This document shows, in pieces, positions 1 through 64,000 of a stretch of DNA of 64,000 bases. The position numbers and the translations under genes are program-made. Source of the stretch: Dehalococcoidales bacterium (GTDB lineage: Bacteria > Chloroflexota > Dehalococcoidia > Dehalococcoidales > UBA5760); NCBI GenBank assembly GCA_028716225.1, contig JAQUQE010000004.1, forward strand, positions 1 through 64,000, given 5' to 3'. The notes under the pieces are model-generated. The model searched no databases. It worked only from the letters and a program-made list of their open reading frames with translations, and was not told where the DNA came from. Every line of letters starts with the position of its first letter. Position 1 is the first letter of the stretch.

Positions 1-1
1 G

Positions 2-166
2 AGGTCGTTTATCGAAAGCATAGAGGTTGACGATGGGCAGATAACCTTAAACTATACCTTACCCATGCCCCCGGGTAATTCGAGACAAGAAACACTATCG
101 GTTCTAGGTATCGTACCCATTGGTGGGGAAGGGGGGACTCGAACCCCCACGCCTTGCGGCACATGA
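2..166 (+). CDS. C-terminal end of a serine site-specific recombinase (partial at left edge)
   Basis: An open frame enters from the left edge and ends at a TGA at 164-166. The 54 visible residues begin RSFIESIEVDDGQITLNY, then TLPMPPG, then VLGIVPIGGEGGTRTP. A beta-rich I-E-V-D-x-G-Q-I-T-L-x-Y-x-L-P-M-P-P tail is what I recall from the C-terminus of large serine recombinases of the resolvase/invertase family; the catalytic domain is outside the window. The last 15 codons are read from the antisense of the tRNA-Leu gene, so the recombinase frame runs through the tRNA 3' end. That is expected if an element integrated there. The family call rests only on this tail and could be wrong. Confidence 0.6.
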   Translation, partial: RSFIESIEVDDGQITLNYTLPMPPGNSRQETLSVLGIVPIGGEGGTRTPTPCGT

Positions 167-205
167 TCCTAAGTCATGCTCGTCTGCCAGTTCCGACACT
201 CCCCC
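121..205 (-). tRNA. tRNA-Leu (anticodon UAG), CCA encoded
   Basis: On the minus strand the acceptor GGGGGAG (205-199) pairs with CTTCCCC, followed by discriminator A and an encoded CCA at 123-121. The anticodon loop CTTAGGA sits on a perfect 5-bp stem, the T-arm is GGGGG-TTCGAGT-CCCCC, and there is a long variable arm as expected for Leu. Its 3' end overlaps the recombinase reading frame and is the probable integration target. Confidence 0.93.
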
Positions 206-377
206 GGGCACAGGCTGCCCTGTTATTTTAGCATAGCACATACGGCAATAGCATTATCGGAAGGATGAATTCAAGACAGTACTCCCGGACCTTTAGGAGA
301 ACATCGAAAAAACACCCCGGATGGGGCAACATTCCCTTTACCGAACAGTAAATCGGGACGAGCTATCGCTATCTATA

Positions 378-806
378 TTATACCGGGCAGGATGAAAACT
401 CTTTCTTGCCCAGGGAGACGAATATGATAGCCAGTATGCCCAGTATTCCCCCTGATGGGAGAGCCAGGATGGACCCGGCCAGCGCCAGGCCCCACTTCCG
501 CCTCTTTAAAGCGTAGATACCGCCGATCAGGGCGATTATCGCGCAGACAAGCAGCACGATCCCTATCGCCATCAGGATAGCTGATGAGATGCCGGCTGCC
601 TCCGCAATCAGCGATTGCAGGTCAGTCACCTCGGGTACCCACATGCCAGCCCATTCGTTCAGCGCATCACTGATTTCAGCACTGAGGCCACCCAGTTGGC
701 CAACGAATCCTCCCACCACAATCGCGGTAATACCCCCGGCAATGCCCATAGCTCCGGAAATTATGTCCAGAACACCCGCTGTTGTCGGCTTCCACGTCTT
801 TTCCAT
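378..806 (-). CDS. Small multi-pass membrane protein, paralogue of the next gene
   Basis: A 142-residue protein of unknown function. It starts at ATG 806, which has GGAGG eight bases upstream; a TTG five codons earlier is less likely. Hydrophobic glycine/alanine/isoleucine-rich segments lie near residues 10-38, 68-95 and 105-130. KRRKWG sits between the last two, a positive loop. The N-terminal KPTTAGVLDIISGAMGIAGG matches the start of the neighbouring 889-1236 product, so the two arose by duplication. No catalytic motif is visible. It resembles the short DUF4064-like membrane proteins of Chloroflexota, but I would not assign a family. Confidence 0.7.
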   Translation of the reverse strand: MEKTWKPTTAGVLDIISGAMGIAGGITAIVVGGFVGQLGGLSAEISDALNEWAGMWVPEVTDLQSLIAEAAGISSAILMAIGIVLLVCAIIALIGGIYALKRRKWGLALAGSILALPSGGILGILAIIFVSLGKKEFSSCPV

Positions 807-888
807 CGAGTCTACCTCCAAAACGATTTCTCGTCCAGATATACTACCACAGGGTCTTCCTTTTAGCCATTACCTTTTATGGAAACGG

Positions 889-1236
889 TTAGCTGCTCCC
901 GACCCGGGAAGGTGCGGTAAATTCATCATTAGCCAGGGCGACAAAGATGAGAGCCAGCGTCCCCAGAACCGGCATACAGGGAATGGCGAAGATAGCACCG
1001 ATGACCGCCATTATCCAGAGCCTCCGGCGCAGGGCAAATATACCGCCGATCAGCGCCACCACACCCAGGATAATTGAGGGTACGCCAAGCGGCTCAAAGC
1101 CGAGAATACCTCCCGTCTCACTGACGAAATCGCCCATCAGCACGACAAGGCCGCCGCCGCCGATGCCGATCATACCGGCGATGATACTGAAGACGCCCGA
1201 GGTTATCGGCTTCCATGACTTCATTATGTTGACCAT
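889..1236 (-). CDS. Small multi-pass membrane protein, paralogue of the preceding gene
   Basis: A 115-residue product starting at ATG 1236 with GGAGG five bases upstream. KPITSGVFSIIAGMIGIGGG near the N-terminus, then a short loop, then IILGVVALIGGIFALRRR and a last hydrophobic segment, align with the 378-806 protein. That protein is longer mainly by an extra polar loop between segments 1 and 2. Three membrane segments are predicted by eye. The genes run in tandem on the same strand 82 bases apart and may be co-transcribed. Function is unknown. Confidence 0.7.
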   Translation of the reverse strand: MVNIMKSWKPITSGVFSIIAGMIGIGGGGLVVLMGDFVSETGGILGFEPLGVPSIILGVVALIGGIFALRRRLWIMAVIGAIFAIPCMPVLGTLALIFVALANDEFTAPSRVGSS

Positions 1237-1447
1237 ATCCGCCTCCTGAATTCCCCCAAAAAGCGAGATGCTTATTTTCTACCAACAACATTATCACAGA
1301 ATCGCCATTTTGAATAGTACCGGAGGCGTTGCTTTTGAAGCCAGCTGGCGATGAAATAAGCCATGGCTATCCGATTCAACAGTCGATTGAGGTCAAGAGC
1401 CGTTGGAGAAAGACAAAGCTTAATAGAGAGATTAACGAATATGTGAA

Positions 1448-1524
1448 TGGTCGGGGTGAGAGGACTTGAACCTCCGACCTCAGCGTCCCAAACGCTGCGC
1501 GCTAGCCGACTGCGCTACACCCCG
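1448..1524 (-). tRNA. tRNA-Pro (anticodon UGG), CCA encoded
   Basis: On the minus strand the acceptor CGGGGTG pairs with CACCCCG, then discriminator A and CCA. The anticodon stem CAGCG/CGCTG encloses loop TTTGGGA, giving anticodon TGG. The length is 77 nt. Confidence 0.95.
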
Positions 1525-1590
1525 CTATCGGGAACAAATATAGCAGACCACCTGCTCAGGGTCAAGCGGGCGTGCCGGCCACACAGGCCT

Positions 1591-2316
1591 TCAGTCCCGG
1601 CAGTCCGGGCAGATATCAAACGCCTCCGGAGCGATCCCGGCTGTCTTAGCGATATACTCCAACTGTCTCTCGGGAGCCCAGTACTTGCCGCACTTGCTAC
1701 ACTTCTTCAGCTTGAACTCCATGGTCACGTGAGGCATAGTGATCACCCGAGTATCGCCGACATCCTCGAAACTGATCGCCCGGGTAGGGCATACGAAAGA
1801 GCAAGAACCGCACCCGATGCACACCTCGGAGAAGTCGTAGAACGGGGTAGCCATCTGCCGGTCGACCCCACGGTTGACCAGGGTTATCGCCGATACCCCC
1901 ACCACCTCCTGACACACCCTGGTGCATAAGGCACAGAGAATGCACTTGTGGTTGTCCTCTTCCAGGCTGAAGATCGGCTTATCGACGCCCAGATCATGGG
2001 CCATTTCCTGTACCACCTCTGAGTCGGGGCACCTCGCCAGCAGCAACTCGATCACCGTGCGGCGGATGTTATTAACCTCCGGTGTTTCGGTCCTGACGAC
2101 AAGACCCTCCGCCACCGGATAAAGACAGGAAGCTACCAGCCTCTTCCGCCCCTTCCGGGTCACTTCAACCATACAGAGACGGCAGGCACCGTAAGGGGAT
2201 ACCTCCTCATGGTAACACAGGGTTGGGATGTGGATGCCGTTCTCACTAGCTACTTCAAGTATTGTCTTTTCCTCTTCCGCCCGACATTCCCGTCCGTCAA
2301 TAGTCAGTTTTACCAT
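1591..2316 (-). CDS. NuoG/HoxU-like iron-sulfur subunit, short form
   Basis: A 241-residue electron-transfer subunit. An N-terminal plant-type [2Fe-2S] ferredoxin domain has Cys34, 45, 48 and 64. Two [4Fe-4S] motifs follow, CILCALCTRVC near residue 125 and CIGCGSCSFVC near 168. A C-terminal zinc ribbon has CSKCGKYW and CPDC near residues 210-239. The His-Cys3 cluster motif usual in NuoG is replaced by LLLARCPDSEVVQ, and there is no molybdopterin or [FeFe]-hydrogenase domain. It is the last gene of the por-nuoEF operon and probably passes electrons between the POR ferredoxin subunit and the NuoF-like flavoprotein. ATG start. Confidence 0.85.
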   Translation of the reverse strand: MVKLTIDGRECRAEEEKTILEVASENGIHIPTLCYHEEVSPYGACRLCMVEVTRKGRKRLVASCLYPVAEGLVVRTETPEVNNIRRTVIELLLARCPDSEVVQEMAHDLGVDKPIFSLEEDNHKCILCALCTRVCQEVVGVSAITLVNRGVDRQMATPFYDFSEVCIGCGSCSFVCPTRAISFEDVGDTRVITMPHVTMEFKLKKCSKCGKYWAPERQLEYIAKTAGIAPEAFDICPDCRD

Positions 2317-2330
2317 CCTCTATCACACCT

Positions 2331-4193
2331 TCAACTTACTTTTACGGCGCCAAGCTTACAGACATCATAGCAGGCCCCGCACTTGATGCATTTTTCCTGG
2401 TCCAAAATAACCGGCTGCTTCTTACCCCCGGAGGTTATCGCCTCCGCCGGGCAGGACTTGATACAGAGCCCGCATCCCGGGCACTTTTCCTTGATAATCT
2501 GATAGGTAATCAGCTCCTTACAGACACCAGCGGGACACCTCTTCTCCTTAATATGCGCTTCATACTCGTCCCGGAAATAACGGATGGTACTCAAGACCGG
2601 ATTGGGCGCCGTCGAACCCAGGGCACAGAGAGCACCATCGGTCAGTGTCGTGGAGAGACGCTCCAGCAGATCAATGTCGCCTTCCTTGCCCCTGCCTTCG
2701 CTGATACCATCCAGTATCTCCCGCATCCTCTTTAAACCCTCGCGACAGGGGACACACTTACCACAGGACTCTCCTTCGAGAAAACCGATGAAGTACTTGG
2801 CGATATCCACCATGCAGTTGTCCTCATCCATCACAATCATACCGCCGGAGCCCATCATCGAACCGGACTTGGTCAGCTCGTCGAAATCGACCGGCAAATT
2901 GATCAAGCTGTCCGGAATAACCCCGCCGGAAGGACCGCCGGTCTGTACCGCCTTGAACTTTTTACCTCCGGGAATGCCGCCGCCGATATCATAAATGATT
3001 TCCTTAAGCGTTATTCCCATCGGGACCTCTACCAGACCGGTATTGTTGACCTTACCCACCAGGGAGAAGATCTTGGTACCCTTGCTGTTAGCGGTACCCG
3101 TTTTGGTATACCAGTCGGCACCATGATTGATTATCAGGGGGACGTTCGCCCAGGTCTCAACATTGTTAAGCGTGGTTGGTTTTTCCCATAGACCCTTTTC
3201 GACGGTATGGATATACTTGGCACGGGGTTCCCCTACCTTGCCCTCCAGCGAAGCCATCAGTGCCGAAGACTCGCCGCAGATAAAAGCACCGCCGCCCCGG
3301 TTTATCCTGATGCTGAAGTCAAAGCCGGAGCCGAGGATATTCTTACCGAGCAATCCGTACTCTTCAGCCTGCTTGATGGCTAACCTGACATTCTTCACCG
3401 CCAGCGGGTACTCGTGGCGCACATAGACATAGCCCTCATGGCCGCCTATGGCATAGGCCCCGATTAACATTCCTTCCAGGACACTGTGCGGATTACCCTC
3501 CAGCAGACTCCTGTCCATATAGGCACCGGGGTCGCCTTCATCGGCGTTGCAGATGATATAGCGAACGCCGTCCGGCGAGGGGGCATTACGGCAGGACTCC
3601 CACTTAATACCAGTAGGAAAGCCGCCGCCGCCGCGTCCCCTTAAACCCGACTTCTTTATTTCCTCAATGACTGCCTCGGGCTTAATCCCGGACAGCACTT
3701 TACCCAGAGCAGCATAACCGCCTACCGCCAGATAGTCCTCGATTGAGGAAGGGTCGATATAGCCGTTATTACCGAAGACAAGCCGCTTCTGGCCGGCATA
3801 GAACGGTACTTCATGCTCGTGGACTATCTTCTTGCCGGTGTTGGGATCGGCGTAGAGCAGCCTGTCGATGACGTTGTTTTTGAGCACCGTCTCCGAGATT
3901 ATCTCGGCGGCATCGTCGGCGCTTACCCGCTGATAGAAAATATCCCTGGGACGGATAACCACCAGCGGACCCCTTTCACAGAAGCCGTGACAGCCGGTAG
4001 TCCTGACATCCACCTTTTCCTCAAGCCCGAGCCGTTTAATCTCATTCTGGAAAGCTGTGGATACCTTTTCACAGCCAAAGGCATGACAACCGGTCCCGCT
4101 GCATACCGTAATACAGGGCTTCTTGGCATCCCGTTTGCTGACTATCGATTTTCTTGCCTTTTCTAGTTCCGCAGGAGAGCTTAACCTTTCCAA
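2331..4193 (-). CDS. NuoF/HndC-like NAD(P)-binding flavoprotein subunit
   Basis: A 620-residue protein with three parts. An N-terminal thioredoxin-like [2Fe-2S] domain carries CSGTGC near residue 31 and TTGCHGFC near 67. The NuoF core has the FMN/NADH-binding [13 protein letters not shown] and the [4Fe-4S] motif [14 protein letters not shown]-terminal 2x[4Fe-4S] ferredoxin domain has [12 protein letters not shown] and [11 protein letters not shown]. This is the layout of HndC and of [FeFe]-hydrogenase or formate-dehydrogenase flavoprotein subunits. The start is TTG 4193 with AAAGGGG six bases upstream. It lies between NuoE- and NuoG-like genes; the reaction is presumably NAD(P)+ reduction or oxidation. 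The cofactor cannot be told from the sequence. Confidence 0.9.
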
Positions 4194-4210
4194 TAGCTAC
4201 CCCTTTCTCA

Positions 4211-4681
4211 TCAAGAATATTGCTTAATCATATCTTTGACCTTTTCCGTCTTCATCTGACCGTGGTAGTCCCCATCGACGATTACCACCGGTCCCAGAGC
4301 ACAGGCCCCGACACAGTTGACCGTCTCCAGAGTGAACTCGAGACCATCGGTGGTGCCGCCGGCCTTAACGCCCAGCTCACGCTCTATGGACTCCAGGACC
4401 TTGACCGCTCCGCGGACATGGCAGGCGGTACCCAGACAGACATTAATCAGGTGGCGTCCCCTGGGCGTTAAGCGCAGGGCCTTGAAAAAGGTGGCGATAC
4501 TGTAGAGCTGACTGAACGGGACATCCAGGGTCTTGCTGACATGCTCGAGAGACTCCCTGGGCAGATAATTATACTCTTCCTGAATATCCTGTAGAATAGA
4601 TACCAGCATACCCTTATCGTGCTGATATTTATCCAGTATTGCCCCTACCTTCTTTGCTATCTGTCCTGCTTCTGCATGCAT
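4211..4681 (-). CDS. NuoE/HndA-like [2Fe-2S] subunit
   Basis: A 156-residue thioredoxin-like [2Fe-2S] protein with the family motif CLGTACHVRGA about residue 87 and VNCVGACALGP about residue 127. The N-terminal helical region contains LVSILQDIQEEYNYLPRE, typical of NuoE. It is the partner of the following NuoF-like subunit. The frame overlaps the end of porB by 25 bases, indicating translational coupling within the operon. Length is normal for the family. Confidence 0.92.
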   Translation of the reverse strand: MHAEAGQIAKKVGAILDKYQHDKGMLVSILQDIQEEYNYLPRESLEHVSKTLDVPFSQLYSIATFFKALRLTPRGRHLINVCLGTACHVRGAVKVLESIERELGVKAGGTTDGLEFTLETVNCVGACALGPVVIVDGDYHGQMKTEKVKDMIKQYS

Positions 4682-5598
4682 TCTATCTTCTCCTTGAGCT
4701 TGGCATAGTCCTTACTAACCCTGTCCTGAATCTCCTTCACGGTTTCCTCGGACAGATGGCGGAACCTCCCCTGCAGCTTCAGATAGTCCTGGACCGGCCT
4801 CAGTTGAGGTACATCTATGGTTAATTTGTAGCGGCCGTTCTCAACCTCGTAGAGGGGGAATACCCCCGTTTCTACCGCCAGACGGCCTACCTTAATGGCT
4901 AACTCCGGAGCACACCTCCAGCCGGTAGGGCACACCGACAGAACATGAATATAAGCCGGGCCGGGGGTAAGCGCTCCCTTTCTCACCTTATCCATTAGAT
5001 CGAAGGGATAACTGGGACAGGCAGTGGCAACATAGGGGATATTATGGGCAGCAGCAATGCCGGGCATATCCTTTTTCCAGGTAACCTGCCCGATGCTCTT
5101 TTTACCGGCCGGAGCAGTAGTCGTCGAGGCACCGTAGGGGGTAGCTGAAGACCTCTGTATACCGGTATTCATATAGGCTTCGTTATCAAAGCAGACATAG
5201 AGAAAATCTTGCCATCTTTCCAGAGCACCTGAGATTGCCTGAAGTCCGATGTCACTGGTAGCACCATCACCGCCGATAGCCACTACGCTTATCTTCCTAT
5301 CCGGGCGTCTGCCCTTTCTCACCAAGGCCTTTAAGCCGGAATCTACGCCCGAAGCCACGGCAGCCGCATTCTCAAAGAGGGTATGAATCCAGGGCAAACA
5401 CCAGGAGGTATGAGGCAGCGGTGTTGCCACCACCTCCATACAGCCGGTGGCGTTAACTACAATAACATCACGGCCCAGCGCCTTGAAGGTCTGCCTTACC
5501 GCCAGTGCTTCAGCACAGCCGACACAGGCACGGTGTCCGGGGGCAAAGTTTTCCTTTTTCTTGATTAACTTGGGAACAAAAACAGCGTATTTCTCCAT
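4657..5598 (-). CDS. porB: 2-oxoacid:ferredoxin oxidoreductase, beta (TPP) subunit
   Basis: A 313-residue thiamine-pyrophosphate subunit of a pyruvate/2-oxoacid:ferredoxin oxidoreductase. The N-terminal RACVGCAEALAVR carries cluster-ligand cysteines. The TPP signature runs from GGDGATSDIG to DNEAYMNTG, with CPTGW further on. It starts at ATG 5598, sharing one base with the porA stop (TAATG). Together with PorA, PorC and PorD it would decarboxylate a 2-oxoacid to acyl-CoA while reducing ferredoxin, or run in reverse for CO2 fixation. Substrate preference (pyruvate or another oxoacid) is not resolved. Confidence 0.92.
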   Translation of the reverse strand: MEKYAVFVPKLIKKKENFAPGHRACVGCAEALAVRQTFKALGRDVIVVNATGCMEVVATPLPHTSWCLPWIHTLFENAAAVASGVDSGLKALVRKGRRPDRKISVVAIGGDGATSDIGLQAISGALERWQDFLYVCFDNEAYMNTGIQRSSATPYGASTTTAPAGKKSIGQVTWKKDMPGIAAAHNIPYVATACPSYPFDLMDKVRKGALTPGPAYIHVLSVCPTGWRCAPELAIKVGRLAVETGVFPLYEVENGRYKLTIDVPQLRPVQDYLKLQGRFRHLSEETVKEIQDRVSKDYAKLKEKIECMQKQDR

Positions 5599-6776
5599 TA
5601 TTCCCTCACCCCAAACATTTCAAACTCCTGCTCGGCTCCTTCCCTGGCAATCCTAGTCCCCCGCTCGATTATCTCTCTGAACCCTGCTATCGAGACCACT
5701 CTGCCTCCCAGACCACCGACAAAACCAACTACCTTGGGCCTCTTGTCCAGGCTATACAGGGCCGATCTGACCTCGGAGCAGACCGGTCCACCGGGCCCGC
5801 CGAAGGAAAGCGCCCTATCGAACACGACAAGAACATCGGCATCCTTAACCGCCTGGCGGATTTCAGCAAAGGGGAATGGCCGCCATAGCCTGAGATTCAG
5901 CAACCCCACCGCGTGACCATCATCACGCATAGCATCTACCGCACTCATGGCGGTCTCGCTAAAGCTGCCCATAGTCATCAGCAGCACCTTGGCCCCTTCA
6001 CAACGGTAGCACTGAATCGGGGAGTAGTAGCGCCCGAAGATATCACCGAATTCCTTCCAGGCTTCCAGAATCACCTCTTTAGACGATGTCAGGACTACAT
6101 CCTGTGCTTTTTTCACCTCGGTGTAGATATCCGGCGGCCCGAAAGCCCCCATCGTTACCGGTTTGTCCGGATCCAAGGGCAGGGGATACTCAAACCGGGG
6201 CAAGAACTTGTCAACATCACTCTGCTCTTCAAGATATATCGGCTCAATGACATGGGTCAGTTGAAACCCGTCCAGGTGTATCATGACCGGAAGCAGTGTC
6301 CTGCGGTCTTCACCGATACGGAAGGCACAGAGTATGTTATCAAAGGCCTCCTGCCCGTTGGTGACAAAGATCTGAATCCAGCCGGTATCGCGCACGGACA
6401 TCACATCGGAGTGGTCACCCCAGATGCTTATCGGCGCCGACAGGGCACGATTGGCCACCGCCATAACGACGGGCAATCGCATGCCCGAGGCAACATAGAG
6501 CACTTCGTGCATCAATTCCATCCCCTGGCTGGAGGTAGCGGTAAAGGTTCTCGCTCCGACTGCTACTGAGCCGAGACAGGAACTCATTGCCGAGTGTTCC
6601 GATTCAACCGGGATATAAGAAGCATCCAGCTCGCCGCTGGCTACCATCTCGGAAAGGTCTTCCACAATATGGGTCTGCGGGGTAATGGGATAGGCCGCGA
6701 CAACATCAACGTTGGCCAGCTTGGCAGCGATGGCGACAGCCCGTGAGACCTCTATACCTACCCTTTGTGTCATCAC
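5598..6776 (-). CDS. porA: 2-oxoacid:ferredoxin oxidoreductase, alpha subunit
   Basis: A 392-residue alpha subunit with the pyrimidine-binding YPITPQTHIVEDL near residue 30 and ESEHSAMSSCLGS near 60, the glutamate that activates TPP. The C-terminal half is transketolase-C-like, with LLMTMGSFSETAM and LRLWRPFPF. Both ends overlap neighbours: porD ends within its start and porB starts on its stop. Length is normal for four-subunit POR enzymes. Confidence 0.92.
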   Translation of the reverse strand: MMTQRVGIEVSRAVAIAAKLANVDVVAAYPITPQTHIVEDLSEMVASGELDASYIPVESEHSAMSSCLGSVAVGARTFTATSSQGMELMHEVLYVASGMRLPVVMAVANRALSAPISIWGDHSDVMSVRDTGWIQIFVTNGQEAFDNILCAFRIGEDRRTLLPVMIHLDGFQLTHVIEPIYLEEQSDVDKFLPRFEYPLPLDPDKPVTMGAFGPPDIYTEVKKAQDVVLTSSKEVILEAWKEFGDIFGRYYSPIQCYRCEGAKVLLMTMGSFSETAMSAVDAMRDDGHAVGLLNLRLWRPFPFAEIRQAVKDADVLVVFDRALSFGGPGGPVCSEVRSALYSLDKRPKVVGFVGGLGGRVVSIAGFREIIERGTRIAREGAEQEFEMFGVRE

Positions 6777-7063
6777 TCCTCCTCTACCATATTAATCGCT
6801 TTTGTCCAGCACTCCCGGGCACAGATGCCACACCCCTTACAGTAAAACAGGTCAGCCTCAAAGTATCCCTCTTCGTTCGGCTCAATACATCCCTCGGGGC
6901 AATAGATGGAGCAAAGGCCGCATTTGATGCAACGCTCGTGCTCATAGGTCGGCCGCTGCGTCCTCCAGTCGCCGGTCTGATACTGGCGGGCACTTCCCGG
7001 CTCGGTGATTATTGCGCCAATCTCTATCTGCTGCCAGGTTGGCTTACCTTCTGATTCCGTCAA
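6773..7063 (-). CDS. porD: 2-oxoacid:ferredoxin oxidoreductase, delta (ferredoxin) subunit
   Basis: A 96-residue 2x[4Fe-4S] ferredoxin-like subunit with CIKCGLCSIYCPEGC near residue 44 and CKGCGICARECW near residue 74. The N-terminal extension W-Q-Q-I-E-I-G-A-I-I-T-E-P-G is typical of PorD. It overlaps porA by 4 bases and porC by 4 bases. It takes electrons from the alpha/beta core. Confidence 0.92.
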   Translation of the reverse strand: MTESEGKPTWQQIEIGAIITEPGSARQYQTGDWRTQRPTYEHERCIKCGLCSIYCPEGCIEPNEEGYFEADLFYCKGCGICARECWTKAINMVEEE

Positions 7064-7638
7064 TTGCTCTTCCCCCTTACCGTAGTTCCCTCATACGCTT
7101 TCTGCATCGCATTGATGTTCTTATCCGCCAGCCGACCGAAGCGATGCTTCAGCGGCTCTATCAGGGAGTCCAGTTTGGTAACCTCAGCAGCTTTCAGCAA
7201 GGCCCCGACCATAGCAGTATTGACAATAGGCACCCCCAGCGTCTCCCGGGCAATCCGGGTCGCGTCAACCGTCGCCAGTGCCCACTTGTAGTGAAACTCT
7301 TTTATAATCTCATCCGCTGTCTTCGGGGTATTAATCACCAGTATACCATCAGCCTTAAGACCGGAGCTGACATTAACGACACGCAAAAGATCCGAGGCCA
7401 GTACCACCACAACATCAGGCTCATCAATTTCAGCCCTTACCCGTATCGGATTATCACTGTCTATCCTGACAAAGGCCACCACCGGGGCACCCCTTCTCTC
7501 CGCACCAAAAGCGGGGAAGGCCTGGGCATACTTACCCTCATTTATCGCCGCCTGTGCCAATAATTCAGCAGATGTAACCGCTCCCTGACCACCCCGACCA
7601 TGCCATCTAATCTCAACGAGTCCCGCCGTATTCGTCAC
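7060..7638 (-). CDS. porC: 2-oxoacid:ferredoxin oxidoreductase, gamma subunit
   Basis: A 192-residue gamma subunit beginning at GTG 7638 with GGAGG eight bases upstream. The hallmark RWHGRGGQGAVTSAELLAQA is near the N-terminus, and GAERRGAPVVAFVRI near residue 45. It is the first gene of a por-nuoEFG-like operon. tRNA-Arg ends 31 bases upstream on the same strand, so the tRNA and the operon may share a transcript. Confidence 0.92.
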   Translation of the reverse strand: MTNTAGLVEIRWHGRGGQGAVTSAELLAQAAINEGKYAQAFPAFGAERRGAPVVAFVRIDSDNPIRVRAEIDEPDVVVVLASDLLRVVNVSSGLKADGILVINTPKTADEIIKEFHYKWALATVDATRIARETLGVPIVNTAMVGALLKAAEVTKLDSLIEPLKHRFGRLADKNINAMQKAYEGTTVRGKSN

Positions 7639-7669
7639 CTAAAAGCCTCCTAAAAATTGCCATAAAAAA

Positions 7670-7742
7670 CGCCCCTGGAGCGACTCGAACGCTCGCACCC
7701 AGCTCCGGAGGCTGGTGCTCTATCCACCTGAGCTACAGGGGC
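7670..7742 (-). tRNA. tRNA-Arg (anticodon CCG), CCA not encoded
   Basis: On the minus strand the acceptor GCCCCTG (7742-7736) pairs with CAGGGGC (7677-7671), and the discriminator is G at 7670. The anticodon stem CCAGC/GCTGG encloses loop CTCCGGA. The following bases are TTT, so CCA must be added after transcription. Confidence 0.94.
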
Positions 7743-7870
7743 CTGATTCGATCCCCCACTTAGCTTCTAAATCATATCTTACCAAATATTTGGTATCGGA
7801 TTCAATAACCAAATCAGCCAGCTTACCTAGCATTTATTCTCTACATCAGTATCAATAGAAGGATACAAGA

Positions 7871-8320
7871 CTAAAGCTGAGCAGAGAAAACATACTGCGT
7901 CGTTGTCCTCAGCAATCTCCGCACCAGGGCTAACTGCGGCCGATATAGAGCAATCCTTCCTTCCCTTACATCCAGCGGCATATCAAGTATCTTCTGTATT
8001 ACCTTCTTCTCCACCTCTCCGGGGCAAAGCACCGCCATTTCACTCCGCCCGGCACTTACTTCGATAAGTATCGGCAGCGACAGCATCTTCTGCTCGTCAG
8101 CATCTATTAAACCGGCCAGATACTTCAGCTCTTTCCGCTTGAAGAGGTGGATGCTGCCGTCATTACATAGTACGTGAGGGTACTCCTCATCCCACAAATC
8201 GGAAAGCAATTTCTGGCTGCCAGGCAGGTGGGCATTCAACACCCTCAGTTCACCCGTTAAGTACTTCTGAAGTATCCTCTCGTAGGGTAACTCGCTATCC
8301 ATCCGCCTACTTTCGCTCAA
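7871..8320 (-). CDS. UPF0216 (DUF61) family protein, archaeal type
   Basis: A 149-residue protein of unknown function. LNAHLPGSQKLLSDLWDEEYP, then DGSIHLFKRKELKYLAGL, LPILIEVS and a C-terminal LVRRLLRTTTQYVF match, from memory, the conserved pattern of UPF0216/DUF61, a family I know from archaea. The start is either TTG 8320, which overlaps the end of the ATPase D gene, or ATG 8302; the former has the better ribosome site. It is the last gene of the V/A-ATPase operon, suggesting transfer with it or a linked role. No catalytic residues are evident. Confidence 0.75.
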   Translation of the reverse strand: MSESRRMDSELPYERILQKYLTGELRVLNAHLPGSQKLLSDLWDEEYPHVLCNDGSIHLFKRKELKYLAGLIDADEQKMLSLPILIEVSAGRSEMAVLCPGEVEKKVIQKILDMPLDVREGRIALYRPQLALVRRLLRTTTQYVFSAQL

Positions 8321-8939
8321 GCAGTACCTTCACCCGCTTTAACCTCGACTTCTCCTCTCTATCCCTCTCTTCAAACTTCATGTTAAGGTATTTTATCGTT
8401 GCCTGCAGACCGGGGATTATCAAATGCTCCAAAGCGTTCACTATCCTCTTGGTCCGGTTAATCTCCATACCCAGCTGAGCCATGCCTCTCTGCAGCTCGG
8501 CCAGCTCGACGACAGCCTCCAGGCACTTTTCCGACAGCTCGGCAGTCCGGTCCAGCCAGGAAGAGGTGTCAATCATACTGTAGCCCCTGAGCGTCTGCTT
8601 ATCCTTCTTCAGCTCAAAAGCGGGGATTTTCACCCCGCCGATATTTCTCAAGCCGGCAACAACCTCAAGGCCGCCCTCGCTGGCAGTGAGTTCCTTCTCC
8701 AGAGCAATATAACCGTGATAACCGGCAGCCAGCGACAGGGCCTTATACATCGCAGAGAAATCATCAAGCAGACCCTTCTTCACCTCTACTGTCTGTCCGG
8801 CTATCTGCAGGAATTCCATAACCAGTATCGATACCCTGTCCTTGATGAGCTTCTGGATTCTGGAAGCAAGGGTAAGCCGCCGCCTTAGCTTAATCAGCTC
8901 AATCTTGGTCGGTCTGGTTACTTTAATAAGCTGTGACAT
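8307..8939 (-). CDS. atpD: V/A-type ATP synthase subunit D (central stalk)
   Basis: A 210-residue V/A-ATPase rotor-shaft subunit. The N-terminal PTKIELIKLRRRLTLASRIQ and a C-terminal Lys/Arg-rich long helix are the two ends of the coiled-coil shaft, with the globular part between. The length matches the family. It follows subunit B in the usual A-B-D order, 73 bases after the B stop. The name atpD follows V/A-ATPase usage, not the F1 beta gene. Confidence 0.92.
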   Translation of the reverse strand: MSQLIKVTRPTKIELIKLRRRLTLASRIQKLIKDRVSILVMEFLQIAGQTVEVKKGLLDDFSAMYKALSLAAGYHGYIALEKELTASEGGLEVVAGLRNIGGVKIPAFELKKDKQTLRGYSMIDTSSWLDRTAELSEKCLEAVVELAELQRGMAQLGMEINRTKRIVNALEHLIIPGLQATIKYLNMKFEERDREEKSRLKRVKVLLERK

Positions 8940-9012
8940 TTTCTATCTCTAATACCTCTACCGATCAGCCAGGAATATATTGCCCGGCTGAACCGATGCT
9001 GTCCCGATACTG

Positions 9013-10416
9013 CTAAGCCCCTCCGGCATACTTGGGAAGGTATTTCTTAATCAGATCCTCACCAATCAGCTTCAGGTCCTCTTCAGGCAGGGCCGAGAAT
9101 ATCGACCAGCCTATATCCAGGGTATCCTCAACCTTTCTTTTAGTGCCCTCTCCCTGAGAGATAAACTCCCGCTCGAACCGGTCGGCAACGTTCAGGTATA
9201 ACCTGTCTCTCTCCCCCAGTGCTTCGGCTCCGATGATGGTCGATATCTCTCTTAAGTTACACCCTTCGGCATAAGCGGCATAGAGCTGCATAAAGACGTT
9301 ATTATGGTCTTCTCTGGTCTTACCAGCCCCGATACCCTCCTTCATCATCCGTGACAGGGAGAGGAAAACATCAATCGGCGGGTATATCCCCTTTCTTTCC
9401 AAATCACGGGAAAGGACGATCTGCCCTTCCGTAATATAGCCGGTCAGATCAGGAATAGGGTGGGTGATATCATCGTCAGGCATAGTCAGGATGGGCATTA
9501 CGGTCACCGACCCTTCCTTGCCTGTAATCCGGCCCGCTCTCTCATACATCGTAGCCAGGTCGGTATACATATACCCGGGATAGCCTCTCCTCGAAGGTAT
9601 CTCCTCACGCATCGCGGAGAGCTCGCGCAGTGCTTCGCAGTAGTTGGTGATGTCGGTAATAATAACCAGCACATGCATCCCCTCCTGCCAGGCCAGGTAC
9701 TCAGCGGCGGTCAGGGCCAAGCGCGGGGTTGATATCCGCTCAATAACCGGGTCAGAAGCGGTGTTGATGAAGGCCACTGTTTTCTCCCGGGCACCGGTCT
9801 GCTCCAGATTCTGCATAAAAAAGTCGGCATCATCATAGCTGATGCCGATGGCACCAAAAACAATGGCAAACTGCTCTTCCGTCTTCTTAACCGAAGCCTG
9901 CCTGATCAGCTGCGCCACAATCCGGTTGTGGGGCAGTCCGGAGCCACTGAATATCGGCAACTTCTGCCCCCTGACCAGAGCATTGAGGCCATCTATCGCC
10001 GAGATACCGGTCTCAATAAATTCGGCGGGAGGCTCACGACCGGCCGGATTGACCAGCCCGCCGTTGACATCGAGATAGTCCCGGGGAATTATCGCTGACC
10101 CGCCGTCTATCGGGTTTCCCGAACCGTCGAATATTCTACCCAGAATATCTCTAGCTACCGGCAGCTTCAGGGTCTCTCCTTTACACCTCACCCGGCTGGC
10201 CACCAGATCCACTTCACTGACACCGCCGAAGACCTGAATAATGGTCGCTTCTTTACTGATATCTATCGCCTGACCGCGTCTTATCTCACCATTGGCAAGC
10301 CTCACATCGACCATCTCATTGAACTGCACACCCGGAATACTCTCCGCAATCAGCAGCGACCCCTTGGTACGGCTGATTGCCTTTGTCTCTTTTACATACA
10401 GTGAGTCCAGTGTCAT
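9013..10416 (-). CDS. atpB: V/A-type ATP synthase subunit B (non-catalytic)
   Basis: A 467-residue regulatory nucleotide-binding subunit. In place of a Walker A loop it has [12 protein letters not shown], the B-subunit signature. [14 protein letters not shown] is typical of the family. The frame can be extended upstream, but ATG 10416 is the likely start: it overlaps the A stop as ATGA and begins [14 protein letters not shown]. The A and B subunits form the alternating catalytic ring. Confidence 0.94.
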
Positions 10417-12167
10417 GCCACTCCTCCTCTCTGGGGTACTAAGCTCGTCTCCATCTCCGCCCACAACTCCTTAATCTTCTCTTCAGCCTCATCATTGGGG
10501 ATATTCTTCATCCGGGATATCCTGGGGATTATCGGTGAGGTGCGGATTTCGGCAGTAGTTACTCCTGATTCCAGCATCTGCTGGGCCAGTTCGTAAAACC
10601 TGTTTATCGTCTGCAGCATCAACTGCGCCTTGAGCGGTACGCAGTAGGTATCGACTTCGTTATAGGCACTCTGCATCAGGAAGTCTTCCCGTATCATTCT
10701 GGTAACCATCAGTACCAGCTTATCACTCTCCGGCAGCGCTTCGGGACCAACCAGCCGGACAATCTCCTCAAGCTCGGCCTCCTGCTGCAAAAGCTTCAAG
10801 GCAATAGCCCGGGTAGTCTCCCACTGCGGGCTGATCTCGGACCACCAGTCTTTCACCCAGTCAACATAGAGGCTGTAGCTGGTCAGCCAGTTTATCGCCG
10901 GGAAATGCCTCTTGTTAGCCAGCGCGGTATCCAGGGCAAAGAAGGCATCCACAATTCTAAGCGTGTTCTGGGTTACCGGTTCGCTGAAGTCAGCCCCCGG
11001 CGGACTGACCGCCCCGGTTACGGTCACCGAACCGTTCCTATCCGGCCCCCCCAGACACTCCACCAGGCCGGACCGCTCGTAGAATGAAGCAAGTCGCGAG
11101 CCCAGATAGGCCGGGAATCCCTCTTCACCGGGTATCTCCTCAAGCCGTCCTCCGATTTCCCTCATCGCCTCCGCCCACCGCGATGTCGAATCGCAGACCA
11201 GCAGCACATCATAGCCCATATCCCGGAAGTACTCCGCCATAGTAATGCCGACAAAGATACTCGCCTCACGGGCTACCACCGGCATGTTGGATGTATTGGC
11301 GATAAATATCTCCTTCTCCTGCAGTAGCCTGCCCGTCTTCGGGTCCTTAAGTCTTCGGAAGCTGTGCAGCACGTCAGCCATCTCGTTGCCGCGCTCGCCG
11401 CAACCGACGTAGATATTGATCTGCGTCTGAGCCCAGCGGGCAAGCTGCTGTAGGGCAACCGTCTTTCCGGTGCCAAAGCCACCGGGTATCGCCGCCTTGC
11501 CACCGAGCGCCAGCGGGAACATGTAGTCGAGAATCCTCATACCGGTAATGAGCAGCTTGGAGGCAGCGAACCTCCGCCGGTAGGGGCGAGGCTTCCTCAC
11601 CGGCCATTTCTGCATCATAATAATCTCTTTCTCGCCGCCGCCATCCTCTTCAAGCAACGCTACCGGCTCGATGACAGTGTAATCGCCTTCAGCTATCTTC
11701 TTGATGACACCCTTCATTCCTACCGGGACCATTATCCTGTGCTCGACAAGATGGGTCTCGGGAACGGTACCAATAATATCGCCTTCGCCGACGGCATCAC
11801 CTACCTTGACCGTAGGGGTAAAGTGCCACTTCTTATCACGCGGCAGGGCAAACGCCTTGGCGCCACGCTCGATAAACGAGTTGTTCTCCAGCAGTACGGT
11901 CAGTGACTTCTGCAGTCCGTCATAGATAGACCCCAGAAGTCCGGGCCCCAGTTCGGCGGTCAGAATAGTCCCCGTCCCCTTAACTTCCTCACCAACCTTG
12001 AGACCCTGGGTATCCTCATGTACCTGGATTATTGCCTTATCCTCATCCAGTCCGATGACCTCCCCGACCAGCCTATCACTGCCTATTTCAACAATCTCAT
12101 AAACCTGGGCCCCCTTCATATCCTCACCGATGACCAGAGGCCCGGAGATGCGCCATACTTTACCCAT
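10413..12167 (-). CDS. atpA: V/A-type ATP synthase subunit A (catalytic)
   Basis: A 584-residue catalytic subunit. Order: beta-barrel from residue 1, the V/A-specific insertion at about 110-190, and Walker A GGFGTGKT near 230. [19 protein letters not shown] covers the Walker B region, and the C-terminal helical domain follows. GGAGG lies just upstream of ATG 12167. It drives or uses ATP hydrolysis in the cytoplasmic head of the membrane ATPase. Confidence 0.95.
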
Positions 12168-12192
12168 ATCTTACCTCCTCCATAAAACACGC

Positions 12193-12543
12193 CTAGATTT
12201 CTATATCGAAGCCGATAAATTTCCTGATATAAGCCTTGTAATACCGGGAGACGTCCTCATAACGCGTACCGTATCTCGAGGGAACCTCGATGACCACCGG
12301 CGGCGAAACCCTCTTTTCCTGAATGCGGGCCAGCAGGTCGTCAACATGTCTGGCGTAGTCTTCCAGTATCACTATTATGGCAACACCGGGTTCAGCCAGC
12401 TCTGCACCGACGGCCTTCCTGACCTCCTCGGCATTAGTCCCGTCCTCTATCACGTGATACCTGCTTACCCCAGCCAGTCTCAGCCCGTTGACCAGGTCTT
12501 CGTCCCCGATTACAACTATGCCCAGGTGCTTTACGTCTACCAC
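12193..12543 (-). CDS. atpF: V/A-type ATP synthase subunit F
   Basis: A 116-residue regulatory stalk subunit with the alternating alpha/beta fold: LGIVVIGDEDLVNGLRLAG, then GVAIIVILEDYARHV, then PPVVIEVPSRYG. It starts at GTG 12543, three bases after the subunit C stop. Position between C and A is standard for V/A-ATPase operons. Confidence 0.9.
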   Translation of the reverse strand: MVDVKHLGIVVIGDEDLVNGLRLAGVSRYHVIEDGTNAEEVRKAVGAELAEPGVAIIVILEDYARHVDDLLARIQEKRVSPPVVIEVPSRYGTRYEDVSRYYKAYIRKFIGFDIEI

Positions 12544-12545
12544 TA

Positions 12546-13580
12546 TCAGAACACCAGATACTCTTTTATTTCATCCGTAGATATACCGTCGAAAGCCGCC
12601 TTCATTATCAGCCTCAGGTTCCTTATTTCCACCTCTGCGACAGTTAAATACCAGGCAATCACCAGAGGACTCATCACCCGTGGCGACAGCATCTCCTTCA
12701 GCAGCTGGAACCTGTGCCTGTCAATAATCTCCTCAACGGCGGTGATGCTTTTGCTCCGGTTATAGCCGGCTACTACTTCGTCCGCAATAACACGGTATGG
12801 GGTACCCCCTAAGGCATTGGGAATATCAGCCAGCTTGCCGGATAGCAGTCCCGCAACCGCCTGGCTAGAGAGCAGATACCCTCCGGTGATGATGCAGCCG
12901 GAGACCGCCGCCCCTATTTCCTCAATGACAGCGCGGCTGACAATCTTAAGGTTGATCAAATCGACGCTAAGCCCGAAGGTCTTAGCCAGAATGAAACCGT
13001 CTTCTACATCTTTGGCCGTATCCAGGAGGTTCTTGTAATACTCCCCATCCAGTCCCGCTTCCATCTGTAGCTTAAGTCCCGTCTCATTCCCTGTGTCGTA
13101 CTCCCTGATGACAGAGGCATAGGTCCCCAGTCCACATTCGACCAGCAGCCGGATAACGGCGTCAACACTAGCGGCACGGGCAAGCTCATCAAGCAGCCCG
13201 CGCATATGAATAACCCCCACCGGTATCAGGTTGGCCTGCTTACCAGTCGGGATGCTCTGCAGGACAGCCTTGATGTTGATAATATCGTACCTTACTTTGT
13301 AGGCATTCAGTACCTTACACATATCATCCGGCATAAGCCTGAGAGCTTCCAACCGTTCCAGACACCGGCCAAAATACTGCCATAAGCAGCGGTCGGAGTC
13401 ATCGAAAGTCTTGACCGATGCCGTCTCAAGGTACCCGCCGACCTCGGTATCCCGGATAGCCTCCATCACATCAGGTACGGCAGCATTCCGGGACAGCCGA
13501 TTGATGTGATCAGGAGTCACCATCCTGGCCTCAGCTCCTTTCAGGTAAGCCGACATAAAAGCATATTCCGCGTTGGACAC
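12546..13580 (-). CDS. atpC: V/A-type ATP synthase subunit C
   Basis: A 344-residue all-helical subunit (V-ATPase d/AC39 family) that links the central stalk to the K ring. YKVRYDIINIKAVLQS and the second LINLKIVSRAVIEE are the repeated D-x-x-N-x-K signature. It lies between E and F. Sequence divergence is typical for this subunit; the call rests on the repeats and gene order. Confidence 0.88.
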   Translation of the reverse strand: MSNAEYAFMSAYLKGAEARMVTPDHINRLSRNAAVPDVMEAIRDTEVGGYLETASVKTFDDSDRCLWQYFGRCLERLEALRLMPDDMCKVLNAYKVRYDIINIKAVLQSIPTGKQANLIPVGVIHMRGLLDELARAASVDAVIRLLVECGLGTYASVIREYDTGNETGLKLQMEAGLDGEYYKNLLDTAKDVEDGFILAKTFGLSVDLINLKIVSRAVIEEIGAAVSGCIITGGYLLSSQAVAGLLSGKLADIPNALGGTPYRVIADEVVAGYNRSKSITAVEEIIDRHRFQLLKEMLSPRVMSPLVIAWYLTVAEVEIRNLRLIMKAAFDGISTDEIKEYLVF

Positions 13581-13592
13581 AATTAACTCCGA

Positions 13593-14180
13593 TTAATCCG
13601 GAAAGAGATCCCTGCCTATTTCCGGCAGCAACCTTGGCAGTAGCATCTCCAGCCTGGTTTCGTAGGTATCGTCTATCCGGATTTTGCCGTCAACATCCTC
13701 GACGATGACCCCGCCACTGCAGTCATACTCCTTGACCTCAACTATCCTGGCAGCCAGTTCCTTATCACGGGCAAGGAGCTTTTTTACCCCGCCGATATCT
13801 TTAGGGGAAAGATAGACCCTGCCTTTAGCGGTGCCAAGAGGAGCAGCGGCCTCTTTGAGCAGGCCCGCCAGCGAACCTTCGTCCCTCGAGCCTGTGGCAA
13901 GCTGCTTTCTTACTCTATCAATTATCTCATCGATTACATCGGACTTGGCCCGGGACAGCTCCTGACGGGCTTTCACGGTAGCCTGAGCCTCGATCCGGGT
14001 AGCTTCCTCACCGGCCTGCCGGAGAATCCTGCTCTTCTCCTCCTCCAACCTGACCAGCTGCTGCTTCTTGGCCTGCTCGATCTCCTGACTGGCCTTAGCC
14101 TCGGCTTCCGCTACAATACCATCAGCCTCGGTCTTTACTTTATCCAGGATGGCTTCGCCTATTTTATCCATTCCTGTCAT
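13593..14180 (-). CDS. atpE: V/A-type ATP synthase subunit E (peripheral stalk)
   Basis: A 195-residue peripheral-stalk subunit. The first 100 residues form a long charged helix (AEAKASQEIEQAKKQQ, then EEEKSRILRQAGEEATRIEA). A mixed alpha/beta domain with GGVIVEDVDGKIRIDDTYETRL follows, the family signature. It pairs with the coiled-coil G/H subunit at the head of the operon. ATG 14180 or, three codons on, ATG 14171 could be the start. Confidence 0.9.
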   Translation of the reverse strand: MTGMDKIGEAILDKVKTEADGIVAEAEAKASQEIEQAKKQQLVRLEEEKSRILRQAGEEATRIEAQATVKARQELSRAKSDVIDEIIDRVRKQLATGSRDEGSLAGLLKEAAAPLGTAKGRVYLSPKDIGGVKKLLARDKELAARIVEVKEYDCSGGVIVEDVDGKIRIDDTYETRLEMLLPRLLPEIGRDLFPD

Positions 14181-14191
14181 CTAAGATACTC

Positions 14192-14662
14192 CTACATAAG
14201 TCCTAACATGCTCATCAGCATGATAGTGAAGACCAAACCGAGAACACCGAGCAGCTCAACAAACACAGCCAGCATCATGGAATTGGTTAATATCTGCCCT
14301 CTGGTCTTGGGCAGGAGAGAGATACCCGACGCACACACGGCACCCTGATACGCTGCCGAGAAAAACTCGGCCAGGGCAGCCATAATACCAAGGCCGAGCA
14401 CGGCAAAGCCGCCTCCGCCGGTCGCGGGCAGCTTATCAACGACATTGGAGGTAATCAGTATCATTATAATGAGTCCGTAGAAGGCCTGTGTCATCGGTAA
14501 GGATGCCAGAACGATGACATTCCTGAGTTGTCCTCTATCCTCAGAGAGAACAGCCACACCGGCGGAGGCTGCCTTGGCTATCCCGACCGAGGCACCGGCC
14601 AGACCACCGCCCAGGGCCAGGGCACCACCGAGAGTAGCTAGAGATGATGGGTCAATTAACAT
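14192..14662 (-). CDS. atpK: V/A-type ATP synthase subunit K (membrane rotor ring), Na+-type residues
   Basis: A 156-residue duplicated proteolipid with four membrane helices in two hairpins. The second helix has SLPMTQAFYGLI, the third is followed by FFSAAYQGAVCASG, and the fourth has VELLGVLGLVF. These place Thr-Gln, Gln and Glu where the Na+-binding residues of Enterococcus hirae NtpK lie (T64, Q65, Q110, E139), as I recall them. The first hairpin lacks a carboxylate and the second keeps it, as in NtpK. The enzyme may therefore couple to Na+, although sequence alone is not proof. Confidence 0.92.
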   Translation of the reverse strand: MLIDPSSLATLGGALALGGGLAGASVGIAKAASAGVAVLSEDRGQLRNVIVLASLPMTQAFYGLIIMILITSNVVDKLPATGGGGFAVLGLGIMAALAEFFSAAYQGAVCASGISLLPKTRGQILTNSMMLAVFVELLGVLGLVFTIMLMSMLGLM

Positions 14663-14677
14663 TTTCGCACTTCCTTT

Positions 14678-16705
14678 CTAAGATTTTGCTCCCACCAATA
14701 CGGGTGGCCGCTTAATCAACTTAAATGGACTATATATCCTGCCCCCTCCTTCATAGAACTTAAACAAGAACTCGACAAAACACAGCCGGAGTGAATGGAT
14801 AAATCCGGTCAGGACACTGAGCAACAGGTTGACAGTGTGTCCTATAACCAGAATTAGAATACTTAGAGCACCACCGGCGATGACACCGACCATACCCGAG
14901 AAAGGCAACAGGTCGCCGAATAGGGGCCCCAGCATATTGAATACTGTAGCCAGATAGTAAGTAGCCAGGCCCACACCGGCGATTCTGGCATAGGACATAA
15001 TATCACCCAGGATGCCGGTGATATCAAAAAGCCAGAGTATCGCCCCGAGGCCACCCTTCTCGATAAAATTGCCGGCGACTATCATGCCTATCCCGGCGAT
15101 AGCAAAGTACAGGGAGACATCATAGACCTGAGGCGAGAACTGAGGCATCCTGATAATAAGGCCGAGCACGGAGGGAATATCCACATTCATTACGGCGCGT
15201 ATGATATAGAGTGCGCCGAACTGAAGTGAAAAGAGCCCCACCTTGGCAACTATGGCACCCCGGTTTCTCTCCTTGACCATCTTGATGAGAGCCAGTACAT
15301 TGCCGATATTGACATGGATGAAACCGATAAAAAGCGCCAGTATGACAAAGATTAGCGGATTTTGCAGTAGCCGCTGGACCCCGGTAACCAGACCGGGATC
15401 CCCGAGTCCAAACATGGTGTGGATATTACCCAGATAGCTGCCGCTAAGCAGGCCCAGGGCAAGGCCAACTCCGCCGCAGATATACAGAACTCTCTGCAGC
15501 AGCATCACCGCCTCGGACCTGGTTCCGCCGAGGAATTTGACAACCAGAAACCGGCTAATCAGAATCATCCCTGCCGCATAGACCACATCGGCTGTCATCA
15601 ATCCATAGAAAATAGCAAAGGAGTAGGCGACAATGGGCGTCGGGTCCCATTCCCTGTATTTGGGAATAGCAAACAGGTTGACCACGACCTGGAATGGTCT
15701 CAGCGGAGTCGGGTTCTTCATCTTGGTGGGCGGTTCTTCCGAGTCCTCCGGCTCCCTGGTATCAACGAAGATATACTCTATACTATCCTTAAGCTGAAAG
15801 ACCAGCGTCTCAGCGCTGTTTGCCGGTATCCACCCTTCCACCGAGGTGACATACTTCGCTTCACAGGCCCGGCTTAAGACCGATAGCCGCTGTCTTTCTG
15901 CCGCCAGCGCCCCTTTAAAGAGGGCAAGCGTCTTTACGTCCTGCCTGGCCTTATTCTGGAGTTCCTGATAGGTTGCGGACAGGCTTTCCTCGAGCTTTTG
16001 CAGCCTGGTCTCAGTATTGTTAAGAAACCCGCCCAGGCTTTGATTGCCGTCCGGTATCAACAGGGCCCTACCTCCGGCACCGCTAATCAGAGATTCGATG
16101 GCATCCCGGTTCTCCACCTTAGCAATAAGGTAAAGAACGGCCTCGTCTTCCACAGCGGCAACAGAGCTTTCAAAAAGATAACCCTGAATCTCATCGCGTA
16201 AAGCCTGGTATGCTTCGGCAGGCAGCACAAAGACCCGGGAAAAAAGGTAGTCTCCGGAGAATTCCAGGTCCTTCAGCTTAAGATCGTAGAATTGAGTGAG
16301 TAGCCCTAGATGTCTTTTCTGCTCGGTCAATTCCCGAATCTCGTTATCGGTCTTGACCGCCTTATCGTACAGTCCGGCGAAGCGGGTGTACAATGACCGT
16401 ACTTCCCGGCTGAGTTCGGGAAATGGGCGGGTGTATACCACCTCGACGTCTTCTTCAGGCAAGACCTCCTCTTTCCCGGTGAGGTAGCCCAGCATGTTGT
16501 TCACAAAGGTCGCCAGTTCAGTGACTTCCTTTCGCTGGCTCTCGATAGCCGCCCTGTCTACCGGCTTTAGCTCTTTAGCCTCCTCAACGTGAAGGACCCC
16601 GACTTTATGCAGGGTCTTTAGGGTCTGCTCGGAGTAATCCTTAAGGGTAACGACTCTCACCTTAACCATCGATTCAGGAGAATTGACGATTATCGGTGGA
16701 GTCAT
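14678..16705 (-). CDS. atpI: V/A-type ATP synthase subunit I (stator, ion channel)
   Basis: A 675-residue stator subunit. The first 340 residues are cytoplasmic and helical, with VRVVTLKDYSEQTLKTLHKVG at the start, and the C-terminal half has about eight membrane helices. Family motifs are FYGLMTADVVYA near 370, the ILGDIMSYARIAGVGLA region near 570, and the channel helix LLSVLTGFIHSLRLCFVEFL near 635, which carries the essential arginine. The first codon overlaps the G/H stop as ATGA. A start at the internal MVKVRVV is possible. Confidence 0.93.
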   Translation of the reverse strand: MTPPIIVNSPESMVKVRVVTLKDYSEQTLKTLHKVGVLHVEEAKELKPVDRAAIESQRKEVTELATFVNNMLGYLTGKEEVLPEEDVEVVYTRPFPELSREVRSLYTRFAGLYDKAVKTDNEIRELTEQKRHLGLLTQFYDLKLKDLEFSGDYLFSRVFVLPAEAYQALRDEIQGYLFESSVAAVEDEAVLYLIAKVENRDAIESLISGAGGRALLIPDGNQSLGGFLNNTETRLQKLEESLSATYQELQNKARQDVKTLALFKGALAAERQRLSVLSRACEAKYVTSVEGWIPANSAETLVFQLKDSIEYIFVDTREPEDSEEPPTKMKNPTPLRPFQVVVNLFAIPKYREWDPTPIVAYSFAIFYGLMTADVVYAAGMILISRFLVVKFLGGTRSEAVMLLQRVLYICGGVGLALGLLSGSYLGNIHTMFGLGDPGLVTGVQRLLQNPLIFVILALFIGFIHVNIGNVLALIKMVKERNRGAIVAKVGLFSLQFGALYIIRAVMNVDIPSVLGLIIRMPQFSPQVYDVSLYFAIAGIGMIVAGNFIEKGGLGAILWLFDITGILGDIMSYARIAGVGLATYYLATVFNMLGPLFGDLLPFSGMVGVIAGGALSILILVIGHTVNLLLSVLTGFIHSLRLCFVEFLFKFYEGGGRIYSPFKLIKRPPVLVGAKS

Positions 16706-17022
16706 CTCGAACCGGCTCCGCTGACGATATTCACGATACGGCCGGCAATCTCTGTCATCTTCTTACCGGAACCGGCTCTAATCTCAGAGGCATCTTTCTT
16801 TGATTGCTCGATCTCCCGGGCCGCCTTTTCCCTGGCACCATCCAGAGTCTGCTCACACTCCCTCTTCACCTCATCCAGGGATACTTCGGAGGCAAGAATA
16901 ACCCGGGCTTCCTCCTTAGCTTTGAGAATAATTTCACTGGCACGACGCTGAGCTTCCTTAAGAGTTTTTTCCGCTTCAGCCTCAATCATTTCAACGCTAG
17001 TCGTTATTTCCTCAGCAGGCAT
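16702..17022 (-). CDS. V/A-type ATP synthase subunit G/H (peripheral stalk coiled coil)
   Basis: A 106-residue, almost wholly helical protein rich in Glu, Lys and Ala, with heptad-like repeats such as EAEKTLKEAQRRASEIILKA. This is the partner of subunit E. It is the first gene of the ATPase operon, with a roughly 215-nt leader from the promoter at 17244-17272. Confidence 0.82.
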   Translation of the reverse strand: MPAEEITTSVEMIEAEAEKTLKEAQRRASEIILKAKEEARVILASEVSLDEVKRECEQTLDGAREKAAREIEQSKKDASEIRAGSGKKMTEIAGRIVNIVSGAGSR

Positions 17023-17180
17023 AGCACACCTCTTTCCAGAGAACTTTCGGGTTGACTGACACAGGGAGAGGACTTACCGTTTACCGGCGTATATCTTGAG
17101 TCGTCACTGCCTCCAACCCACGCTGTTCTACATTGATTAATCAAAACACGAAACCAACCTGCGATGTCATAGGAAGAGGA

Positions 17181-17206
17181 AGAGCCCTGATCCCGGCGGA
17201 GGCTCT
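17181..17206 (-). promoter_or_regulatory. Hairpin in the leader of the V/A-ATPase operon
   Basis: AGAGCC (17181-17186) pairs with GGCTCT (17201-17206) around a 14-nt GC-rich loop, about 30 nt into the predicted transcript. No U-tract follows, so it is not a normal intrinsic terminator. It may be a structured 5' element or nothing. Confidence 0.3.
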
Positions 17207-17243
17207 CCCCGTATGGAAATAATCGCTCAACAACCAGTTTGTG

Positions 17244-17272
17244 ATTATAACATAACTTTTTCCAGTGGTAAA
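17244..17272 (-). promoter_or_regulatory. Predicted promoter of the V/A-ATPase operon
   Basis: On the minus strand a -35-like TTTACC (17272-17267) and a perfect TATAAT (17249-17244) are spaced 17 bases apart. The promoter begins just four bases past the antiporter stop codon. Initiation near 17237 gives a leader of about 215 nt. Confidence 0.55.
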
Positions 17273-17275
17273 CCC

Positions 17276-18286
17276 CTACCCCACCCCCATGCCGGAGATA
17301 AAGATGCGGTAGATACCGAAAATATAGAGCCCAACCAGGGCAACGGAATACCAGCTGACCAGGGAAAATGTTTTGCGCTGTTGCCGAAAGCGGATCCCGA
17401 TGATAACCAGCAGGCTCATCACAATTACCAGCAACGCTGTGACCAGGTGAGCGCCCAGCACCGAGGAGAGGACCGGACCTCTCCGGTAGGCGAGGTCAAC
17501 CGGGGTGATAAGGGCAAGGTTAAACATATTGCTGCCCAGCACGTCTGCCACTGCCATATCCACCGCCCCCAAACGCAGGGCAGCCAGAGTAACCACCAGT
17601 TCGGGCATCGAGGTGGTAATCGCCAGAAACAGGCTGCCGACAAAGCTGGTATGAAGACTGTAGGTAGTGGAAATCTCTTCGCCGACAAAGGACAACCATA
17701 TCCCGGCACCGATAATAGCAGCCGCCGACAGGGCAAACCTGAGATAGACCGTCTTTTTGGACAGATCATCATATTGAGCGGGCATTACCTGAGCTGACGC
17801 TGCCCGGTTATTACGTTCGGAACGGAATACCCACCATATCCCGACCAGATAAAGGAGAAGAGGCAATATCCCGGTCAGGTTGATCCAACCCAGCGTCACA
17901 CCCGAGAAAAACCTTCCCGCACCTATTCCTGCGGCAACGACAGCGGCGATCATGATGCCGCTGGCTGCCGATGCAATGTGACTTGGGCTGACCCGGCTCA
18001 GGATCGGCATGGGCCGATAGATAGTATCCATTACGGCTATCAACGCCAGATTAAAAATGCAGCTGCCCAGGAGGGTCCCCACCGCTAAATCGGGCAGTTT
18101 GACCAGGGCAACCGCACTGACTCCGGTAACCAATTCCGGCATAGAGGTAATCGCCGCCAGAAGCAGCAGGCCTATCCATATCCGTCCTACGCCTGTCTTC
18201 TCACTGATGGCGTCTCCGTATCGCGCCAGTCTTGTTCCTGAGAAGAGAATGATAGCAATGCAGGCAGCAAACTTTAACCAGACCAC
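17276..18286 (-). CDS. CaCA-family calcium/sodium:cation antiporter
   Basis: A 336-residue inner-membrane exchanger with the two inverted alpha repeats of the Ca2+/cation antiporter superfamily. The first has LLLLAAITSMPELVTGVSAV and GSCIFNLALI. The second has FLAITTSMPELVVTLAALRL and GSNMFNLALI. About ten membrane helices are visible, with a soluble loop near residues 165-180. The Glu in each S-M-P-E motif is a cation ligand. GTG start. It lies directly upstream of the V/A-ATPase promoter, which would fit Na+ cycling. Confidence 0.88.
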   Translation of the reverse strand: MVWLKFAACIAIILFSGTRLARYGDAISEKTGVGRIWIGLLLLAAITSMPELVTGVSAVALVKLPDLAVGTLLGSCIFNLALIAVMDTIYRPMPILSRVSPSHIASAASGIMIAAVVAAGIGAGRFFSGVTLGWINLTGILPLLLYLVGIWWVFRSERNNRAASAQVMPAQYDDLSKKTVYLRFALSAAAIIGAGIWLSFVGEEISTTYSLHTSFVGSLFLAITTSMPELVVTLAALRLGAVDMAVADVLGSNMFNLALITPVDLAYRRGPVLSSVLGAHLVTALLVIVMSLLVIIGIRFRQQRKTFSLVSWYSVALVGLYIFGIYRIFISGMGVG

Positions 18287-18433
18287 AACCTGTTACTCCC
18301 GGAAAATGGCCGTATCCTGGTCAGCATACAATATCAGCGGCAAGTTCGTAAAGCAGCATATCAAGCAGAATAGCGGGCCGGGAGCTGTATCAGCTTGCCC
18401 TGAGACGAGGTTTTAGGATAGAATCTGAAGTTG

Positions 18434-18521
18434 GGAGAGGTGTCCGAGTGGTTTATGGTGCCGCTCTCGAAAAGCGGTCTCCGCGTTCAGTGGAGCGTGG
18501 GTTCGAATCCCACCCTCTCCG
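18434..18521 (+). tRNA. tRNA-Ser (anticodon CGA), CCA not encoded
   Basis: The acceptor GGAGAGG (18434-18440) pairs with CCTCTCC, and the discriminator is G at 18521. The anticodon loop CTCGAAA is on stem CCGCT/AGCGG. A long variable arm follows, as expected for Ser. The 3' end is GCCGG, so CCA is not encoded. Confidence 0.94.
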
Positions 18522-18560
18522 CCGGATACTGTATAATTAACAAACAGGTCACTATACTGA

Positions 18561-18649
18561 GGAGAGATGCTGGAGTGGTCTATCAGGCGCGCCTGGAGAG
18601 CGCGTGTAGCCTTTGGCTACCGTGGGTTCGAATCCCACTCTCTCCGCCA
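18561..18649 (+). tRNA. tRNA-Ser (anticodon GGA), CCA encoded
   Basis: The acceptor GGAGAGA pairs with TCTCTCC, then discriminator G and an encoded CCA at 18647-18649. The anticodon loop CTGGAGA is on a GC-rich CGCGC/GCGCG stem, with a long variable arm. It lies 39 bases after the other tRNA-Ser and probably shares its transcript. Confidence 0.94.
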
Positions 18650-18904
18650 CTGCTTTTGGCGTAAAGCCGGTTAATCTTATAGCGAAGACGGCGCCGGACC
18701 TGCCATCTGCACCATCTCCGAAACCATAGTTATTACTTCGTTAACCTGGCTACCCGGCTCTGTCTTTTTTAACCCGCCTTAATTCTTTACCTGGCTGTAT
18801 CGATCCCTTTTATAGACCCGATGCACCTGGCAGGCACGGGTACTTTCACCCAATCTCTGCTACGCAGCCGATTGCAGAGGGGACGATTTGACAAACCACC
18901 AGAA
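18650..18904. other. Non-coding stretch before the dprA promoter
   Basis: No convincing reading frame, RNA gene or repeat is visible between tRNA-Ser and the dprA promoter. Short frames here lack start signals. Confidence 0.5.
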
Positions 18905-18933
18905 TTGTCGGTAGCTTATCTCTATGCTAGAAT
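18905..18933 (+). promoter_or_regulatory. Predicted promoter of dprA-topA operon
   Basis: TTGTCG (18905-18910), a 17-base spacer, and TAGAAT (18928-18933) preceded by TG-C, an extended -10. It lies about 80 bases upstream of the dprA ATG. Confidence 0.5.
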
Positions 18934-19014
18934 TGCTTTACACCGCAGCCGAACCGACATACGGCCAGGATTACACTGCTGTAAGGATAGGTCCCCAGAG
19001 ATTGTTGTAATAAA

Positions 19015-20136
19015 ATGAAGAACAAAGAGCTTAAATACTGGGTCGGCTTCAGCCTGATTCCTGGCATCGGTCGGGTCAGAATAACCCAGATGGAGAATTA
19101 TTTTGGCAGCCTTGAGAATGCCTGGAAGGCCGGTTCGGGTGACTTAAGGAACTCCGGACTGGATAGCAGCACGGTACGTACCATCACTTCACGACGCCCC
19201 GGTCTGTGCCTGGAAGCAGAGATGGAAAAGCTCGAGAGCTATGGCGTGGGTGCGGTCACCTGGCACGACGAGGGCTATCCGGCCCGTCTTAAAGAGATAT
19301 ACGACTGCCCGCCGATACTCTACATCCGGGGCACGCTTCTTCCTGAGGACGAGCGGTGTCTGGCGGTGGTCGGCACACGCCGGGCCACTGTTTATGGAAG
19401 GCAGATAGCCGAGGAGATAGCCGCCGATCTGGCCCGAAGCAAAATTACCATCGTCAGCGGTCTGGCCCGGGGCATCGATTCGGTAGCGCACCAGGCTGCT
19501 CTGGAGGTTGGTGGCAGAAGTATCGCCGTATTCGGTTGCGGCCTCGATACTATCTATCCCGCAGAGAACGCCAACTTGGCCCGCCGTATCGCTGAGCAGG
19601 GGGTACTGATGAGCGAGTACCCCCTGGGAACCAGACCTCGCGCCGACCGGTTCCCCCGGCGTAACCGCATAATGAGCGGCCTTAGCCTGGGCGTCCTGGT
19701 TATCGAAGCCGGTAAGACCAGCGGAGCGATGATTACCGCCAACCTGGCGCTGGAACAGAACCGCGAGGTGTTTGCCATCCCCGGCAGCATACTATCACCG
19801 GCGAGTACCGGCACCAACCACCTTATCCAGGAGGGTGCCAAGCTGGTCAGCAGCTATGCTGATATACTGGAGGAACTGAACCTGACCGAGGTCGCCCATC
19901 AAATAGAACTGAAGGAGGCTATCCCGGCCTCGGAAACAGAAGCCCTGCTCTTAAAACAACTGGGCGCCGAGCCTGTTCACATTGATGAAGTATGCCGTAG
20001 CAGCGGTCTGCCGGTATCACAGGTCAGCAGCACGCTGGTGATGATGGAGCTTAAAGGAATGGTGAAGCAGATGGGGGTAATGAGTTTTATACTGGCCCGA
20101 GAAGACAGAGCGGAATATCGGGTGAGAGTGGAATAG
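19015..20136 (+). CDS. dprA: DNA-processing protein DprA
   Basis: A 373-residue DprA/Smf protein that loads RecA on incoming single-stranded DNA. The N-terminal helix-hairpin-helix region starts LIPGIGRVR. The Rossmann core has VVGTRRATVYGRQIA, IVSGLARGIDSVAHQAAL, RFPRRNRIMSGLS and EAGKTSGAMITANLALEQNR. The C-terminal winged helix spans about residues 300-365. The ribosome site before ATG 19015 is weak. It is followed by topA after 5 bases. Confidence 0.95.
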   Translation: MKNKELKYWVGFSLIPGIGRVRITQMENYFGSLENAWKAGSGDLRNSGLDSSTVRTITSRRPGLCLEAEMEKLESYGVGAVTWHDEGYPARLKEIYDCPPILYIRGTLLPEDERCLAVVGTRRATVYGRQIAEEIAADLARSKITIVSGLARGIDSVAHQAALEVGGRSIAVFGCGLDTIYPAENANLARRIAEQGVLMSEYPLGTRPRADRFPRRNRIMSGLSLGVLVIEAGKTSGAMITANLALEQNREVFAIPGSILSPASTGTNHLIQEGAKLVSSYADILEELNLTEVAHQIELKEAIPASETEALLLKQLGAEPVHIDEVCRSSGLPVSQVSSTLVMMELKGMVKQMGVMSFILAREDRAEYRVRVE

Positions 20137-20141
20137 GTGTT

Positions 20142-22250
20142 ATGAAAAAGAATCTGGTTATCGTGGAATCACCGGCCAAAGCAAAGACACTGGGTAGAAT
20201 TCTGGGTAAAGAATACAACCTGAAGGCATCCATGGGCCATATCAGAGACCTGCCTAAAGGCGCCATAGGAGTGGACATAGCAAACAGCTTCGCTCCGAAA
20301 TATGTAGTGCCCCGGATCAAGAGCAAGCTGGTAAAGGAGCTTAAAGAGGCGGCGAAAACGGCAGCCGCGGTATACCTGGCTACTGACCCCGACCGCGAGG
20401 GAGAAGCCATCGCCTGGCATCTGTATGAGGTAACCAGGTCAGACCGGAAACCATACCACCGCGTTGTCTTTCATGAAATAACCGAGGAAGCCATCAAGCA
20501 TGCCTTCAAACAGCCACGATCAATAGACCTGGAACTGGTCAATGCCCAGCAGGCACGACGTATTATGGACCGGCTGGTCGGCTACAAAATAAGTCCGCTC
20601 CTCTGGAAAAAGGTAAGGCGTGGACTCTCCGCCGGCAGGGTGCAATCAGTGGCGCTACGGATTATCGTCGAGCGGGAGCGGGAGATTGATAAATTTACCC
20701 CGCAGGAATACTGGACTATCGAGGCGGAACTGGCCACGGAAACGCCTGCCGATGCCACCGTGCGGGCCATTCTGGTCGGTCTCGGCGACGGTACCAAGCT
20801 GGAAATTCAAAGCAGCAAGGAAGCGGATGGTATCTGTGATGAGCTTAAAGAAGCCAGATACCGGGTGGGAGGGGTAAGGACAAAAAAGGTATCCCGCCGG
20901 CCTGCCCCCCCGTTTATCACCAGCACACTACAGCAGGAAGCTTGGCGCAGGTTCCGCTTCAGCGCCAAGCAGACCATGTCTCTCGCACAACAGCTCTATG
21001 AAGGCCTGACGGTAGGCGATGAGGGCAGCGTAGGGTTGATTACCTATATGCGTACCGACTCCACCAGGGTCGCCCGCTCCGCAATAGTCGAAGCCAGAGA
21101 GTTCATTAACTCCAGGTATGGACCCGAGTTCGTTCCGGCACACGCCCGTTCCTTCACCAAAGCGGTAAAGGGAGCCCAGGAGGCCCACGAAGCCATCCGG
21201 CCGACCCGGATCGGGCGGGAGCCCTCCCTTCTTCAGCCATACCTCAATAAGATGCAACTCAAGCTCTACCAGCTTATCTGGCAGAGGATGGTAGCCAGCC
21301 AGATGTCGGACGCCATATTCGATAACACCAGCATTGAGATTGAAGCAATAAGACCCTATGACAGCGGTAAATATATCCTTAAGGCTTCAAGCTCGGTTAT
21401 CAAGTTCCCCGGCTTTATGTCCCTCTATATCGCCGGTAAGGATGAAGACGAAGCAGAAGAAAAGAAAAGCCCCCTGCTTCCCCACCTGGAAAGAGGCAAC
21501 AAGCTCGAGCTTATCGAGCTTTTCCCGGAGCAACGCTTTACCCAACCCCCACCCCGTTTCACCGAAGCGTCCCTGATCAAGGTGCTGGAGCAGAATGGCA
21601 TCGGGCGACCCAGCACCTATGCCACCATACTCTCCACCATTATTGAGCGCGAATATGTCAACAAGGACAAGGGTAGTCTTCAGCCGACCGAGCTGGGAAT
21701 TATAGTCAATGACCAGCTTACTCAGCACTTTGCCAACATCATTAACGTTGAGTTCACTGCCCGTATGGAGGAGGAACTCGACGAGATAGGCAGCAGGAAG
21801 CGGGGGTGGGTGGAGGTTCTTAACGACTTCTACACCCCCTTCGATGAGAGCCTGAAGAGTGCCGCTGAGCTTATGGAAAAGGTGAAGATAGCTGATGAGC
21901 AGACTGAAGAGAGCTGCCCCCGCTGCGGGAAGCCACTGGTGGTCAAATACGGACGCTACGGCAAGTTCATCTCCTGCAGCGGCTATCCCGAATGTAAATA
22001 CACCAGGTCGTATGAAATTAAGACCGGCGTCAATTGCCCGGAACCGGGCTGCAACGGCAGCATAGTCGAGAAGATAAATAAGAAGAAGCGTACCTTCTAC
22101 GGCTGCAACCGCTGGCCCGAATGCGACTTTGCCATTAACACCAGACCTATCCCCCGCCCCTGTCCCAAATGCGGCGGACTGCTGACACTATACCGGCGCA
22201 AGCAGACAAAATGCACCAAGTGCGACTATAAAGGCAAGCTGGAGGAGTAA
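20142..22250 (+). CDS. topA: DNA topoisomerase I
   Basis: A 702-residue type IA topoisomerase that relaxes negative supercoils. The Toprim domain starts LVIVESPAKAKTLGRIL with ATDPDREGEAIAWHL at about residue 88. The catalytic tyrosine is in VGLITYMRTDSTRVA near residue 305. The C-terminus has three zinc-ribbon modules: CPRCGKPLVV with CSGYPECKY; CPEPGCNGSI with CNRWPECDF; and CPKCGGLL with CTKCDYKG. Complete and of normal length. Confidence 0.96.
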   Translation: MKKNLVIVESPAKAKTLGRILGKEYNLKASMGHIRDLPKGAIGVDIANSFAPKYVVPRIKSKLVKELKEAAKTAAAVYLATDPDREGEAIAWHLYEVTRSDRKPYHRVVFHEITEEAIKHAFKQPRSIDLELVNAQQARRIMDRLVGYKISPLLWKKVRRGLSAGRVQSVALRIIVEREREIDKFTPQEYWTIEAELATETPADATVRAILVGLGDGTKLEIQSSKEADGICDELKEARYRVGGVRTKKVSRRPAPPFITSTLQQEAWRRFRFSAKQTMSLAQQLYEGLTVGDEGSVGLITYMRTDSTRVARSAIVEAREFINSRYGPEFVPAHARSFTKAVKGAQEAHEAIRPTRIGREPSLLQPYLNKMQLKLYQLIWQRMVASQMSDAIFDNTSIEIEAIRPYDSGKYILKASSSVIKFPGFMSLYIAGKDEDEAEEKKSPLLPHLERGNKLELIELFPEQRFTQPPPRFTEASLIKVLEQNGIGRPSTYATILSTIIEREYVNKDKGSLQPTELGIIVNDQLTQHFANIINVEFTARMEEELDEIGSRKRGWVEVLNDFYTPFDESLKSAAELMEKVKIADEQTEESCPRCGKPLVVKYGRYGKFISCSGYPECKYTRSYEIKTGVNCPEPGCNGSIVEKINKKKRTFYGCNRWPECDFAINTRPIPRPCPKCGGLLTLYRRKQTKCTKCDYKGKLEE

Positions 22251-22252
22251 CT

Positions 22253-23068
22253 ATGGACTACCCTTCGGAACACCTGCTGGGCAGTATTGAGGAAATCGCC
22301 ACCATTAAAGACCGGCTCTCGCTGGGAGACCGTTCCCTGACCGCCGCCCGCGGCCTCCACGTGCAAAAGAAGACCCTCTTCAGCGGTGAACTGCAGTACA
22401 CCGCAGGGGGCAGGCTGATGACAAAGCTTGTCTTTGTCAAAGAAGCAGACGGCACCAGGAATGTCAAGAGATATCAGCCGGGCGGTTGGGAATTCAAGGT
22501 CGAGGAGACGCTGGAGCTGTGCCGTATTCTGGAGCGGGCCTCCCAGGCGCTGGAGAGCTGGTCTCCGGAGAAGGTCCGCATATACCAGTCTGAGGAACCC
22601 ATCGATAGCGATTTGATCAACCGGGTTGCTGAGGCAAACCGGGAACACTACGAGGAAAACAACAAACAGTGGCGGCTGGGAGGCCTGCCGCGCTGGATTG
22701 AGCTGCGTGACAAATTCCTTGATGAATTGAAGAAGGAATGGCCTATCGAGTATGTAGAATTTCAAACCAGCCACAGGAATACCAAGTACACCGCAGCGTT
22801 ACTACAGGAAAACATCGCCAAGGTGTACGTTACCGGCTTTATGTACGGTAAGGGCTGGATATCACCGGAGGAGCTAACCAGTGCTACCCTGCACCTGGGC
22901 GATGTGCTTGCCAGTAAGGTCAGGCACGGGCTGAAAGGGGCACGGTCCAAGGGTATCGCCTTTGCCGACGTTCTGGCGCACATCGCTGCCAGCGGTACCG
23001 TCGACGGATGCTCAGCAGAAGAAGAAAAGAGCGGAAACTCCGGGGAAGGCGAACCAGTAGACAAATAG
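22253..23068 (+). CDS. Conserved-looking protein of unknown function between topA and xer
   Basis: A 271-residue soluble protein, ATG two bases after the topA stop, so clearly in the operon. I do not recognise a family. It is rich in charged residues and predicted mixed alpha/beta, with a cluster FKVEETLELCRILERASQALE and a C-terminal acidic, low-complexity tail (EEEKSGNSGEGEP). No zinc, nucleotide or membrane motifs are seen. Context with DprA, topoisomerase I and a Xer recombinase suggests a chromosome-maintenance link, but that is inference. Confidence 0.75.
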   Translation: MDYPSEHLLGSIEEIATIKDRLSLGDRSLTAARGLHVQKKTLFSGELQYTAGGRLMTKLVFVKEADGTRNVKRYQPGGWEFKVEETLELCRILERASQALESWSPEKVRIYQSEEPIDSDLINRVAEANREHYEENNKQWRLGGLPRWIELRDKFLDELKKEWPIEYVEFQTSHRNTKYTAALLQENIAKVYVTGFMYGKGWISPEELTSATLHLGDVLASKVRHGLKGARSKGIAFADVLAHIAASGTVDGCSAEEEKSGNSGEGEPVDK

Positions 23069-23084
23069 AAACGCGGCCGGTTCA

Positions 23085-24002
23085 ATGCAACAGATATTTA
23101 ACCGATACGTAAACTACCTTGAGGCAGAGCGGAATGCTTCTCCATATACCATACGCAACTATACCACCGATCTGCTGGAATTTTTCAGCTTCCTGAAGTC
23201 ACGAAAGATCGACTCGCTTCACGAGGTGGACAAACAGATCGTCCGCGACTACCTCTCCCACCTCCTTGATCAGGGATTTGTCAAGGTCAGTATCGCCCGT
23301 AAGCTCTCGGCGATACGCTCCTTCTATCGCTACCTGATGCGAGAAGAGATAGTTGCTACCAGCCCGGTCGCCGATACCTCTTCTCCCAAGCTGGACAAGC
23401 GGCTGCCCGGCTTCCTGAGCCAGAAAGAGGTGATTGAGCTTCTCAACGCTCCTGACTCATCCACACCGCAGGGACAACGCGACCGGGCCCTGCTGGAACT
23501 GCTCTACGCTTCCGGTTTGAGGGTAAGCGAGCTGGTAAACCTGGATATTGATAAGATTAACCTTGACGCCAATGAAATCAGAGTCCGGGGCAAAGGCTCT
23601 CGAGAGCGGATGGTGCTGATGGGTAAGCCAGCCGCAGCAGCCATTTTTACCTACATAAGCCAGGGCAGAACCAGTCTGCTGGGCGGAAAAGGTACCCCGG
23701 CCCTGTTCGTTAACCGCAGCGGCAGGCGCCTGGTAGAACGGAGGGTGCAGAAGATAGTGGAGAAATACTCCGCTGCTGCCGGCATCAAAAGGCGGGTCCA
23801 TCCCCACATGCTACGCCATTCCTTCGCCACTCACCTTCTCGACGGCGGGGCTGACTTGAGAGTGGTACAGCAGCTTCTGGGGCATGCCGACCTGTCCACT
23901 ACCCAGATCTACACCCACGTCACTAAGAGTCAGGCAAGAAAGGTATACCTCTCCGCCCATCCCATGGCAGGAGGAAAGCAGGATAATGAGCTGGAAGGAT
24001 AG
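23085..24002 (+). CDS. xerC: Tyrosine recombinase XerC/XerD
   Basis: A 305-residue tyrosine recombinase. The N-terminal SAM-like core-binding domain (YLEAERNASPYTIRNYTTDL) is followed by the catalytic domain. That has Arg in LYASGLRVSELVNLD, Lys in VRGKGSRERMV, HPHMLRHSFATHLL, LLGHADLSTTQIYTHV with the nucleophilic Tyr. Size and operon position fit a housekeeping Xer that resolves chromosome dimers rather than an element integrase. XerC and XerD cannot be told apart here. Confidence 0.9.
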   Translation: MQQIFNRYVNYLEAERNASPYTIRNYTTDLLEFFSFLKSRKIDSLHEVDKQIVRDYLSHLLDQGFVKVSIARKLSAIRSFYRYLMREEIVATSPVADTSSPKLDKRLPGFLSQKEVIELLNAPDSSTPQGQRDRALLELLYASGLRVSELVNLDIDKINLDANEIRVRGKGSRERMVLMGKPAAAAIFTYISQGRTSLLGGKGTPALFVNRSGRRLVERRVQKIVEKYSAAAGIKRRVHPHMLRHSFATHLLDGGADLRVVQQLLGHADLSTTQIYTHVTKSQARKVYLSAHPMAGGKQDNELEG

Positions 24003-25065
24003 AATTAAGCGGCTGCTACAGGGTTTCGCCAACCAGGAGATTGATGCTATCTTGATCTCCCGGCCGGAGAACAGATATTACCTGTCCGGTTTTAACGGCT
24101 CCGACGGCTATCTCTTGATCACACCCCGGAAGCAGGTCCTAGCCACCGACTTTCGCTACCTGGAACAGGCGCATAGGCAATCGCCCGGCTTTACAATCTT
24201 TCGGATAAGCGGCCCCGCGGAGAACTGGTTCCCTGAGCTGGTGGATGAGCCGGGCATTAACCGGCTTGGGTTTGAGAGCAGGCACATCACCTTTTATCAT
24301 TACCGGGAATTATCTGATATAATAAGGAAAAAGAAGCTTCCCTTCAGGCTTATCCCTGTCGACGGGCTTATCGAGTCGCTACGGGTGATCAAAGAACCTG
24401 AGGAGATCGAGCTGATAGCCCGGGCAGCGGCAGTCAGCGATGCCGCCTTTTCCTATGCCGCGAGTATCATCGGTAACGGCGTCAGTGAGCAGGAGCTGGC
24501 CTGGGCGATAGAAAGGTTTATGCGGGAAAAGGGTAGTGAGCCCATCCCCTTCAATGTTATTATCGGCTCAGGTGATAATTCAGCACTACCCCATATCAGT
24601 CCCTCGCCACGTACTATACATCCCGGAGAGCCGATAGTAATGGACTTCGGTGCCAGGATCAGCGGCTACTCCAGCGATCTCAGCCGTACTCTTTGCATCG
24701 GCGGCCGGGACGAGACATTTCGTAAGGTATACGATACTGTTCTCGGGGCGCAGTTAACCGCAATCGCAATGATCAAGGGAGGAATGAGTGGAGAGGAGGC
24801 GGACAATATGGCGAGGATAGTCATAGAAGAGGCTGGCTACGGTGAAGCTTTCGGTCATGCCCTGGGTCACGGCATAGGACTGTCGCCGCATGAGGCACCA
24901 CGCCTCGGTCGTGGCAGCACCGAGCCGCTAACCAACGGAATGGTATTTACTATTGAACCCGGAATCTACATCCCGGGCTGGGGAGGCGTCAGGATCGAGG
25001 ATACGGTAGTGATGGAAGACAACAAAGTCAGGGTAATTTCAAAAGCTGAGAAGATAGGAGTCTAG
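23986..25065 (+). CDS. Xaa-Pro peptidase (M24 family)
   Basis: A 359-residue aminopeptidase-P/prolidase-type metallopeptidase. The N-terminal creatinase-like domain has RPENRYYLSGFNGSDGYLLI. The pita-bread domain has metal ligands in VMDFGARISGYSSDLSRT, GHALGHGIGLSPHEAP, FTIEPGIYIPGWGGVRIEDT. The start at ATG 23986 has GGAGGAAAG upstream and overlaps the xer stop by 17 bases; a longer upstream frame is not credible. It is followed by efp with no gap, a common bacterial pairing. Confidence 0.9.
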   Translation: MSWKDRIKRLLQGFANQEIDAILISRPENRYYLSGFNGSDGYLLITPRKQVLATDFRYLEQAHRQSPGFTIFRISGPAENWFPELVDEPGINRLGFESRHITFYHYRELSDIIRKKKLPFRLIPVDGLIESLRVIKEPEEIELIARAAAVSDAAFSYAASIIGNGVSEQELAWAIERFMREKGSEPIPFNVIIGSGDNSALPHISPSPRTIHPGEPIVMDFGARISGYSSDLSRTLCIGGRDETFRKVYDTVLGAQLTAIAMIKGGMSGEEADNMARIVIEEAGYGEAFGHALGHGIGLSPHEAPRLGRGSTEPLTNGMVFTIEPGIYIPGWGGVRIEDTVVMEDNKVRVISKAEKIGV

Positions 25066-25066
25066 G

Positions 25067-25624
25067 ATGATAAATTCCAGTGAGCTGAGAAAAGGGGTTA
25101 CTATCGAGTTAGACGACAAACTGTACCAGGTTATCGAATACCAGCATATTAAGATGAAGCGGACGGCCCTGGCTAAGGTTAAGCTCCGCGATATCCGGGA
25201 TGGCCACACTATTGAGCGGAGCTTTCAGAACACGGAGAAATTTGTACGCGCCCGGCTTGAGTACCGCCCGATGCAGTACCTCTACAGCGACGGAGACCTG
25301 TACTACTTTATGGACGAGGAGAACTTCGAGCAAACATCCCTGGACAGCAACCAGCTGGGTGACGCCATCAACTACCTTAAGGAAGGAATGTCCCTGCAAA
25401 TATCAAGCTACAAGGGTGAACTGATGGGGGTCGAGATGCCGATTACCGTTGAGCTCGAGGTTACCAAGAGCGAGCCCGGATTCAAGGGAGACACCGCCAC
25501 CGCCGGCACCAAACCGGCTACACTCGAGACCGGCATCACCATAGAGGTCCCCCTTTTTGTCAACGAGGGGGATATTGTCAAGGTTGACACCCGCAGCGGC
25601 AGCTATCTGGAGAGGGTGAACTGA
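25067..25624 (+). CDS. efp: Elongation factor P, variant tip loop
   Basis: A 185-residue EF-P, which helps ribosomes through polyproline. Three beta-barrel domains are present and the C-terminal TEPGFKGDTATAG-type motif is clear as SEPGFKGDTATAG. The domain-I tip reads QHIKMKRTALAKVKLRD. The usual P-G-K-G (modified Lys) or P-G-R-G loop is absent and the segment is one residue shorter. The Lys after Met is the likely functional residue. I recall the same loop in Dehalococcoides, so it is probably lineage-wide. Confidence 0.93.
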   Translation: MINSSELRKGVTIELDDKLYQVIEYQHIKMKRTALAKVKLRDIRDGHTIERSFQNTEKFVRARLEYRPMQYLYSDGDLYYFMDEENFEQTSLDSNQLGDAINYLKEGMSLQISSYKGELMGVEMPITVELEVTKSEPGFKGDTATAGTKPATLETGITIEVPLFVNEGDIVKVDTRSGSYLERVN

Positions 25625-25626
25625 AA

Positions 25627-26277
25627 TTGCTCAAGGCCGACCTGCATATCCACACCGAGTATTCGCCCGACTGCAATACGCCGTTAACCAGGATTATCGG
25701 CCGCTGTCTTGAGGTCGGCATCAACTGTATCGCCATATCCGACCACAATACCATCGAAGGCGCCCTGAAGATGCAGGATATTGCCCCCTTTCCCGTAATC
25801 GTTGCCGAGGAGATACTGACCCCACACGGCGAGATTATGGGCATGTTTCTCAAGGAAAGTATACCCGGCGGCCTGTCGGTTGCCGAGACGATATCCCGTA
25901 TCAGGACTCAAGACGGGCTGGTAGCCATCCCGCATCCGTTCGATAGATTTCGTCAGTCCGCGCTGAACATTGATATCACCAGGAGGCTGGCGGAGCAGGG
26001 AGAGATAGACGTTATTGAAGTATTTAACTCCAGGACGCCTCTCTACCGCTCATCAGCCAGAGCAGAGAGCTTCGCCAGGAAGTACGGCATTCCAGGAAGC
26101 GCCGGCAGCGACGCCCACACTGTCCAGGCGATCGGCAACGCCTATGTCGAGATGCCGGAATTTAACGGTTGTCAAGATTTCCCTGGCGCCCTGGCCAGAG
26201 GCACGGTCTTCGGTCACAGAACCAATCCATTCGTCCATATTAACAGCGTCCTGGCCAGGCTGAAGAGTAAGCTCTAA
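25627..26277 (+). CDS. PHP-domain phosphoesterase
   Basis: A 216-residue PHP protein. Metal-binding motifs in order: ADLHIHTEYSPD, SDHNTIEGA, IPHPFDRFR, GSDAHTVQAIG. This resembles stand-alone PHP phosphatases of the nucleoside 3',5'-bisphosphatase type, though it is shorter and the substrate is unknown. It starts at TTG 25627, two bases after the efp stop, and is the last gene of the operon. Confidence 0.85.
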   Translation: MLKADLHIHTEYSPDCNTPLTRIIGRCLEVGINCIAISDHNTIEGALKMQDIAPFPVIVAEEILTPHGEIMGMFLKESIPGGLSVAETISRIRTQDGLVAIPHPFDRFRQSALNIDITRRLAEQGEIDVIEVFNSRTPLYRSSARAESFARKYGIPGSAGSDAHTVQAIGNAYVEMPEFNGCQDFPGALARGTVFGHRTNPFVHINSVLARLKSKL

Positions 26278-26320
26278 ACTGCCGGAAACCCGGCAGGTAC
26301 CTTCAGAAGGGATTACCATA

Positions 26321-26351
26321 AGCCGTACCGCCAGAGCGACGGCTACTTTTT
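26321..26351 (+). terminator. Intrinsic terminator at end of the dprA-PHP operon
   Basis: AGCCGT (26321-26326) pairs with ACGGCT (26339-26344), followed by ACTTTTT. It overlaps the last codons of the convergent clpP. A second perfect hairpin, CTGCCGG/CCGGCAG at 26279-26296, lies just upstream without a T-run. Confidence 0.5.
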
Positions 26352-26966
26352 ATCGCCAGCCTTCTCCTCGACCGGCTTACGAAGAACTTCGTCGACAATG
26401 CCGTACTCTACCGCCTGCTCCGGGTTAAGGTAAAAGTCACGATCGGTATCGTGAGTAATCTTCTCCACTGTCTGGCCGGTATGTTTGACCAGAATGCCAC
26501 GAATTATGTCCTGAATCCGCATAATCTCGCGGGCGGCAATTTCGATGTCGGCGGCCTGCCCCTGAGCACCACCAAAAGCCTGGTGCATATGTATCGTGGC
26601 GTTGGGCAGGGCGAAACGCTTGCCCTTTGTACCGGCGCAGAGGAGGACTGTTCCCATACTTGCCGCCAGCCCAACACAGATAGTAGAAACATCGGGGCGG
26701 ATGAGCTGCATGGTATCATAAACAGCCAAACCGGCACTGATAACGCCACCGGGGCTGTGAATGTAGAGGCTGATGTCCTTATCGGGGTCTTCCCGCTCTA
26801 AATAGAGAAGCTGGGCAACGATAACATTAGCCACCTGGTCATTAATCGGCGTACCCAGCATAATAATACGCTCTTTTAACAAAAGGGAGTAGATATCAAA
26901 AGCACGCTCTCCCCTGGCCCCACTCTCAATCACCATCGGAATAACATTCTCCGGTCGGGTGTTCAT
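26343..26966 (-). CDS. clpP: ATP-dependent Clp protease proteolytic subunit
   Basis: A 207-residue serine peptidase that forms the proteolytic chamber used by ClpX/ClpC. The catalytic Ser is in [13 protein letters not shown] near residue 98 and His in [11 protein letters not shown] near 124; Asp is in the [17 protein letters not shown] region. The oxyanion-side sequence GLAASMG in place of GQAASMG is a mild variant. It overlaps tig by 4 bases in an aspS-tig-clpP operon; tig-clpP is a standard pair. Confidence 0.95.
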
Positions 26967-28300
26967 CGCTTTGCCTCCTTCTTTGCCTCTTTTTCAGTAT
27001 TCACTTTGCTATCCCCCTTCGCCTCCACGGCTATCTCCACCAACCGCCTTACCGTTTTTCGCCCCACCAGTACATCCGAAATCGACCTGCGGGACTGTGG
27101 CGTACTGAGAAATGCCCTCAGTTCATCCTGCCTCTCCGGGGCAGCATCCTTGATCATATCCTCAATCTCAGCGGCTACCTCAGAGTCGTCAACCTCAATC
27201 TTCTCCTCCTGACTGATCTTACCCAGCACCAGCGACCGGATGACCCGCTTGGTAGCCGGGGTATGTAGGTCTTCCCGCAGCTTTTGCTCGGTCTTATTAA
27301 TGGCAGCCAGGTAGCTGTCCAGGTCGTGGCCGCTCGCCTGCCAGCGCCTCAGTTGCTGTTCGAGAAGCTGGTCAATCTCCATCTCCACCAGAAAGGGCGG
27401 GAACTCCACATCGGACTGGTCGACCGCCGCTTCAATAACCCTTTCCTCAAGATCCGTCCGGGCTTTTGCCTCAGCCGCCTGCCTTAAGCCTTCCGAAATG
27501 TGCTCCTTAAGCTTCTCCATGGTATCAAAAATATTATCTACTCCCCTGGCGAATTCATCATTTAGCTCGGGGAGCCTCTCCTGTTTTACCTCGCCGACCC
27601 TTACCTTAAACCGGGCCTCTTTGTCAGCCAGCTCGCTTTTAGGAAAGTCTTGGGGAATCTGGAGACTGAATTCCTTTTCCTCATCCCTGACCATTCCTGC
27701 TATCTGCCCGGCGAATCCAGGCAGCGGTAAGGGCTGGTCGCTTAAGACCTGGTACTGGACTCCCTTTCGATTTATAAACGGCTTCCCGTCCGCGGTACTC
27801 TCAATATCCAGAACGACCATATCGTTCTCTTCCACAGGCCGCTCTACCGGCTCCCAGGTAGCCTGCTCGTGGCGTATTCGCTCAATGACAGCGTTAACGT
27901 TGTCCTCACCCATCTCAACCGGTTCAGGGGTCATGCTGATCCGGTGATAATCACCAAGCGTAATCACCGGCGGAAGCGGCACAATCGCCTTAAAAGCCAG
28001 GGGGTCTGTCCGGGTAATCTCAACGGCGGGACGGGCAAAGGCCTCGATTTTCTGCTCCTTGATAGCATTCTCACAGGCTTCGGGGATGAGGTCACTTATG
28101 GCCTCTTTAAGAAGGCTTTCTCTACCAATGGTGCGCTCCAGCATTACTCTGGGCGCCTTTCCTCTGCGAAAGCCGGGAACGTCAGTCTTCTTCACCAGGC
28201 GGCGATAGGCCTCTTCCAGAGACACTTCTACCTCAGACGGTTCCATCTCAACGGCAAGAAACACCTGGCTGTTCTCAGTCTTCTCGTTGGTTACTTTCAT
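26963..28300 (-). CDS. tig: Trigger factor
   Basis: A 445-residue ribosome-associated chaperone and peptidyl-prolyl isomerase. The ribosome-binding signature is [15 protein letters not shown] near residue 40. The FKBP-like domain covers about 155-245, and the C-terminal substrate arms follow. A Lys/Glu-rich tail ends the protein. It overlaps aspS by 4 bases upstream and clpP by 4 downstream. Confidence 0.95.
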
Positions 28301-30096
28301 TCTTCCTCCTCTCGCAGACGCAGGTGTAATTGAGACAGCTGCTCCTCAGTAACCGGCGAGGGAGCATTGAAGGTTAAATCAAGAGCCTCCTGGGTCTTGG
28401 GGAAGGCGATCACCTCACGAATAGTCTTTTCTCCCGCCAGCAACATCACCAGACGGTCAATGCCGAGCGCTATGCCGCCATGAGGCGGAGCGCCATAGTC
28501 AAATGCCTCCAGCATATGCCCGAAAAGCTGGTTGATATCATCATCATGATAACCCAGCAGCCGGAACACCTTTCTCTGCAACTCACTCTGGTAGATCCGC
28601 AGGCTGCCGCCGCCGATCTCATACCCGTTACAGACAATATCATAGTGCCTGCCCCTCACCTTTTCCGGAGAGCTTCCCAGCAGCGGCATATCCTCATCCC
28701 TCGGTGCTGTAAAGGGGTGGTGCTCGGACTCCCACCGCTCCAGCTTTTTGTCCCGGTGCAGCAGGGGAAAATCAATAATACAGGCAAAGGCGAGGAGATT
28801 GGGGTCAGCCAGTTCCAGCCGCCGCCCCATCTCCTGGCGCAGCTCGCCCAGGGCAGTACTGACCATGTCACCATCACCGGCGATGATCAGTAAGAGGTCT
28901 CCCGGAGCAGCACCCAGACGGGAGGCTATCTGCTTAATCTGGTCCAGAGTAAGGAATTTAGCCGCTACCGACTTTACCGTATCCAGAGTTAAATCTTCCA
29001 GTCTGCCGCCGGGGGCACCCAGTGCGATGGTGACCACACCGCCGGCGCCGAGACTACGCACCAGTTTGTTCAGCTCATCAAGCTGACTGCGCGAGTAGCC
29101 GGCGCAGCCCGGGGCAGTGATACCTTTTACCTTACCCCCGTTAGCAACTACCGAACGGAAAATGGCAAATTCGGTCTCTGCGGCGATATCAGTAAGGTCG
29201 GCTATCTCCAGGCCAAAACGCAGGTCAGGCTTGTCCGTACCGTAGCGTTCCATGACCTCGGCGTATCTAATGCGGGGGAACGGCCTGATCACCCGCATCT
29301 CGGGCCGGACTGTCTCCACCATCAAAGCGAAGAGCTCCTCAAACAGGCTGAGGATATCTTCTTCCTCAACAAAGCTCATCTCAAGATCGAGCTGGGTGAA
29401 CTCGGGCTGACGGTCGGCACGGGTGTCCTCATCACGGAAGCACTTGGCTATCTGAAAGTACTTCTCCAGGCCGGCTACCATCAGCAGCTGTTTCATCTGC
29501 TGCGGAGACTGGGGCAACGCATAGAACTTCCCGGCGTGGAGCCGGCTGGGTACCAAATAGTCCCGGGCTCCCTCCGGGGTGCTCTTAATCAGTATCGGTG
29601 TTTCTACCTCGATAAAGCCCCTGTCATCAAGAAAGTCACGAATAAACTTCACCACTTTGTGGCGGAGAATCAGGTTCTCTCTCATCCGCGTCCGGCGGAT
29701 ATCAAGGTAACGGTACCTTAAGCGGAGACTCTCCTCCACCTCGATATCCTCATTGATATAGAAGGGCGGCGTCTTCGACGAATTGAGTATCTCGGCGCTA
29801 TCGGCGACAACCTCAATTTCACCGGTAGCCAGTCTCACATTTTCCGTACCCGGCGGACGGGAAGCAACCCTACCTCTCACCCTGACAACATGTTCGCTTC
29901 GCATCCCGTTGGCTACTTTATGGCACTGTCCGGCTATCTCCGGGTTGAAGGCTATCTGGGTAATACCCTCTCTATCACGCAGGTCGATGAATATCAGCCC
30001 GCCATGATCCCGGCGCCGGTCAACCCAACCGGCCAGGGTCACCTCGCTGCCAATATGCTTCTTATTCAATTCCCCACAGCTGTGAGTTTTTAACAA
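28297..30096 (-). CDS. aspS: Aspartyl-tRNA synthetase
   Basis: A 599-residue class II synthetase of bacterial type. The N-terminal OB-fold has GWVDRRRDHGGLIFIDLRDR. Motif 2 is FRDEDTRADRQPEFTQLD, the GAD insertion covers about 290-410, and motif 3 is GIALGIDRLVMLL. It starts at TTG 30096, with AGAGG just upstream. First gene of aspS-tig-clpP. Whether it is discriminating or also charges tRNA-Asn cannot be decided by eye. Confidence 0.95.
   Translation of the reverse strand: MLKTHSCGELNKKHIGSEVTLAGWVDRRRDHGGLIFIDLRDREGITQIAFNPEIAGQCHKVANGMRSEHVVRVRGRVASRPPGTENVRLATGEIEVVADSAEILNSSKTPPFYINEDIEVEESLRLRYRYLDIRRTRMRENLILRHKVVKFIRDFLDDRGFIEVETPILIKSTPEGARDYLVPSRLHAGKFYALPQSPQQMKQLLMVAGLEKYFQIAKCFRDEDTRADRQPEFTQLDLEMSFVEEEDILSLFEELFALMVETVRPEMRVIRPFPRIRYAEVMERYGTDKPDLRFGLEIADLTDIAAETEFAIFRSVVANGGKVKGITAPGCAGYSRSQLDELNKLVRSLGAGGVVTIALGAPGGRLEDLTLDTVKSVAAKFLTLDQIKQIASRLGAAPGDLLLIIAGDGDMVSTALGELRQEMGRRLELADPNLLAFACIIDFPLLHRDKKLERWESEHHPFTAPRDEDMPLLGSSPEKVRGRHYDIVCNGYEIGGGSLRIYQSELQRKVFRLLGYHDDDINQLFGHMLEAFDYGAPPHGGIALGIDRLVMLLAGEKTIREVIAFPKTQEALDLTFNAPSPVTEEQLSQLHLRLREEEE
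30029..30058 (-). promoter_or_regulatory. Reserved: aspS 5' coding end, no separate site
   Basis: No independent regulatory site is supported within this part of aspS. The promoter itself is at 30129-30158 and is listed separately. This entry carries no annotation. Confidence 0.02.
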
Positions 30097-30128
30097 AGCG
30101 CCTCTCTACCCAAATATTTACCTCGCTG

Positions 30129-30158
30129 ATTATATCTCATAATAGTGACGCTCTTCAA
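30129..30158 (-). promoter_or_regulatory. Predicted promoter of aspS-tig-clpP
   Basis: On the minus strand TTGAAG (30158-30153), an 18-base spacer, and TATAAT (30134-30129). Initiation near 30122 gives a leader of about 26 nt before the aspS TTG. Confidence 0.6.
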
Positions 30159-30276
30159 ACACGTGTGCCGGCCCGGCAGGTTGATAACGACGATGACATA
30201 GCAGCAGGGAATACCGGAAAATTTTGACTCAATGGTCGAGGAGGAACCGGCAGAGAGGGCACTTTCTTTGTCCGGT

Positions 30277-30627
30277 CTATATCCGACGTATTGACGGCTT
30301 GACCCGCCGTGCCTCAAAGAGCACGTTAGCGATAAAGTCCAGAGGAACCTTGCTCAGCTTGGCTATCTGCATCACTGATTCTTGAAGGACATTGTTCAAG
30401 TGCCATGACTCTTTACACTTGGCGAGCAGTGTGGTGAAGGCACTCTGGAGCTCTCCGATCGAGGCGTCTTCCTCATGGAGCTCCAGACACTGCTCACAGT
30501 CAGCAGCAACATCAATAAAGTCACGCAGGCTATCCTGAAGTACCTGTCCCTCTCGGGCAACAAACTTCTTGGCGAGTTCAAGCTGTTCTTTGTTGACCTT
30601 CAGACTGTAGACAACTATTTCGCCCAT
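30277..30627 (-). CDS. Small helical protein of unknown function, possibly autoregulated
   Basis: A 116-residue protein with ATG 30627 and AGGAG upstream. The N-terminus, IVVYSLKVNKEQLELAKKFV, looks like a beta strand followed by a helix, loosely recalling ribbon-helix-helix DNA-binding proteins. The remainder is helical, with two cysteines in DCEQCLE. I do not recognise a family. Its promoter carries a quasi-palindrome between the -35 and -10 (30651-30667), which would fit a small regulator binding its own promoter; this is inference. Confidence 0.65.
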   Translation of the reverse strand: MGEIVVYSLKVNKEQLELAKKFVAREGQVLQDSLRDFIDVAADCEQCLELHEEDASIGELQSAFTTLLAKCKESWHLNNVLQESVMQIAKLSKVPLDFIANVLFEARRVKPSIRRI

Positions 30628-30644
30628 AATTTCTCCTATATTTT

Positions 30645-30673
30645 ATGGTACAAAAAGACAGCTTTTTTGTCAA
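30645..30673 (-). promoter_or_regulatory. Promoter with internal quasi-palindrome
   Basis: On the minus strand a consensus TTGACA (30673-30668) and TACCAT (30650-30645) are 17 bases apart. The spacer contains AAAAAG-CTGT-CTTTTT, an inverted repeat that extends outward imperfectly to ACAAAAAG/CTTTTTTGT. It drives the 116-residue gene. An operator function is plausible. Confidence 0.5.
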
Positions 30674-30739
30674 TCCGTATATTGGACTATATGAAAATTT
30701 GCACTAAGACCCAATGTTTGCTAAACTCGCATAGTATAT

Positions 30740-30815
30740 GGGCCGCTAGCTCAACTGGCAGAGCAGCTGACTCTTAATCAGCAGGTTAGAGGTTCGATTC
30801 CTCTGCGGCTCACCA
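30740..30815 (+). tRNA. tRNA-Lys (anticodon CUU), CCA encoded
   Basis: The acceptor GGGCCGC pairs with GCGGCTC (one G-U), then discriminator A and CCA at 30813-30815. The anticodon stem GCTGA/TCAGC encloses loop CTCTTAA. The T-arm is AGAGG-TTCGATT-CCTCT. Confidence 0.95.
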
Positions 30816-30894
30816 AAGGTCTCCTCGGCTTTTTGCATGCCAGCTAATAAAAGGTATCCTCGATGTCCCGACTTCTATAGTGAACGCTCTTATT

Positions 30895-30942
30895 TAAAAA
30901 ACATTCCCCGTATCCCTACTATCCAATAGAAATACGGGGAAT
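30895..30942 (-). terminator. Intrinsic terminator of the SDR gene
   Basis: On the minus strand ATTCCCCGTAT pairs with ATACGGGGAAT (11 bp, 18-nt loop) and is followed by G and a T-run. It lies 24 bases past the SDR stop. Confidence 0.75.
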
Positions 30943-30965
30943 CTGCTTGTCTTATGCCGCCCGGT

Positions 30966-31745
30966 TTATCTTGAAATATAACCCCCGTCGGCAACGAACT
31001 CCGAGCCGGTAATCCAGTTAGACTCGTCGGAAGCAAGAAACAGGCTGACGTAAGCGATGTCAGCCGGTTTGCCGATATGCCCGATCGGGTGCATCTTGCC
31101 CACTTTCTCGAAGTACTGCGCCGGTGTCATTCCCGAGTCCTGGGCCTCTTTTTCGGTAAGCTCGGTATGAATGTAGCCGGGGTGTACCGAATTGACCCGG
31201 ATATGATATCCGGCCTCAGCACAGGAAAGCGCTATCGCCTTGGTAAACGACCTCACCGCCCCTTTCGAGGCGCAGTAGGCAGGCAACTCCGCCTCACCGA
31301 CCATGGCATCGATAGACGATATATTCACTATCGAGCACGGTTCCCCGTTCTTCTTCATAACCTCAATGCCGTATTTGCAGCCTAAGAACACCCCGGTCGC
31401 ATTGATATTCATTATCCAGTTCCATTCATCGAGAGATGTCTCTTCTATCGTTTTCGCAAGTGAAACACCGGCATTGTTCACCAGGACGTTAAGCTTGCCA
31501 TATTTTTTGACAACCTCATCGAGCACCTTTTTCCAGTCATCCTCGCTGGTGGTATCGAGTCTGAGAAAGATGGCCTCCCCACCCTGCTTTTTGATACTCT
31601 CCGCCAACGCCGTTCCCTCATCTACCTTCTTCCTGGTAGTAACTACGACCTTAGCCCCCTCCTTAGCAAACAGCTCGATGTGTCCTCTCCCGATGCCTGC
31701 AGCCCCTCCGGTAATCAGGACAACCTTACCATCCAGTCTTCCCAT
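30966..31745 (-). CDS. Short-chain dehydrogenase/reductase
   Basis: A 259-residue classical SDR. Cofactor-binding TGGAAGIGRGH at residue 12 and NNAG near 91, catalytic Ser in IVNISSIDAM and Tyr/Lys in YCASKGAVRSF. A C-terminal GSEFVADGGYISR ends the protein as is usual. Without an acidic residue identified at the end of beta-2, NADP is slightly favoured over NAD, as VVTTRKK follows that strand. The substrate is unknown. It is a single-gene unit with its own terminator. Confidence 0.88.
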   Translation of the reverse strand: MGRLDGKVVLITGGAAGIGRGHIELFAKEGAKVVVTTRKKVDEGTALAESIKKQGGEAIFLRLDTTSEDDWKKVLDEVVKKYGKLNVLVNNAGVSLAKTIEETSLDEWNWIMNINATGVFLGCKYGIEVMKKNGEPCSIVNISSIDAMVGEAELPAYCASKGAVRSFTKAIALSCAEAGYHIRVNSVHPGYIHTELTEKEAQDSGMTPAQYFEKVGKMHPIGHIGKPADIAYVSLFLASDESNWITGSEFVADGGYISR

Positions 31746-31961
31746 TTCCTTACTCTACCTCCGTGCTATTATTTTTTAACCGAATAGATTCGAGAGCGCA
31801 TACCTCCCGGCCGACCCCTCCGATACAGACGCCTTAACCTGTCTTCTGATGCGCCTGGTGTCCTCGGAGGGTGTCCGAATATGCCTTACAGTCAGGTTAT
31901 AGCCCATTTCGATAACGATGTCAATAGTAAAAATGCCCTAATGCAAGCCGGAAAACAGGTG

Positions 31962-31990
31962 TTGCAAAGGTATGCGGGGAAGGTTAGAAT
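31962..31990 (+). promoter_or_regulatory. Predicted promoter of the PfkB kinase, near-leaderless
   Basis: TTGCAA (31962-31967), a 17-base spacer and TAGAAT (31985-31990). The ATG at 31999 lies where transcription should begin, so the mRNA would be almost leaderless; no Shine-Dalgarno sequence is present between. Confidence 0.45.
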
Positions 31991-31998
31991 AGAAATCA

Positions 31999-32925
31999 AT
32001 GAGTATCATTGTTTCCGGCTCTTTAGCCTACGACAGGATCATGGACTTCCCGGAGTACTTCGCCGACCACATTCTTCCCGATAAACTACACGTTTTGAAC
32101 GTTTCTTTTACCGTGAACGGTATGGTCGAGAGGCTCGGCGGTACCGCGGGCAACATTGCCTACGCCCTCTCTCTACTGGGAGAAAGGCCGATCATTCTGG
32201 CTGCCGTCGGCCGCGATTACCAGAGATACTTCGAATGGCTGGCGGCAAAGAACATCGCCTGCGACGGCATCAGGATTATTGAAGATGAGTTCACCGCCAG
32301 TGCCTACATTACCACCGACCGGGCCGATAACCAGATTACCGGCTTTAACCCCGGTGCCATGAAACACCCTTCCTGCTTTGATTTTGACAGGGTCAATCCC
32401 GGAGACAGTATCGTCATTATAGCCCCGGGTAATCTCGAGGATATGATGAATTACCCGCGGAGCTGTAAGGCCAGAGGAATCGACTATATTTTCGACCCCG
32501 GTCAATCGTTACCGATGTGGAATAGGAAAGAGCTCATTGAGTGTATAGACGGCTCAAGGATACTGATATCCAATGATTACGAACTGGAATTGATTTTTAA
32601 CAAGACCGGCCTTGATAGAAAAACGCTGCTCAAGAAGGTCGAGACTGTTATTACCACACTGGGTGAAATGGGCTCCCGGGTCTGTAGCGGAGACAGTGAG
32701 ATTAACATCCCTGCCGCTAGAGCAAAGGAGGTTTTGGATCCGACCGGTGCCGGCGATGCCTACCGGGCCGGCCTGATTAAAGGATTGATTGAAGGCAGGA
32801 GCATCGAACAATGCGCTAGAATGGGAGGGGTCTGCGCTTCCTTCGCCGTGGAGTACTACGGCACTCAGGAGTACCATTTCAGCCGGCAGGAATTCGAGGA
32901 GAGGCTCGAACAATACCCCGGCTAG
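31999..32925 (+). CDS. PfkB-family carbohydrate/nucleoside kinase
   Basis: A 308-residue ribokinase-like kinase. The N-terminal GSLAYDRIMDFPEYFADH and GGTAGNIAYALSLLG are the substrate-binding PfkB signature. The C-terminal DPTGAGDAYRAGL carries the anion hole and catalytic Asp. The overall pattern (IVSGSLAYDRI with a D-H-I-L loop) resembles adenosine-kinase-like bacterial members, but the substrate is not certain. It stands alone between SDR and nusA. Confidence 0.88.
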   Translation: MSIIVSGSLAYDRIMDFPEYFADHILPDKLHVLNVSFTVNGMVERLGGTAGNIAYALSLLGERPIILAAVGRDYQRYFEWLAAKNIACDGIRIIEDEFTASAYITTDRADNQITGFNPGAMKHPSCFDFDRVNPGDSIVIIAPGNLEDMMNYPRSCKARGIDYIFDPGQSLPMWNRKELIECIDGSRILISNDYELELIFNKTGLDRKTLLKKVETVITTLGEMGSRVCSGDSEINIPAARAKEVLDPTGAGDAYRAGLIKGLIEGRSIEQCARMGGVCASFAVEYYGTQEYHFSRQEFEERLEQYPG

Positions 32926-33014
32926 CACCACCCCACATTACTACCTGAACATCAGCCCGTCCCGACCGACCGGCAGCAGAGAACCGTATATCATTTGGGA
33001 AGAGGGTTGTGTTA

Positions 33015-33044
33015 TTGCACACCAAAAGCTGATTATGCTATAAT
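33015..33044 (+). promoter_or_regulatory. Promoter of the nusA operon
   Basis: TTGCAC (33015-33020), an 18-base spacer, and a perfect TATAAT (33039-33044). Transcription would begin near 33051, about 83 bases before nusA. Confidence 0.65.
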
Positions 33045-33069
33045 CCTGTCAGGTGAAGAATGAGTTGCG

Positions 33070-33094
33070 AAGTGGGTTTGAATCCCACTTTTTT
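33070..33094 (+). terminator. Attenuator-like terminator in the nusA leader
   Basis: AAGTGGG (33070-33076) pairs perfectly with CCCACTT (33084-33090) around TTTGAAT, with a T-run to 33094. It lies about 20 nt downstream of the predicted start and 40 nt before the nusA ATG, so it would stop most transcripts after some 45 nt unless read through. The hairpin looks like a tRNA T-arm, but no tRNA body is present. Confidence 0.6.
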
Positions 33095-33121
33095 GTTCTA
33101 TAGGGATAACAAATTGGGGGG

Positions 33122-33133
33122 CTTTAGCTAAAG
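33122..33133. repeat. 12-bp perfect palindrome abutting the nusA start
   Basis: CTTTAGCTAAAG ends at the base before the ATG at 33134. As a perfect palindrome with no loop it is more likely a DNA site or coincidence than an RNA hairpin. A G-run at 33116-33121 precedes it and may act in ribosome binding. Confidence 0.35.
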
Positions 33134-34552
33134 ATGAAAAGCGACTTTGTGCTCGCCATTACGCAGCTCTCAGCCGAGAAGAACCTTCCTCAGGAGGTAG
33201 TCATCAAGGCAGTCGAGACAGCCCTGGTGTCGGCCTACAAGAAGGACAGCTTTGCCGCCAATCAGAATATCTCGGTCAAGATTAATCCCAATACTGGCGC
33301 GGTGCAGGTATGGGCTGAGAAGACCGTGGTCGAGCAGCCATCGGATCACCGCCGTGAGATATCACTGGACAAGGCGAAGGAGATCAAGCCGGATATTAAG
33401 CTGGGCGACACTATCGAGGTTGAGGATACCCCTCACAATGCCGGGCGTATTGCCGCTCAAACAGCCAAACAGGTTATCCTGCAGCGACTTCATGAAGCGG
33501 AGCACAACGCCATATTCGAGGAATACGCTGATAAGGAAGGGGACATTATCACCGGGGTAGTACGGCGTATTGAGCCCAAGCAGGTTTCCATTGATCTGGG
33601 CAGGACGGAGGCAGTACTGCCGGCGGTCGAGCAGATGCATAACGAGAGGTACCGGATGGGGCAGAGAATCAGGGTCTATCTCCTGGAAGTAGCCCAGACC
33701 CCTAGAGGACCCCTGGTGATAGTATCACGTTCTCACCCGAATCTATTGCGGCGTCTTTTTGAATTGGAGGTCCCCGAAATCAGCAGCGGCGCAGTCGAGT
33801 TGGTATCGGTAGCACGCGAAGCCGGCTACCGGAGCAAGGTAGCGGTAGCCGCCCGTCAGGAAGGTATTGACCCGGTCGGCTGCTGTGTCGGACTGCGCGG
33901 TATTCGGATACAGAATATCGTTAATGAGCTAAATGGAGAAAAGATAGACGTCGTAATGTGGAGCATGGATGCCCCTGCTTATATCGCCAGTGCTCTCAGC
34001 CCCGCCAAGGTACTAAGTGTTGAGGTAAATGGAGATGCGGCCACTGCGATTGTTCCTGATGGCCAGCTCTCATTAGCTATCGGCAGAGAAGGGCAAAACG
34101 TCAGGCTGGCTGCCAAACTCACCGGACTGCGTATCGATATCAAGAGCGCTTCGGAGGCAGAGGCAGAAGCACAGGCCAAGCCGCTACCAGCCGAGGCAGA
34201 GGAAGCAGCCGCGGTTGGTGAGAAGATCAGCGGCGAAATACCGGCTATTGAGGAGCCAGCCCGGATAGATGTCGAAGAGGCAGGGGAAGAAGAGGTCGGT
34301 ATACCGCTGGAAGCGATAAGTACCGCCATACCCTCGCCCACTGCCCAGCCCAAGATAGCCGCGGAGAAAGTCCGGATCCGATTTGCCGAAGAGATTGCAA
34401 TTCCACAGCCGGTTAAACCCGGTGCCAAATTAAAGAAGAAAAAGAAAAAGGGTGTTTCCGGCAAGGAAAGCGCCGAGGATGGCATCAAAATCAAGAAACT
34501 GCGCCGGATGCCGGGGTCCATAGAGATTGATGGCGATGACGAAGAGTATTAG
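33134..34552 (+). CDS. nusA: Transcription termination/antitermination factor NusA
   Basis: A 472-residue NusA. The N-terminal RNA polymerase-binding domain is at 1-125. An S1 domain follows with [20 protein letters not shown], then two KH domains with [17 protein letters not shown] and [18 protein letters not shown]. After residue 345 there is a long acidic and proline-rich tail, ending in a Lys-rich segment and [19 protein letters not shown]. No rimP precedes it, unlike most bacteria. A likely autoregulatory attenuator sits in its leader. Confidence 0.95.
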
Positions 34553-34820
34553 TCGGCATATACCGCAACGCACCTGCGTGGCCTGCCGTCAGGTAAAACC
34601 GAAGCGTGAGCTGACCCGGTTGGTCTGTGTTTCCGACGGGGTCATCGAGGTTGATACCAGCGGCAGGAAACCGGGGCGTGGTGCTTATTTATGCCGTAAT
34701 ATCGAGTGTTGGAAAGCCGGGTTAATGAGTAATCGGCTGGACTATACTCTACGAACCACTATTACCAGGGAAAATCGGGAACGGCTTATGAATTATAGCA
34801 AAGACCTTGCGGGAGAATAG
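34536..34820 (+). CDS. ylxR: YlxR-family RNA-binding protein
   Basis: A 94-residue YlxR/DUF448 protein. The signature is [19 protein letters not shown] followed by GRGAYLC, with a nearby second cysteine. It is thought to bind RNA or nucleoid and always lies between nusA and infB. The first ATG in the frame that fits the family is 34536 ([11 protein letters not shown]); ATG 34530 is the alternative. It overlaps the nusA end by 17 bases. Confidence 0.88.
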
Positions 34821-34823
34821 CCT

Positions 34824-36659
34824 ATGGTAAGAGCAAACAATTCGGGCAGCAATCCGGGCCCTGCTGACATCAAGCAGAGTAGTGGCTCACCATCGGCGCC
34901 TTCGCACCCGGTTGAAATTCCAGCCAACATAAGCGTACGGCAGTTGGCTGACCTTCTTCAGACCAGTGAAATAGATATTATTAAACAACTAATGCGAAAT
35001 GGCGTCATGGCCAATATTAACCAGGTAGTCAATTATGAACTGGCAGCGGCTATCGCGACAGGGCTCGGTTACCAGCCATCTCCGCAAGCCCAGACAATTA
35101 GAAAGCCAGGCGGTACTGTTAGCGGGTCTAAGAAAGAACAGGAGCTCCGGAGTAAAGAACTCAAGGGCCTAAAGCTGCGTCCTCCCGTAGTCACCATTAT
35201 GGGACACGTCAATCACGGCAAGACCCGGCTTCTGGACGCTATTCGACAGACCAATGTAATGGAAGCCGAAGCCGGCGGCATTACCCAGCATATCGGTGCC
35301 TATCAGGTGGAGGTCAACGGACAAAAGGTTACCTTTCTGGATACGCCGGGGCATGAGGCTTTCACGGCGATGCGGGCCCGGGGTGCTCAGGTAACCGATA
35401 TCGTTATTCTGGTAGTAGCCGCTGATGATGGGGTAATGCCGCAGACACTGGAGGCTATTGCCCATGCCCGGGCTGCCGGCGTTCCCATAGTAGTAGCCAT
35501 AAATAAGGTTGATAAGCCCGGGGTCAACATCGAGGTGACCAAGCAGCAACTGGCTGATGCCGGTCTGGTTGCCGAGGGGTGGGGGGGAGATACAATCTGT
35601 ATTCCTATTTCAGCAAAAGAAAAAACAGGTATTCATGAGCTACTGGAGAACCTGCTGCTCATCGCTGAGATGGAGGAGTTCAAAGCCGATCCTGCTCAAC
35701 CGGCACTGGGGGTAGTTATTGAAGCCAAGATGGACAAGACCAAAGGGCCTCTGGCTACAGTCTTGATTAATGAGGGAACTCTAAGGCTTGGCGACACCAT
35801 AGTAGTCGGCACAACCTGGGGCAGGGTCAAGGCTATGTTCAACGATATCGGTAAAAGAGTAAGGAAGGCTGAGCCAGCTACCCCGGTAGAGATCCTGGGC
35901 TTAGGTACCGTACCTCAGGTGGGCGACAACCTGAAGGCAGTGTCTAATGAAAGCCAGGCACAGAAACTGATAGAGAAACGGATGGCAGAGAAGAGTCAGG
36001 AGCCGAAGGCAGTTAATCTCAGTAATCTCTACGACCAGATCAGTACCGGAAGGGTGAAGGAACTTAATATTATCCTCAAGGTCGATGTTCAGGGCAGTAT
36101 TGAACCGATCAAGGGCTCCCTGGAAGAACTGGGAACCGAAAAGGTGAAGGTTAGCGTTATTTATAGCGGGACCGGTAATGTTACCGAAAGCAATGTTATG
36201 CTGGCCACTGCCTCCAAGGGAATAATCATCGGTTTTGGCATCGGTACCGAATCGCGGGCGCGGCGTCTGGCTGAGATAGAGGGGGTAAGCATCCGTTCTT
36301 ATGATGTGATCTACGACCTGATCAGCGACGTCAGCAGTGCGCTCAAAGGCATGCTGGAGCCTTCTTATGTTGAGGTCATTGAGGGACGGGCTGAGGTGCG
36401 GAATATCTTTACTGCCGGCAAAAAGGAAAAGGTGGCCGGAACTTATGTGACCGAAGGCAAGGTGAGCCGCGGTGCTTCGGTGAGGCTGCGGCGTGGGGAA
36501 CAGGTGTTATGTGAATCTACCGTCAGCAGTCTCAGGCGCTTTAAGGATGATGTCAAGGAGGTAGCCGCGGGCTACGAATGCGGTCTGGGAATTAAGGACT
36601 TTAACAGTTTTCAAGTCGGAGACGTGTTGGAGTTTTTTAAGACAGAAACCAGACGGTAA
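34824..36659 (+). CDS. infB: Translation initiation factor IF-2
   Basis: A 611-residue IF-2, short because the N-terminal region has only about 120 residues before the G domain. N-terminal IF2_N motif [20 protein letters not shown]. GTPase motifs [38 protein letters not shown]. Domains II-IV follow to the C1/C2 fMet-tRNA-binding end. It begins three bases after the ylxR stop. Confidence 0.96.
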
Positions 36660-36680
36660 CGGCCCTGAGCAGGAAATATT

Positions 36681-37049
36681 GTGACGCATCGTATCGAGCA
36701 AGTGAATAAACTCATGCGTCGTGAGCTCAGTGAATTACTGCAGCACCAGGTTAAAGACCCTCGTCTTGGCGCCCTTATTACGGTGACCGAAGTCTCTACT
36801 TCCCCCGACTTGAAATATGCCAAGGTATTCGTCAGTAATATCGGCAGCGAGGAAGAAAACCGAGAAATACTGGGAGTACTGTCAGCCGCTTCTGGTTATC
36901 TGCGTAATGAGATGTCACAGCGTCTAAAGCTGCGGCGTATTCCTGAGCTCAGCTTCAGATGGGATGATTCCATCAAGCACGGGGATCACATCCTAAAGCT
37001 AATTGAACAGACTACCGGGGATAATACCGCTGAACAGCATAGAGACTGA
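36681..37049 (+). CDS. rbfA: Ribosome-binding factor A
   Basis: A 122-residue RbfA, a 30S maturation factor with a KH-type fold. RIEQVNKLMRRELSELLQHQVKDPRLG, split by family motifs, and the strand VSTSPDLKYAKVFVSN are typical; the end FRWDDSIKHGDHILKLI matches. It starts at GTG 36681 with AGGA seven bases upstream, 21 bases after infB. Confidence 0.93.
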   Translation: MTHRIEQVNKLMRRELSELLQHQVKDPRLGALITVTEVSTSPDLKYAKVFVSNIGSEEENREILGVLSAASGYLRNEMSQRLKLRRIPELSFRWDDSIKHGDHILKLIEQTTGDNTAEQHRD

Positions 37050-37051
37050 TT

Positions 37052-37951
37052 GTGGATGGCATACTGAATATCAACAAGCCCCGGGGTATAACGTCATTCG
37101 ATGTCGTCGCCCGAGTCAGGCGGCTGACCGGAGAGAAGCGGGTGGGACATGCCGGCACACTTGACCCGGAGGCCACCGGAGTCCTGCCGGTCTGTCTGGG
37201 CAAGGGAACCCGGATTGTCGAGTTTCTGGTAGATACCACCAAGGCTTATCGGGCTCAGATCGAACTGGGAGTGGCTACTGATACCGGTGACGCCAGCGGT
37301 CAAATTATCCGACGGGAAAACCCCTCTAAAATCAGCCGGGCACGTCTAGAGTCGGAGCTCACCTCTTTTTGCGGTACTATAGAGCAGATTCCGCCGATGT
37401 ACAGCGCCGTTAAGTATCAGGGCAGACCTCTCTACCAATTGGCACGGGCTGGCATCGAGATTGAAAGGAAAAGCCGACCGGTTATTGTCTACAGCCTTAA
37501 TCTTACCGGCTGGCAACCGCCGGTAGCCACGGTAGAAGTAGTATGTGGCAAGGGCACCTACATTCGTTCACTGGCCCAGGATTTAGGAAACGCTCTGGGC
37601 TGCGGAGCTACTCTGAATAATCTCTCCCGTTTGAGGTGCGGCATCTTTGATATCAAAGACGCGGTTCCTTTAGACCGGCTTGAGGCTGCCTGCCGCCACG
37701 GCTACTGGCAGAATTTCTTCTATCCCATTGATACTGTGCTCATAGACTGGGATGCCATTATCGTTGACGACAAGGCCAGTCAGCTCATTCGAAACGGGCG
37801 CCCAGTGGCCTTAAGTAGCGATAACAACAATAAGGAAGACCGTTCTTATCGGCGCTATTGCCGGGCCTATACGCTTGACGGCTGCTTCCTGGGCGTGTTA
37901 CGCTTCAACCTGGAAAGAAGCGAGTGGCAACCGGAAAAGGTCTTTGCTTAA
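37052..37951 (+). CDS. truB: tRNA pseudouridine-55 synthase
   Basis: A 299-residue TruB that makes Psi55 in the tRNA T-loop. The N-terminal NINKPRGITSFDVVARVRR precedes the catalytic Asp in GHAGTLDPEATGVLPVCLG at about residue 38. Next is TGDASGQI, then VVCGKGTYIRSLAQDLG. The C-terminal region from 235 is PUA-like. GTG start at 37052. Last gene of the nusA block. Confidence 0.94.
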   Translation: MDGILNINKPRGITSFDVVARVRRLTGEKRVGHAGTLDPEATGVLPVCLGKGTRIVEFLVDTTKAYRAQIELGVATDTGDASGQIIRRENPSKISRARLESELTSFCGTIEQIPPMYSAVKYQGRPLYQLARAGIEIERKSRPVIVYSLNLTGWQPPVATVEVVCGKGTYIRSLAQDLGNALGCGATLNNLSRLRCGIFDIKDAVPLDRLEAACRHGYWQNFFYPIDTVLIDWDAIIVDDKASQLIRNGRPVALSSDNNNKEDRSYRRYCRAYTLDGCFLGVLRFNLERSEWQPEKVFA

Positions 37952-38027
37952 GGCAAGTTTCCGGTGCCTTATTTCAGGAGTTAAAGAGACCTAATTATGG
38001 TAAGAAAGAAAGGAGAGGGGTTAAACC

Positions 38028-39131
38028 GTGGGGAACATAAACGTAGCGATAATAGGGGTAGGTAATTGTGCCTCATCCCTGGTACAGGGTGTCCATTATT
38101 ACAAGAAAGCTAAAGAAAACGAATTTGTGCCGGGGCTGATGCATGTTAACCTGGGTGGGTACCGCATAAGCGACATAAATTTTGTAGCCGCCTTCGATAT
38201 CAATAAGCTAAAGGTCGGCAAGGATCTGGCGGAAGCAATCTTCGCTCCACCGAACAATACCTTCAAGTTTACCGATGTGCCTGCGACAGGGGTTAAGGTA
38301 AATAGGGGTATGACCCATGACGGTCTGGGCAAGTATCTTGCCGAAATAATCGAAAAGGCACCCGGCCCCACCGCTGATATTATCGGCATCCTCAAAGAAA
38401 CGAAGACCCATGTGGTACTCAACTATTTACCCGTCGGCAGTGAGGAAGCGACCAAATGGTACGTCGAACAGGTGCTGGCGGCAGGCTGCGGCTTAATCAA
38501 TTGTATTCCAGTCTTTATCGCCCGTGAGAAATACTGGCAAAAACGTTTCGAGGAGAAGGGACTCCCGGTCATCGGAGATGATATAAAATCTCAGGTCGGA
38601 GCGACGATTGTCCACCGTGTTCTCACCCGTCTTTTTATGGACCGTGGCGTCAAGCTGCAGCGGACATATCAGTTGAATTTCGGCGGCAATACCGACTTCC
38701 TCAACATGTTGGAACGGGAACGCCTGGAGTCTAAGAAAATATCGAAAACCAATGCGGTTACCTCACAGTTAGACTATAAGCTTAATCCTGACGACATTCA
38801 CGTCGGCCCCAGCGATTATGTCCCCTGGCTTACCGACCGCAAGTTTTGTCATATCAAAATGGAGGGACAGACCTTCGGCGATGTCCCCCTGAACCTGGAA
38901 CTAAAACTGGAGGTATGGGATAGCCCTAACTCAGCAGGAGTGGTCATTGACGCCATAAGGTGCTGCAAGCTTGCCCTGGACTGCGGATTGAAGGGCTCGC
39001 TGACGGCTCCATCATCCTACTTTATGAAGTCACCGCCCGTTCAATACAGCGATGATGAAGCCCGCCGGATGGTGGAAGAGTATATTACCAATTGCCAGCA
39101 GGCCGGGCAGAAGAAAAGTCCTGCTCAGTGA
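38028..39131 (+). CDS. ino1: Myo-inositol-1(3)-phosphate synthase
   Basis: A 367-residue NAD-dependent isomerase converting glucose-6-phosphate to inositol phosphate. NAD site [16 protein letters not shown]; family motifs IISDINF-type ([12 protein letters not shown]), [26 protein letters not shown] and [13 protein letters not shown]. Short prokaryotic/archaeal-type length. GTG start with GGAGAGGGG upstream. It leads an apparent inositol-lipid cluster with the next two genes. Confidence 0.93.
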
Positions 39132-39169
39132 CAATAGGAGCAAGGCGAGGAGGGGTTGGCCAATCATAA

Positions 39170-40393
39170 ATGAAGATAGCGTTAGTCTCACCCTATGACT
39201 TCTCTCACCCGGGTGGTGTGGTTAATCATATCTGCTCGCTGGGCCACTACCTTACCGAGATGGGACATGAAGTAAGGTTTATTGCTCCGGCTTCTCAGTC
39301 CGTCACTAACCTCGGCGACCGTTTTATTCCTATCGGCAAGCCCCGCCCTATACCCGCCAGCGGGTCTATTGCCCGTATTACCATATCACCCATGCTGTCA
39401 ACGACGATAACCGCCATGCTCGATAAAGAGAAATTCGACATTATCCACCTCCACGAGCCGTTGATGCCCATGATGTGCACCACCGTGCTCCGTATGTCCT
39501 GTACCGCCAACGTGGGCACCTTTCACGCCTTCGATGGCAAGGGGTATTATGCTGCCAAGCCCTTCGGCAATTTATTTTTCAAGAGATGGTTCAGCAAGCT
39601 GGACGGTAGAATTGCCGTATCCAAGCCGGCGGCTGAATTCGTCAATAGACACTTCCCGGAAGAGTACAATATTATTCCCAACGGCGTCGATACAGAGCAT
39701 TTTCACCCTGACGTATTACCAATCGACGAGTTATGTGACGGGAAGCTGAATATCCTGTTTGTCGGTCGTCTCGAAAAGCGAAAGGGAGCCGACCACCTGC
39801 TCAAAGCCTACCAGCGGGTCAAAGAGGAGATACCCAACTCACGGCTGATTATAGTAGGACCCGGGACCAGTCTACGCGGCAAGTATGATAGACTGGTCAA
39901 GAAAAACGGTTTGAAGGATGTCGTTTTTGTCGGTTTCACCAGCTATGGCGAGCTACCCAGGTACTATAAGACGGCCGACATCTTCTGTGCGCCGGCAACC
40001 GGCTGTGAGAGCTTCGGCATCGTTCTGCTGGAGGCAATGGCGGTGGGCAAACCGGTCGTCGCCTCGAACATAGCTGGCTATGCCAGCATATTAGCCGACG
40101 GCGTCGAGGGGATACTGGTACCGCCCAAAGATGATGAAAAACTGGCCCGGGCCCTGATCTCTCTGCTTAACGACGAGCCGTTAAGGCGCAGGATGGGGGC
40201 CAATGGGATACGCAAAGCGGCGGAGTATGACTGGAAGAAGATTGCCCGTAAGGTACTGGACTTCTATATCGAAGTGCTGAAAAACAAGCCCGAACATAGA
40301 GAGACCTTCTCATTAAGGAAGATCATCATAGAAAAAATGAGCAGCCTTGTTGCGGAAAGCAGACGGAATGGAAAAACTAACCGGAGTTCGTAA
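39170..40393 (+). CDS. GT4 glycosyltransferase, PimA-like
   Basis: A 407-residue GT-B glycosyltransferase. The N-terminal ALVSPYDFSHPGGVVNHI and EKFDIIHLHEPLMPMM are like PimA-type phosphatidylinositol mannosyltransferases. The C-terminal domain has the donor-binding CESFGIVLLEAMAVGKPVVA (E-x7-E). It acts at the cytoplasmic membrane face. Position between ino1 and a CDP-alcohol phosphatidyltransferase makes a phosphatidylinositol acceptor likely; sugar identity is inferred, not seen. Confidence 0.85.
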   Translation: MKIALVSPYDFSHPGGVVNHICSLGHYLTEMGHEVRFIAPASQSVTNLGDRFIPIGKPRPIPASGSIARITISPMLSTTITAMLDKEKFDIIHLHEPLMPMMCTTVLRMSCTANVGTFHAFDGKGYYAAKPFGNLFFKRWFSKLDGRIAVSKPAAEFVNRHFPEEYNIIPNGVDTEHFHPDVLPIDELCDGKLNILFVGRLEKRKGADHLLKAYQRVKEEIPNSRLIIVGPGTSLRGKYDRLVKKNGLKDVVFVGFTSYGELPRYYKTADIFCAPATGCESFGIVLLEAMAVGKPVVASNIAGYASILADGVEGILVPPKDDEKLARALISLLNDEPLRRRMGANGIRKAAEYDWKKIARKVLDFYIEVLKNKPEHRETFSLRKIIIEKMSSLVAESRRNGKTNRSS

Positions 40394-40991
40394 GTCCGCC
40401 TACCGCCTTACTGAACCGGCCGTACAACTCCTGATGAGGACAGGTATTACCCCCAATAACTTAAGCTGGTTAGGCTTCTCAATAGCCGTGGGTGCTGCCG
40501 TCCTCATCGCTACCGGGCACCTCTTTATTGCCGGCTTTGTGGTAATTGCTGCCGGCTTCTTTGACATGCTGGACGGGTCGCTGGCGCGCCGTACTAACAG
40601 GGTCACAGCATCCGGCGCTGTCCTTGACTCCACCCTGGACCGCGTATCTGAGGCAGTGCTGCTGCTGGGCGTCATGATTTTCTACCTCCTCCTGGGCAAC
40701 CGGCCCGCGCTGGGGATACTGTTTGTCTGCCTTGCCCTAATCGGCTCGCCACTGACAAGCTATATCAGGGCGAAGGCGGAAGCAATAGGAATAGACTGCA
40801 AAATGGGTTTGTTCACCAGGCCGGAGCGGGTAATTGTGCTGGCGGTAGGTCTACTGGCCAGCCCTCTTAACAACAACGCCCTAATCATCGCCCTGGCTGT
40901 CATAGCTACCTTAAGTTTTGTTACCGCCGGGCAGAGGCTGTCCTATTTACTCAAACAAACCGGAAATCAGTGTGGGGGAAGGTTAGGATAA
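40368..40991 (+). CDS. CDP-alcohol phosphatidyltransferase (likely phosphatidylinositol-phosphate synthase)
   Basis: A 207-residue membrane enzyme that would join CDP-diacylglycerol (or another CDP-lipid) to an alcohol. It carries the complete signature D-G-x2-A-R-x8-G-x3-D-x3-D in DGSLARRTNRVTASGAVLD and the next four residues. About six membrane helices are visible. The start is ATG 40368, overlapping the glycosyltransferase end by 26 bases; an earlier TTG is unlikely. Being next to ino1, inositol phosphate is the probable acceptor. Phosphatidylglycerol-phosphate synthase is the alternative. Confidence 0.85.
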   Translation: MEKLTGVRKSAYRLTEPAVQLLMRTGITPNNLSWLGFSIAVGAAVLIATGHLFIAGFVVIAAGFFDMLDGSLARRTNRVTASGAVLDSTLDRVSEAVLLLGVMIFYLLLGNRPALGILFVCLALIGSPLTSYIRAKAEAIGIDCKMGLFTRPERVIVLAVGLLASPLNNNALIIALAVIATLSFVTAGQRLSYLLKQTGNQCGGRLG

Positions 40992-41080
40992 CCGCCACGG
41001 TTTAGTCGCCTTTGGCGATCCTTCTACCTGTTCTGGCTAAAACAACTACGATACGCTGATTAAACTTGAAAGGGGATACA

Positions 41081-42367
41081 ATGTCGGTTATTGCTGTTAT
41101 TGGAGCGCAATGGGGAGACGAAGGAAAGGGTAAGATAGTCGACCTTTTGGCTGAAAAAGCAAGAGTAGTGGTACGTTTTTCGGGTGGTGATAATGCCGGG
41201 CATACCGTAATCAACCAATACGGTGAATTCGGGCTGCATATTATCCCGTCCGGTATTTTCTATCCCGGGGTTACCTGCATCGTCGGCAACGGGGTAGTAA
41301 TCAACCCGGAGATACTCATCGGTGAGATTAGCCAGCTTGAGCAACGGGGTGTGGACACCGGCAGGCTGTTTATCAGCGACCGGGCTCACCTGATTATGCC
41401 CTACCACACCCTGCTTGATGGTCTGGAAGAAGAATCAAGGGGAGGCAATGCAATCGGGACAACGCGCAAGGGCATCGGGCCCGCCTTTGCCGACAAGACG
41501 GCCAGGCTGGGTATCAGGGTAGGTGACCTTCTGGAGAAAGAAGCACTGCTGAAGCGTCTGCGCTTTATCCTGGAAAGCAAGAACGCCATTCTGACCAGGG
41601 TCTACGGGGTGAAGCCCCTGTCAGTGGATGAAATCTACAGCCGGTACTGCCGGTATGGAGAACTACTGGCCCCTCGCATCCGGGAGACAGTGGTAATGCT
41701 GTCGGAAGCACTGGATAGGAATGAGCCGATTATGCTGGAGGGAGCCCAAGGAGCACTGCTTGATCCTGACTTCGGCACATACCCCTATACCACCTCATCC
41801 TCACCCCTGGCCGGTGGCAGTTGTCTGGGCAGCGGTATCGGCCCGAAGCAGGTTAAAAGCATACTGGGCGTAGTTAAGGCTTATTGCACCAGGGTAGGTG
41901 GCGGCCCCATGCCAACTGAGCTAACTGACGAGACCGGAGACTCTATTCGGGAACTGGCCCATGAGTACGGTACTACCACCGGCAGGCCGCGCCGCTGCGG
42001 TTGGTTCGACGCCGTAGCGACCCGTTTCAGCGCCCGGGTTAACAGCTTGACCGGTATTGCCATTACCCGCCTTGATGTCCTTGATACCCTGCCCCGATTG
42101 AAGATATGTACCGGCTATAAACTGGAGGGAGAGGTAATCAATTACTTCCCGGCAAGTATAACCGCTCTGAGCAAGTGTCAACCCGTCTACGAGGAGCTGC
42201 CCGGCTGGCAGTCTGCTACCAGCCACATCCGGGACTACGAGCAGCTACCGGCTGAGGCCAGACAATATGTCGTCAGGCTGGAAAAGCTTACTGCCTGCCC
42301 GGCCAACATTATCTCGGTAGGTCCCGAAAGAGATCAGACCATTCATAAAATACCCCTGTCATTCTAG
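41081..42367 (+). CDS. purA: Adenylosuccinate synthetase
   Basis: A 428-residue enzyme of AMP synthesis (IMP + Asp + GTP). N-terminal VIAVIGAQWGDEGKGKIVD, FSGGDNAGHT, GTTRKGIGPAFADK, and C-terminal TGRPRRCGWFDAVATRF are family signatures. ATG 41081 has AAAGGGG upstream; a TTG five codons earlier is out-scored. Complete, single-gene unit. A small hairpin at about 41007-41020 (TCGCC/GGCGA) lies upstream. Confidence 0.96.
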   Translation: MSVIAVIGAQWGDEGKGKIVDLLAEKARVVVRFSGGDNAGHTVINQYGEFGLHIIPSGIFYPGVTCIVGNGVVINPEILIGEISQLEQRGVDTGRLFISDRAHLIMPYHTLLDGLEEESRGGNAIGTTRKGIGPAFADKTARLGIRVGDLLEKEALLKRLRFILESKNAILTRVYGVKPLSVDEIYSRYCRYGELLAPRIRETVVMLSEALDRNEPIMLEGAQGALLDPDFGTYPYTTSSSPLAGGSCLGSGIGPKQVKSILGVVKAYCTRVGGGPMPTELTDETGDSIRELAHEYGTTTGRPRRCGWFDAVATRFSARVNSLTGIAITRLDVLDTLPRLKICTGYKLEGEVINYFPASITALSKCQPVYEELPGWQSATSHIRDYEQLPAEARQYVVRLEKLTACPANIISVGPERDQTIHKIPLSF

Positions 42368-42454
42368 GGAAAAAGACAAAAGACGGACTGGTCTCTAGAT
42401 TACCTGGACCCAATTCTGATGAATCAGGTAAGACCATATCTTTACCTGGCAGCC

Positions 42455-43348
42455 CTAGCTTACCGGTAGGTCAATATGGTAGTTTTGCAGAGTATCCCTG
42501 ATAACAGCGGCCGTCTTTTCATCAGGTGCAGTAAGGGGCAACCGGGGATTACCGACCTGGAAACCGATATGGTTCAGGGCATACTTGGTCGGGATAGGGT
42601 TGGCGACAATAAAGAGAGCGTTAATCAGAGGCAGCAAATGGCGGTGGATATCAGCCGCAACTCCGGTATCACCAATCATAAAGCTATCAATCATTTTCTT
42701 AATCTGGTTACCCACCAGGTGCGAGGCAACGCTGATAACACCATAGCCGCCCAAGGCCAGTATGGGCAGTGTATCGCCGTCGTTGCCGCTCCAGACCAGG
42801 AAACCATCCCGTGCACCGTCGATAACCCGTGCCACCTGTTCCAGGTTGCCGCTGGCCTCTTTCAAGCCAATAATATTATCTATCCGGCTCAACCGGATGG
42901 CGGTATCGGCAGAAAGATTTACCACGGTACGTGATGGCACATTGTACAGGATACAGGGCAGGCTGGTACTCTCGGCAATCGTCCTGAAGTGCTGGTATAG
43001 GCCCTCCTGGGTAGGCTTATTATAGTAGGGGACCACCAGGAGACAGGCATCAACTCCGACGCTTTCAGCCGCTTTGGTCGCCTCTAGGGCTTCCGCAGTG
43101 CTGTTACTCCCCGTTCCGGCCACGACCGACCCGCGCTCACCCACGGCCTTCTTTATCTCGGTAAAAATGCGTATTTCTTCATCCCGGACAAGGGTAGGCG
43201 ACTCTCCGGTCGTACCCACCACCACCAAGCCTTCGCTTCCCGAGTCAAGCAGCGCCAGGGCCAGTCTCCTAGCTTGCTCATAGTCGACCTCCCCCTTCTG
43301 ATTGAAGGGGGTTACCATTGCCGTCAGCAACCTACCCGGCTTTCTCAT
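42455..43348 (-). CDS. dapA: 4-hydroxy-tetrahydrodipicolinate synthase
   Basis: A 297-residue class I aldolase-type enzyme of the lysine/diaminopimelate pathway. GTTGESPTL binds pyruvate, YNVPSRTVVNL carries the catalytic Tyr and IIGLKEASGNLEQ the Schiff-base Lys near residue 160. Starts ATGA-overlapping asd. Last gene in dapB-asd-dapA. Confidence 0.95.
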   Translation of the reverse strand: MRKPGRLLTAMVTPFNQKGEVDYEQARRLALALLDSGSEGLVVVGTTGESPTLVRDEEIRIFTEIKKAVGERGSVVAGTGSNSTAEALEATKAAESVGVDACLLVVPYYNKPTQEGLYQHFRTIAESTSLPCILYNVPSRTVVNLSADTAIRLSRIDNIIGLKEASGNLEQVARVIDGARDGFLVWSGNDGDTLPILALGGYGVISVASHLVGNQIKKMIDSFMIGDTGVAADIHRHLLPLINALFIVANPIPTKYALNHIGFQVGNPRLPLTAPDEKTAAVIRDTLQNYHIDLPVS

Positions 43349-44382
43349 CTTCTACTCTCCATCGGATTCAGCCATTCCCTCTGGACCATTTCCTCAGCAA
43401 TCTGAACGGCATTCAAGGCTGCTCCCTTGCGCAGATTATCGGCAACAACCCACATCACCAGACCATTGGAGTGAGATGCATCCCGGCGGATACGCCCGAC
43501 AAATACCTCATCGGTACCAGCAGACGGCCAGGCTTGAGGATAAAGGCTGATGGAAGGATCGTCCAGCACCTTAACCCCTGGGGCCTGGGCAAGAATCCGC
43601 TCGGCATCATCGGGGAGCATCAGCTGAGAAAACTCCACACAGACTGCCTCACTATGACCGGTGAATACCGGGACCCGCACACAGGTAGCCGAAATAGCTA
43701 TCTCATCAGCATGCATTATCTTCCTCGTCTCTTCCACCATCTTCCACTCTTCTTTGGTATAGCCGTTGTCCAGGAAAACGTCTATCTCAGGCAGGACATT
43801 AAAGGCTATCTGATGCGGGTAAACGTGGGGAATAACACTCTGCCCGTTCAAGACCTGCTTGACCTGTACTGTTAACTCTTCAATGGCAGCGGAACCGGTA
43901 CCCGAGACCGACTGGTAGGTATCGACGATAATCCGCTTGATAGGATTAACCTTGTGTAATGGGTACAGGGCTACTACCATCTGAATGGTGGAGCAATTGG
44001 GATTAGCGATAATACCGTTATGCAGCTTGATATCCTCGGGATTAACCTCAGGTACCACCAGAGGAACCGTCGGCACCATTCTAAAAGCAGCGCTATTGTC
44101 GATCACTACCGCCCCTGATTTGGCCGCTATTGGCGAGAAGTAGCGGCTGATTTCAGCGCCGGCGGAAAATAGAGCAATATCTATTCCCTGGAAGGACTCG
44201 GCAGCAGTCTCCTGAACCTCGATTTCCTTACCGGCAAAGTATAATTTCTTACCTGCGGAGCGGTCGGAAGCAAAAAGCCCCATCGAGGCTACCGGGAAAT
44301 CGCGCTGTTCCAGTACCTTGATGAACTCCTGTCCGACCAGCCCGGTGGCACCAACAATAGCTACCTTGTATTTTTTCTTCAA
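43345..44382 (-). CDS. asd: Aspartate-semialdehyde dehydrogenase
   Basis: A 345-residue NADP-dependent dehydrogenase feeding lysine, threonine and methionine synthesis. AIVGATGLVGQEFIKVL is the cofactor loop, GIIANPNCSTIQMV carries the catalytic Cys near 129, and RVPVFTGHSEAVCVEF the catalytic His region. ATGA overlap with both dapB and dapA. Confidence 0.95.
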   Translation of the reverse strand: MKKKYKVAIVGATGLVGQEFIKVLEQRDFPVASMGLFASDRSAGKKLYFAGKEIEVQETAAESFQGIDIALFSAGAEISRYFSPIAAKSGAVVIDNSAAFRMVPTVPLVVPEVNPEDIKLHNGIIANPNCSTIQMVVALYPLHKVNPIKRIIVDTYQSVSGTGSAAIEELTVQVKQVLNGQSVIPHVYPHQIAFNVLPEIDVFLDNGYTKEEWKMVEETRKIMHADEIAISATCVRVPVFTGHSEAVCVEFSQLMLPDDAERILAQAPGVKVLDDPSISLYPQAWPSAGTDEVFVGRIRRDASHSNGLVMWVVADNLRKGAALNAVQIAEEMVQREWLNPMESRR

Positions 44383-45182
44383 CCCTTATCCTCCAAGCCA
44401 AGTAATGTATCCAGGCCATAGATCAACCCTTTGTGTCCGACCACTTTCTTCACAGCCAGTATAACACCAGGCATAAAACACTCTCTACTGATTGTATCAT
44501 GTCGTATGCTCAATGTCTGCCCCGGTCCGCCCAGGATTACTTCCTGGTGGGCCAGCAGCCCGGGCAGCCGCACGCTGTGAATAGCAACACCATCCACCTG
44601 CTCCCCACGGCTGGCGTAAGTCCGCTTCTGTTCCGCGGAGAGAAACGGCTTACCCTTTGCCGCTACCATCGCCCGGGCCGTGGACAGGGCAGTTCCCGAA
44701 GGCGCATCCACCTTCAGGTGATGATGCAGTTCGATAATCTCGGCATAGTCTAAATACCTGGCGGCTATCCTGGCCAGGTGCATCATCAGTACCGCTCCCA
44801 GAGCGAAGTTAGGTGCTACCACCGCCCCTACCCGGTGGGTCTGTGACAGCCGGCCAATCTCATTAACCTCAGCCTCGGTCAGACCTGTGGTCCCTATTAC
44901 CAGGTTGACGCCTTTGGCAGCAGCTATACGCACCGCCGGCATAGTGGCCCGAGCAACTGTAAAATCTACCAGTACGTCAGGCTTGCAGCTGTTAATGATA
45001 TACTCAAGGTCAGAGGAAAGCGGAACGTTACCATCGCCGTCAGGCAAGGGCAGGCTGTCTTCCTTAGTCTGTAGTTCCACAGCACCGACAACCTGCATCC
45101 CGTCCTCACGGCAGACGGCGCTGATTACTTCTCGCCCCATTTTACCCAGGGCACCATGGACAGCTACTCTGACCGGTCTCAT
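44379..45182 (-). CDS. dapB: 4-hydroxy-tetrahydrodipicolinate reductase
   Basis: A 267-residue reductase. VAVHGALGKMGREVISAV is the NAD(P) loop, VDFTVARATMPAV and GTTGLTEAEV follow, and EIIELHHHLKVDAPSGTAL carries the catalytic His and Lys. It starts two bases after the pnp stop, so diaminopimelate genes appear to be transcribed with rpsO-pnp. Confidence 0.95.
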   Translation of the reverse strand: MRPVRVAVHGALGKMGREVISAVCREDGMQVVGAVELQTKEDSLPLPDGDGNVPLSSDLEYIINSCKPDVLVDFTVARATMPAVRIAAAKGVNLVIGTTGLTEAEVNEIGRLSQTHRVGAVVAPNFALGAVLMMHLARIAARYLDYAEIIELHHHLKVDAPSGTALSTARAMVAAKGKPFLSAEQKRTYASRGEQVDGVAIHSVRLPGLLAHQEVILGGPGQTLSIRHDTISRECFMPGVILAVKKVVGHKGLIYGLDTLLGLEDKG

Positions 45183-45184
45183 AA

Positions 45185-47392
45185 CTAACCCCTTCGGCCA
45201 GGAGTATGTCTGGCAGGCCCGTCGGGCCTGTCCCGGCGGGCCGTAAACTGCTTCCTGGGTGGCCTTTCCGCAGACCTGGCTTCTCCTGACTCTCTCCCTG
45301 ATTCCCGCGGTGAGTCTTCAAATACAGCCCGGCGTGACAGATTGATTCTACCCATACGGTCGATCTCGGTCACCTTAACCGTAATCTCATCACCCACCTT
45401 GACCACGTCCTCGACATTAGCCACGCGGTAGTCGGCCAATTCACTGATGTGGACCAGTCCCTCTTTACCGGGGAGGACCTCGACAAAGGCGCCGAAGTTC
45501 ATCAGGCGCATCACCTTGCCGGTATAGATGGCACCAACCTCGACTTCCTTGGTCAAATTCTCGATCATCTCGATAGCCTTCTGGGCCGCTTCCTTATCCG
45601 ATGATCCGATAAGTACAGTACCATCATCCTCAATGTCAATGGTCACCTTGGTCTCATCAGTAATGGCTCTGATTGTCTTCCCCTTGGGGCCGATGACAGT
45701 ACCAATCTTTTCCGTATCGACCTTCATTTTGTAGATTCTGGGTGCGTAAGGGCTGACCTCAGACCTGCTGGTGCTAATAGTCTGCTGCATGACACCCAGG
45801 ATAAAAAGGCGGGCCTCGCGGGCCTGATGCAGCGCCTCCTTAAGAATATCCACGCTTATACCCTTCACCTTGATATCCAGTTGGAGAGCAGTTACACCTT
45901 CGACGGTACCGGCAACCTTAAAGTCCATATCGCCGCAAGCATCTTCAATACCTTCGATATCGGTTAGAATGGCATGATTGCCCTGACCGTCGGTAACCAC
46001 GCCCATGGCTATCCCGGCTACCGCCCTCTTTATCGGTATCCCGGCATCCATCAGGGACAGGCTCGAAGCGCAAACGCTGGCCATAGAAGTACTGCCGTTA
46101 GAACTCAAGACCTCTGATACCAGGCGAATGGTATAGGGGAAGTCCTCGCTATCGGGAAGTATCGGCAAAAGGGCCCTTTCTGCCAGAGCACCGTGTCCAA
46201 TCTCACGCCGTCCGGGCGAACTCAAACGCTTGACTTCACCAACGGAGAAGGGAGTAAAGTTATAGTGGTGCATAAAGCGTTTTGTCTCCTCGATACCGAG
46301 CCCGTCAATCCGCTGCTCCTGTCTGGTAGAACCCAGAGTAGTGATGGTCAGCACCTGCGTCTGACCCCGGGTAAATAACGCCGAGCCGTGGGTGCGAGGT
46401 AAAATACCCAGTTCACAGCTCAAGGGGCGCACCTCGTTCAGACTGCGACCGCTGATACGCTGTCCTTTATTGAGAATATTGGCCCTGATTTCAGACTTGA
46501 GCTTTGCTTCAAAGACAGGGCCAATTTCTTCTTCCGGAAACGATTCCGCAAGACGTTCGATACTCCCCTTCTTCATCTCATCAAGCATCTGGTTACGCTT
46601 AACCTTGTCCGGTTCAGTTAAAGCCCGGCCCAGGCTATCGCCGAAAGACTCCGATAGTGCTGACTCCAGTTCCCGGGCCGCCAGGGCAGCAGGAACCTCC
46701 AGCTTGGGCTTGCCACAGGCCTGCCTTAACTGCTCCTGAAGCTCGATTATAGGCTGGTTAGACTGATGACCGAACTCAATAGCCTGAAGAATAATATCCT
46801 CAGGAACCTCGCTGGCACCCGCTTCTACCATAACCACTGATTCCCGGGTACTGGCGACAACAAGATCAAGCCGGCTGTTATCAAGCTGAGACAGGGTCGG
46901 ATTTAGTACCATCTCATTATCGATATATCCGACGTGGACGGCACTAACCGGACCGGCAAACGGCACCTCTGACATTGACAGCACCGCCGAACCGCCGATG
47001 ACCGCCAGTATATCGGGGTCGTTTTCCTGATCGGCGGAAAGTACGGTGACGATTATCTGAATGTCCCTTCGCCAGTCCTTGGGCAGGAGCGGACGCAGGG
47101 GGCGGTCAGTCAGCCGACAGGCCAGTATCGCCTCCTGACTGGGGCGCCCTTCCCTCCTGATAAAGCCGCCCGGAATCTTACCGGCGGCATATAGCCTTTC
47201 TTCATAATCTATGGTCAGCGGGAGAAAGTCTGTCCCTTCCCGAGGTTCGTCGCTGGTACAGATAGTAACCAGCACCACGGTGTCCCCGTAGCGAACGGTA
47301 ATGGCACCATCGGCCTGCCGGGCAAGCTTCCCGGTTTCAATACTAAGCGTTCTCCCCGCTACTTCACATTGGAAAATTTGTCCGTTTATCAA
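45185..47392 (-). CDS. pnp: Polyribonucleotide nucleotidyltransferase
   Basis: A 735-residue PNPase, a 3'-5' phosphorolytic exoribonuclease. Two RNase PH domains (GDTVVLVTICTSDEPREG; GALAERALLPILPDSEDFPY) flank a helical domain, followed by KH (KIGTVIGPKGKTIRAI) and S1 (GAIYTGKVMRLMNFGAFVEV), and a basic Arg/Gly tail. I set the start at TTG 47392, with GAGGA seven bases upstream. The longer frame starting at 47434 would overlap rpsO and lacks a site. Confidence 0.93.
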   Translation of the reverse strand: MINGQIFQCEVAGRTLSIETGKLARQADGAITVRYGDTVVLVTICTSDEPREGTDFLPLTIDYEERLYAAGKIPGGFIRREGRPSQEAILACRLTDRPLRPLLPKDWRRDIQIIVTVLSADQENDPDILAVIGGSAVLSMSEVPFAGPVSAVHVGYIDNEMVLNPTLSQLDNSRLDLVVASTRESVVMVEAGASEVPEDIILQAIEFGHQSNQPIIELQEQLRQACGKPKLEVPAALAARELESALSESFGDSLGRALTEPDKVKRNQMLDEMKKGSIERLAESFPEEEIGPVFEAKLKSEIRANILNKGQRISGRSLNEVRPLSCELGILPRTHGSALFTRGQTQVLTITTLGSTRQEQRIDGLGIEETKRFMHHYNFTPFSVGEVKRLSSPGRREIGHGALAERALLPILPDSEDFPYTIRLVSEVLSSNGSTSMASVCASSLSLMDAGIPIKRAVAGIAMGVVTDGQGNHAILTDIEGIEDACGDMDFKVAGTVEGVTALQLDIKVKGISVDILKEALHQAREARLFILGVMQQTISTSRSEVSPYAPRIYKMKVDTEKIGTVIGPKGKTIRAITDETKVTIDIEDDGTVLIGSSDKEAAQKAIEMIENLTKEVEVGAIYTGKVMRLMNFGAFVEVLPGKEGLVHISELADYRVANVEDVVKVGDEITVKVTEIDRMGRINLSRRAVFEDSPRESGRESGEARSAERPPRKQFTARRDRPDGPARHTPGRRG

Positions 47393-47408
47393 TTGACTAT
47401 CCTCTTTA

Positions 47409-47672
47409 TTATTTTCGCAGGCCGAGCTGTTCAATCAGGGTCCGGTAGCGGTCTTTATCCTCCCGGCTGAGATAAGCCAGCAGCCTCCTTCTTTGCCCCA
47501 CCAGCTTGAGCAAACCGCGCTGTGTGTGATAATCGTGCCGGTTAGCTGCCATATGCCCGGTCAGCTCGTTTATCCTCTGTGTCAGCAGCGCTATCTGCAC
47601 CTCGGTCGAGCCAGTATCAGCCTCGCTGCGTTTGTAGTTACCGATGATTTCCGCCTTCTTCTCTTTGTACAA
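47409..47672 (-). CDS. rpsO: 30S ribosomal protein S15
   Basis: An 87-residue S15 that binds 16S rRNA helices 20-22. [20 protein letters not shown] and [19 protein letters not shown] are the family signatures. It starts at TTG 47672 with AGGGGG upstream. The rpsO-pnp order is widely conserved. A hairpin directly upstream may be an S15 autoregulatory site. Confidence 0.95.
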
Positions 47673-47689
47673 GCTATGCCCCCTTTTCC

Positions 47690-47715
47690 TTAGAGTAAGG
47701 GCCCACCCACTCTAA
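47690..47715 (-). promoter_or_regulatory. Hairpin in the rpsO leader, candidate S15 site
   Basis: On the minus strand TTAGAGT pairs with ACTCTAA around a G/C-rich 12-nt loop (GGGTGGGCCCTT), ending 18 bases before the rpsO start. The position is right for repressing translation. No match to a known S15 leader class is claimed. Confidence 0.4.
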
Positions 47716-47747
47716 ACTATATTATTTTATTAACTAAAAACGATGAA

Positions 47748-47776
47748 ATTATAGCATAGCCGTTCGTTTATGTAAA
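47748..47776 (-). promoter_or_regulatory. Promoter of rpsO-pnp-dap operon
   Basis: On the minus strand TTTACA (47776-47771), a 17-base spacer, and TATAAT (47753-47748) preceded by TG-C, an extended -10. Leader about 70 nt. Confidence 0.65.
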
Positions 47777-47929
47777 TTTTAGGAAAGATGAGCCGGTTCA
47801 AATAGATGGGTGATAACATCCCCCGTTTCAATACTCTTCAGCCGCTAAACCGGCAGAATTAGCTGGATAGAGGCGGCAATATGTGCTAAGCTGAACTTAA
47901 CCATCCAGATATCAGAGGTCCGCCACGCT

Positions 47930-48223
47930 ATGAACGTCGGTATCTGCAGGATTAGCCTCCGCCTACCGGAAAACAGCTCACTTAAGGGCAAGCGGCAGGT
48001 GGTAAAGTCGATTACCGGCCGGGTGAGCAACCGCTTTAATGTCGCTATAGCTGAGGTCGATAGCCACGACTTGTGGCAATCAATCACCCTGGGAATTTGC
48101 TGCGTCAGCAACAGTAAACAGCACTCTAACGAGACCCTCTCCCGGGTGGTGAACTTTATTATCGAGAGCCGTTTCGAGGTGGAGATGCTTGATTACGAGA
48201 TTGAGCTCATCTCCGTCCTCTAG
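47930..48223 (+). CDS. DUF503 (YlxP-like) family protein
   Basis: A 97-residue protein with ISLRLPENSSLKGKRQVVKSI and FNVAIAEVDSHDLWQSITLG, the DUF503 signature. It is a ferredoxin-like alpha/beta fold. The family is usually found near infB-rbfA, and is implicated in translation; here it lies before a helicase. Function unproven. Confidence 0.85.
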   Translation: MNVGICRISLRLPENSSLKGKRQVVKSITGRVSNRFNVAIAEVDSHDLWQSITLGICCVSNSKQHSNETLSRVVNFIIESRFEVEMLDYEIELISVL

Positions 48224-48268
48224 AAGTTCTATCGTTGCTTCGGTTCTTTTGATTTTGGCAAGGGAATA

Positions 48269-50560
48269 ATGATGGATACAGCCACCTTTCTCAACTATCT
48301 TACTGCCCAACCCGGCTACAGCGGTCAGATTGCTCACGTCGAGCATATTCCGGCCCGCGAGGCAAGATATGCCGAAACGGACAAGCCACTGCCCGATCGT
48401 CTTCATGACTGCCTCGGCAAGCATGGGCTATTGCCGCTATATACTCATCAGGTCGAGACGATAGACCATGCCCGGGAGGGCAGGAATATTATGGTATCAA
48501 CCTCAAGTGCCAGCGGTAAGACCCTGTGTTATAACATTCCCGTAATGGAGAGAATACTGACCGAACGGGCCAGCCGTGCCCTCTATCTCTTTCCAACCAA
48601 GGCGCTGGCTCAGGACCAGCTGCGTAACCTGCGCACAACATACTGCCCCGATTTACTCCGGACGGAGGAACTGGATACCTTTGACGGTGATACACCCCGG
48701 GTAGAGCGGGCCGAGATAAGAAAAAGAGCCCGGATAATACTGACCAACCCTGACATGCTCCACCTCGGTATCCTGCCCAACCACAGATACTGGTCGAGCC
48801 TACTGCGAAACCTCCGCTATGTTGTGATAGATGAAGCCCACAACTACCGCGGCGTTTTCGGCTCCCAGTTAGCCTGTGTGCTGCGCCGCCTGCGCCGTCT
48901 CTGCTGTCTCTATGGCTCGGATCCCCGGTTCATTTGCTGCTCGGCGACGATAGCCAACCCCGTTGAGCACATCGAGAAACTGGTCGGGGTAAACTTCAGC
49001 CTTGTCGACAGTGACGGTTCATCACACGGAGAAAAGGACTTCGTCTTCTGGAATCCTCCCTTGATAGATGAGTCAAAGAGTATACGGCGCAGCGCCAACA
49101 GCGAAGCAACCGAGCTGTTTACCAGCCTGGTGAGCCAGCATATCCGCAGTCTTACCTTCGCCCGTACCCGCCGGCTTACCGAGCTTATCTACGTCTACTC
49201 ACAGCGGCGTCTTGCCCAGAGCAACCGCATCCTGAGTGAGAAAATCAAGCCGTATCGCGCCGGCTATCTCCCCGAAGACCGTCGCCGCATAGAGCAGGAC
49301 CTATTCAACGGTAAACTGCTGGGCGTGGTCGCCACCAATGCGCTCGAACTGGGAATAGACATCGGCGACCTGGAAGCTACCGTACTTACCGGCTACCCGG
49401 GCAGCATCGCCAGCACCTGGCAGCAGGCAGGCCGGAGCGGGCGCGGTGAGAGCAAATCGTTAAGCTTTTTGATTGCTCTGGACAATCCCCTCGACCAGTA
49501 CCTGATGCAACACCCCGGTCAGTTTTTCGGGAAAAACTTTGAGAATGCCATAGTCAACCCGGCCAATCCCTATATTCTAGGGGCCCATCTGCTCTGCGCC
49601 GCCTGGGAGCTGCCGCTCAGTAAGAGTGACGAGCAGTTTTTCGGCACCACATTTAGCCGGGAAAAAGAAATGCTGGAGAGAGATGGCCTGCTCCGCGAGC
49701 GGAGAGGCAGGTGGTACCTCTCCCCGGCCATAAGCTATCCGGCCCAGGGTGTCAACATCCGCTCTACCAGCGGCGAGAGCTTTGCCATTATCGATACCCA
49801 AACGGCTTCCCTGCTGGAGACGGTAGAGTCAAGCGTAGCCTTCTTCCAGATACACCCCGGCGCTATTTACCTTCACCAGGGAGAGTCCTATCTGGTGACC
49901 AGGCTCGACCTCTCCGGGCGTACCGCCTATGCCGAGCCGACCACCGCCGCCTATTACACCCAGACCAAAGAAACTACCGATCTACATATTACCAGGACGA
50001 TCCGCAGCAGAAACTGCGGAAAGGTAAAGGTATTCCTAGGTGAGGTGGAGGTTACCACCACCGTAGTCGGTTTCAAAAAGAAGGCGCAGTTCACCGAGGA
50101 GGTAATCGGCGAAGAAATGCTCGAGCTACCGCCCCAGCGCTTTGCCACGATAGCACTGTGGTTTGACCTGCCTCCAGGGGCCATGGCACGGCTGGAGGAG
50201 GAAGAACTGGACCCGGCTGGTGGACTGCACGCTGTTGAGCACGCTGCGGTCGGCATTTTACCTCTTTTCGCCCTCTGCGACCGTAACGACATCGGCGGTG
50301 TTTCCACCCTGCTTCACCCTGATACCGGCAGAGCCCAGATATTCATCTACGACGCTCACCCCGGCGGCATCGGCATTGCCGAGAAGGGTTTTGACTTAAC
50401 CGGAGAACTGTGGCAAACTACACTGAGGTTAATCAAAGAGTGCCCCTGCCAGGAGGGTTGCCCCAGTTGTATTCAATCACCCAAGTGCGGCAACAATAAC
50501 AAGCCGCTGGACAAGCGTGCCGCAATGGTACTGCTGGACGGACTGATAGCAGAGCGCTAG
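48269..50560 (+). CDS. DEAD/DEAH-box helicase with DUF1998/MrfA-type C-terminus
   Basis: A 763-residue SF2 helicase of the YprA/MrfA group. Motif I is STSSASGKTLCYN, motif II DEAH in VVIDEAHNYRGVFG, motif III CSATIANP. Helicase C then has TNALELGIDIGDLEATV and QQAGRSGRG. The C-terminal zinc site has four cysteines in KECPCQEGCPSCIQSPKCGN. MrfA of Bacillus removes DNA crosslinks with its nuclease partner MrfB; no MrfB is visible here. Confidence 0.9.
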   Translation: MMDTATFLNYLTAQPGYSGQIAHVEHIPAREARYAETDKPLPDRLHDCLGKHGLLPLYTHQVETIDHAREGRNIMVSTSSASGKTLCYNIPVMERILTERASRALYLFPTKALAQDQLRNLRTTYCPDLLRTEELDTFDGDTPRVERAEIRKRARIILTNPDMLHLGILPNHRYWSSLLRNLRYVVIDEAHNYRGVFGSQLACVLRRLRRLCCLYGSDPRFICCSATIANPVEHIEKLVGVNFSLVDSDGSSHGEKDFVFWNPPLIDESKSIRRSANSEATELFTSLVSQHIRSLTFARTRRLTELIYVYSQRRLAQSNRILSEKIKPYRAGYLPEDRRRIEQDLFNGKLLGVVATNALELGIDIGDLEATVLTGYPGSIASTWQQAGRSGRGESKSLSFLIALDNPLDQYLMQHPGQFFGKNFENAIVNPANPYILGAHLLCAAWELPLSKSDEQFFGTTFSREKEMLERDGLLRERRGRWYLSPAISYPAQGVNIRSTSGESFAIIDTQTASLLETVESSVAFFQIHPGAIYLHQGESYLVTRLDLSGRTAYAEPTTAAYYTQTKETTDLHITRTIRSRNCGKVKVFLGEVEVTTTVVGFKKKAQFTEEVIGEEMLELPPQRFATIALWFDLPPGAMARLEEEELDPAGGLHAVEHAAVGILPLFALCDRNDIGGVSTLLHPDTGRAQIFIYDAHPGGIGIAEKGFDLTGELWQTTLRLIKECPCQEGCPSCIQSPKCGNNNKPLDKRAAMVLLDGLIAER

Positions 50561-50627
50561 CAATCGGGATTTACGGTAAAGGGACTAATCAGATAGGATT
50601 ACACATTAAAGGAATAATCTCAGCAGA

Positions 50628-51443
50628 ATGATAAACATCAGCATCGACCCGGTAGCTTTTACCATAGGCACACACGAAGTCAGGTGGTACGGTATCATCG
50701 TCGCCCTGGCGGTAGTTGTGATGATCCTCTGGGCATACAGCCGGATATCTAAGATAAAGGAGACCCTGACTGTACCCCCCGATATTATGCTAGCCCCGAT
50801 CGGCATTGCTTCGGGAATGGCCGGCGCCAAGCTGGTCCATATTATGGAGAGCTGGCAATACTATGTAGAGCACCCGGCGGAGGCATTCAGCGGTGGCGGC
50901 CTGGCGATATACGGCGGCGTCATCGGTGCTACCCTGGGCATCTGGCTTTATCTTCGCTTCAGCAGCCTCGGCAAGGAAAGAATAAGGGATTTTTTCGCCG
51001 TCGCCGACCTGATAGCGCCGGGGATAATACTGACCCAGGCTATCGGCAGGGTGGGGTGCCTGGTAAACGGCTGTTGCTGGGGTAAGCCGGCGGCAGAATG
51101 GGTGCCCTGGAGCGTGGTCTATACCCACCCTAACAGCTATGCCCCGCTCAACATACCCCTCCATCCTACTCAGGCTTACGAAACCATTTTTGCCCTCGTC
51201 TGCTTCGTAATACTGCTCAAGCTCACGGGGCGGCTCAAGCCGGATGGTTCTGTTTTCATGGTCTATTTCATCATGTATTCGGCATGGCGCATCGCTATCG
51301 GATTCCTGCGCGACGCGCATGCTTACTTTGCCTTCAGCTTAAGCCAGGCACAGATAATCTCGATAGTGGTACTTGCGGTAAGCGTATTCATACTCATCTA
51401 CCGCAGGCACCGCTTCAGAAAAACAGAAAAAACCTCCGCCTGA
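50628..51443 (+). CDS. lgt: Prolipoprotein diacylglyceryl transferase
   Basis: A 271-residue integral membrane enzyme that adds diacylglyceryl to the lipobox Cys. About seven helices are seen. The core signature GRVGCLVNGCCWGKP replaces the proteobacterial GRIGNFINGE, a form I know from other phyla. VRWYGIIVALAV and HPTQAYE are conserved. It would act on lipoproteins such as the cyclophilin at 58473. Confidence 0.93.
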   Translation: MINISIDPVAFTIGTHEVRWYGIIVALAVVVMILWAYSRISKIKETLTVPPDIMLAPIGIASGMAGAKLVHIMESWQYYVEHPAEAFSGGGLAIYGGVIGATLGIWLYLRFSSLGKERIRDFFAVADLIAPGIILTQAIGRVGCLVNGCCWGKPAAEWVPWSVVYTHPNSYAPLNIPLHPTQAYETIFALVCFVILLKLTGRLKPDGSVFMVYFIMYSAWRIAIGFLRDAHAYFAFSLSQAQIISIVVLAVSVFILIYRRHRFRKTEKTSA

Positions 51444-51456
51444 AGTATTATGGTCA

Positions 51457-51492
51457 AAAAAAGGGGATACCTTATTTGGTATCCCCTTTTTT
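51457..51492 (+). terminator. Strong intrinsic terminator after lgt
   Basis: A 15-bp perfect stem, from AAAAAAGGGGATACC to GGTATCCCCTTTTTT, with a 6-nt loop. The A/T flanks make it usable on both strands, so it may also serve rpsU transcripts. Confidence 0.85.
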
Positions 51493-51593
51493 CTCTTTGA
51501 CTGACAGCGATTCTGGTATCTTATCTGTTCACCGCTGTCATCGGCACATCGGGTAACAACCCAGCGGAATGCAACGGTTACCCCCCACCGCTT

Positions 51594-51627
51594 AAAGCAA
51601 CTTCCGGGCCAGGCCCGGCATTGCTTT
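51594..51627 (-). terminator. Hairpin at the end of rpsU
   Basis: On the minus strand AAAGCAA/TTGCTTT encloses a GC-rich inner stem CCGGG/CCCGG. It begins inside the rpsU stop codon. There is only a short T-run, so termination strength is uncertain. Confidence 0.45.
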
Positions 51628-51811
51628 ACCTGCCAATTCTCTTACGCTTGGCATTTTTTTTCGCCTTCAGGCGGGCGGCATCTCTCTTGGAGAGAAAATA
51701 ACGGTGGGCCTTCGCCTCACGAAGGATACCACCCATCTGCACCATCCGTTGAAAGCGCCTCAACAATGAGTCCTGGGTCTCGCCTTCACGTACCGATACT
51801 TCTAACGGCAT
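51626..51811 (-). CDS. rpsU: 30S ribosomal protein S21
   Basis: A 61-residue S21 of the small subunit platform. LEVSVREGETQDSLLRRFQR and a basic Lys/Arg tail are typical. ATG start 51811. It follows the zinc-ribbon gene on the same strand by 77 bases. Confidence 0.92.
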   Translation of the reverse strand: MPLEVSVREGETQDSLLRRFQRMVQMGGILREAKAHRYFLSKRDAARLKAKKNAKRKRIGR

Positions 51812-51887
51812 AACACTCCAACACCTTCCCGGAACACAAACTGGCCGGATCTCTCCAACCTGCTTATGCCCTCAGGTTACGATAACT

Positions 51888-52193
51888 TTACTCCCGTACT
51901 TTAGTTTTGCTGTAGCACTCACTGCAGTAGACCGGTCTACCTTCGCGAGGCTCGAACGGGACTTCGGTATCCTTGCCACACTCGGCGCATACCGCAGGGA
52001 ACATCTGGCGCCGAGGCCGGTAACCGTAGTCACTATTCCCATAACGCTCCGCCTTTCTTGCCTGACGACAAGAAGGGCAGCGCTTGGGATCGTTGGTATA
52101 GCCTTTTGAAGCGAAGAATTCTTGTTCCTCGGCGCTGAAGGTAAAGGTGGCACCACAGTCGGAACACTGGATTGACTTGTCCTCAAAGCTCAT
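51888..52193 (-). CDS. Zinc-ribbon protein
   Basis: A 101-residue protein with two zinc ribbons. The first is CSDCGATFTFS ... CPSC, the second CAECGKDTEVPF ... CSEC. This CXXC-containing layout (ECGKDTEVPFEPREGRPVYC) is widespread as small zinc-binding proteins in Chloroflexota and others, without known function. The start is ATG 52193, with GAGGAGG upstream; a 20-codon longer frame lacks a site. It lies before rpsU and may be a small nucleic-acid-binding protein. Confidence 0.82.
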   Translation of the reverse strand: MSFEDKSIQCSDCGATFTFSAEEQEFFASKGYTNDPKRCPSCRQARKAERYGNSDYGYRPRRQMFPAVCAECGKDTEVPFEPREGRPVYCSECYSKTKVRE

Positions 52194-52317
52194 TGGCTGA
52201 CCTCCTCTCTTAGTTAGTTGGCTAGTTCTATGGTCACCCAGAGCTTGAGGCAATACCGAGTAAACACAGCATAGTTCAACAAAATAGGTGATAACCTAGA
52301 CTAAAACCACCGGATGC

Positions 52318-52346
52318 ATTGTACAATAAAAAAAAGTATTTTGCAA
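52318..52346 (-). promoter_or_regulatory. Promoter of the zinc-ribbon/rpsU genes
   Basis: On the minus strand TTGCAA (52346-52341), a 17-base spacer with a T-run, and TACAAT (52323-52318). Leader about 118 nt. Confidence 0.55.
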
Positions 52347-52483
52347 GAAAATCATTCCACTCCCTTATCTTAGCCCCTCCCTGCCAAATCCTTAGAACAA
52401 TCGCTCACTTTAGAAGAACAGGCAAAGCTTGATGACTTCACGATAGATATTCACAGTATTTTATTAACTTTATTAATTCAGCA

Positions 52484-52512
52484 TTGACATATCATCTGAG
52501 ACAACCTATAAT
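52484..52512 (+). promoter_or_regulatory. Consensus promoter of dnaJ-hspR-clpC
   Basis: Perfect TTGACA (52484-52489) and TATAAT (52507-52512) with 17-base spacing, 33 bases before the dnaJ-like ATG. This near-ideal sigma-70 promoter is what one expects of a gene held down by a repressor such as HspR. Confidence 0.8.
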
Positions 52513-52545
52513 ACTACTATCATCCAAACTGTATTCGGGAGAGAT

Positions 52546-53529
52546 ATGGCAGGTAAAGACTACTATCAGACTTTAGGAGTCAAGCGGGATGCCACTGAGA
52601 AGGATATCAAACAGGCCTACCGCAAACTGGCACGCAAGCACCATCCCGATGTTAACCCCGGTGATAAAACGGCGGAGACCAAGTTCAAGGAGATAAATGA
52701 AGCCTTCGAGGTCCTCTCCGACAAGGAGAAAAGAAAGAAATACGACCGGTTCGGCGACCAGTGGCAGTATGCCGATCAGTTTGCCCAGTCAGGATACCGG
52801 ACAACGTCCGAAGGTTTCCAGCAGGGTGGTGCCGGTTTTCACTTTGAAGAAGCTGATCTGGGCAGCATCTTCAATGAACTGTTCCGGGGCAACCGCAGCC
52901 AGACCTACCGCCGCCAGGCCCGGTCGAGGCCAGGCCAGGATATCGACCACCCGGTAGAGGTAACTCTGGAAGAAGCCTATCACGGCTCGACCCGCATCCT
53001 GGGTATCGAGGCCAACGAACCCTGTTCAGGCTGCCAGGGCAGCGGACTGATACAGGGCGTACCCTGCTCGGCATGCCGCGGCTCGGGGGTGGTACCCCAC
53101 TTGAAGCGTCTCGAGGTCAAGATTCCGCCCGGGGTCAGGGACGGGTCACGGGTACGTGTTACCGGTAAAGGAGGACAGGGTTACGGCGGCGCGGCTAATG
53201 GCGACCTTTATCTGGTGATATCGGTAAAACCACATTCACAGTTTCAGCGCAGCGGCGATAACCTGCATGTAGAGGTCGGCGTTCCGCTAACCGTGGTTGT
53301 ACTGGGGGGAGAGATCCAGGTGCCTACCTTAAAGGGCAAGCTGGCACTGAAAATCCCGCCGGAGACTCAGAACGGCAGTACTTTTCGCCTGTCCGGACAG
53401 GGTATGCCCCATCTGGGCAGATTATCCCACGGCGATCTGATGGCCAAGGTAAACGTGATACTACCAACCAAACTATCGAACCGGGAGAAAGAGCTGTTTA
53501 ATCAGCTAAGGGAAATCAGGCCGGATTAA
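52546..53529 (+). CDS. DnaJ-family co-chaperone with reduced zinc finger
   Basis: A 327-residue Hsp40. The J domain covers 1-70 with [14 protein letters not shown] (the HPD loop). A Gly-poor linker follows. The zinc region has only two C-x-x-C-x-G-x-G repeats, CSGCQGSG and CSACRGSG near residues 162-182, versus four in classical DnaJ, so one zinc site. The two beta-barrel substrate domains follow. It is the first gene of the hspR-clpC operon; a DnaJ/CbpA-like role with an Hsp70 located elsewhere is inferred. Confidence 0.9.
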
Positions 53530-53543
53530 ACGGTGAGGTTATT

Positions 53544-53861
53544 ATGAATTCAGAGGATAACGAACCGCGATACGGAATCAGTATCGCCGCTAAAATGATT
53601 GGCGTTCGAACCCACACGTTGCGTTATTATGAGAGAATTGGCATAATAGAGCCGCACCGGTCCCGTGGCAATATACGCCTCTATTCCAGCAGCGATATCG
53701 CGATAGTGCGTCGGGCGAAGACTCTGATGGACGACCTGGGAGTTAACCTGGCCGGAATAGAGGTTATCCTGAGGATGTTGGAGCAGATGTCCGAGTTGCA
53801 GTCCCGCCTGGAGGATGCAGAGGCAGAACTGAGGAGTTTCCGGGAGGTAGATGGCACATGA
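53544..53861 (+). CDS. hspR: MerR-family heat-shock repressor HspR
   Basis: A 105-residue MerR-type regulator. YGISIAAKMIGVRTHTLRYYER and IIEPHRSRGNIRLYSSSDIA are the winged-helix signature. HspR represses dnaK/dnaJ/clp operons in actinobacteria and others and is released by DnaK on heat shock. Overlaps clpC by 4 bases and lies 14 bases after dnaJ, the typical dnaJ-hspR arrangement. Confidence 0.9.
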   Translation: MNSEDNEPRYGISIAAKMIGVRTHTLRYYERIGIIEPHRSRGNIRLYSSSDIAIVRRAKTLMDDLGVNLAGIEVILRMLEQMSELQSRLEDAEAELRSFREVDGT

Positions 53862-56326
53862 GGCAGGAAAAATTTACCGAACAGGCACAGGAGGCACTGG
53901 CCTTATCACAGGAGATAGTCCGTCAGTACCACCATAGCCAGTGGGACGTTGAGCATATCCTGCTGGCCCTGCTCCGGCAGGAGGCGGGTTTGGTCGGTGA
54001 GATACTTACGGACCTGGGGGTGGACCTTGAGGCAGCCAGACAGCAGGTAGAAGCGGCACTGGAGCAGTCTCCCCGGGTTGCTTATGAAACGGGACAAATA
54101 TATGCCACACCGCGGGTTGCCCAACTGATAAACAAGGCCGGTGAGGAAGCGGCCAGGCTCAAGGACGAATTTATCGGAACCGAACACCTTTTTATTGCCA
54201 TGACTGCGGAGGAGAAGGGCGAAGCGTCGGCAATCCTGCATCGGCTGGGTATCGACCAGGAGAGGGTCTATGCTGCTCTCCAGAAGCTCCGTGGCAGTCA
54301 TCGGGTTACCGATAGCCGGGCCGAGAGTAAATACCGTTCCCTGGAAAAGTACGGTCGCGATTTGACCGAGCTTGCCCGACAGGGTAAGCTTGACCCGGTC
54401 ATCGGCCGCGAAGAGGAAATCAAGCGAATAATGCAGATACTTACCCGCCGCACCAAGAATAACCCGGTGGTTATCGGCGATGCCGGAGTGGGCAAGACAG
54501 CCCTCGCCGAGGGACTGGCGGAAAAGATCGCCGCCGACGATGTTCCTGACTCTCTCAAAGGACGTAAGGTGGTAGCCCTTGACATGGGAGCGCTGGTAGC
54601 CGGCAGCAAGTTCCGTGGTGAATTCGAGGAGCGGCTAAAGGCAGTAATGGACGAGGTCCGTCAGTCACGGGGTGAGGTAATACTGTTCATCGATGAAATC
54701 CATACCGTGGTTGGGGCAGGAGCAGCCGAGGGAGCTATTGACGCCAGCAACATGCTCAAACCGGCTCTGGCGCGCGGGGAGCTTCAGTGTATCGGCGCAA
54801 CCACCCTCGATGAATACCGCAAGTTCATCGAGAAGGACAAGGCCCTGGAACGGCGCCTGCAGCCGGTATTCGTCAGCGAGCCGAGCATCGAGGCAACCGT
54901 TGAAATGCTGCGCGGACTCCGTCCCCGCTATGAGGCACACCACAAGATCAAGATCAGCGACGGAGCCCTGGAGGCAGCCGCCCGGTTGAGTCAGCGCTAC
55001 ATCTCCGACCGTTTTCTGCCGGACAAGGCAATCGACCTTATCGATGAGGCCTCAAGCAAGATACGTATCGACGCCGAGAGCGCCCCCACGGAGGTAAAGT
55101 CGCTGGAGCAGCATGTAAAACAGCTACTCAACGAAGAAGAGGCCGCCTCACAACGGCAGGACTATGAGCAGGCTGCCCGACTTAAGGCGGAGAGGCTGCG
55201 ACAGGAGGACCAGTACAACCGTGCCAAGAATAGCTGGCTGCAAAAGGAAAGGATCGACGAGGTAGTTGACGAAGAGGATATCGCCCAGCTCATCTCGAAA
55301 TGGACCGGAATCCCGGTCTCCCAGATGCTGGAGGGTGAAACGGAGAAGCTGCTCCACATGGAGGAGCGGATTCACGACAGACTGGTCAACCAGGAAGAGG
55401 CGGTAAATGCTGTCTCCGAGGCCATCCGCAGGAGCCGCGCCGGACTGAAAGACCCCAAACGGCCCATTGGCAGCTTTATGTTTCTCGGTCCCACCGGCGT
55501 CGGTAAGACCGAACTGGCCCGTACCCTGGCCTGGTTCCTGTTTGATGACGAAGGCGCCATGGTGCGCCTGGATATGTCCGAATACCAGGAGAAGCACACC
55601 GTATCCCGTCTCATCGGAGCACCGCCGGGTTACATCGGGTACGAAGAAGGCGGACAGCTCACCGAAGCTGTCCGGCGGCGTCCCTACCGGGTAATTCTGC
55701 TCGACGAAATAGAAAAGGCGCACCCGGAGGTATTCAACATACTGCTCCAGGTCCTTGACGACGGACGGCTGACCGACGGTCATGGACGGACCGTCGATTT
55801 TAAAAACAGCGTCATTATTATGACCAGCAACACCGGCGTCGAGTCAATTAGACAGTATACGGATCTCGGCTTCGGTACGCAAAAGGGCGATGGAGAAAAC
55901 GGGCTGCAGAGTTATCAGCGTATGAAGGCAAAGGTGATGGAAGCGGTGAAGAAGACCTTCCGCCCCGAATTCATCAACCGGATCGATGAGATTATCGTCT
56001 TCCACGAGCTAACCGAGGAGCAGCTCAAGGATATCGTTGAGCTGCTGATCAAAGACCTGCAGCAACGGCTCACTGAGCGCAGACTGACGATAGATCTGAC
56101 CAAAGCCGCCAAATCATGGCTGGTCAATAAGGGCTACGACCCGACCTACGGGGCAAGACCGCTCAGGCGGGCTATAGAACGTTATGTAGAGAACCCGCTG
56201 TCGAGTAAGCTACTCGAGGGAGAGTTTAGCGAGGGCGATAAGATTGTCGTTGGCTTAAGCGACGATAAACTGACCTTCTCCGCCGGCAAGGCGGCGAAAG
56301 CAGGGGCACGAACAGGAAATGCTTAA
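53858..56326 (+). CDS. clpC: ATP-dependent Clp ATPase ClpC
   Basis: An 822-residue Clp/Hsp100 AAA+ protein. Clp_N double repeat at 1-145. AAA-1 has Walker [13 protein letters not shown] near 205. The middle is short, with a UVR-like [14 protein letters not shown], and AAA-2 has [12 protein letters not shown] near 548 and [15 protein letters not shown]. The short middle domain points to ClpC rather than ClpB, whose coiled coil is much longer. No clear VGF/IGF ClpP-loop was searched out. It ends sharing a base with the DedA gene. Confidence 0.9.
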
Positions 56327-56997
56327 TGACGGTAGCGACTAGCGCAGGGGTGAAGAAGGGCTCGAACCGCAAGAAATACATTGCCGGTATCTGTTTTGTC
56401 GCCGGAATTGTGATTGCCTGTGTTCTTCTTGTCTATCACTGGGAGTACGTGCTCCGCTTTCAGAAGTATGGCTATCTAGGCCTTTTTCTTATGTCACTGG
56501 TCAGCGGCTTCAGTATCCCGCTGCCGGTCCCTTATATGGTATTCACCTTTACTCTCGGCGGCGTATTGCATCCAGCGCTGGTGGGAATAGCCACCGGGGC
56601 GGGACTCGGTGCCGGTGGTACCCTCCTCTATCTGACCGGCCGCGGCGGGCGTCGCTTCCTCCCCCACTTTGAGATCTCGGACCCGGCCGATGAAGCATAC
56701 TCCTCACGCTGGTCACGATTCTTGAGGCGAATAAAAATGCACAGGATTATGCACTTCGCCCACCGGAGGGGCACCCTGGCCGTGTTTGTACTATCCGTGC
56801 TGCCCAACCCCTTTTTCACACCGATGGCAATCAGTATGGGGACAATGCGCTTCAGATTGGCAAAGTTTTCCTTTGCCTGCTGGGCCGGACAGACGGTCAA
56901 AGCTATTGGTATTGCCTACTGCGGCTATCTGGGCCTGGGCTCTTTTCTGCGCTGGATGGGCCTGTTTAACATGCCCAGTATACCCGGCGTATCTTAA
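56326..56997 (+). CDS. DedA/VTT-domain membrane protein
   Basis: A 223-residue membrane protein of the SNARE-associated (VTT/DedA) family. FQKYGYLGLFLMSLVSGFSI and PFFTPMAISMGTMRFRLAKF are typical, with about five membrane segments. DedA proteins move or homeostatically control phospholipids. The ATG shares one base with the clpC stop (TAATG), so it may belong to the heat-shock transcript. Confidence 0.82.
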   Translation: MTVATSAGVKKGSNRKKYIAGICFVAGIVIACVLLVYHWEYVLRFQKYGYLGLFLMSLVSGFSIPLPVPYMVFTFTLGGVLHPALVGIATGAGLGAGGTLLYLTGRGGRRFLPHFEISDPADEAYSSRWSRFLRRIKMHRIMHFAHRRGTLAVFVLSVLPNPFFTPMAISMGTMRFRLAKFSFACWAGQTVKAIGIAYCGYLGLGSFLRWMGLFNMPSIPGVS

Positions 56998-57021
56998 AAA
57001 CAGGTTTACAAGGAGTTATTC

Positions 57022-57657
57022 ATGGAAAGAGTTGCCACCGACTGGGACAGGTATCACAAGCGCGTCCGTGTCAGCCAGAGGTTCTTATGGACAGTATGGA
57101 GGGCTTACGCCAGTCTGCTCAGCGGATTCAGCTTCAGCAAACCGATTAAGATAATCGAGCTGGGCTGCGGCACCGGCTATCATACGCTGCAGATGACCAG
57201 GCTGTACCAGGTGGACAAGGTAACCCTGGTCGATGCCAACGCCAGCGTTATCAGCGATACGGAAAGAAGAATGTCCTCGCTGAAATGCGAGAAGGAGTTT
57301 CTGCTCAGGGACCTGTTCAGTCTCGATCTGGAGGAGAGGTATGATATCGTTCATTCTCAGGGGCTTCTCGAACACTACACTCCCGAGGAGCAACGGCAGT
57401 TGATTCGCCTGCACCGCGACCTGCTGGCCCCGGGCGGGATTGCGTTAATTCTGGTACCAACCACCAGTCTAACCTACCGATTCTGGAGAGGTCTTCTGGA
57501 GAGGCTGAACCAGTGGATATATAGTGACGAGGTCGCCCTCTCCAGAGCAGAGTTCGTCCGGCAACTGGAAGACAGCGGCCTGGAAATACTGAAGATCCAG
57601 GGGTGTCACCTGACAGAAGTGGGCGCCGTCTGCCGCAGACGTGACGGAGTAAAGTAA
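57022..57657 (+). CDS. SAM-dependent methyltransferase, class I
   Basis: A 211-residue methyltransferase. Motif I IIELGCGTGYHTLQMTRLY at about residue 46 binds SAM; motif II DANASVISDTE; post-motifs EHYTPEEQ and GGIALILVPTTS. Substrate unknown. ATG with AAGGAG upstream, 25 bases after the DedA gene, apparently in the same transcript. Confidence 0.85.
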   Translation: MERVATDWDRYHKRVRVSQRFLWTVWRAYASLLSGFSFSKPIKIIELGCGTGYHTLQMTRLYQVDKVTLVDANASVISDTERRMSSLKCEKEFLLRDLFSLDLEERYDIVHSQGLLEHYTPEEQRQLIRLHRDLLAPGGIALILVPTTSLTYRFWRGLLERLNQWIYSDEVALSRAEFVRQLEDSGLEILKIQGCHLTEVGAVCRRRDGVK

Positions 57658-57765
57658 TTCGCACGCACCAAGCGTGATATTGATCCGACACCCGGTTACC
57701 GTCTCTGACGTCGAGCAATCCATCATAATCATAAGAGAATCATATACATAACGAGGAGGAATACC

Positions 57766-58422
57766 TTGACCAACTCAGATACCCCGGGGAGAGTTGACAG
57801 CAAAAACATCCTGTCTTCCAACGGACAGGCTCCCGATGAGCCCGCCCTGCCGGGGCAAGGTTACCGGATGGCATTCAACTTCAACTCCGCACTGTTTAAG
57901 GTCCTGGTAGACTATCTCAAGCCGGAAGAGAAAGAGATGATCCTGGATTTGGGCTGCAGCCGAGGCTACTATGTTAAAGCAATGGAGGACTATACCAGCG
58001 GCGTAATCGGTGTGGATATCAGCGAAGACTCCTTGAGGAATGCGGTTACCGCCAGGGTGGAGTATGGGGATATTACCAATCTTGACTTTGCCGAAGGCAG
58101 TTTTGACAAGGTCTATTCACTGCACACGATTGAACACCTGCCGGATCTGGAGCGGTTCTTTTCCGAGGTCGCCAGAGTCCTCAGGCCGGGGGGGACCGCT
58201 ATTATTATCTATCCCTGGGAGCTCTTCCGGGGAATGCAGGCTATCGGCGCTGCGATAAGGCAATACCGGAACCCGCTGCTGGCGAGGAGGATACACCTGC
58301 ACAGATTGACGCCAAATATTATCAAGAGACTTATTGCCGGTACGCCTCTTGCCCACCGGCAAAGCAAGCTCGTTTTTGCTATGGGTATTCAGTACATGAC
58401 GATACTGACCAGGACATCTTAG
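57766..58422 (+). CDS. SAM-dependent methyltransferase, class I
   Basis: A 218-residue methyltransferase with motif I ILDLGCSRGYYVKAM near residue 65, GVDISEDSLRNAV and HTIEHLPDLERFFSEVARVL. Starts at TTG 57766 with GAGGAGG upstream. It is distinct in sequence from the preceding methyltransferase. The first 30 residues are polar and may be disordered. Substrate unknown. Confidence 0.85.
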   Translation: MTNSDTPGRVDSKNILSSNGQAPDEPALPGQGYRMAFNFNSALFKVLVDYLKPEEKEMILDLGCSRGYYVKAMEDYTSGVIGVDISEDSLRNAVTARVEYGDITNLDFAEGSFDKVYSLHTIEHLPDLERFFSEVARVLRPGGTAIIIYPWELFRGMQAIGAAIRQYRNPLLARRIHLHRLTPNIIKRLIAGTPLAHRQSKLVFAMGIQYMTILTRTS

Positions 58423-58472
58423 GTCTCCTGCCCCATAGCCTCTGCTAACAGCCTGCTGCTTCCCCCACCGGC

Positions 58473-59060
58473 TCACTTCTCTTCGATGGTTATCCTTATG
58501 ATGACATCACCCTGCTCGATCTGCTGCAGGACATCCATCCCATCGATGAGCTGGCCGAATACCGAGTGCTTGCCGTCGAGGCCATGCTGTGGGGTCAAGG
58601 TAATGAAAAACTGGCAGCCGTTGGTATCCGCACCGGAATTGGCCATTGACAGGGCGCCGGCAAGATGAGTATGCTCGCTGAACTCGTCGGCAAAGGAGTA
58701 ACCGGGGTTACCCCTCCCCGTACCGGTGGGGTCACCCCCCTGAATGACGAAGTCCGGTACGACACGGTGAAATGTGGTCCCGTCATAGAACCCGTCATTG
58801 GCGAGAAAGACGAAGTTGTTTACCGTATTGGGGACATCGCTGGCAAATAGCTCTAGGACCATGTTCCCACGCCCGGTTTCGATGGTGGCAATATACTCCT
58901 TGCCGGTATCAATCACCATCGCCGGTGGTGCCGAGTAGGTCTTCGGTTTTGCCGCCGGTCCCGGCGTTGTGTCGGACGCCTGACTGGCACACGATACCAG
59001 AAAAAGCGCACCGGCAGCCATAACGGCGATTGCTACTTGGGATATTCTGGTTTTTGTCAT
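58473..59060 (-). CDS. Secreted cyclophilin-type peptidyl-prolyl isomerase (lipoprotein)
   Basis: A 195-residue protein starting at ATG 59060 with GGAG eight bases upstream. The N-terminus is a signal peptide ending in LVSC, a lipobox. The cyclophilin domain follows with VNNFVFLANDGFYDGTTFHR, FVIQGGDPTGTGRGNPGYSF and FFITLTPQHGLDGKHSVFG. It would isomerise proline bonds of exported proteins outside the membrane. Compared with the family, LSMANSGADTNGCQFF is intact. Convergent with the methyltransferase. Confidence 0.9.
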   Translation of the reverse strand: MTKTRISQVAIAVMAAGALFLVSCASQASDTTPGPAAKPKTYSAPPAMVIDTGKEYIATIETGRGNMVLELFASDVPNTVNNFVFLANDGFYDGTTFHRVVPDFVIQGGDPTGTGRGNPGYSFADEFSEHTHLAGALSMANSGADTNGCQFFITLTPQHGLDGKHSVFGQLIDGMDVLQQIEQGDVIIRITIEEK

Positions 59061-59236
59061 CACAGCATCTCCAAGACGTTCATTAGCTAGTATTTTAACC
59101 CATCCTTTAATCGTCACGCAATTACGCAATTTTCTTGCATCCACCGAAATGAAAGCGGCTAGACTTATGTTAGCTTAGTACAACCGCCGGTATTTGCCAG
59201 CCGACACTCTTTGTGCTAAATTATATTCATCCGCGT

Positions 59237-59309
59237 GGGGCTGTAGCTCAATTGGGAGAGCGTTTGACTGGCAGTCAAAAGGTAGGGGGTTCGAATCCCC
59301 CCAGCTCCA
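59237..59309 (+). tRNA. tRNA-Ala (anticodon GGC), CCA not encoded
   Basis: The acceptor GGGGCTG pairs with CAGCTCC (one G-U), discriminator A at 59309, then T-run. The anticodon stem TTTGA/TCAAA encloses CTGGCAG, giving anticodon GGC. The 3' terminus (59299-59309) is repeated at 60392-60402, there followed by CCA. Confidence 0.95.
59299..59309 (+). repeat. Direct repeat copy 1 (tRNA-Ala 3' end)
   Basis: CCCCAGCTCCA, the last 11 bases of tRNA-Ala, is found again at 60392-60402. Possible attachment-site duplication; see the second copy. Confidence 0.35.
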
Positions 59310-59556
59310 TTTTTCTTTTGGTGAACTTTAGTGTTCTGCAGTTGCTAAAAAGCGTTCAAGCAGTTGCCTGTTAGCTTCAGCCCTGATATTTCTTTATGGC
59401 CAGAACTCATGCTTCTATTCAAACTGATGCCTATAATGCTTACAATTGGGGGAATAATTTGGAACTATCATCACCACATTTTCAACGTAACATTAGAATC
59501 AGATCACACAACACCTTTCTTAATGAAGTTACTATTCTCTTAAGGAGGCTTGAATT

Positions 59557-60312
59557 ATGGAATTTTTTGACCTTATGAGTATCTCACACCGCTATATGGA
59601 GATATTAAACCCTTCTACGTCTGAAAAAATCATCAAACTTGGTAAAATACTCAAATTGAAAAAAGGAAACCGGGTCATTGACTTCGGTTGTGGTTGTGCT
59701 GAGCCTCTCGCTCTCTGGGCTGAGGAATTCGGTATCGTTGGTATCGGCGTGGATATATCCGAAGATTTCTGCGACCGGGCCAGGAAAAAGCTAGTCATGA
59801 GAGGGCTGTCGGATCAAATCGAAATCGTTTGCTCCCCTGCGGCTGACTACGTATTTGAAGAAGGGGCTTTCGATGCCGCAACATGTATCGGGGCAACGTT
59901 TGTTTTTGGCGGTTACCAGCATTCGATCCAGGAAATGAAGCGGGCTGTTCGTCAGAATGGACGCCTTGGTATCGGAGAAACCCACTGGCTTAGCAATCAG
60001 GTACATCCGGAATATGCCCAAAAGCAGACAACAACCCACACAGAAGCGGAACTAGCTAAATTTACCCGGGATGAAGGCTTTGAACTCGAATACATCATCC
60101 GTGCCAGCAACGACGACTGGGATAGGTACTATTCGGATAATTGGTATGGACTGATACGTTGGCTCGAGGAAAATCCCACCCACCCTGACCATGAACAGGT
60201 ATTCAAGCATTTCCGTACTGACCAGGATGATTATTTACAGTTCCAACGCCAATATATGGGTTGGGCTATGTACTGCATCGCCCCCATCAAATCTCATTCG
60301 ATTGGTAAATAG
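59557..60312 (+). CDS. SAM-dependent methyltransferase, likely acquired
   Basis: A 251-residue class I methyltransferase. Motif I VIDFGCGCAEPLALWAEEFG near residue 46, then IVGIGVDISEDFC and AATCIGATFVFGGYQHSIQE. AGGAGG upstream of ATG 59557. Codon use and flanks are AT-richer than the left part of the window. It sits between two copies of the tRNA-Ala 3' end. The substrate is unknown. Confidence 0.85.
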   Translation: MEFFDLMSISHRYMEILNPSTSEKIIKLGKILKLKKGNRVIDFGCGCAEPLALWAEEFGIVGIGVDISEDFCDRARKKLVMRGLSDQIEIVCSPAADYVFEEGAFDAATCIGATFVFGGYQHSIQEMKRAVRQNGRLGIGETHWLSNQVHPEYAQKQTTTHTEAELAKFTRDEGFELEYIIRASNDDWDRYYSDNWYGLIRWLEENPTHPDHEQVFKHFRTDQDDYLQFQRQYMGWAMYCIAPIKSHSIGK

Positions 60313-60335
60313 GAGCTTATAACAGAAATATGAGG

Positions 60336-60521
60336 CTACTCAATTAAGTGAAAACTTAACTTGAAATCCTTTAGAGGTCCAACTATTGATACCCCAGCTC
60401 CACCAAGGGGTACGATAGACAGAACTTCGACTACCCCTCTTTCTTTCCATTCCTCAATAGTACATAGCGGAGTACATGTCTGTACGGAATTTCCATTAGC
60501 TATTTTATGAAGACAATTACT
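60336..60521 (-). pseudogene. Remnant of a gene, no start codon
   Basis: An open frame of 61 codons ending at TAG 60336, closed upstream by TAG at 60522-60524, with no ATG, GTG or TTG. It reads KIANGNSVQTCTPLCTIEEW, then VVEVLSIVPLGGAGVSIVGP. This is a hydrophobic/charged pattern more like real protein than chance. I cannot name the family. It lies downstream of marR on the same strand and looks like a decayed neighbour. Confidence 0.35.
60392..60402 (+). repeat. Direct repeat copy 2 of the tRNA-Ala 3' end
   Basis: CCCCAGCTCCA, followed here by CCA (60403-60405), which the tRNA gene itself lacks. The 1.1-kb segment between the copies carries the methyltransferase. It lies in the antisense of the gene remnant above, so coincidence is possible. 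Confidence 0.35.
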
Positions 60522-60556
60522 CTAGAAACCGCCTGGTTTTACATTCTTTATTCTTA

Positions 60557-60578
60557 ATATAGTCCTGATATAGTCCTG
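60557..60578. repeat. 11-bp perfect tandem duplication
   Basis: ATATAGTCCTG occurs twice head to tail in a non-coding AT-rich stretch. Only two copies; no role is apparent. Confidence 0.6.
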
Positions 60579-60647
60579 GCGTTATCTAAGAGCCCCCTGA
60601 TCATCACGAGAAGAAGCTCAACCTTTAGAATTACCTGGACATCCGTT

Positions 60648-61163
60648 TCACTGAGCAGGCATTTCGCCTGCTCCTTTAGTTACCTTTGCTTCTTCTATAG
60701 GCCGGCCCGGATTAAGAAACTCGAATGTCCTACCCCGTACCGTTTCCAGTTGATCGATTAGTACTCGCAAATCCTCTTCCGGGATCTCCCCCAAAATGTC
60801 TTGGATGAGCTGCCATCCCAGCGCAGTAGCCTTATCAATGGTCTCTTTACCTTTACTGGTAAGAACTAAACGTACTTCCCTACGGTCACGGCTGCTTCTC
60901 ACTCTCCTAATAAGTCCATCCCTTTGCATACGATCTAGCAGCATACTAACGGCGTTATTGTTCCGATCCAACCAGTTCGCAATGATGGTAGCCGTAACCG
61001 GGCCGTCAGTATATCTCGTCGCCATAAGGACGCCGTTATACTGAGGGGAAATTCCTATTTGCTTGAATACGTTTTCCTCAACTTTCAATACCAGATTGTA
61101 GGTTTGGTGCATTAGTAACCATGTCCTGAGCATAGGATTATCAAATCCAAACTTAACCGGCAT
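60648..61163 (-). CDS. MarR-family transcriptional regulator
   Basis: A 171-residue winged-helix regulator. VLMATRYTDGPVTATIIANWL and NNAVSMLLDRMQRDGLIRRVRSSRDRREVRL are the MarR core, with LTSKGKETIDKATALG after the wing. MarR proteins bind small ligands and repress nearby genes. No obvious partner is adjacent; the remnant downstream may have been its target or operon mate. Confidence 0.85.
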   Translation of the reverse strand: MPVKFGFDNPMLRTWLLMHQTYNLVLKVEENVFKQIGISPQYNGVLMATRYTDGPVTATIIANWLDRNNNAVSMLLDRMQRDGLIRRVRSSRDRREVRLVLTSKGKETIDKATALGWQLIQDILGEIPEEDLRVLIDQLETVRGRTFEFLNPGRPIEEAKVTKGAGEMPAQ

Positions 61164-61273
61164 TTCATATATCTCCGATCGACTATGTCACTATTTGTTC
61201 ATTCACTAATACATTTTATCACACCTGAATCCCACCACTAAATGCTTTAGCGTTTACCTTGCTTCTGAGGGAA

Positions 61274-61522
61274 TCAGTTTCCCAAATACACCTTCTCCAA
61301 GCTGGTGCTCGGGGGATCCTGCCGACCTCTCTGCCCTGTAGTGGTAGCATCACTCAAGATATTTTCCAGGGCTTATCTAGATACGACCATCCGTTTTCCT
61401 CCAAGCCTGATCACCCTGACCGGCAATTCGTCTCTATTGGCCAGTTGATGCGCAAGATTCCCACTCATCCCCAGTGCCCCGGCAGCTTCCGGCATTGTCA
61501 CTGTTAGACTGTCAGTGCTCAT
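61274..61522 (-). pseudogene. AlpA/excisionase-type HTH gene interrupted by a stop codon
   Basis: ATG 61522 opens 49 codons ending at TAA 61373-61375: SLTVTMPEAAGALGMSGNLA, then ELPVRVIRLGGKRMVVSR. That is the MerR-like HTH of excisionase/AlpA proteins. In the same frame the sequence continues ALENILSDATTT to a TGA at 61274, exactly where intact relatives carry the conserved A-L-E-x-[IL] helix, so the TAA replaced one sense codon. It is a remnant of a mobile element. Confidence 0.65.
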
Positions 61523-61753
61523 TTTGTGAAATTCCCCTGAATTCATTGATTCTTACCCACTACCAATTTGCGGCGAGCCTTCTTAATTTGGTGCGGCATT
61601 GGCATTTTTCTTTATTCCTAAGGCACTATAATGATCTCTAGCCAACCGTATGCCTTCACTTTGATTTGTAGTTTCACAAGGTATATGATACGCGTGAAAA
61701 GATTTATTAACAGGATAATGTCGCCAACTAAAGTAATGTGATAGGGGGAAAAT
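61523..61753. other. Non-coding stretch within decayed island
   Basis: No gene supported. A 20-codon basic frame on the minus strand (61543-61605) has no strong start signal. The plus strand before the coiled-coil gene has AGGGGG as ribosome site. Confidence 0.4.
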
Positions 61754-62722
61754 ATGGAAGAGAGAAGATCAGATTTCGAAGAAAAAACCACCAGCATAGT
61801 ACCTATCGAAGAGATGAACCTGGAAGAATCGCAATTGGCGGAGCAACTATACAGCAGCGCGGGGCTAGGTCCGGTGGTTGAGGCCGGGTTGAAAGACTAC
61901 GATAATAAGCTGCGCAAAGAGGATAAGTTAATAAGTAAGGTCTTCGGTGCCCGGGGTAGCGACATAAAGAGCTACGGGGAGTCTGTAGCCAAAAGAGTTG
62001 CCTTTGCAGTATATACCCTGTTGAACAAGCAGTACGGGGGTAAAGTAGGAGACTTGAGGTCGTACATCATGACACTACAGGAAGAACGGGACCGGGCAAA
62101 TACCAGGTATGACGACCTAATGGGAAGAGTGGTTGGAATACTGGGAGAGGAATACAAGAATTTAAGAACTGATTCAAAAGAATTCATGGAGAGGCTGACC
62201 ACAGTACTGGGCGAAGATCTCCAGGAATCAAGGATTGATAAGAAAGAACTGGCGGAGAGACTGGCTGACATAGATGGTCTGAGATTGAAAATAAGGACGC
62301 TGGAGGAAGAAAAGGTACAGTTAAACGAAAACCATGAATCGCAGATGACCGCTCTTAGAAAAGAGCATGGCGAGGCAGTGGAAGACCTGAAATCAAATAT
62401 AGCCGAGCTCGATTCGAAAATAGAAAAGATGGAATCGGAGAAAACGGCTCTGTCAAACGACCTCGGACAGCTGGAAAATAATCATGAGCGACTCAAGAAA
62501 TCCATCGCGGATCTTGCCGGCTCAGTACCTGATGAAGAGATAGGGAAGAAGCTGAGAGACGAGCTGTATCGTTTTATTCTGGAAGACTCAAAAGTCCCCG
62601 ATAAAATAATAGGCGGCGTGGGAAAATTCATCGACTTCAAGAAATACCTTGGATTGGCTGCTGATAGAGGGGCTGAAGAGCTAGGCAAGCGCGTGGAGGA
62701 AATACTTGGTAGTAACCCGTAG
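61754..62722 (+). CDS. Coiled-coil protein of unknown function
   Basis: A 322-residue, very charged and largely helical protein without membrane segments or known motifs. Residues 110-250 form a long coiled coil: GLRLKIRTLEEEKVQLNENH, then SKIEKMESEKTALSNDLGQL. The N-terminal 100 residues (SAGLGPVVEAGLKDYDNKLR and following) and a C-terminal 60 residues are globular-looking. AGGGGG upstream of ATG 61754. No recognisable family. It lies in the tRNA-Ala island and may have come with it. Confidence 0.75.
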   Translation: MEERRSDFEEKTTSIVPIEEMNLEESQLAEQLYSSAGLGPVVEAGLKDYDNKLRKEDKLISKVFGARGSDIKSYGESVAKRVAFAVYTLLNKQYGGKVGDLRSYIMTLQEERDRANTRYDDLMGRVVGILGEEYKNLRTDSKEFMERLTTVLGEDLQESRIDKKELAERLADIDGLRLKIRTLEEEKVQLNENHESQMTALRKEHGEAVEDLKSNIAELDSKIEKMESEKTALSNDLGQLENNHERLKKSIADLAGSVPDEEIGKKLRDELYRFILEDSKVPDKIIGGVGKFIDFKKYLGLAADRGAEELGKRVEEILGSNP

Positions 62723-62939
62723 AACATGAAGAGCTCTATTCAACGTGGTTGATTATGTCGACCTGTCAATCACAAAAGGCAGAGCATCAAAGAGATCGAT
62801 CGAATTCCAACAGATTGTTTTGCTTAACTTGTGCGAGTCTAAGGTTTACAGATACAGACCGAGTGTCTTAGAAGGTTAAAGGTCTTTCGTATCTATAGAA
62901 AAAGAGGTATCAATAATCAGAGCTTCAGTTGCCTCTCTT

Positions 62940-63320
62940 TTACTCTTGTTTTGCATCACCTGACTCATCCACAATATCGCCGGAAGGGATGCACTGTCCG
63001 TCACTGTCCAGATGACATATGCCGACAACCTTTTCTACGGGGACCACGAAGGCGATACCCTTGCCCGGTTTATCAAGCTCGGCGGCACGGACGATTTCTT
63101 CCAGTATTGCCTCTTTCTTATCGGGGAAGGTTACCGACAAGACGATTTCCTTTTCCGGCTCAATAGGGATACCCATGATCGTCTGCTTCTCACGAATCCC
63201 AACCCCACGTCCCAACAGGACAGTACCCCCCTCGGCACCCGCCTTCATGGAGGCGTCTAAAACTGTTTCACCCCAGCCCTTACCCACGATAGTCATGATT
63301 AGAGCGATCTCCAATGACAT
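62940..63320 (-). CDS. PII-like signalling protein
   Basis: A 126-residue member of the PII/GlnB-like fold. IALIMTIVGKGWGETVLDAS and GAEGGTVLLGRGVG form the N-terminal half; TFPDKKEAILEEIVRAAEL and GKGIAFVVPVEKVVG the C-terminal half. The canonical T-loop Tyr uridylylation site is missing, so it is PII-like rather than GlnB. It follows a DUF1538 gene by 5 bases; the two families commonly pair and PII-like proteins often regulate a neighbouring transporter. Confidence 0.8.
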   Translation of the reverse strand: MSLEIALIMTIVGKGWGETVLDASMKAGAEGGTVLLGRGVGIREKQTIMGIPIEPEKEIVLSVTFPDKKEAILEEIVRAAELDKPGKGIAFVVPVEKVVGICHLDSDGQCIPSGDIVDESGDAKQE

Positions 63321-63325
63321 TGATA

Positions 63326-63997
63326 TTACTCCTTTCTCTGCCGATATTCTCGATATTTTAGTACAAGTATTTTTCTTAGTCCACTTTTATAAATAAGTCC
63401 CAGTATCAGTATTGATAGTATTGGAGCCAGTGCTATCAAGGCTATCAGGCCAAAGCCGTCGACGATCGGGTCGCGCCCTTCAATTGCGGAGGCAACACCG
63501 AGCGCAACCGCCATCAGGAAAGTTACCGCCAGTGGGCCGGTTGCTACACCACCCGCATCAAAAGCAATAGACAAAAATGTCTTATCACTAAGCCACATTA
63601 GTCCGATAGCGAGCGCATAGCCGGGGATAATGATGTAGGTCAGGGGAATACCATAGATAATTTTAGCCATTCCTAAAGCGACAAAGGAGGCAACGCCGAG
63701 GGCAATGATGAGCAGGATGATATTCTTGCGGATTGAACCGGCTGAGGCCTTCTCGACTTGGTCGCTGAGCACACGGACCGCAGGTTCTCCCCAGGTCGTC
63801 AGAAAGCCAAGGGAAAAGCCGATGGGGACAAGAAATGGTTTTACGCTTATCGAGGTAAATGCCTCTCCCAGAGCTTCTCCGGCCGGCAGAAATCCAATAT
63901 GCACTCCTTGAAGAAAAAGTATCAGGCCTACCGAGGCGATTGCGACGCCCTTTACCAAATTCAGGACGTAACTCCTCGGCAGCTTTAAAACCCGCAA
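63326..63997 (-). CDS. DUF1538-family membrane protein (likely continues off window)
   Basis: At least 223 residues with about seven hydrophobic segments. GFLPAGEALGEAF, the TWGEPAVRVLSDQV region, VASFVALGMAKIIYGIPLTY and FDAGGVATGPLAVTFLMAVA are typical of DUF1538, a putative transporter family. The first codon shown, TTG 63997, is not convincing: the frame is open to the window edge, so the real start is probably beyond it. Paired with a PII-like gene. Confidence 0.75.
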   Translation of the reverse strand: MRVLKLPRSYVLNLVKGVAIASVGLILFLQGVHIGFLPAGEALGEAFTSISVKPFLVPIGFSLGFLTTWGEPAVRVLSDQVEKASAGSIRKNIILLIIALGVASFVALGMAKIIYGIPLTYIIIPGYALAIGLMWLSDKTFLSIAFDAGGVATGPLAVTFLMAVALGVASAIEGRDPIVDGFGLIALIALAPILSILILGLIYKSGLRKILVLKYREYRQRKE

Positions 63998-64000
63998 TTG

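Follow-up and report, generated by a model that had tools for sequence, protein, structure and literature searches.

A conserved hairpin ahead of nusA as a probable promoter-proximal transcription attenuator in Dehalococcoidales, a bacterial order lacking rimP

A short hairpin with a U-rich tract, placed between a promoter and the nusA start codon in a Dehalococcoidales genome, most probably (probability about 0.74) acts as a promoter-proximal attenuator of the nusA-ylxR-infB-rbfA operon, stimulated by NusA and thereby closing a negative feedback loop. Here, we describe this element in the window, i.e., the whole 64,000-nt stretch of DNA analyzed (contig JAQUQE010000004.1, assembly GCA_028716225.1), and compare it with nusA leaders from the order, the class, and the phylum Chloroflexota, as well as with the rimP and nusA leaders known from other bacteria. 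From 5′ to 3′, the gap between pfkB and nusA holds the promoter, ~25 nt, the hairpin, a T run followed by GTT, the ribosome-binding region, and a palindrome, and these features and their neighboring genes are as follows.

31999-32925, plus strand: pfkB, the gene upstream of nusA, on the same strand
33016-33044, plus strand: promoter with −35-like TGCACA (33016-33021), 17-nt spacer, and extended −10, from sequence reading and conservation
33051-33069, plus strand: short 5′ leader ahead of the hairpin, not conserved in sequence
33070-33090, plus strand: putative attenuator hairpin AAGTGGG-TTTGAAT-CCCACTT, from sequence, folding, conservation, and covariation
33089-33097, plus strand: U-rich tract TTTTTTGTT, the predicted release point (RNA of ~45 nt)
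33115-33121, plus strand: ribosome-binding region of nusA, G-rich TGGGGGG (GGAGG in most relatives)
33122-33133, plus strand: perfect 12-nt palindrome CTTTAGCTAAAG, adjoining the nusA ATG at 33134, not conserved
33134-34552, plus strand: nusA, first gene of the putatively controlled operon, with domains NusA_N, S1, and KH_5
34527-34820, plus strand: ylxR, operon gene after nusA
34824-36659, plus strand: infB, operon gene after ylxR
36681-37049, plus strand: rbfA, operon gene after infB (operon span past nusA, 34527-37049)

The extended −10 reads TGCTATAAT (33036-33044), with its hexamer TATAAT at 33039-33044, and this sigma70-type promoter is predicted to start transcription near 33051, which places the hairpin core ~20 nt past the start (<10 nt in some relatives). 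The 7-bp stem pairs AAGTGGG (33070-33076) with CCCACTT (33084-33090) around the loop TTTGAAT, its core being GTGGG/CCCAC (33072-33076 and 33084-33088), and the T run behind it reaches 33094 before GTT. The folding energy of this hairpin is −10.9 kcal/mol, and the 32-nt hairpin segment has a z-score of −3.36, with 1 of 200 shuffles folding as well. An earlier note on this DNA had drawn attention to just this arrangement, a good promoter and then a perfect 7-bp hairpin with a T run ahead of the nusA ATG, and the hairpin and T run can indeed be read directly in the sequence. Across the 4-kb neighborhood, promoter-like matches numbered 2 versus 3.0 expected from shuffled sequence (no excess) and terminator-like matches 6 versus 3.9, likewise within chance, so that the single sequence alone proves little and the support comes from conservation.

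Within the order, nusA was located in 145 of 156 genomes and leaders were read from 130, every one of which has the hairpin. The core is GTGGG/CCCAC or its G-U form in 129 of these and ATGGG/CCCAT in the remaining one, and the exact pattern GTGGG-loop-CCCAC-TTTT occurs in 120, the other ten having a G-U pair (CCCGC), a longer stem ahead of the T run, or, in that single leader, ATGGG/CCCAT. Among 100 non-redundant leaders, information content is ~2 bits per core column and 1.7 to 2.0 bits in the T run, and columns outside the hairpin and T run mostly stay below 0.5 bits, the exceptions being the start codon and the ribosome-binding site. Conservation extends to the promoter: 122 of 129 order leaders have an extended −10 no more than 75 nt ahead of the hairpin, versus 2 of 120 control windows, which bears out the promoter call of the earlier note. 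The distance between the −10 and the hairpin core (the interval 33044-33072 in the window) has its mode at 27 nt, with 27 to 28 nt in 50 of the 122 leaders, and such a peak despite unconserved intervening sequence possibly marks a spacing constraint. A second cluster of gaps is seen at 13 to 15 nt.

Could the hairpin be a mere terminator of pfkB, the same-strand upstream neighbor whose end is at 32925? We consider this extremely improbable and rejected it, because a conserved promoter separates the hairpin from the upstream gene and the strand of the upstream gene varies, the longest upstream open frame being on the opposite strand in 58 of 120 leaders (same strand in 25, unclear in 37). The earlier note had proposed conservation in relatives as a check and had named an unconserved hairpin, or one that only ends pfkB transcripts, as grounds for abandoning its idea; neither describes what was found.

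Base pairing was assessed in 31 diverse hairpins with loops of the same length, in which 99.5% of cells pair and the two outer stem pairs change on both sides, i.e., covary, and sliding the partner cuts pairing to at most 69%; shuffle-based scores on such a set can be inflated by relatedness. Of the five core pairs, four are invariant here and the fifth changes only from U-A to U-G, but this set was selected for the core, whose invariance is better judged from the order leaders and from a set of 181 hairpins, in which the six positions behind the core are T in at least 90%. A near-invariant core together with a variable loop and covarying outer pairs points to an RNA hairpin whose core sequence matters; judged from these alignments, the element is a real RNA hairpin with a core held fixed in sequence as well as in pairing.

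Two further parts of the earlier note fared less well. It had described the hairpin as mimicking a tRNA T-arm, and the loop TTTGAAT does resemble TTCGAAT, with a weak tRNA-Sec match at the site (12.9 bits, E 8.9). No tRNA was called at the hairpin, however, and loops differ freely between relatives in both sequence and length (3 to 12 nt), on which grounds we dropped mimicry of, or descent from, a T-arm as highly improbable. The palindrome touching the nusA ATG is present as the note stated, but a regulatory role for it is not supported: only 1 of 100 non-redundant order leaders has a perfect ATG-adjoining palindrome, on which grounds we rejected it as a regulatory element, and it is probably not part of the device. 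The T-arm-like loop and the palindrome are confined to this genome and its close relatives.

Beyond the order, the exact pattern was found in 203 of 393 class genomes, and a position check in 53 of them placed 52 matches 20 to 169 nt upstream of nusA on the same strand. The pattern occurs only once in the genome of the window, and the idea of a genome-wide gene set sharing this hairpin was rejected on that account. In 30 class genomes picked from groups where the exact pattern is rare or absent, the hairpin was present in 26, many with altered outer pairs such as GGTGGG/CCCACC, CGTGGG/CCCACG, and GAGTGGG/CCCACTC; one leader has GCGGG/CCCGC (L185) and another a single mismatch (L194). It is missing from the L212 and L213 leaders (family f58, genus g104). 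Another leader of family f58, L199, retains GGTGGG/CCCACC ahead of a nusA whose product seems to have a longer N-terminus. In family f51 genomes such as G167, G292, and G391, both strands match the pattern (AAAAGTGGG...CCCACTTTT), meaning that an A run precedes the hairpin, which could in principle terminate transcription both ways.

The absence of rimP, usually the first gene of this operon and remarked on as missing in the earlier note, extends well past the window. The rimP domain (PF02576) was found in 0 of 61 genomes of the order, compared with 10 of 14 genomes used as controls. Across Chloroflexota, 11 of 101 sampled genomes have it (no match in 90), all from three family groups (f122, f132, and f135). 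Among 29 rimP-less genomes from the rest of the phylum, 26 have the hairpin, and L243 has GCGGG/CCCGC. A strict search did not find the hairpin in L248 and L254. None of the 11 Chloroflexota sampled that do have rimP showed the hairpin ahead of that gene, though one of them (L217) has a GGGGCC/GGCCCT terminator.

These features place the element close to a known family. Among attenuators, the rimP-leader was described as the most widespread one: it is a short terminator that heads the nusA-infB operon at 4 to 130 nt from the gene, carries a strongly conserved GGGc...gCCC motif in its stem, and shows no visible antiterminator, NusA being proposed as its likely regulator (Naville & Gautheret 2010, PMC2965389). 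The nusA element shares with it (PMC2965389) the short hairpin, the G-rich 5′ arm and C-rich 3′ arm, the fixed GGG...CCC (129 of 130 order leaders), the U run (181 hairpins), the lack of a visible antiterminator, and the position at the operon head, though in altered form, since here it stands ahead of nusA and rimP is missing. The fixed core is also lengthened here, to GTGGG/CCCAC. A further difference, the loop-closing c...g pair, is T...T in the window, although many class members do have c...g; in the set of 181 hairpins, only 10 have C...G there (e.g., L190, L198, L202, and L203 in the class), and the pair, printed in lower case as partly conserved in PMC2965389, is a weak criterion.

A model trained solely on Chloroflexota matched ahead of rimP in a MAG labelled Thermoanaerobaculaceae (L013, 37.8 bits), where TATAAT is followed by AAAGTGGGCATCAGCCCACTTTTTTTT; it also matched in a Pelagibacteraceae MAG, there ahead of nusA (L015, 29.3 bits). 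In a Clostridium MAG (L012), GAGTGGG-AACAAAT-CCCACTC stands before rimP, at 14 bits and E 0.88, the low score being due to a poor U run, and E. coli has TGGGCTTTAGGCCCTTTTTTT just before rimP. Within the genome of the window, the next model matches (~26 bits) are AAGCGGGG stems after a sliding-clamp-like gene on small contigs. Near-identical AAGCGGGG...CCCCGCTTTTTTG terminators occur there on contigs C35, C109, C65, and C119 (L257 to L260), that of L257 lying 3′ of a DNA polymerase III beta-clamp-like gene, and these contigs appear to be several copies of related phages or mobile elements.

The Rfam family for the gammaproteobacterial rimP leader (RF01770) is alike in operon position and in its last terminator motif (E. 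coli TGGGCTTTAGGCCC plus T run), but its 102-position model is restricted to the gammaproteobacterial form. It gave no match to the window leader even at E 10 and none in 61 genomes of the order at its cut-off of at least 47 bits; the E. coli positive control scored 102 bits and was the sole match among the loci tested. Filing the element under RF01770 was rejected for want of a match. Two other leaders offer functional parallels. The nusA gene of B. subtilis is autoregulated by termination in its leader that NusA stimulates (reviewed in PMC12288461), which resembles our case in intrinsic termination in the operon leader, predicted here, and in proposed logic but was shown experimentally there, and the B. 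subtilis operon opens with rimP (ylxS) behind a longer leader of 180 nt (PMC2965389). The rimP-nusA leader of Streptococcus agalactiae gives a transcript that stops 31 nt past its start (PMC4448216), an equally very short attenuated transcript for which the same NusA feedback was suggested, in an operon that has rimP, compared with ~45 nt predicted here. Taken on these sequence likenesses, the element is a lineage variant of the known rimP-nusA-type attenuator.

How might it work? We propose that RNA polymerase initiates near 33051, makes a leader of ~20 nt, and transcribes the weak GUGGG/CCCAC hairpin and the U-rich tract, whereupon part of the RNA would be released at ~45 nt. NusA would stimulate termination at this weak hairpin, such that ample NusA would lower operon transcription and scarce NusA would permit readthrough, a negative feedback on nusA, infB, and rbfA. 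A weak stem with an interrupted distal U tract is a feature of NusA- and NusG-dependent terminators (PMC8060035), and the mean folding energy in the order (−10.5 kcal/mol) together with such a tract fits factor-stimulated terminators (PMC8060035). A literature search covering this lineage, including Dehalococcoides, found no usable RNA ends or NusA titration. The central claim of the earlier note, that NusA controls its own operon by premature termination, stands as the best reading, given the conservation and the leaders documented elsewhere.

A hairpin so close to the transcript 5′ end might instead leave transcription unterminated and stabilize the nusA mRNA end or pause the polymerase, and the poor, interrupted U run of two family f87 leaders (L196 and L203), which follows a longer stem (GAGAGTGGG/CCCACTCTC), would suit such a role; in these two the hairpin may serve another role or need a different terminator context. 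For the element at large we think this improbable, since the six-T run after the stem is kept almost as strongly as the core, which a stabilizing hairpin would not need, and the same leader in S. agalactiae yields a short terminated RNA (PMC4448216).

Some doubt attaches to the reader of the stem. Readthrough at the same terminator might be set by NusG, another operon product, or a stem-reading protein, as a core fixed beyond the needs of pairing suggests a reader, and in B. subtilis NusG likewise enhances termination at weak terminators whose U tracts are interrupted (PMC8060035). We regard this as unlikely, though less so than a non-terminating hairpin, because in the other bacteria in which this was tested control lies with NusA (PMC12288461); RimP, for its part, cannot read the stem here, its gene being absent. 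Going beyond control by NusA as such, we tentatively suggest a further idea that has perhaps a lesser chance of being right than wrong: the 5-bp GUGGG/CCCAC stem might be a dedicated signal, read sequence-specifically by NusA or the NusA-RNA polymerase complex, common to several phyla, and retained ahead of nusA in the absence of rimP, with sequence, and not stability alone, carrying the feedback.

Together, these comparisons sharpen a question, as a near-invariant core in ~180 leaders asks why a stem should be fixed in sequence and what reads it. They also indicate that annotation overlooks the element, since the Rfam model recognizes the gammaproteobacterial form only. Finally, they extend a widespread predicted attenuator to a phylum mostly without rimP, and its retention where rimP is mostly missing argues that the element serves nusA and not rimP.
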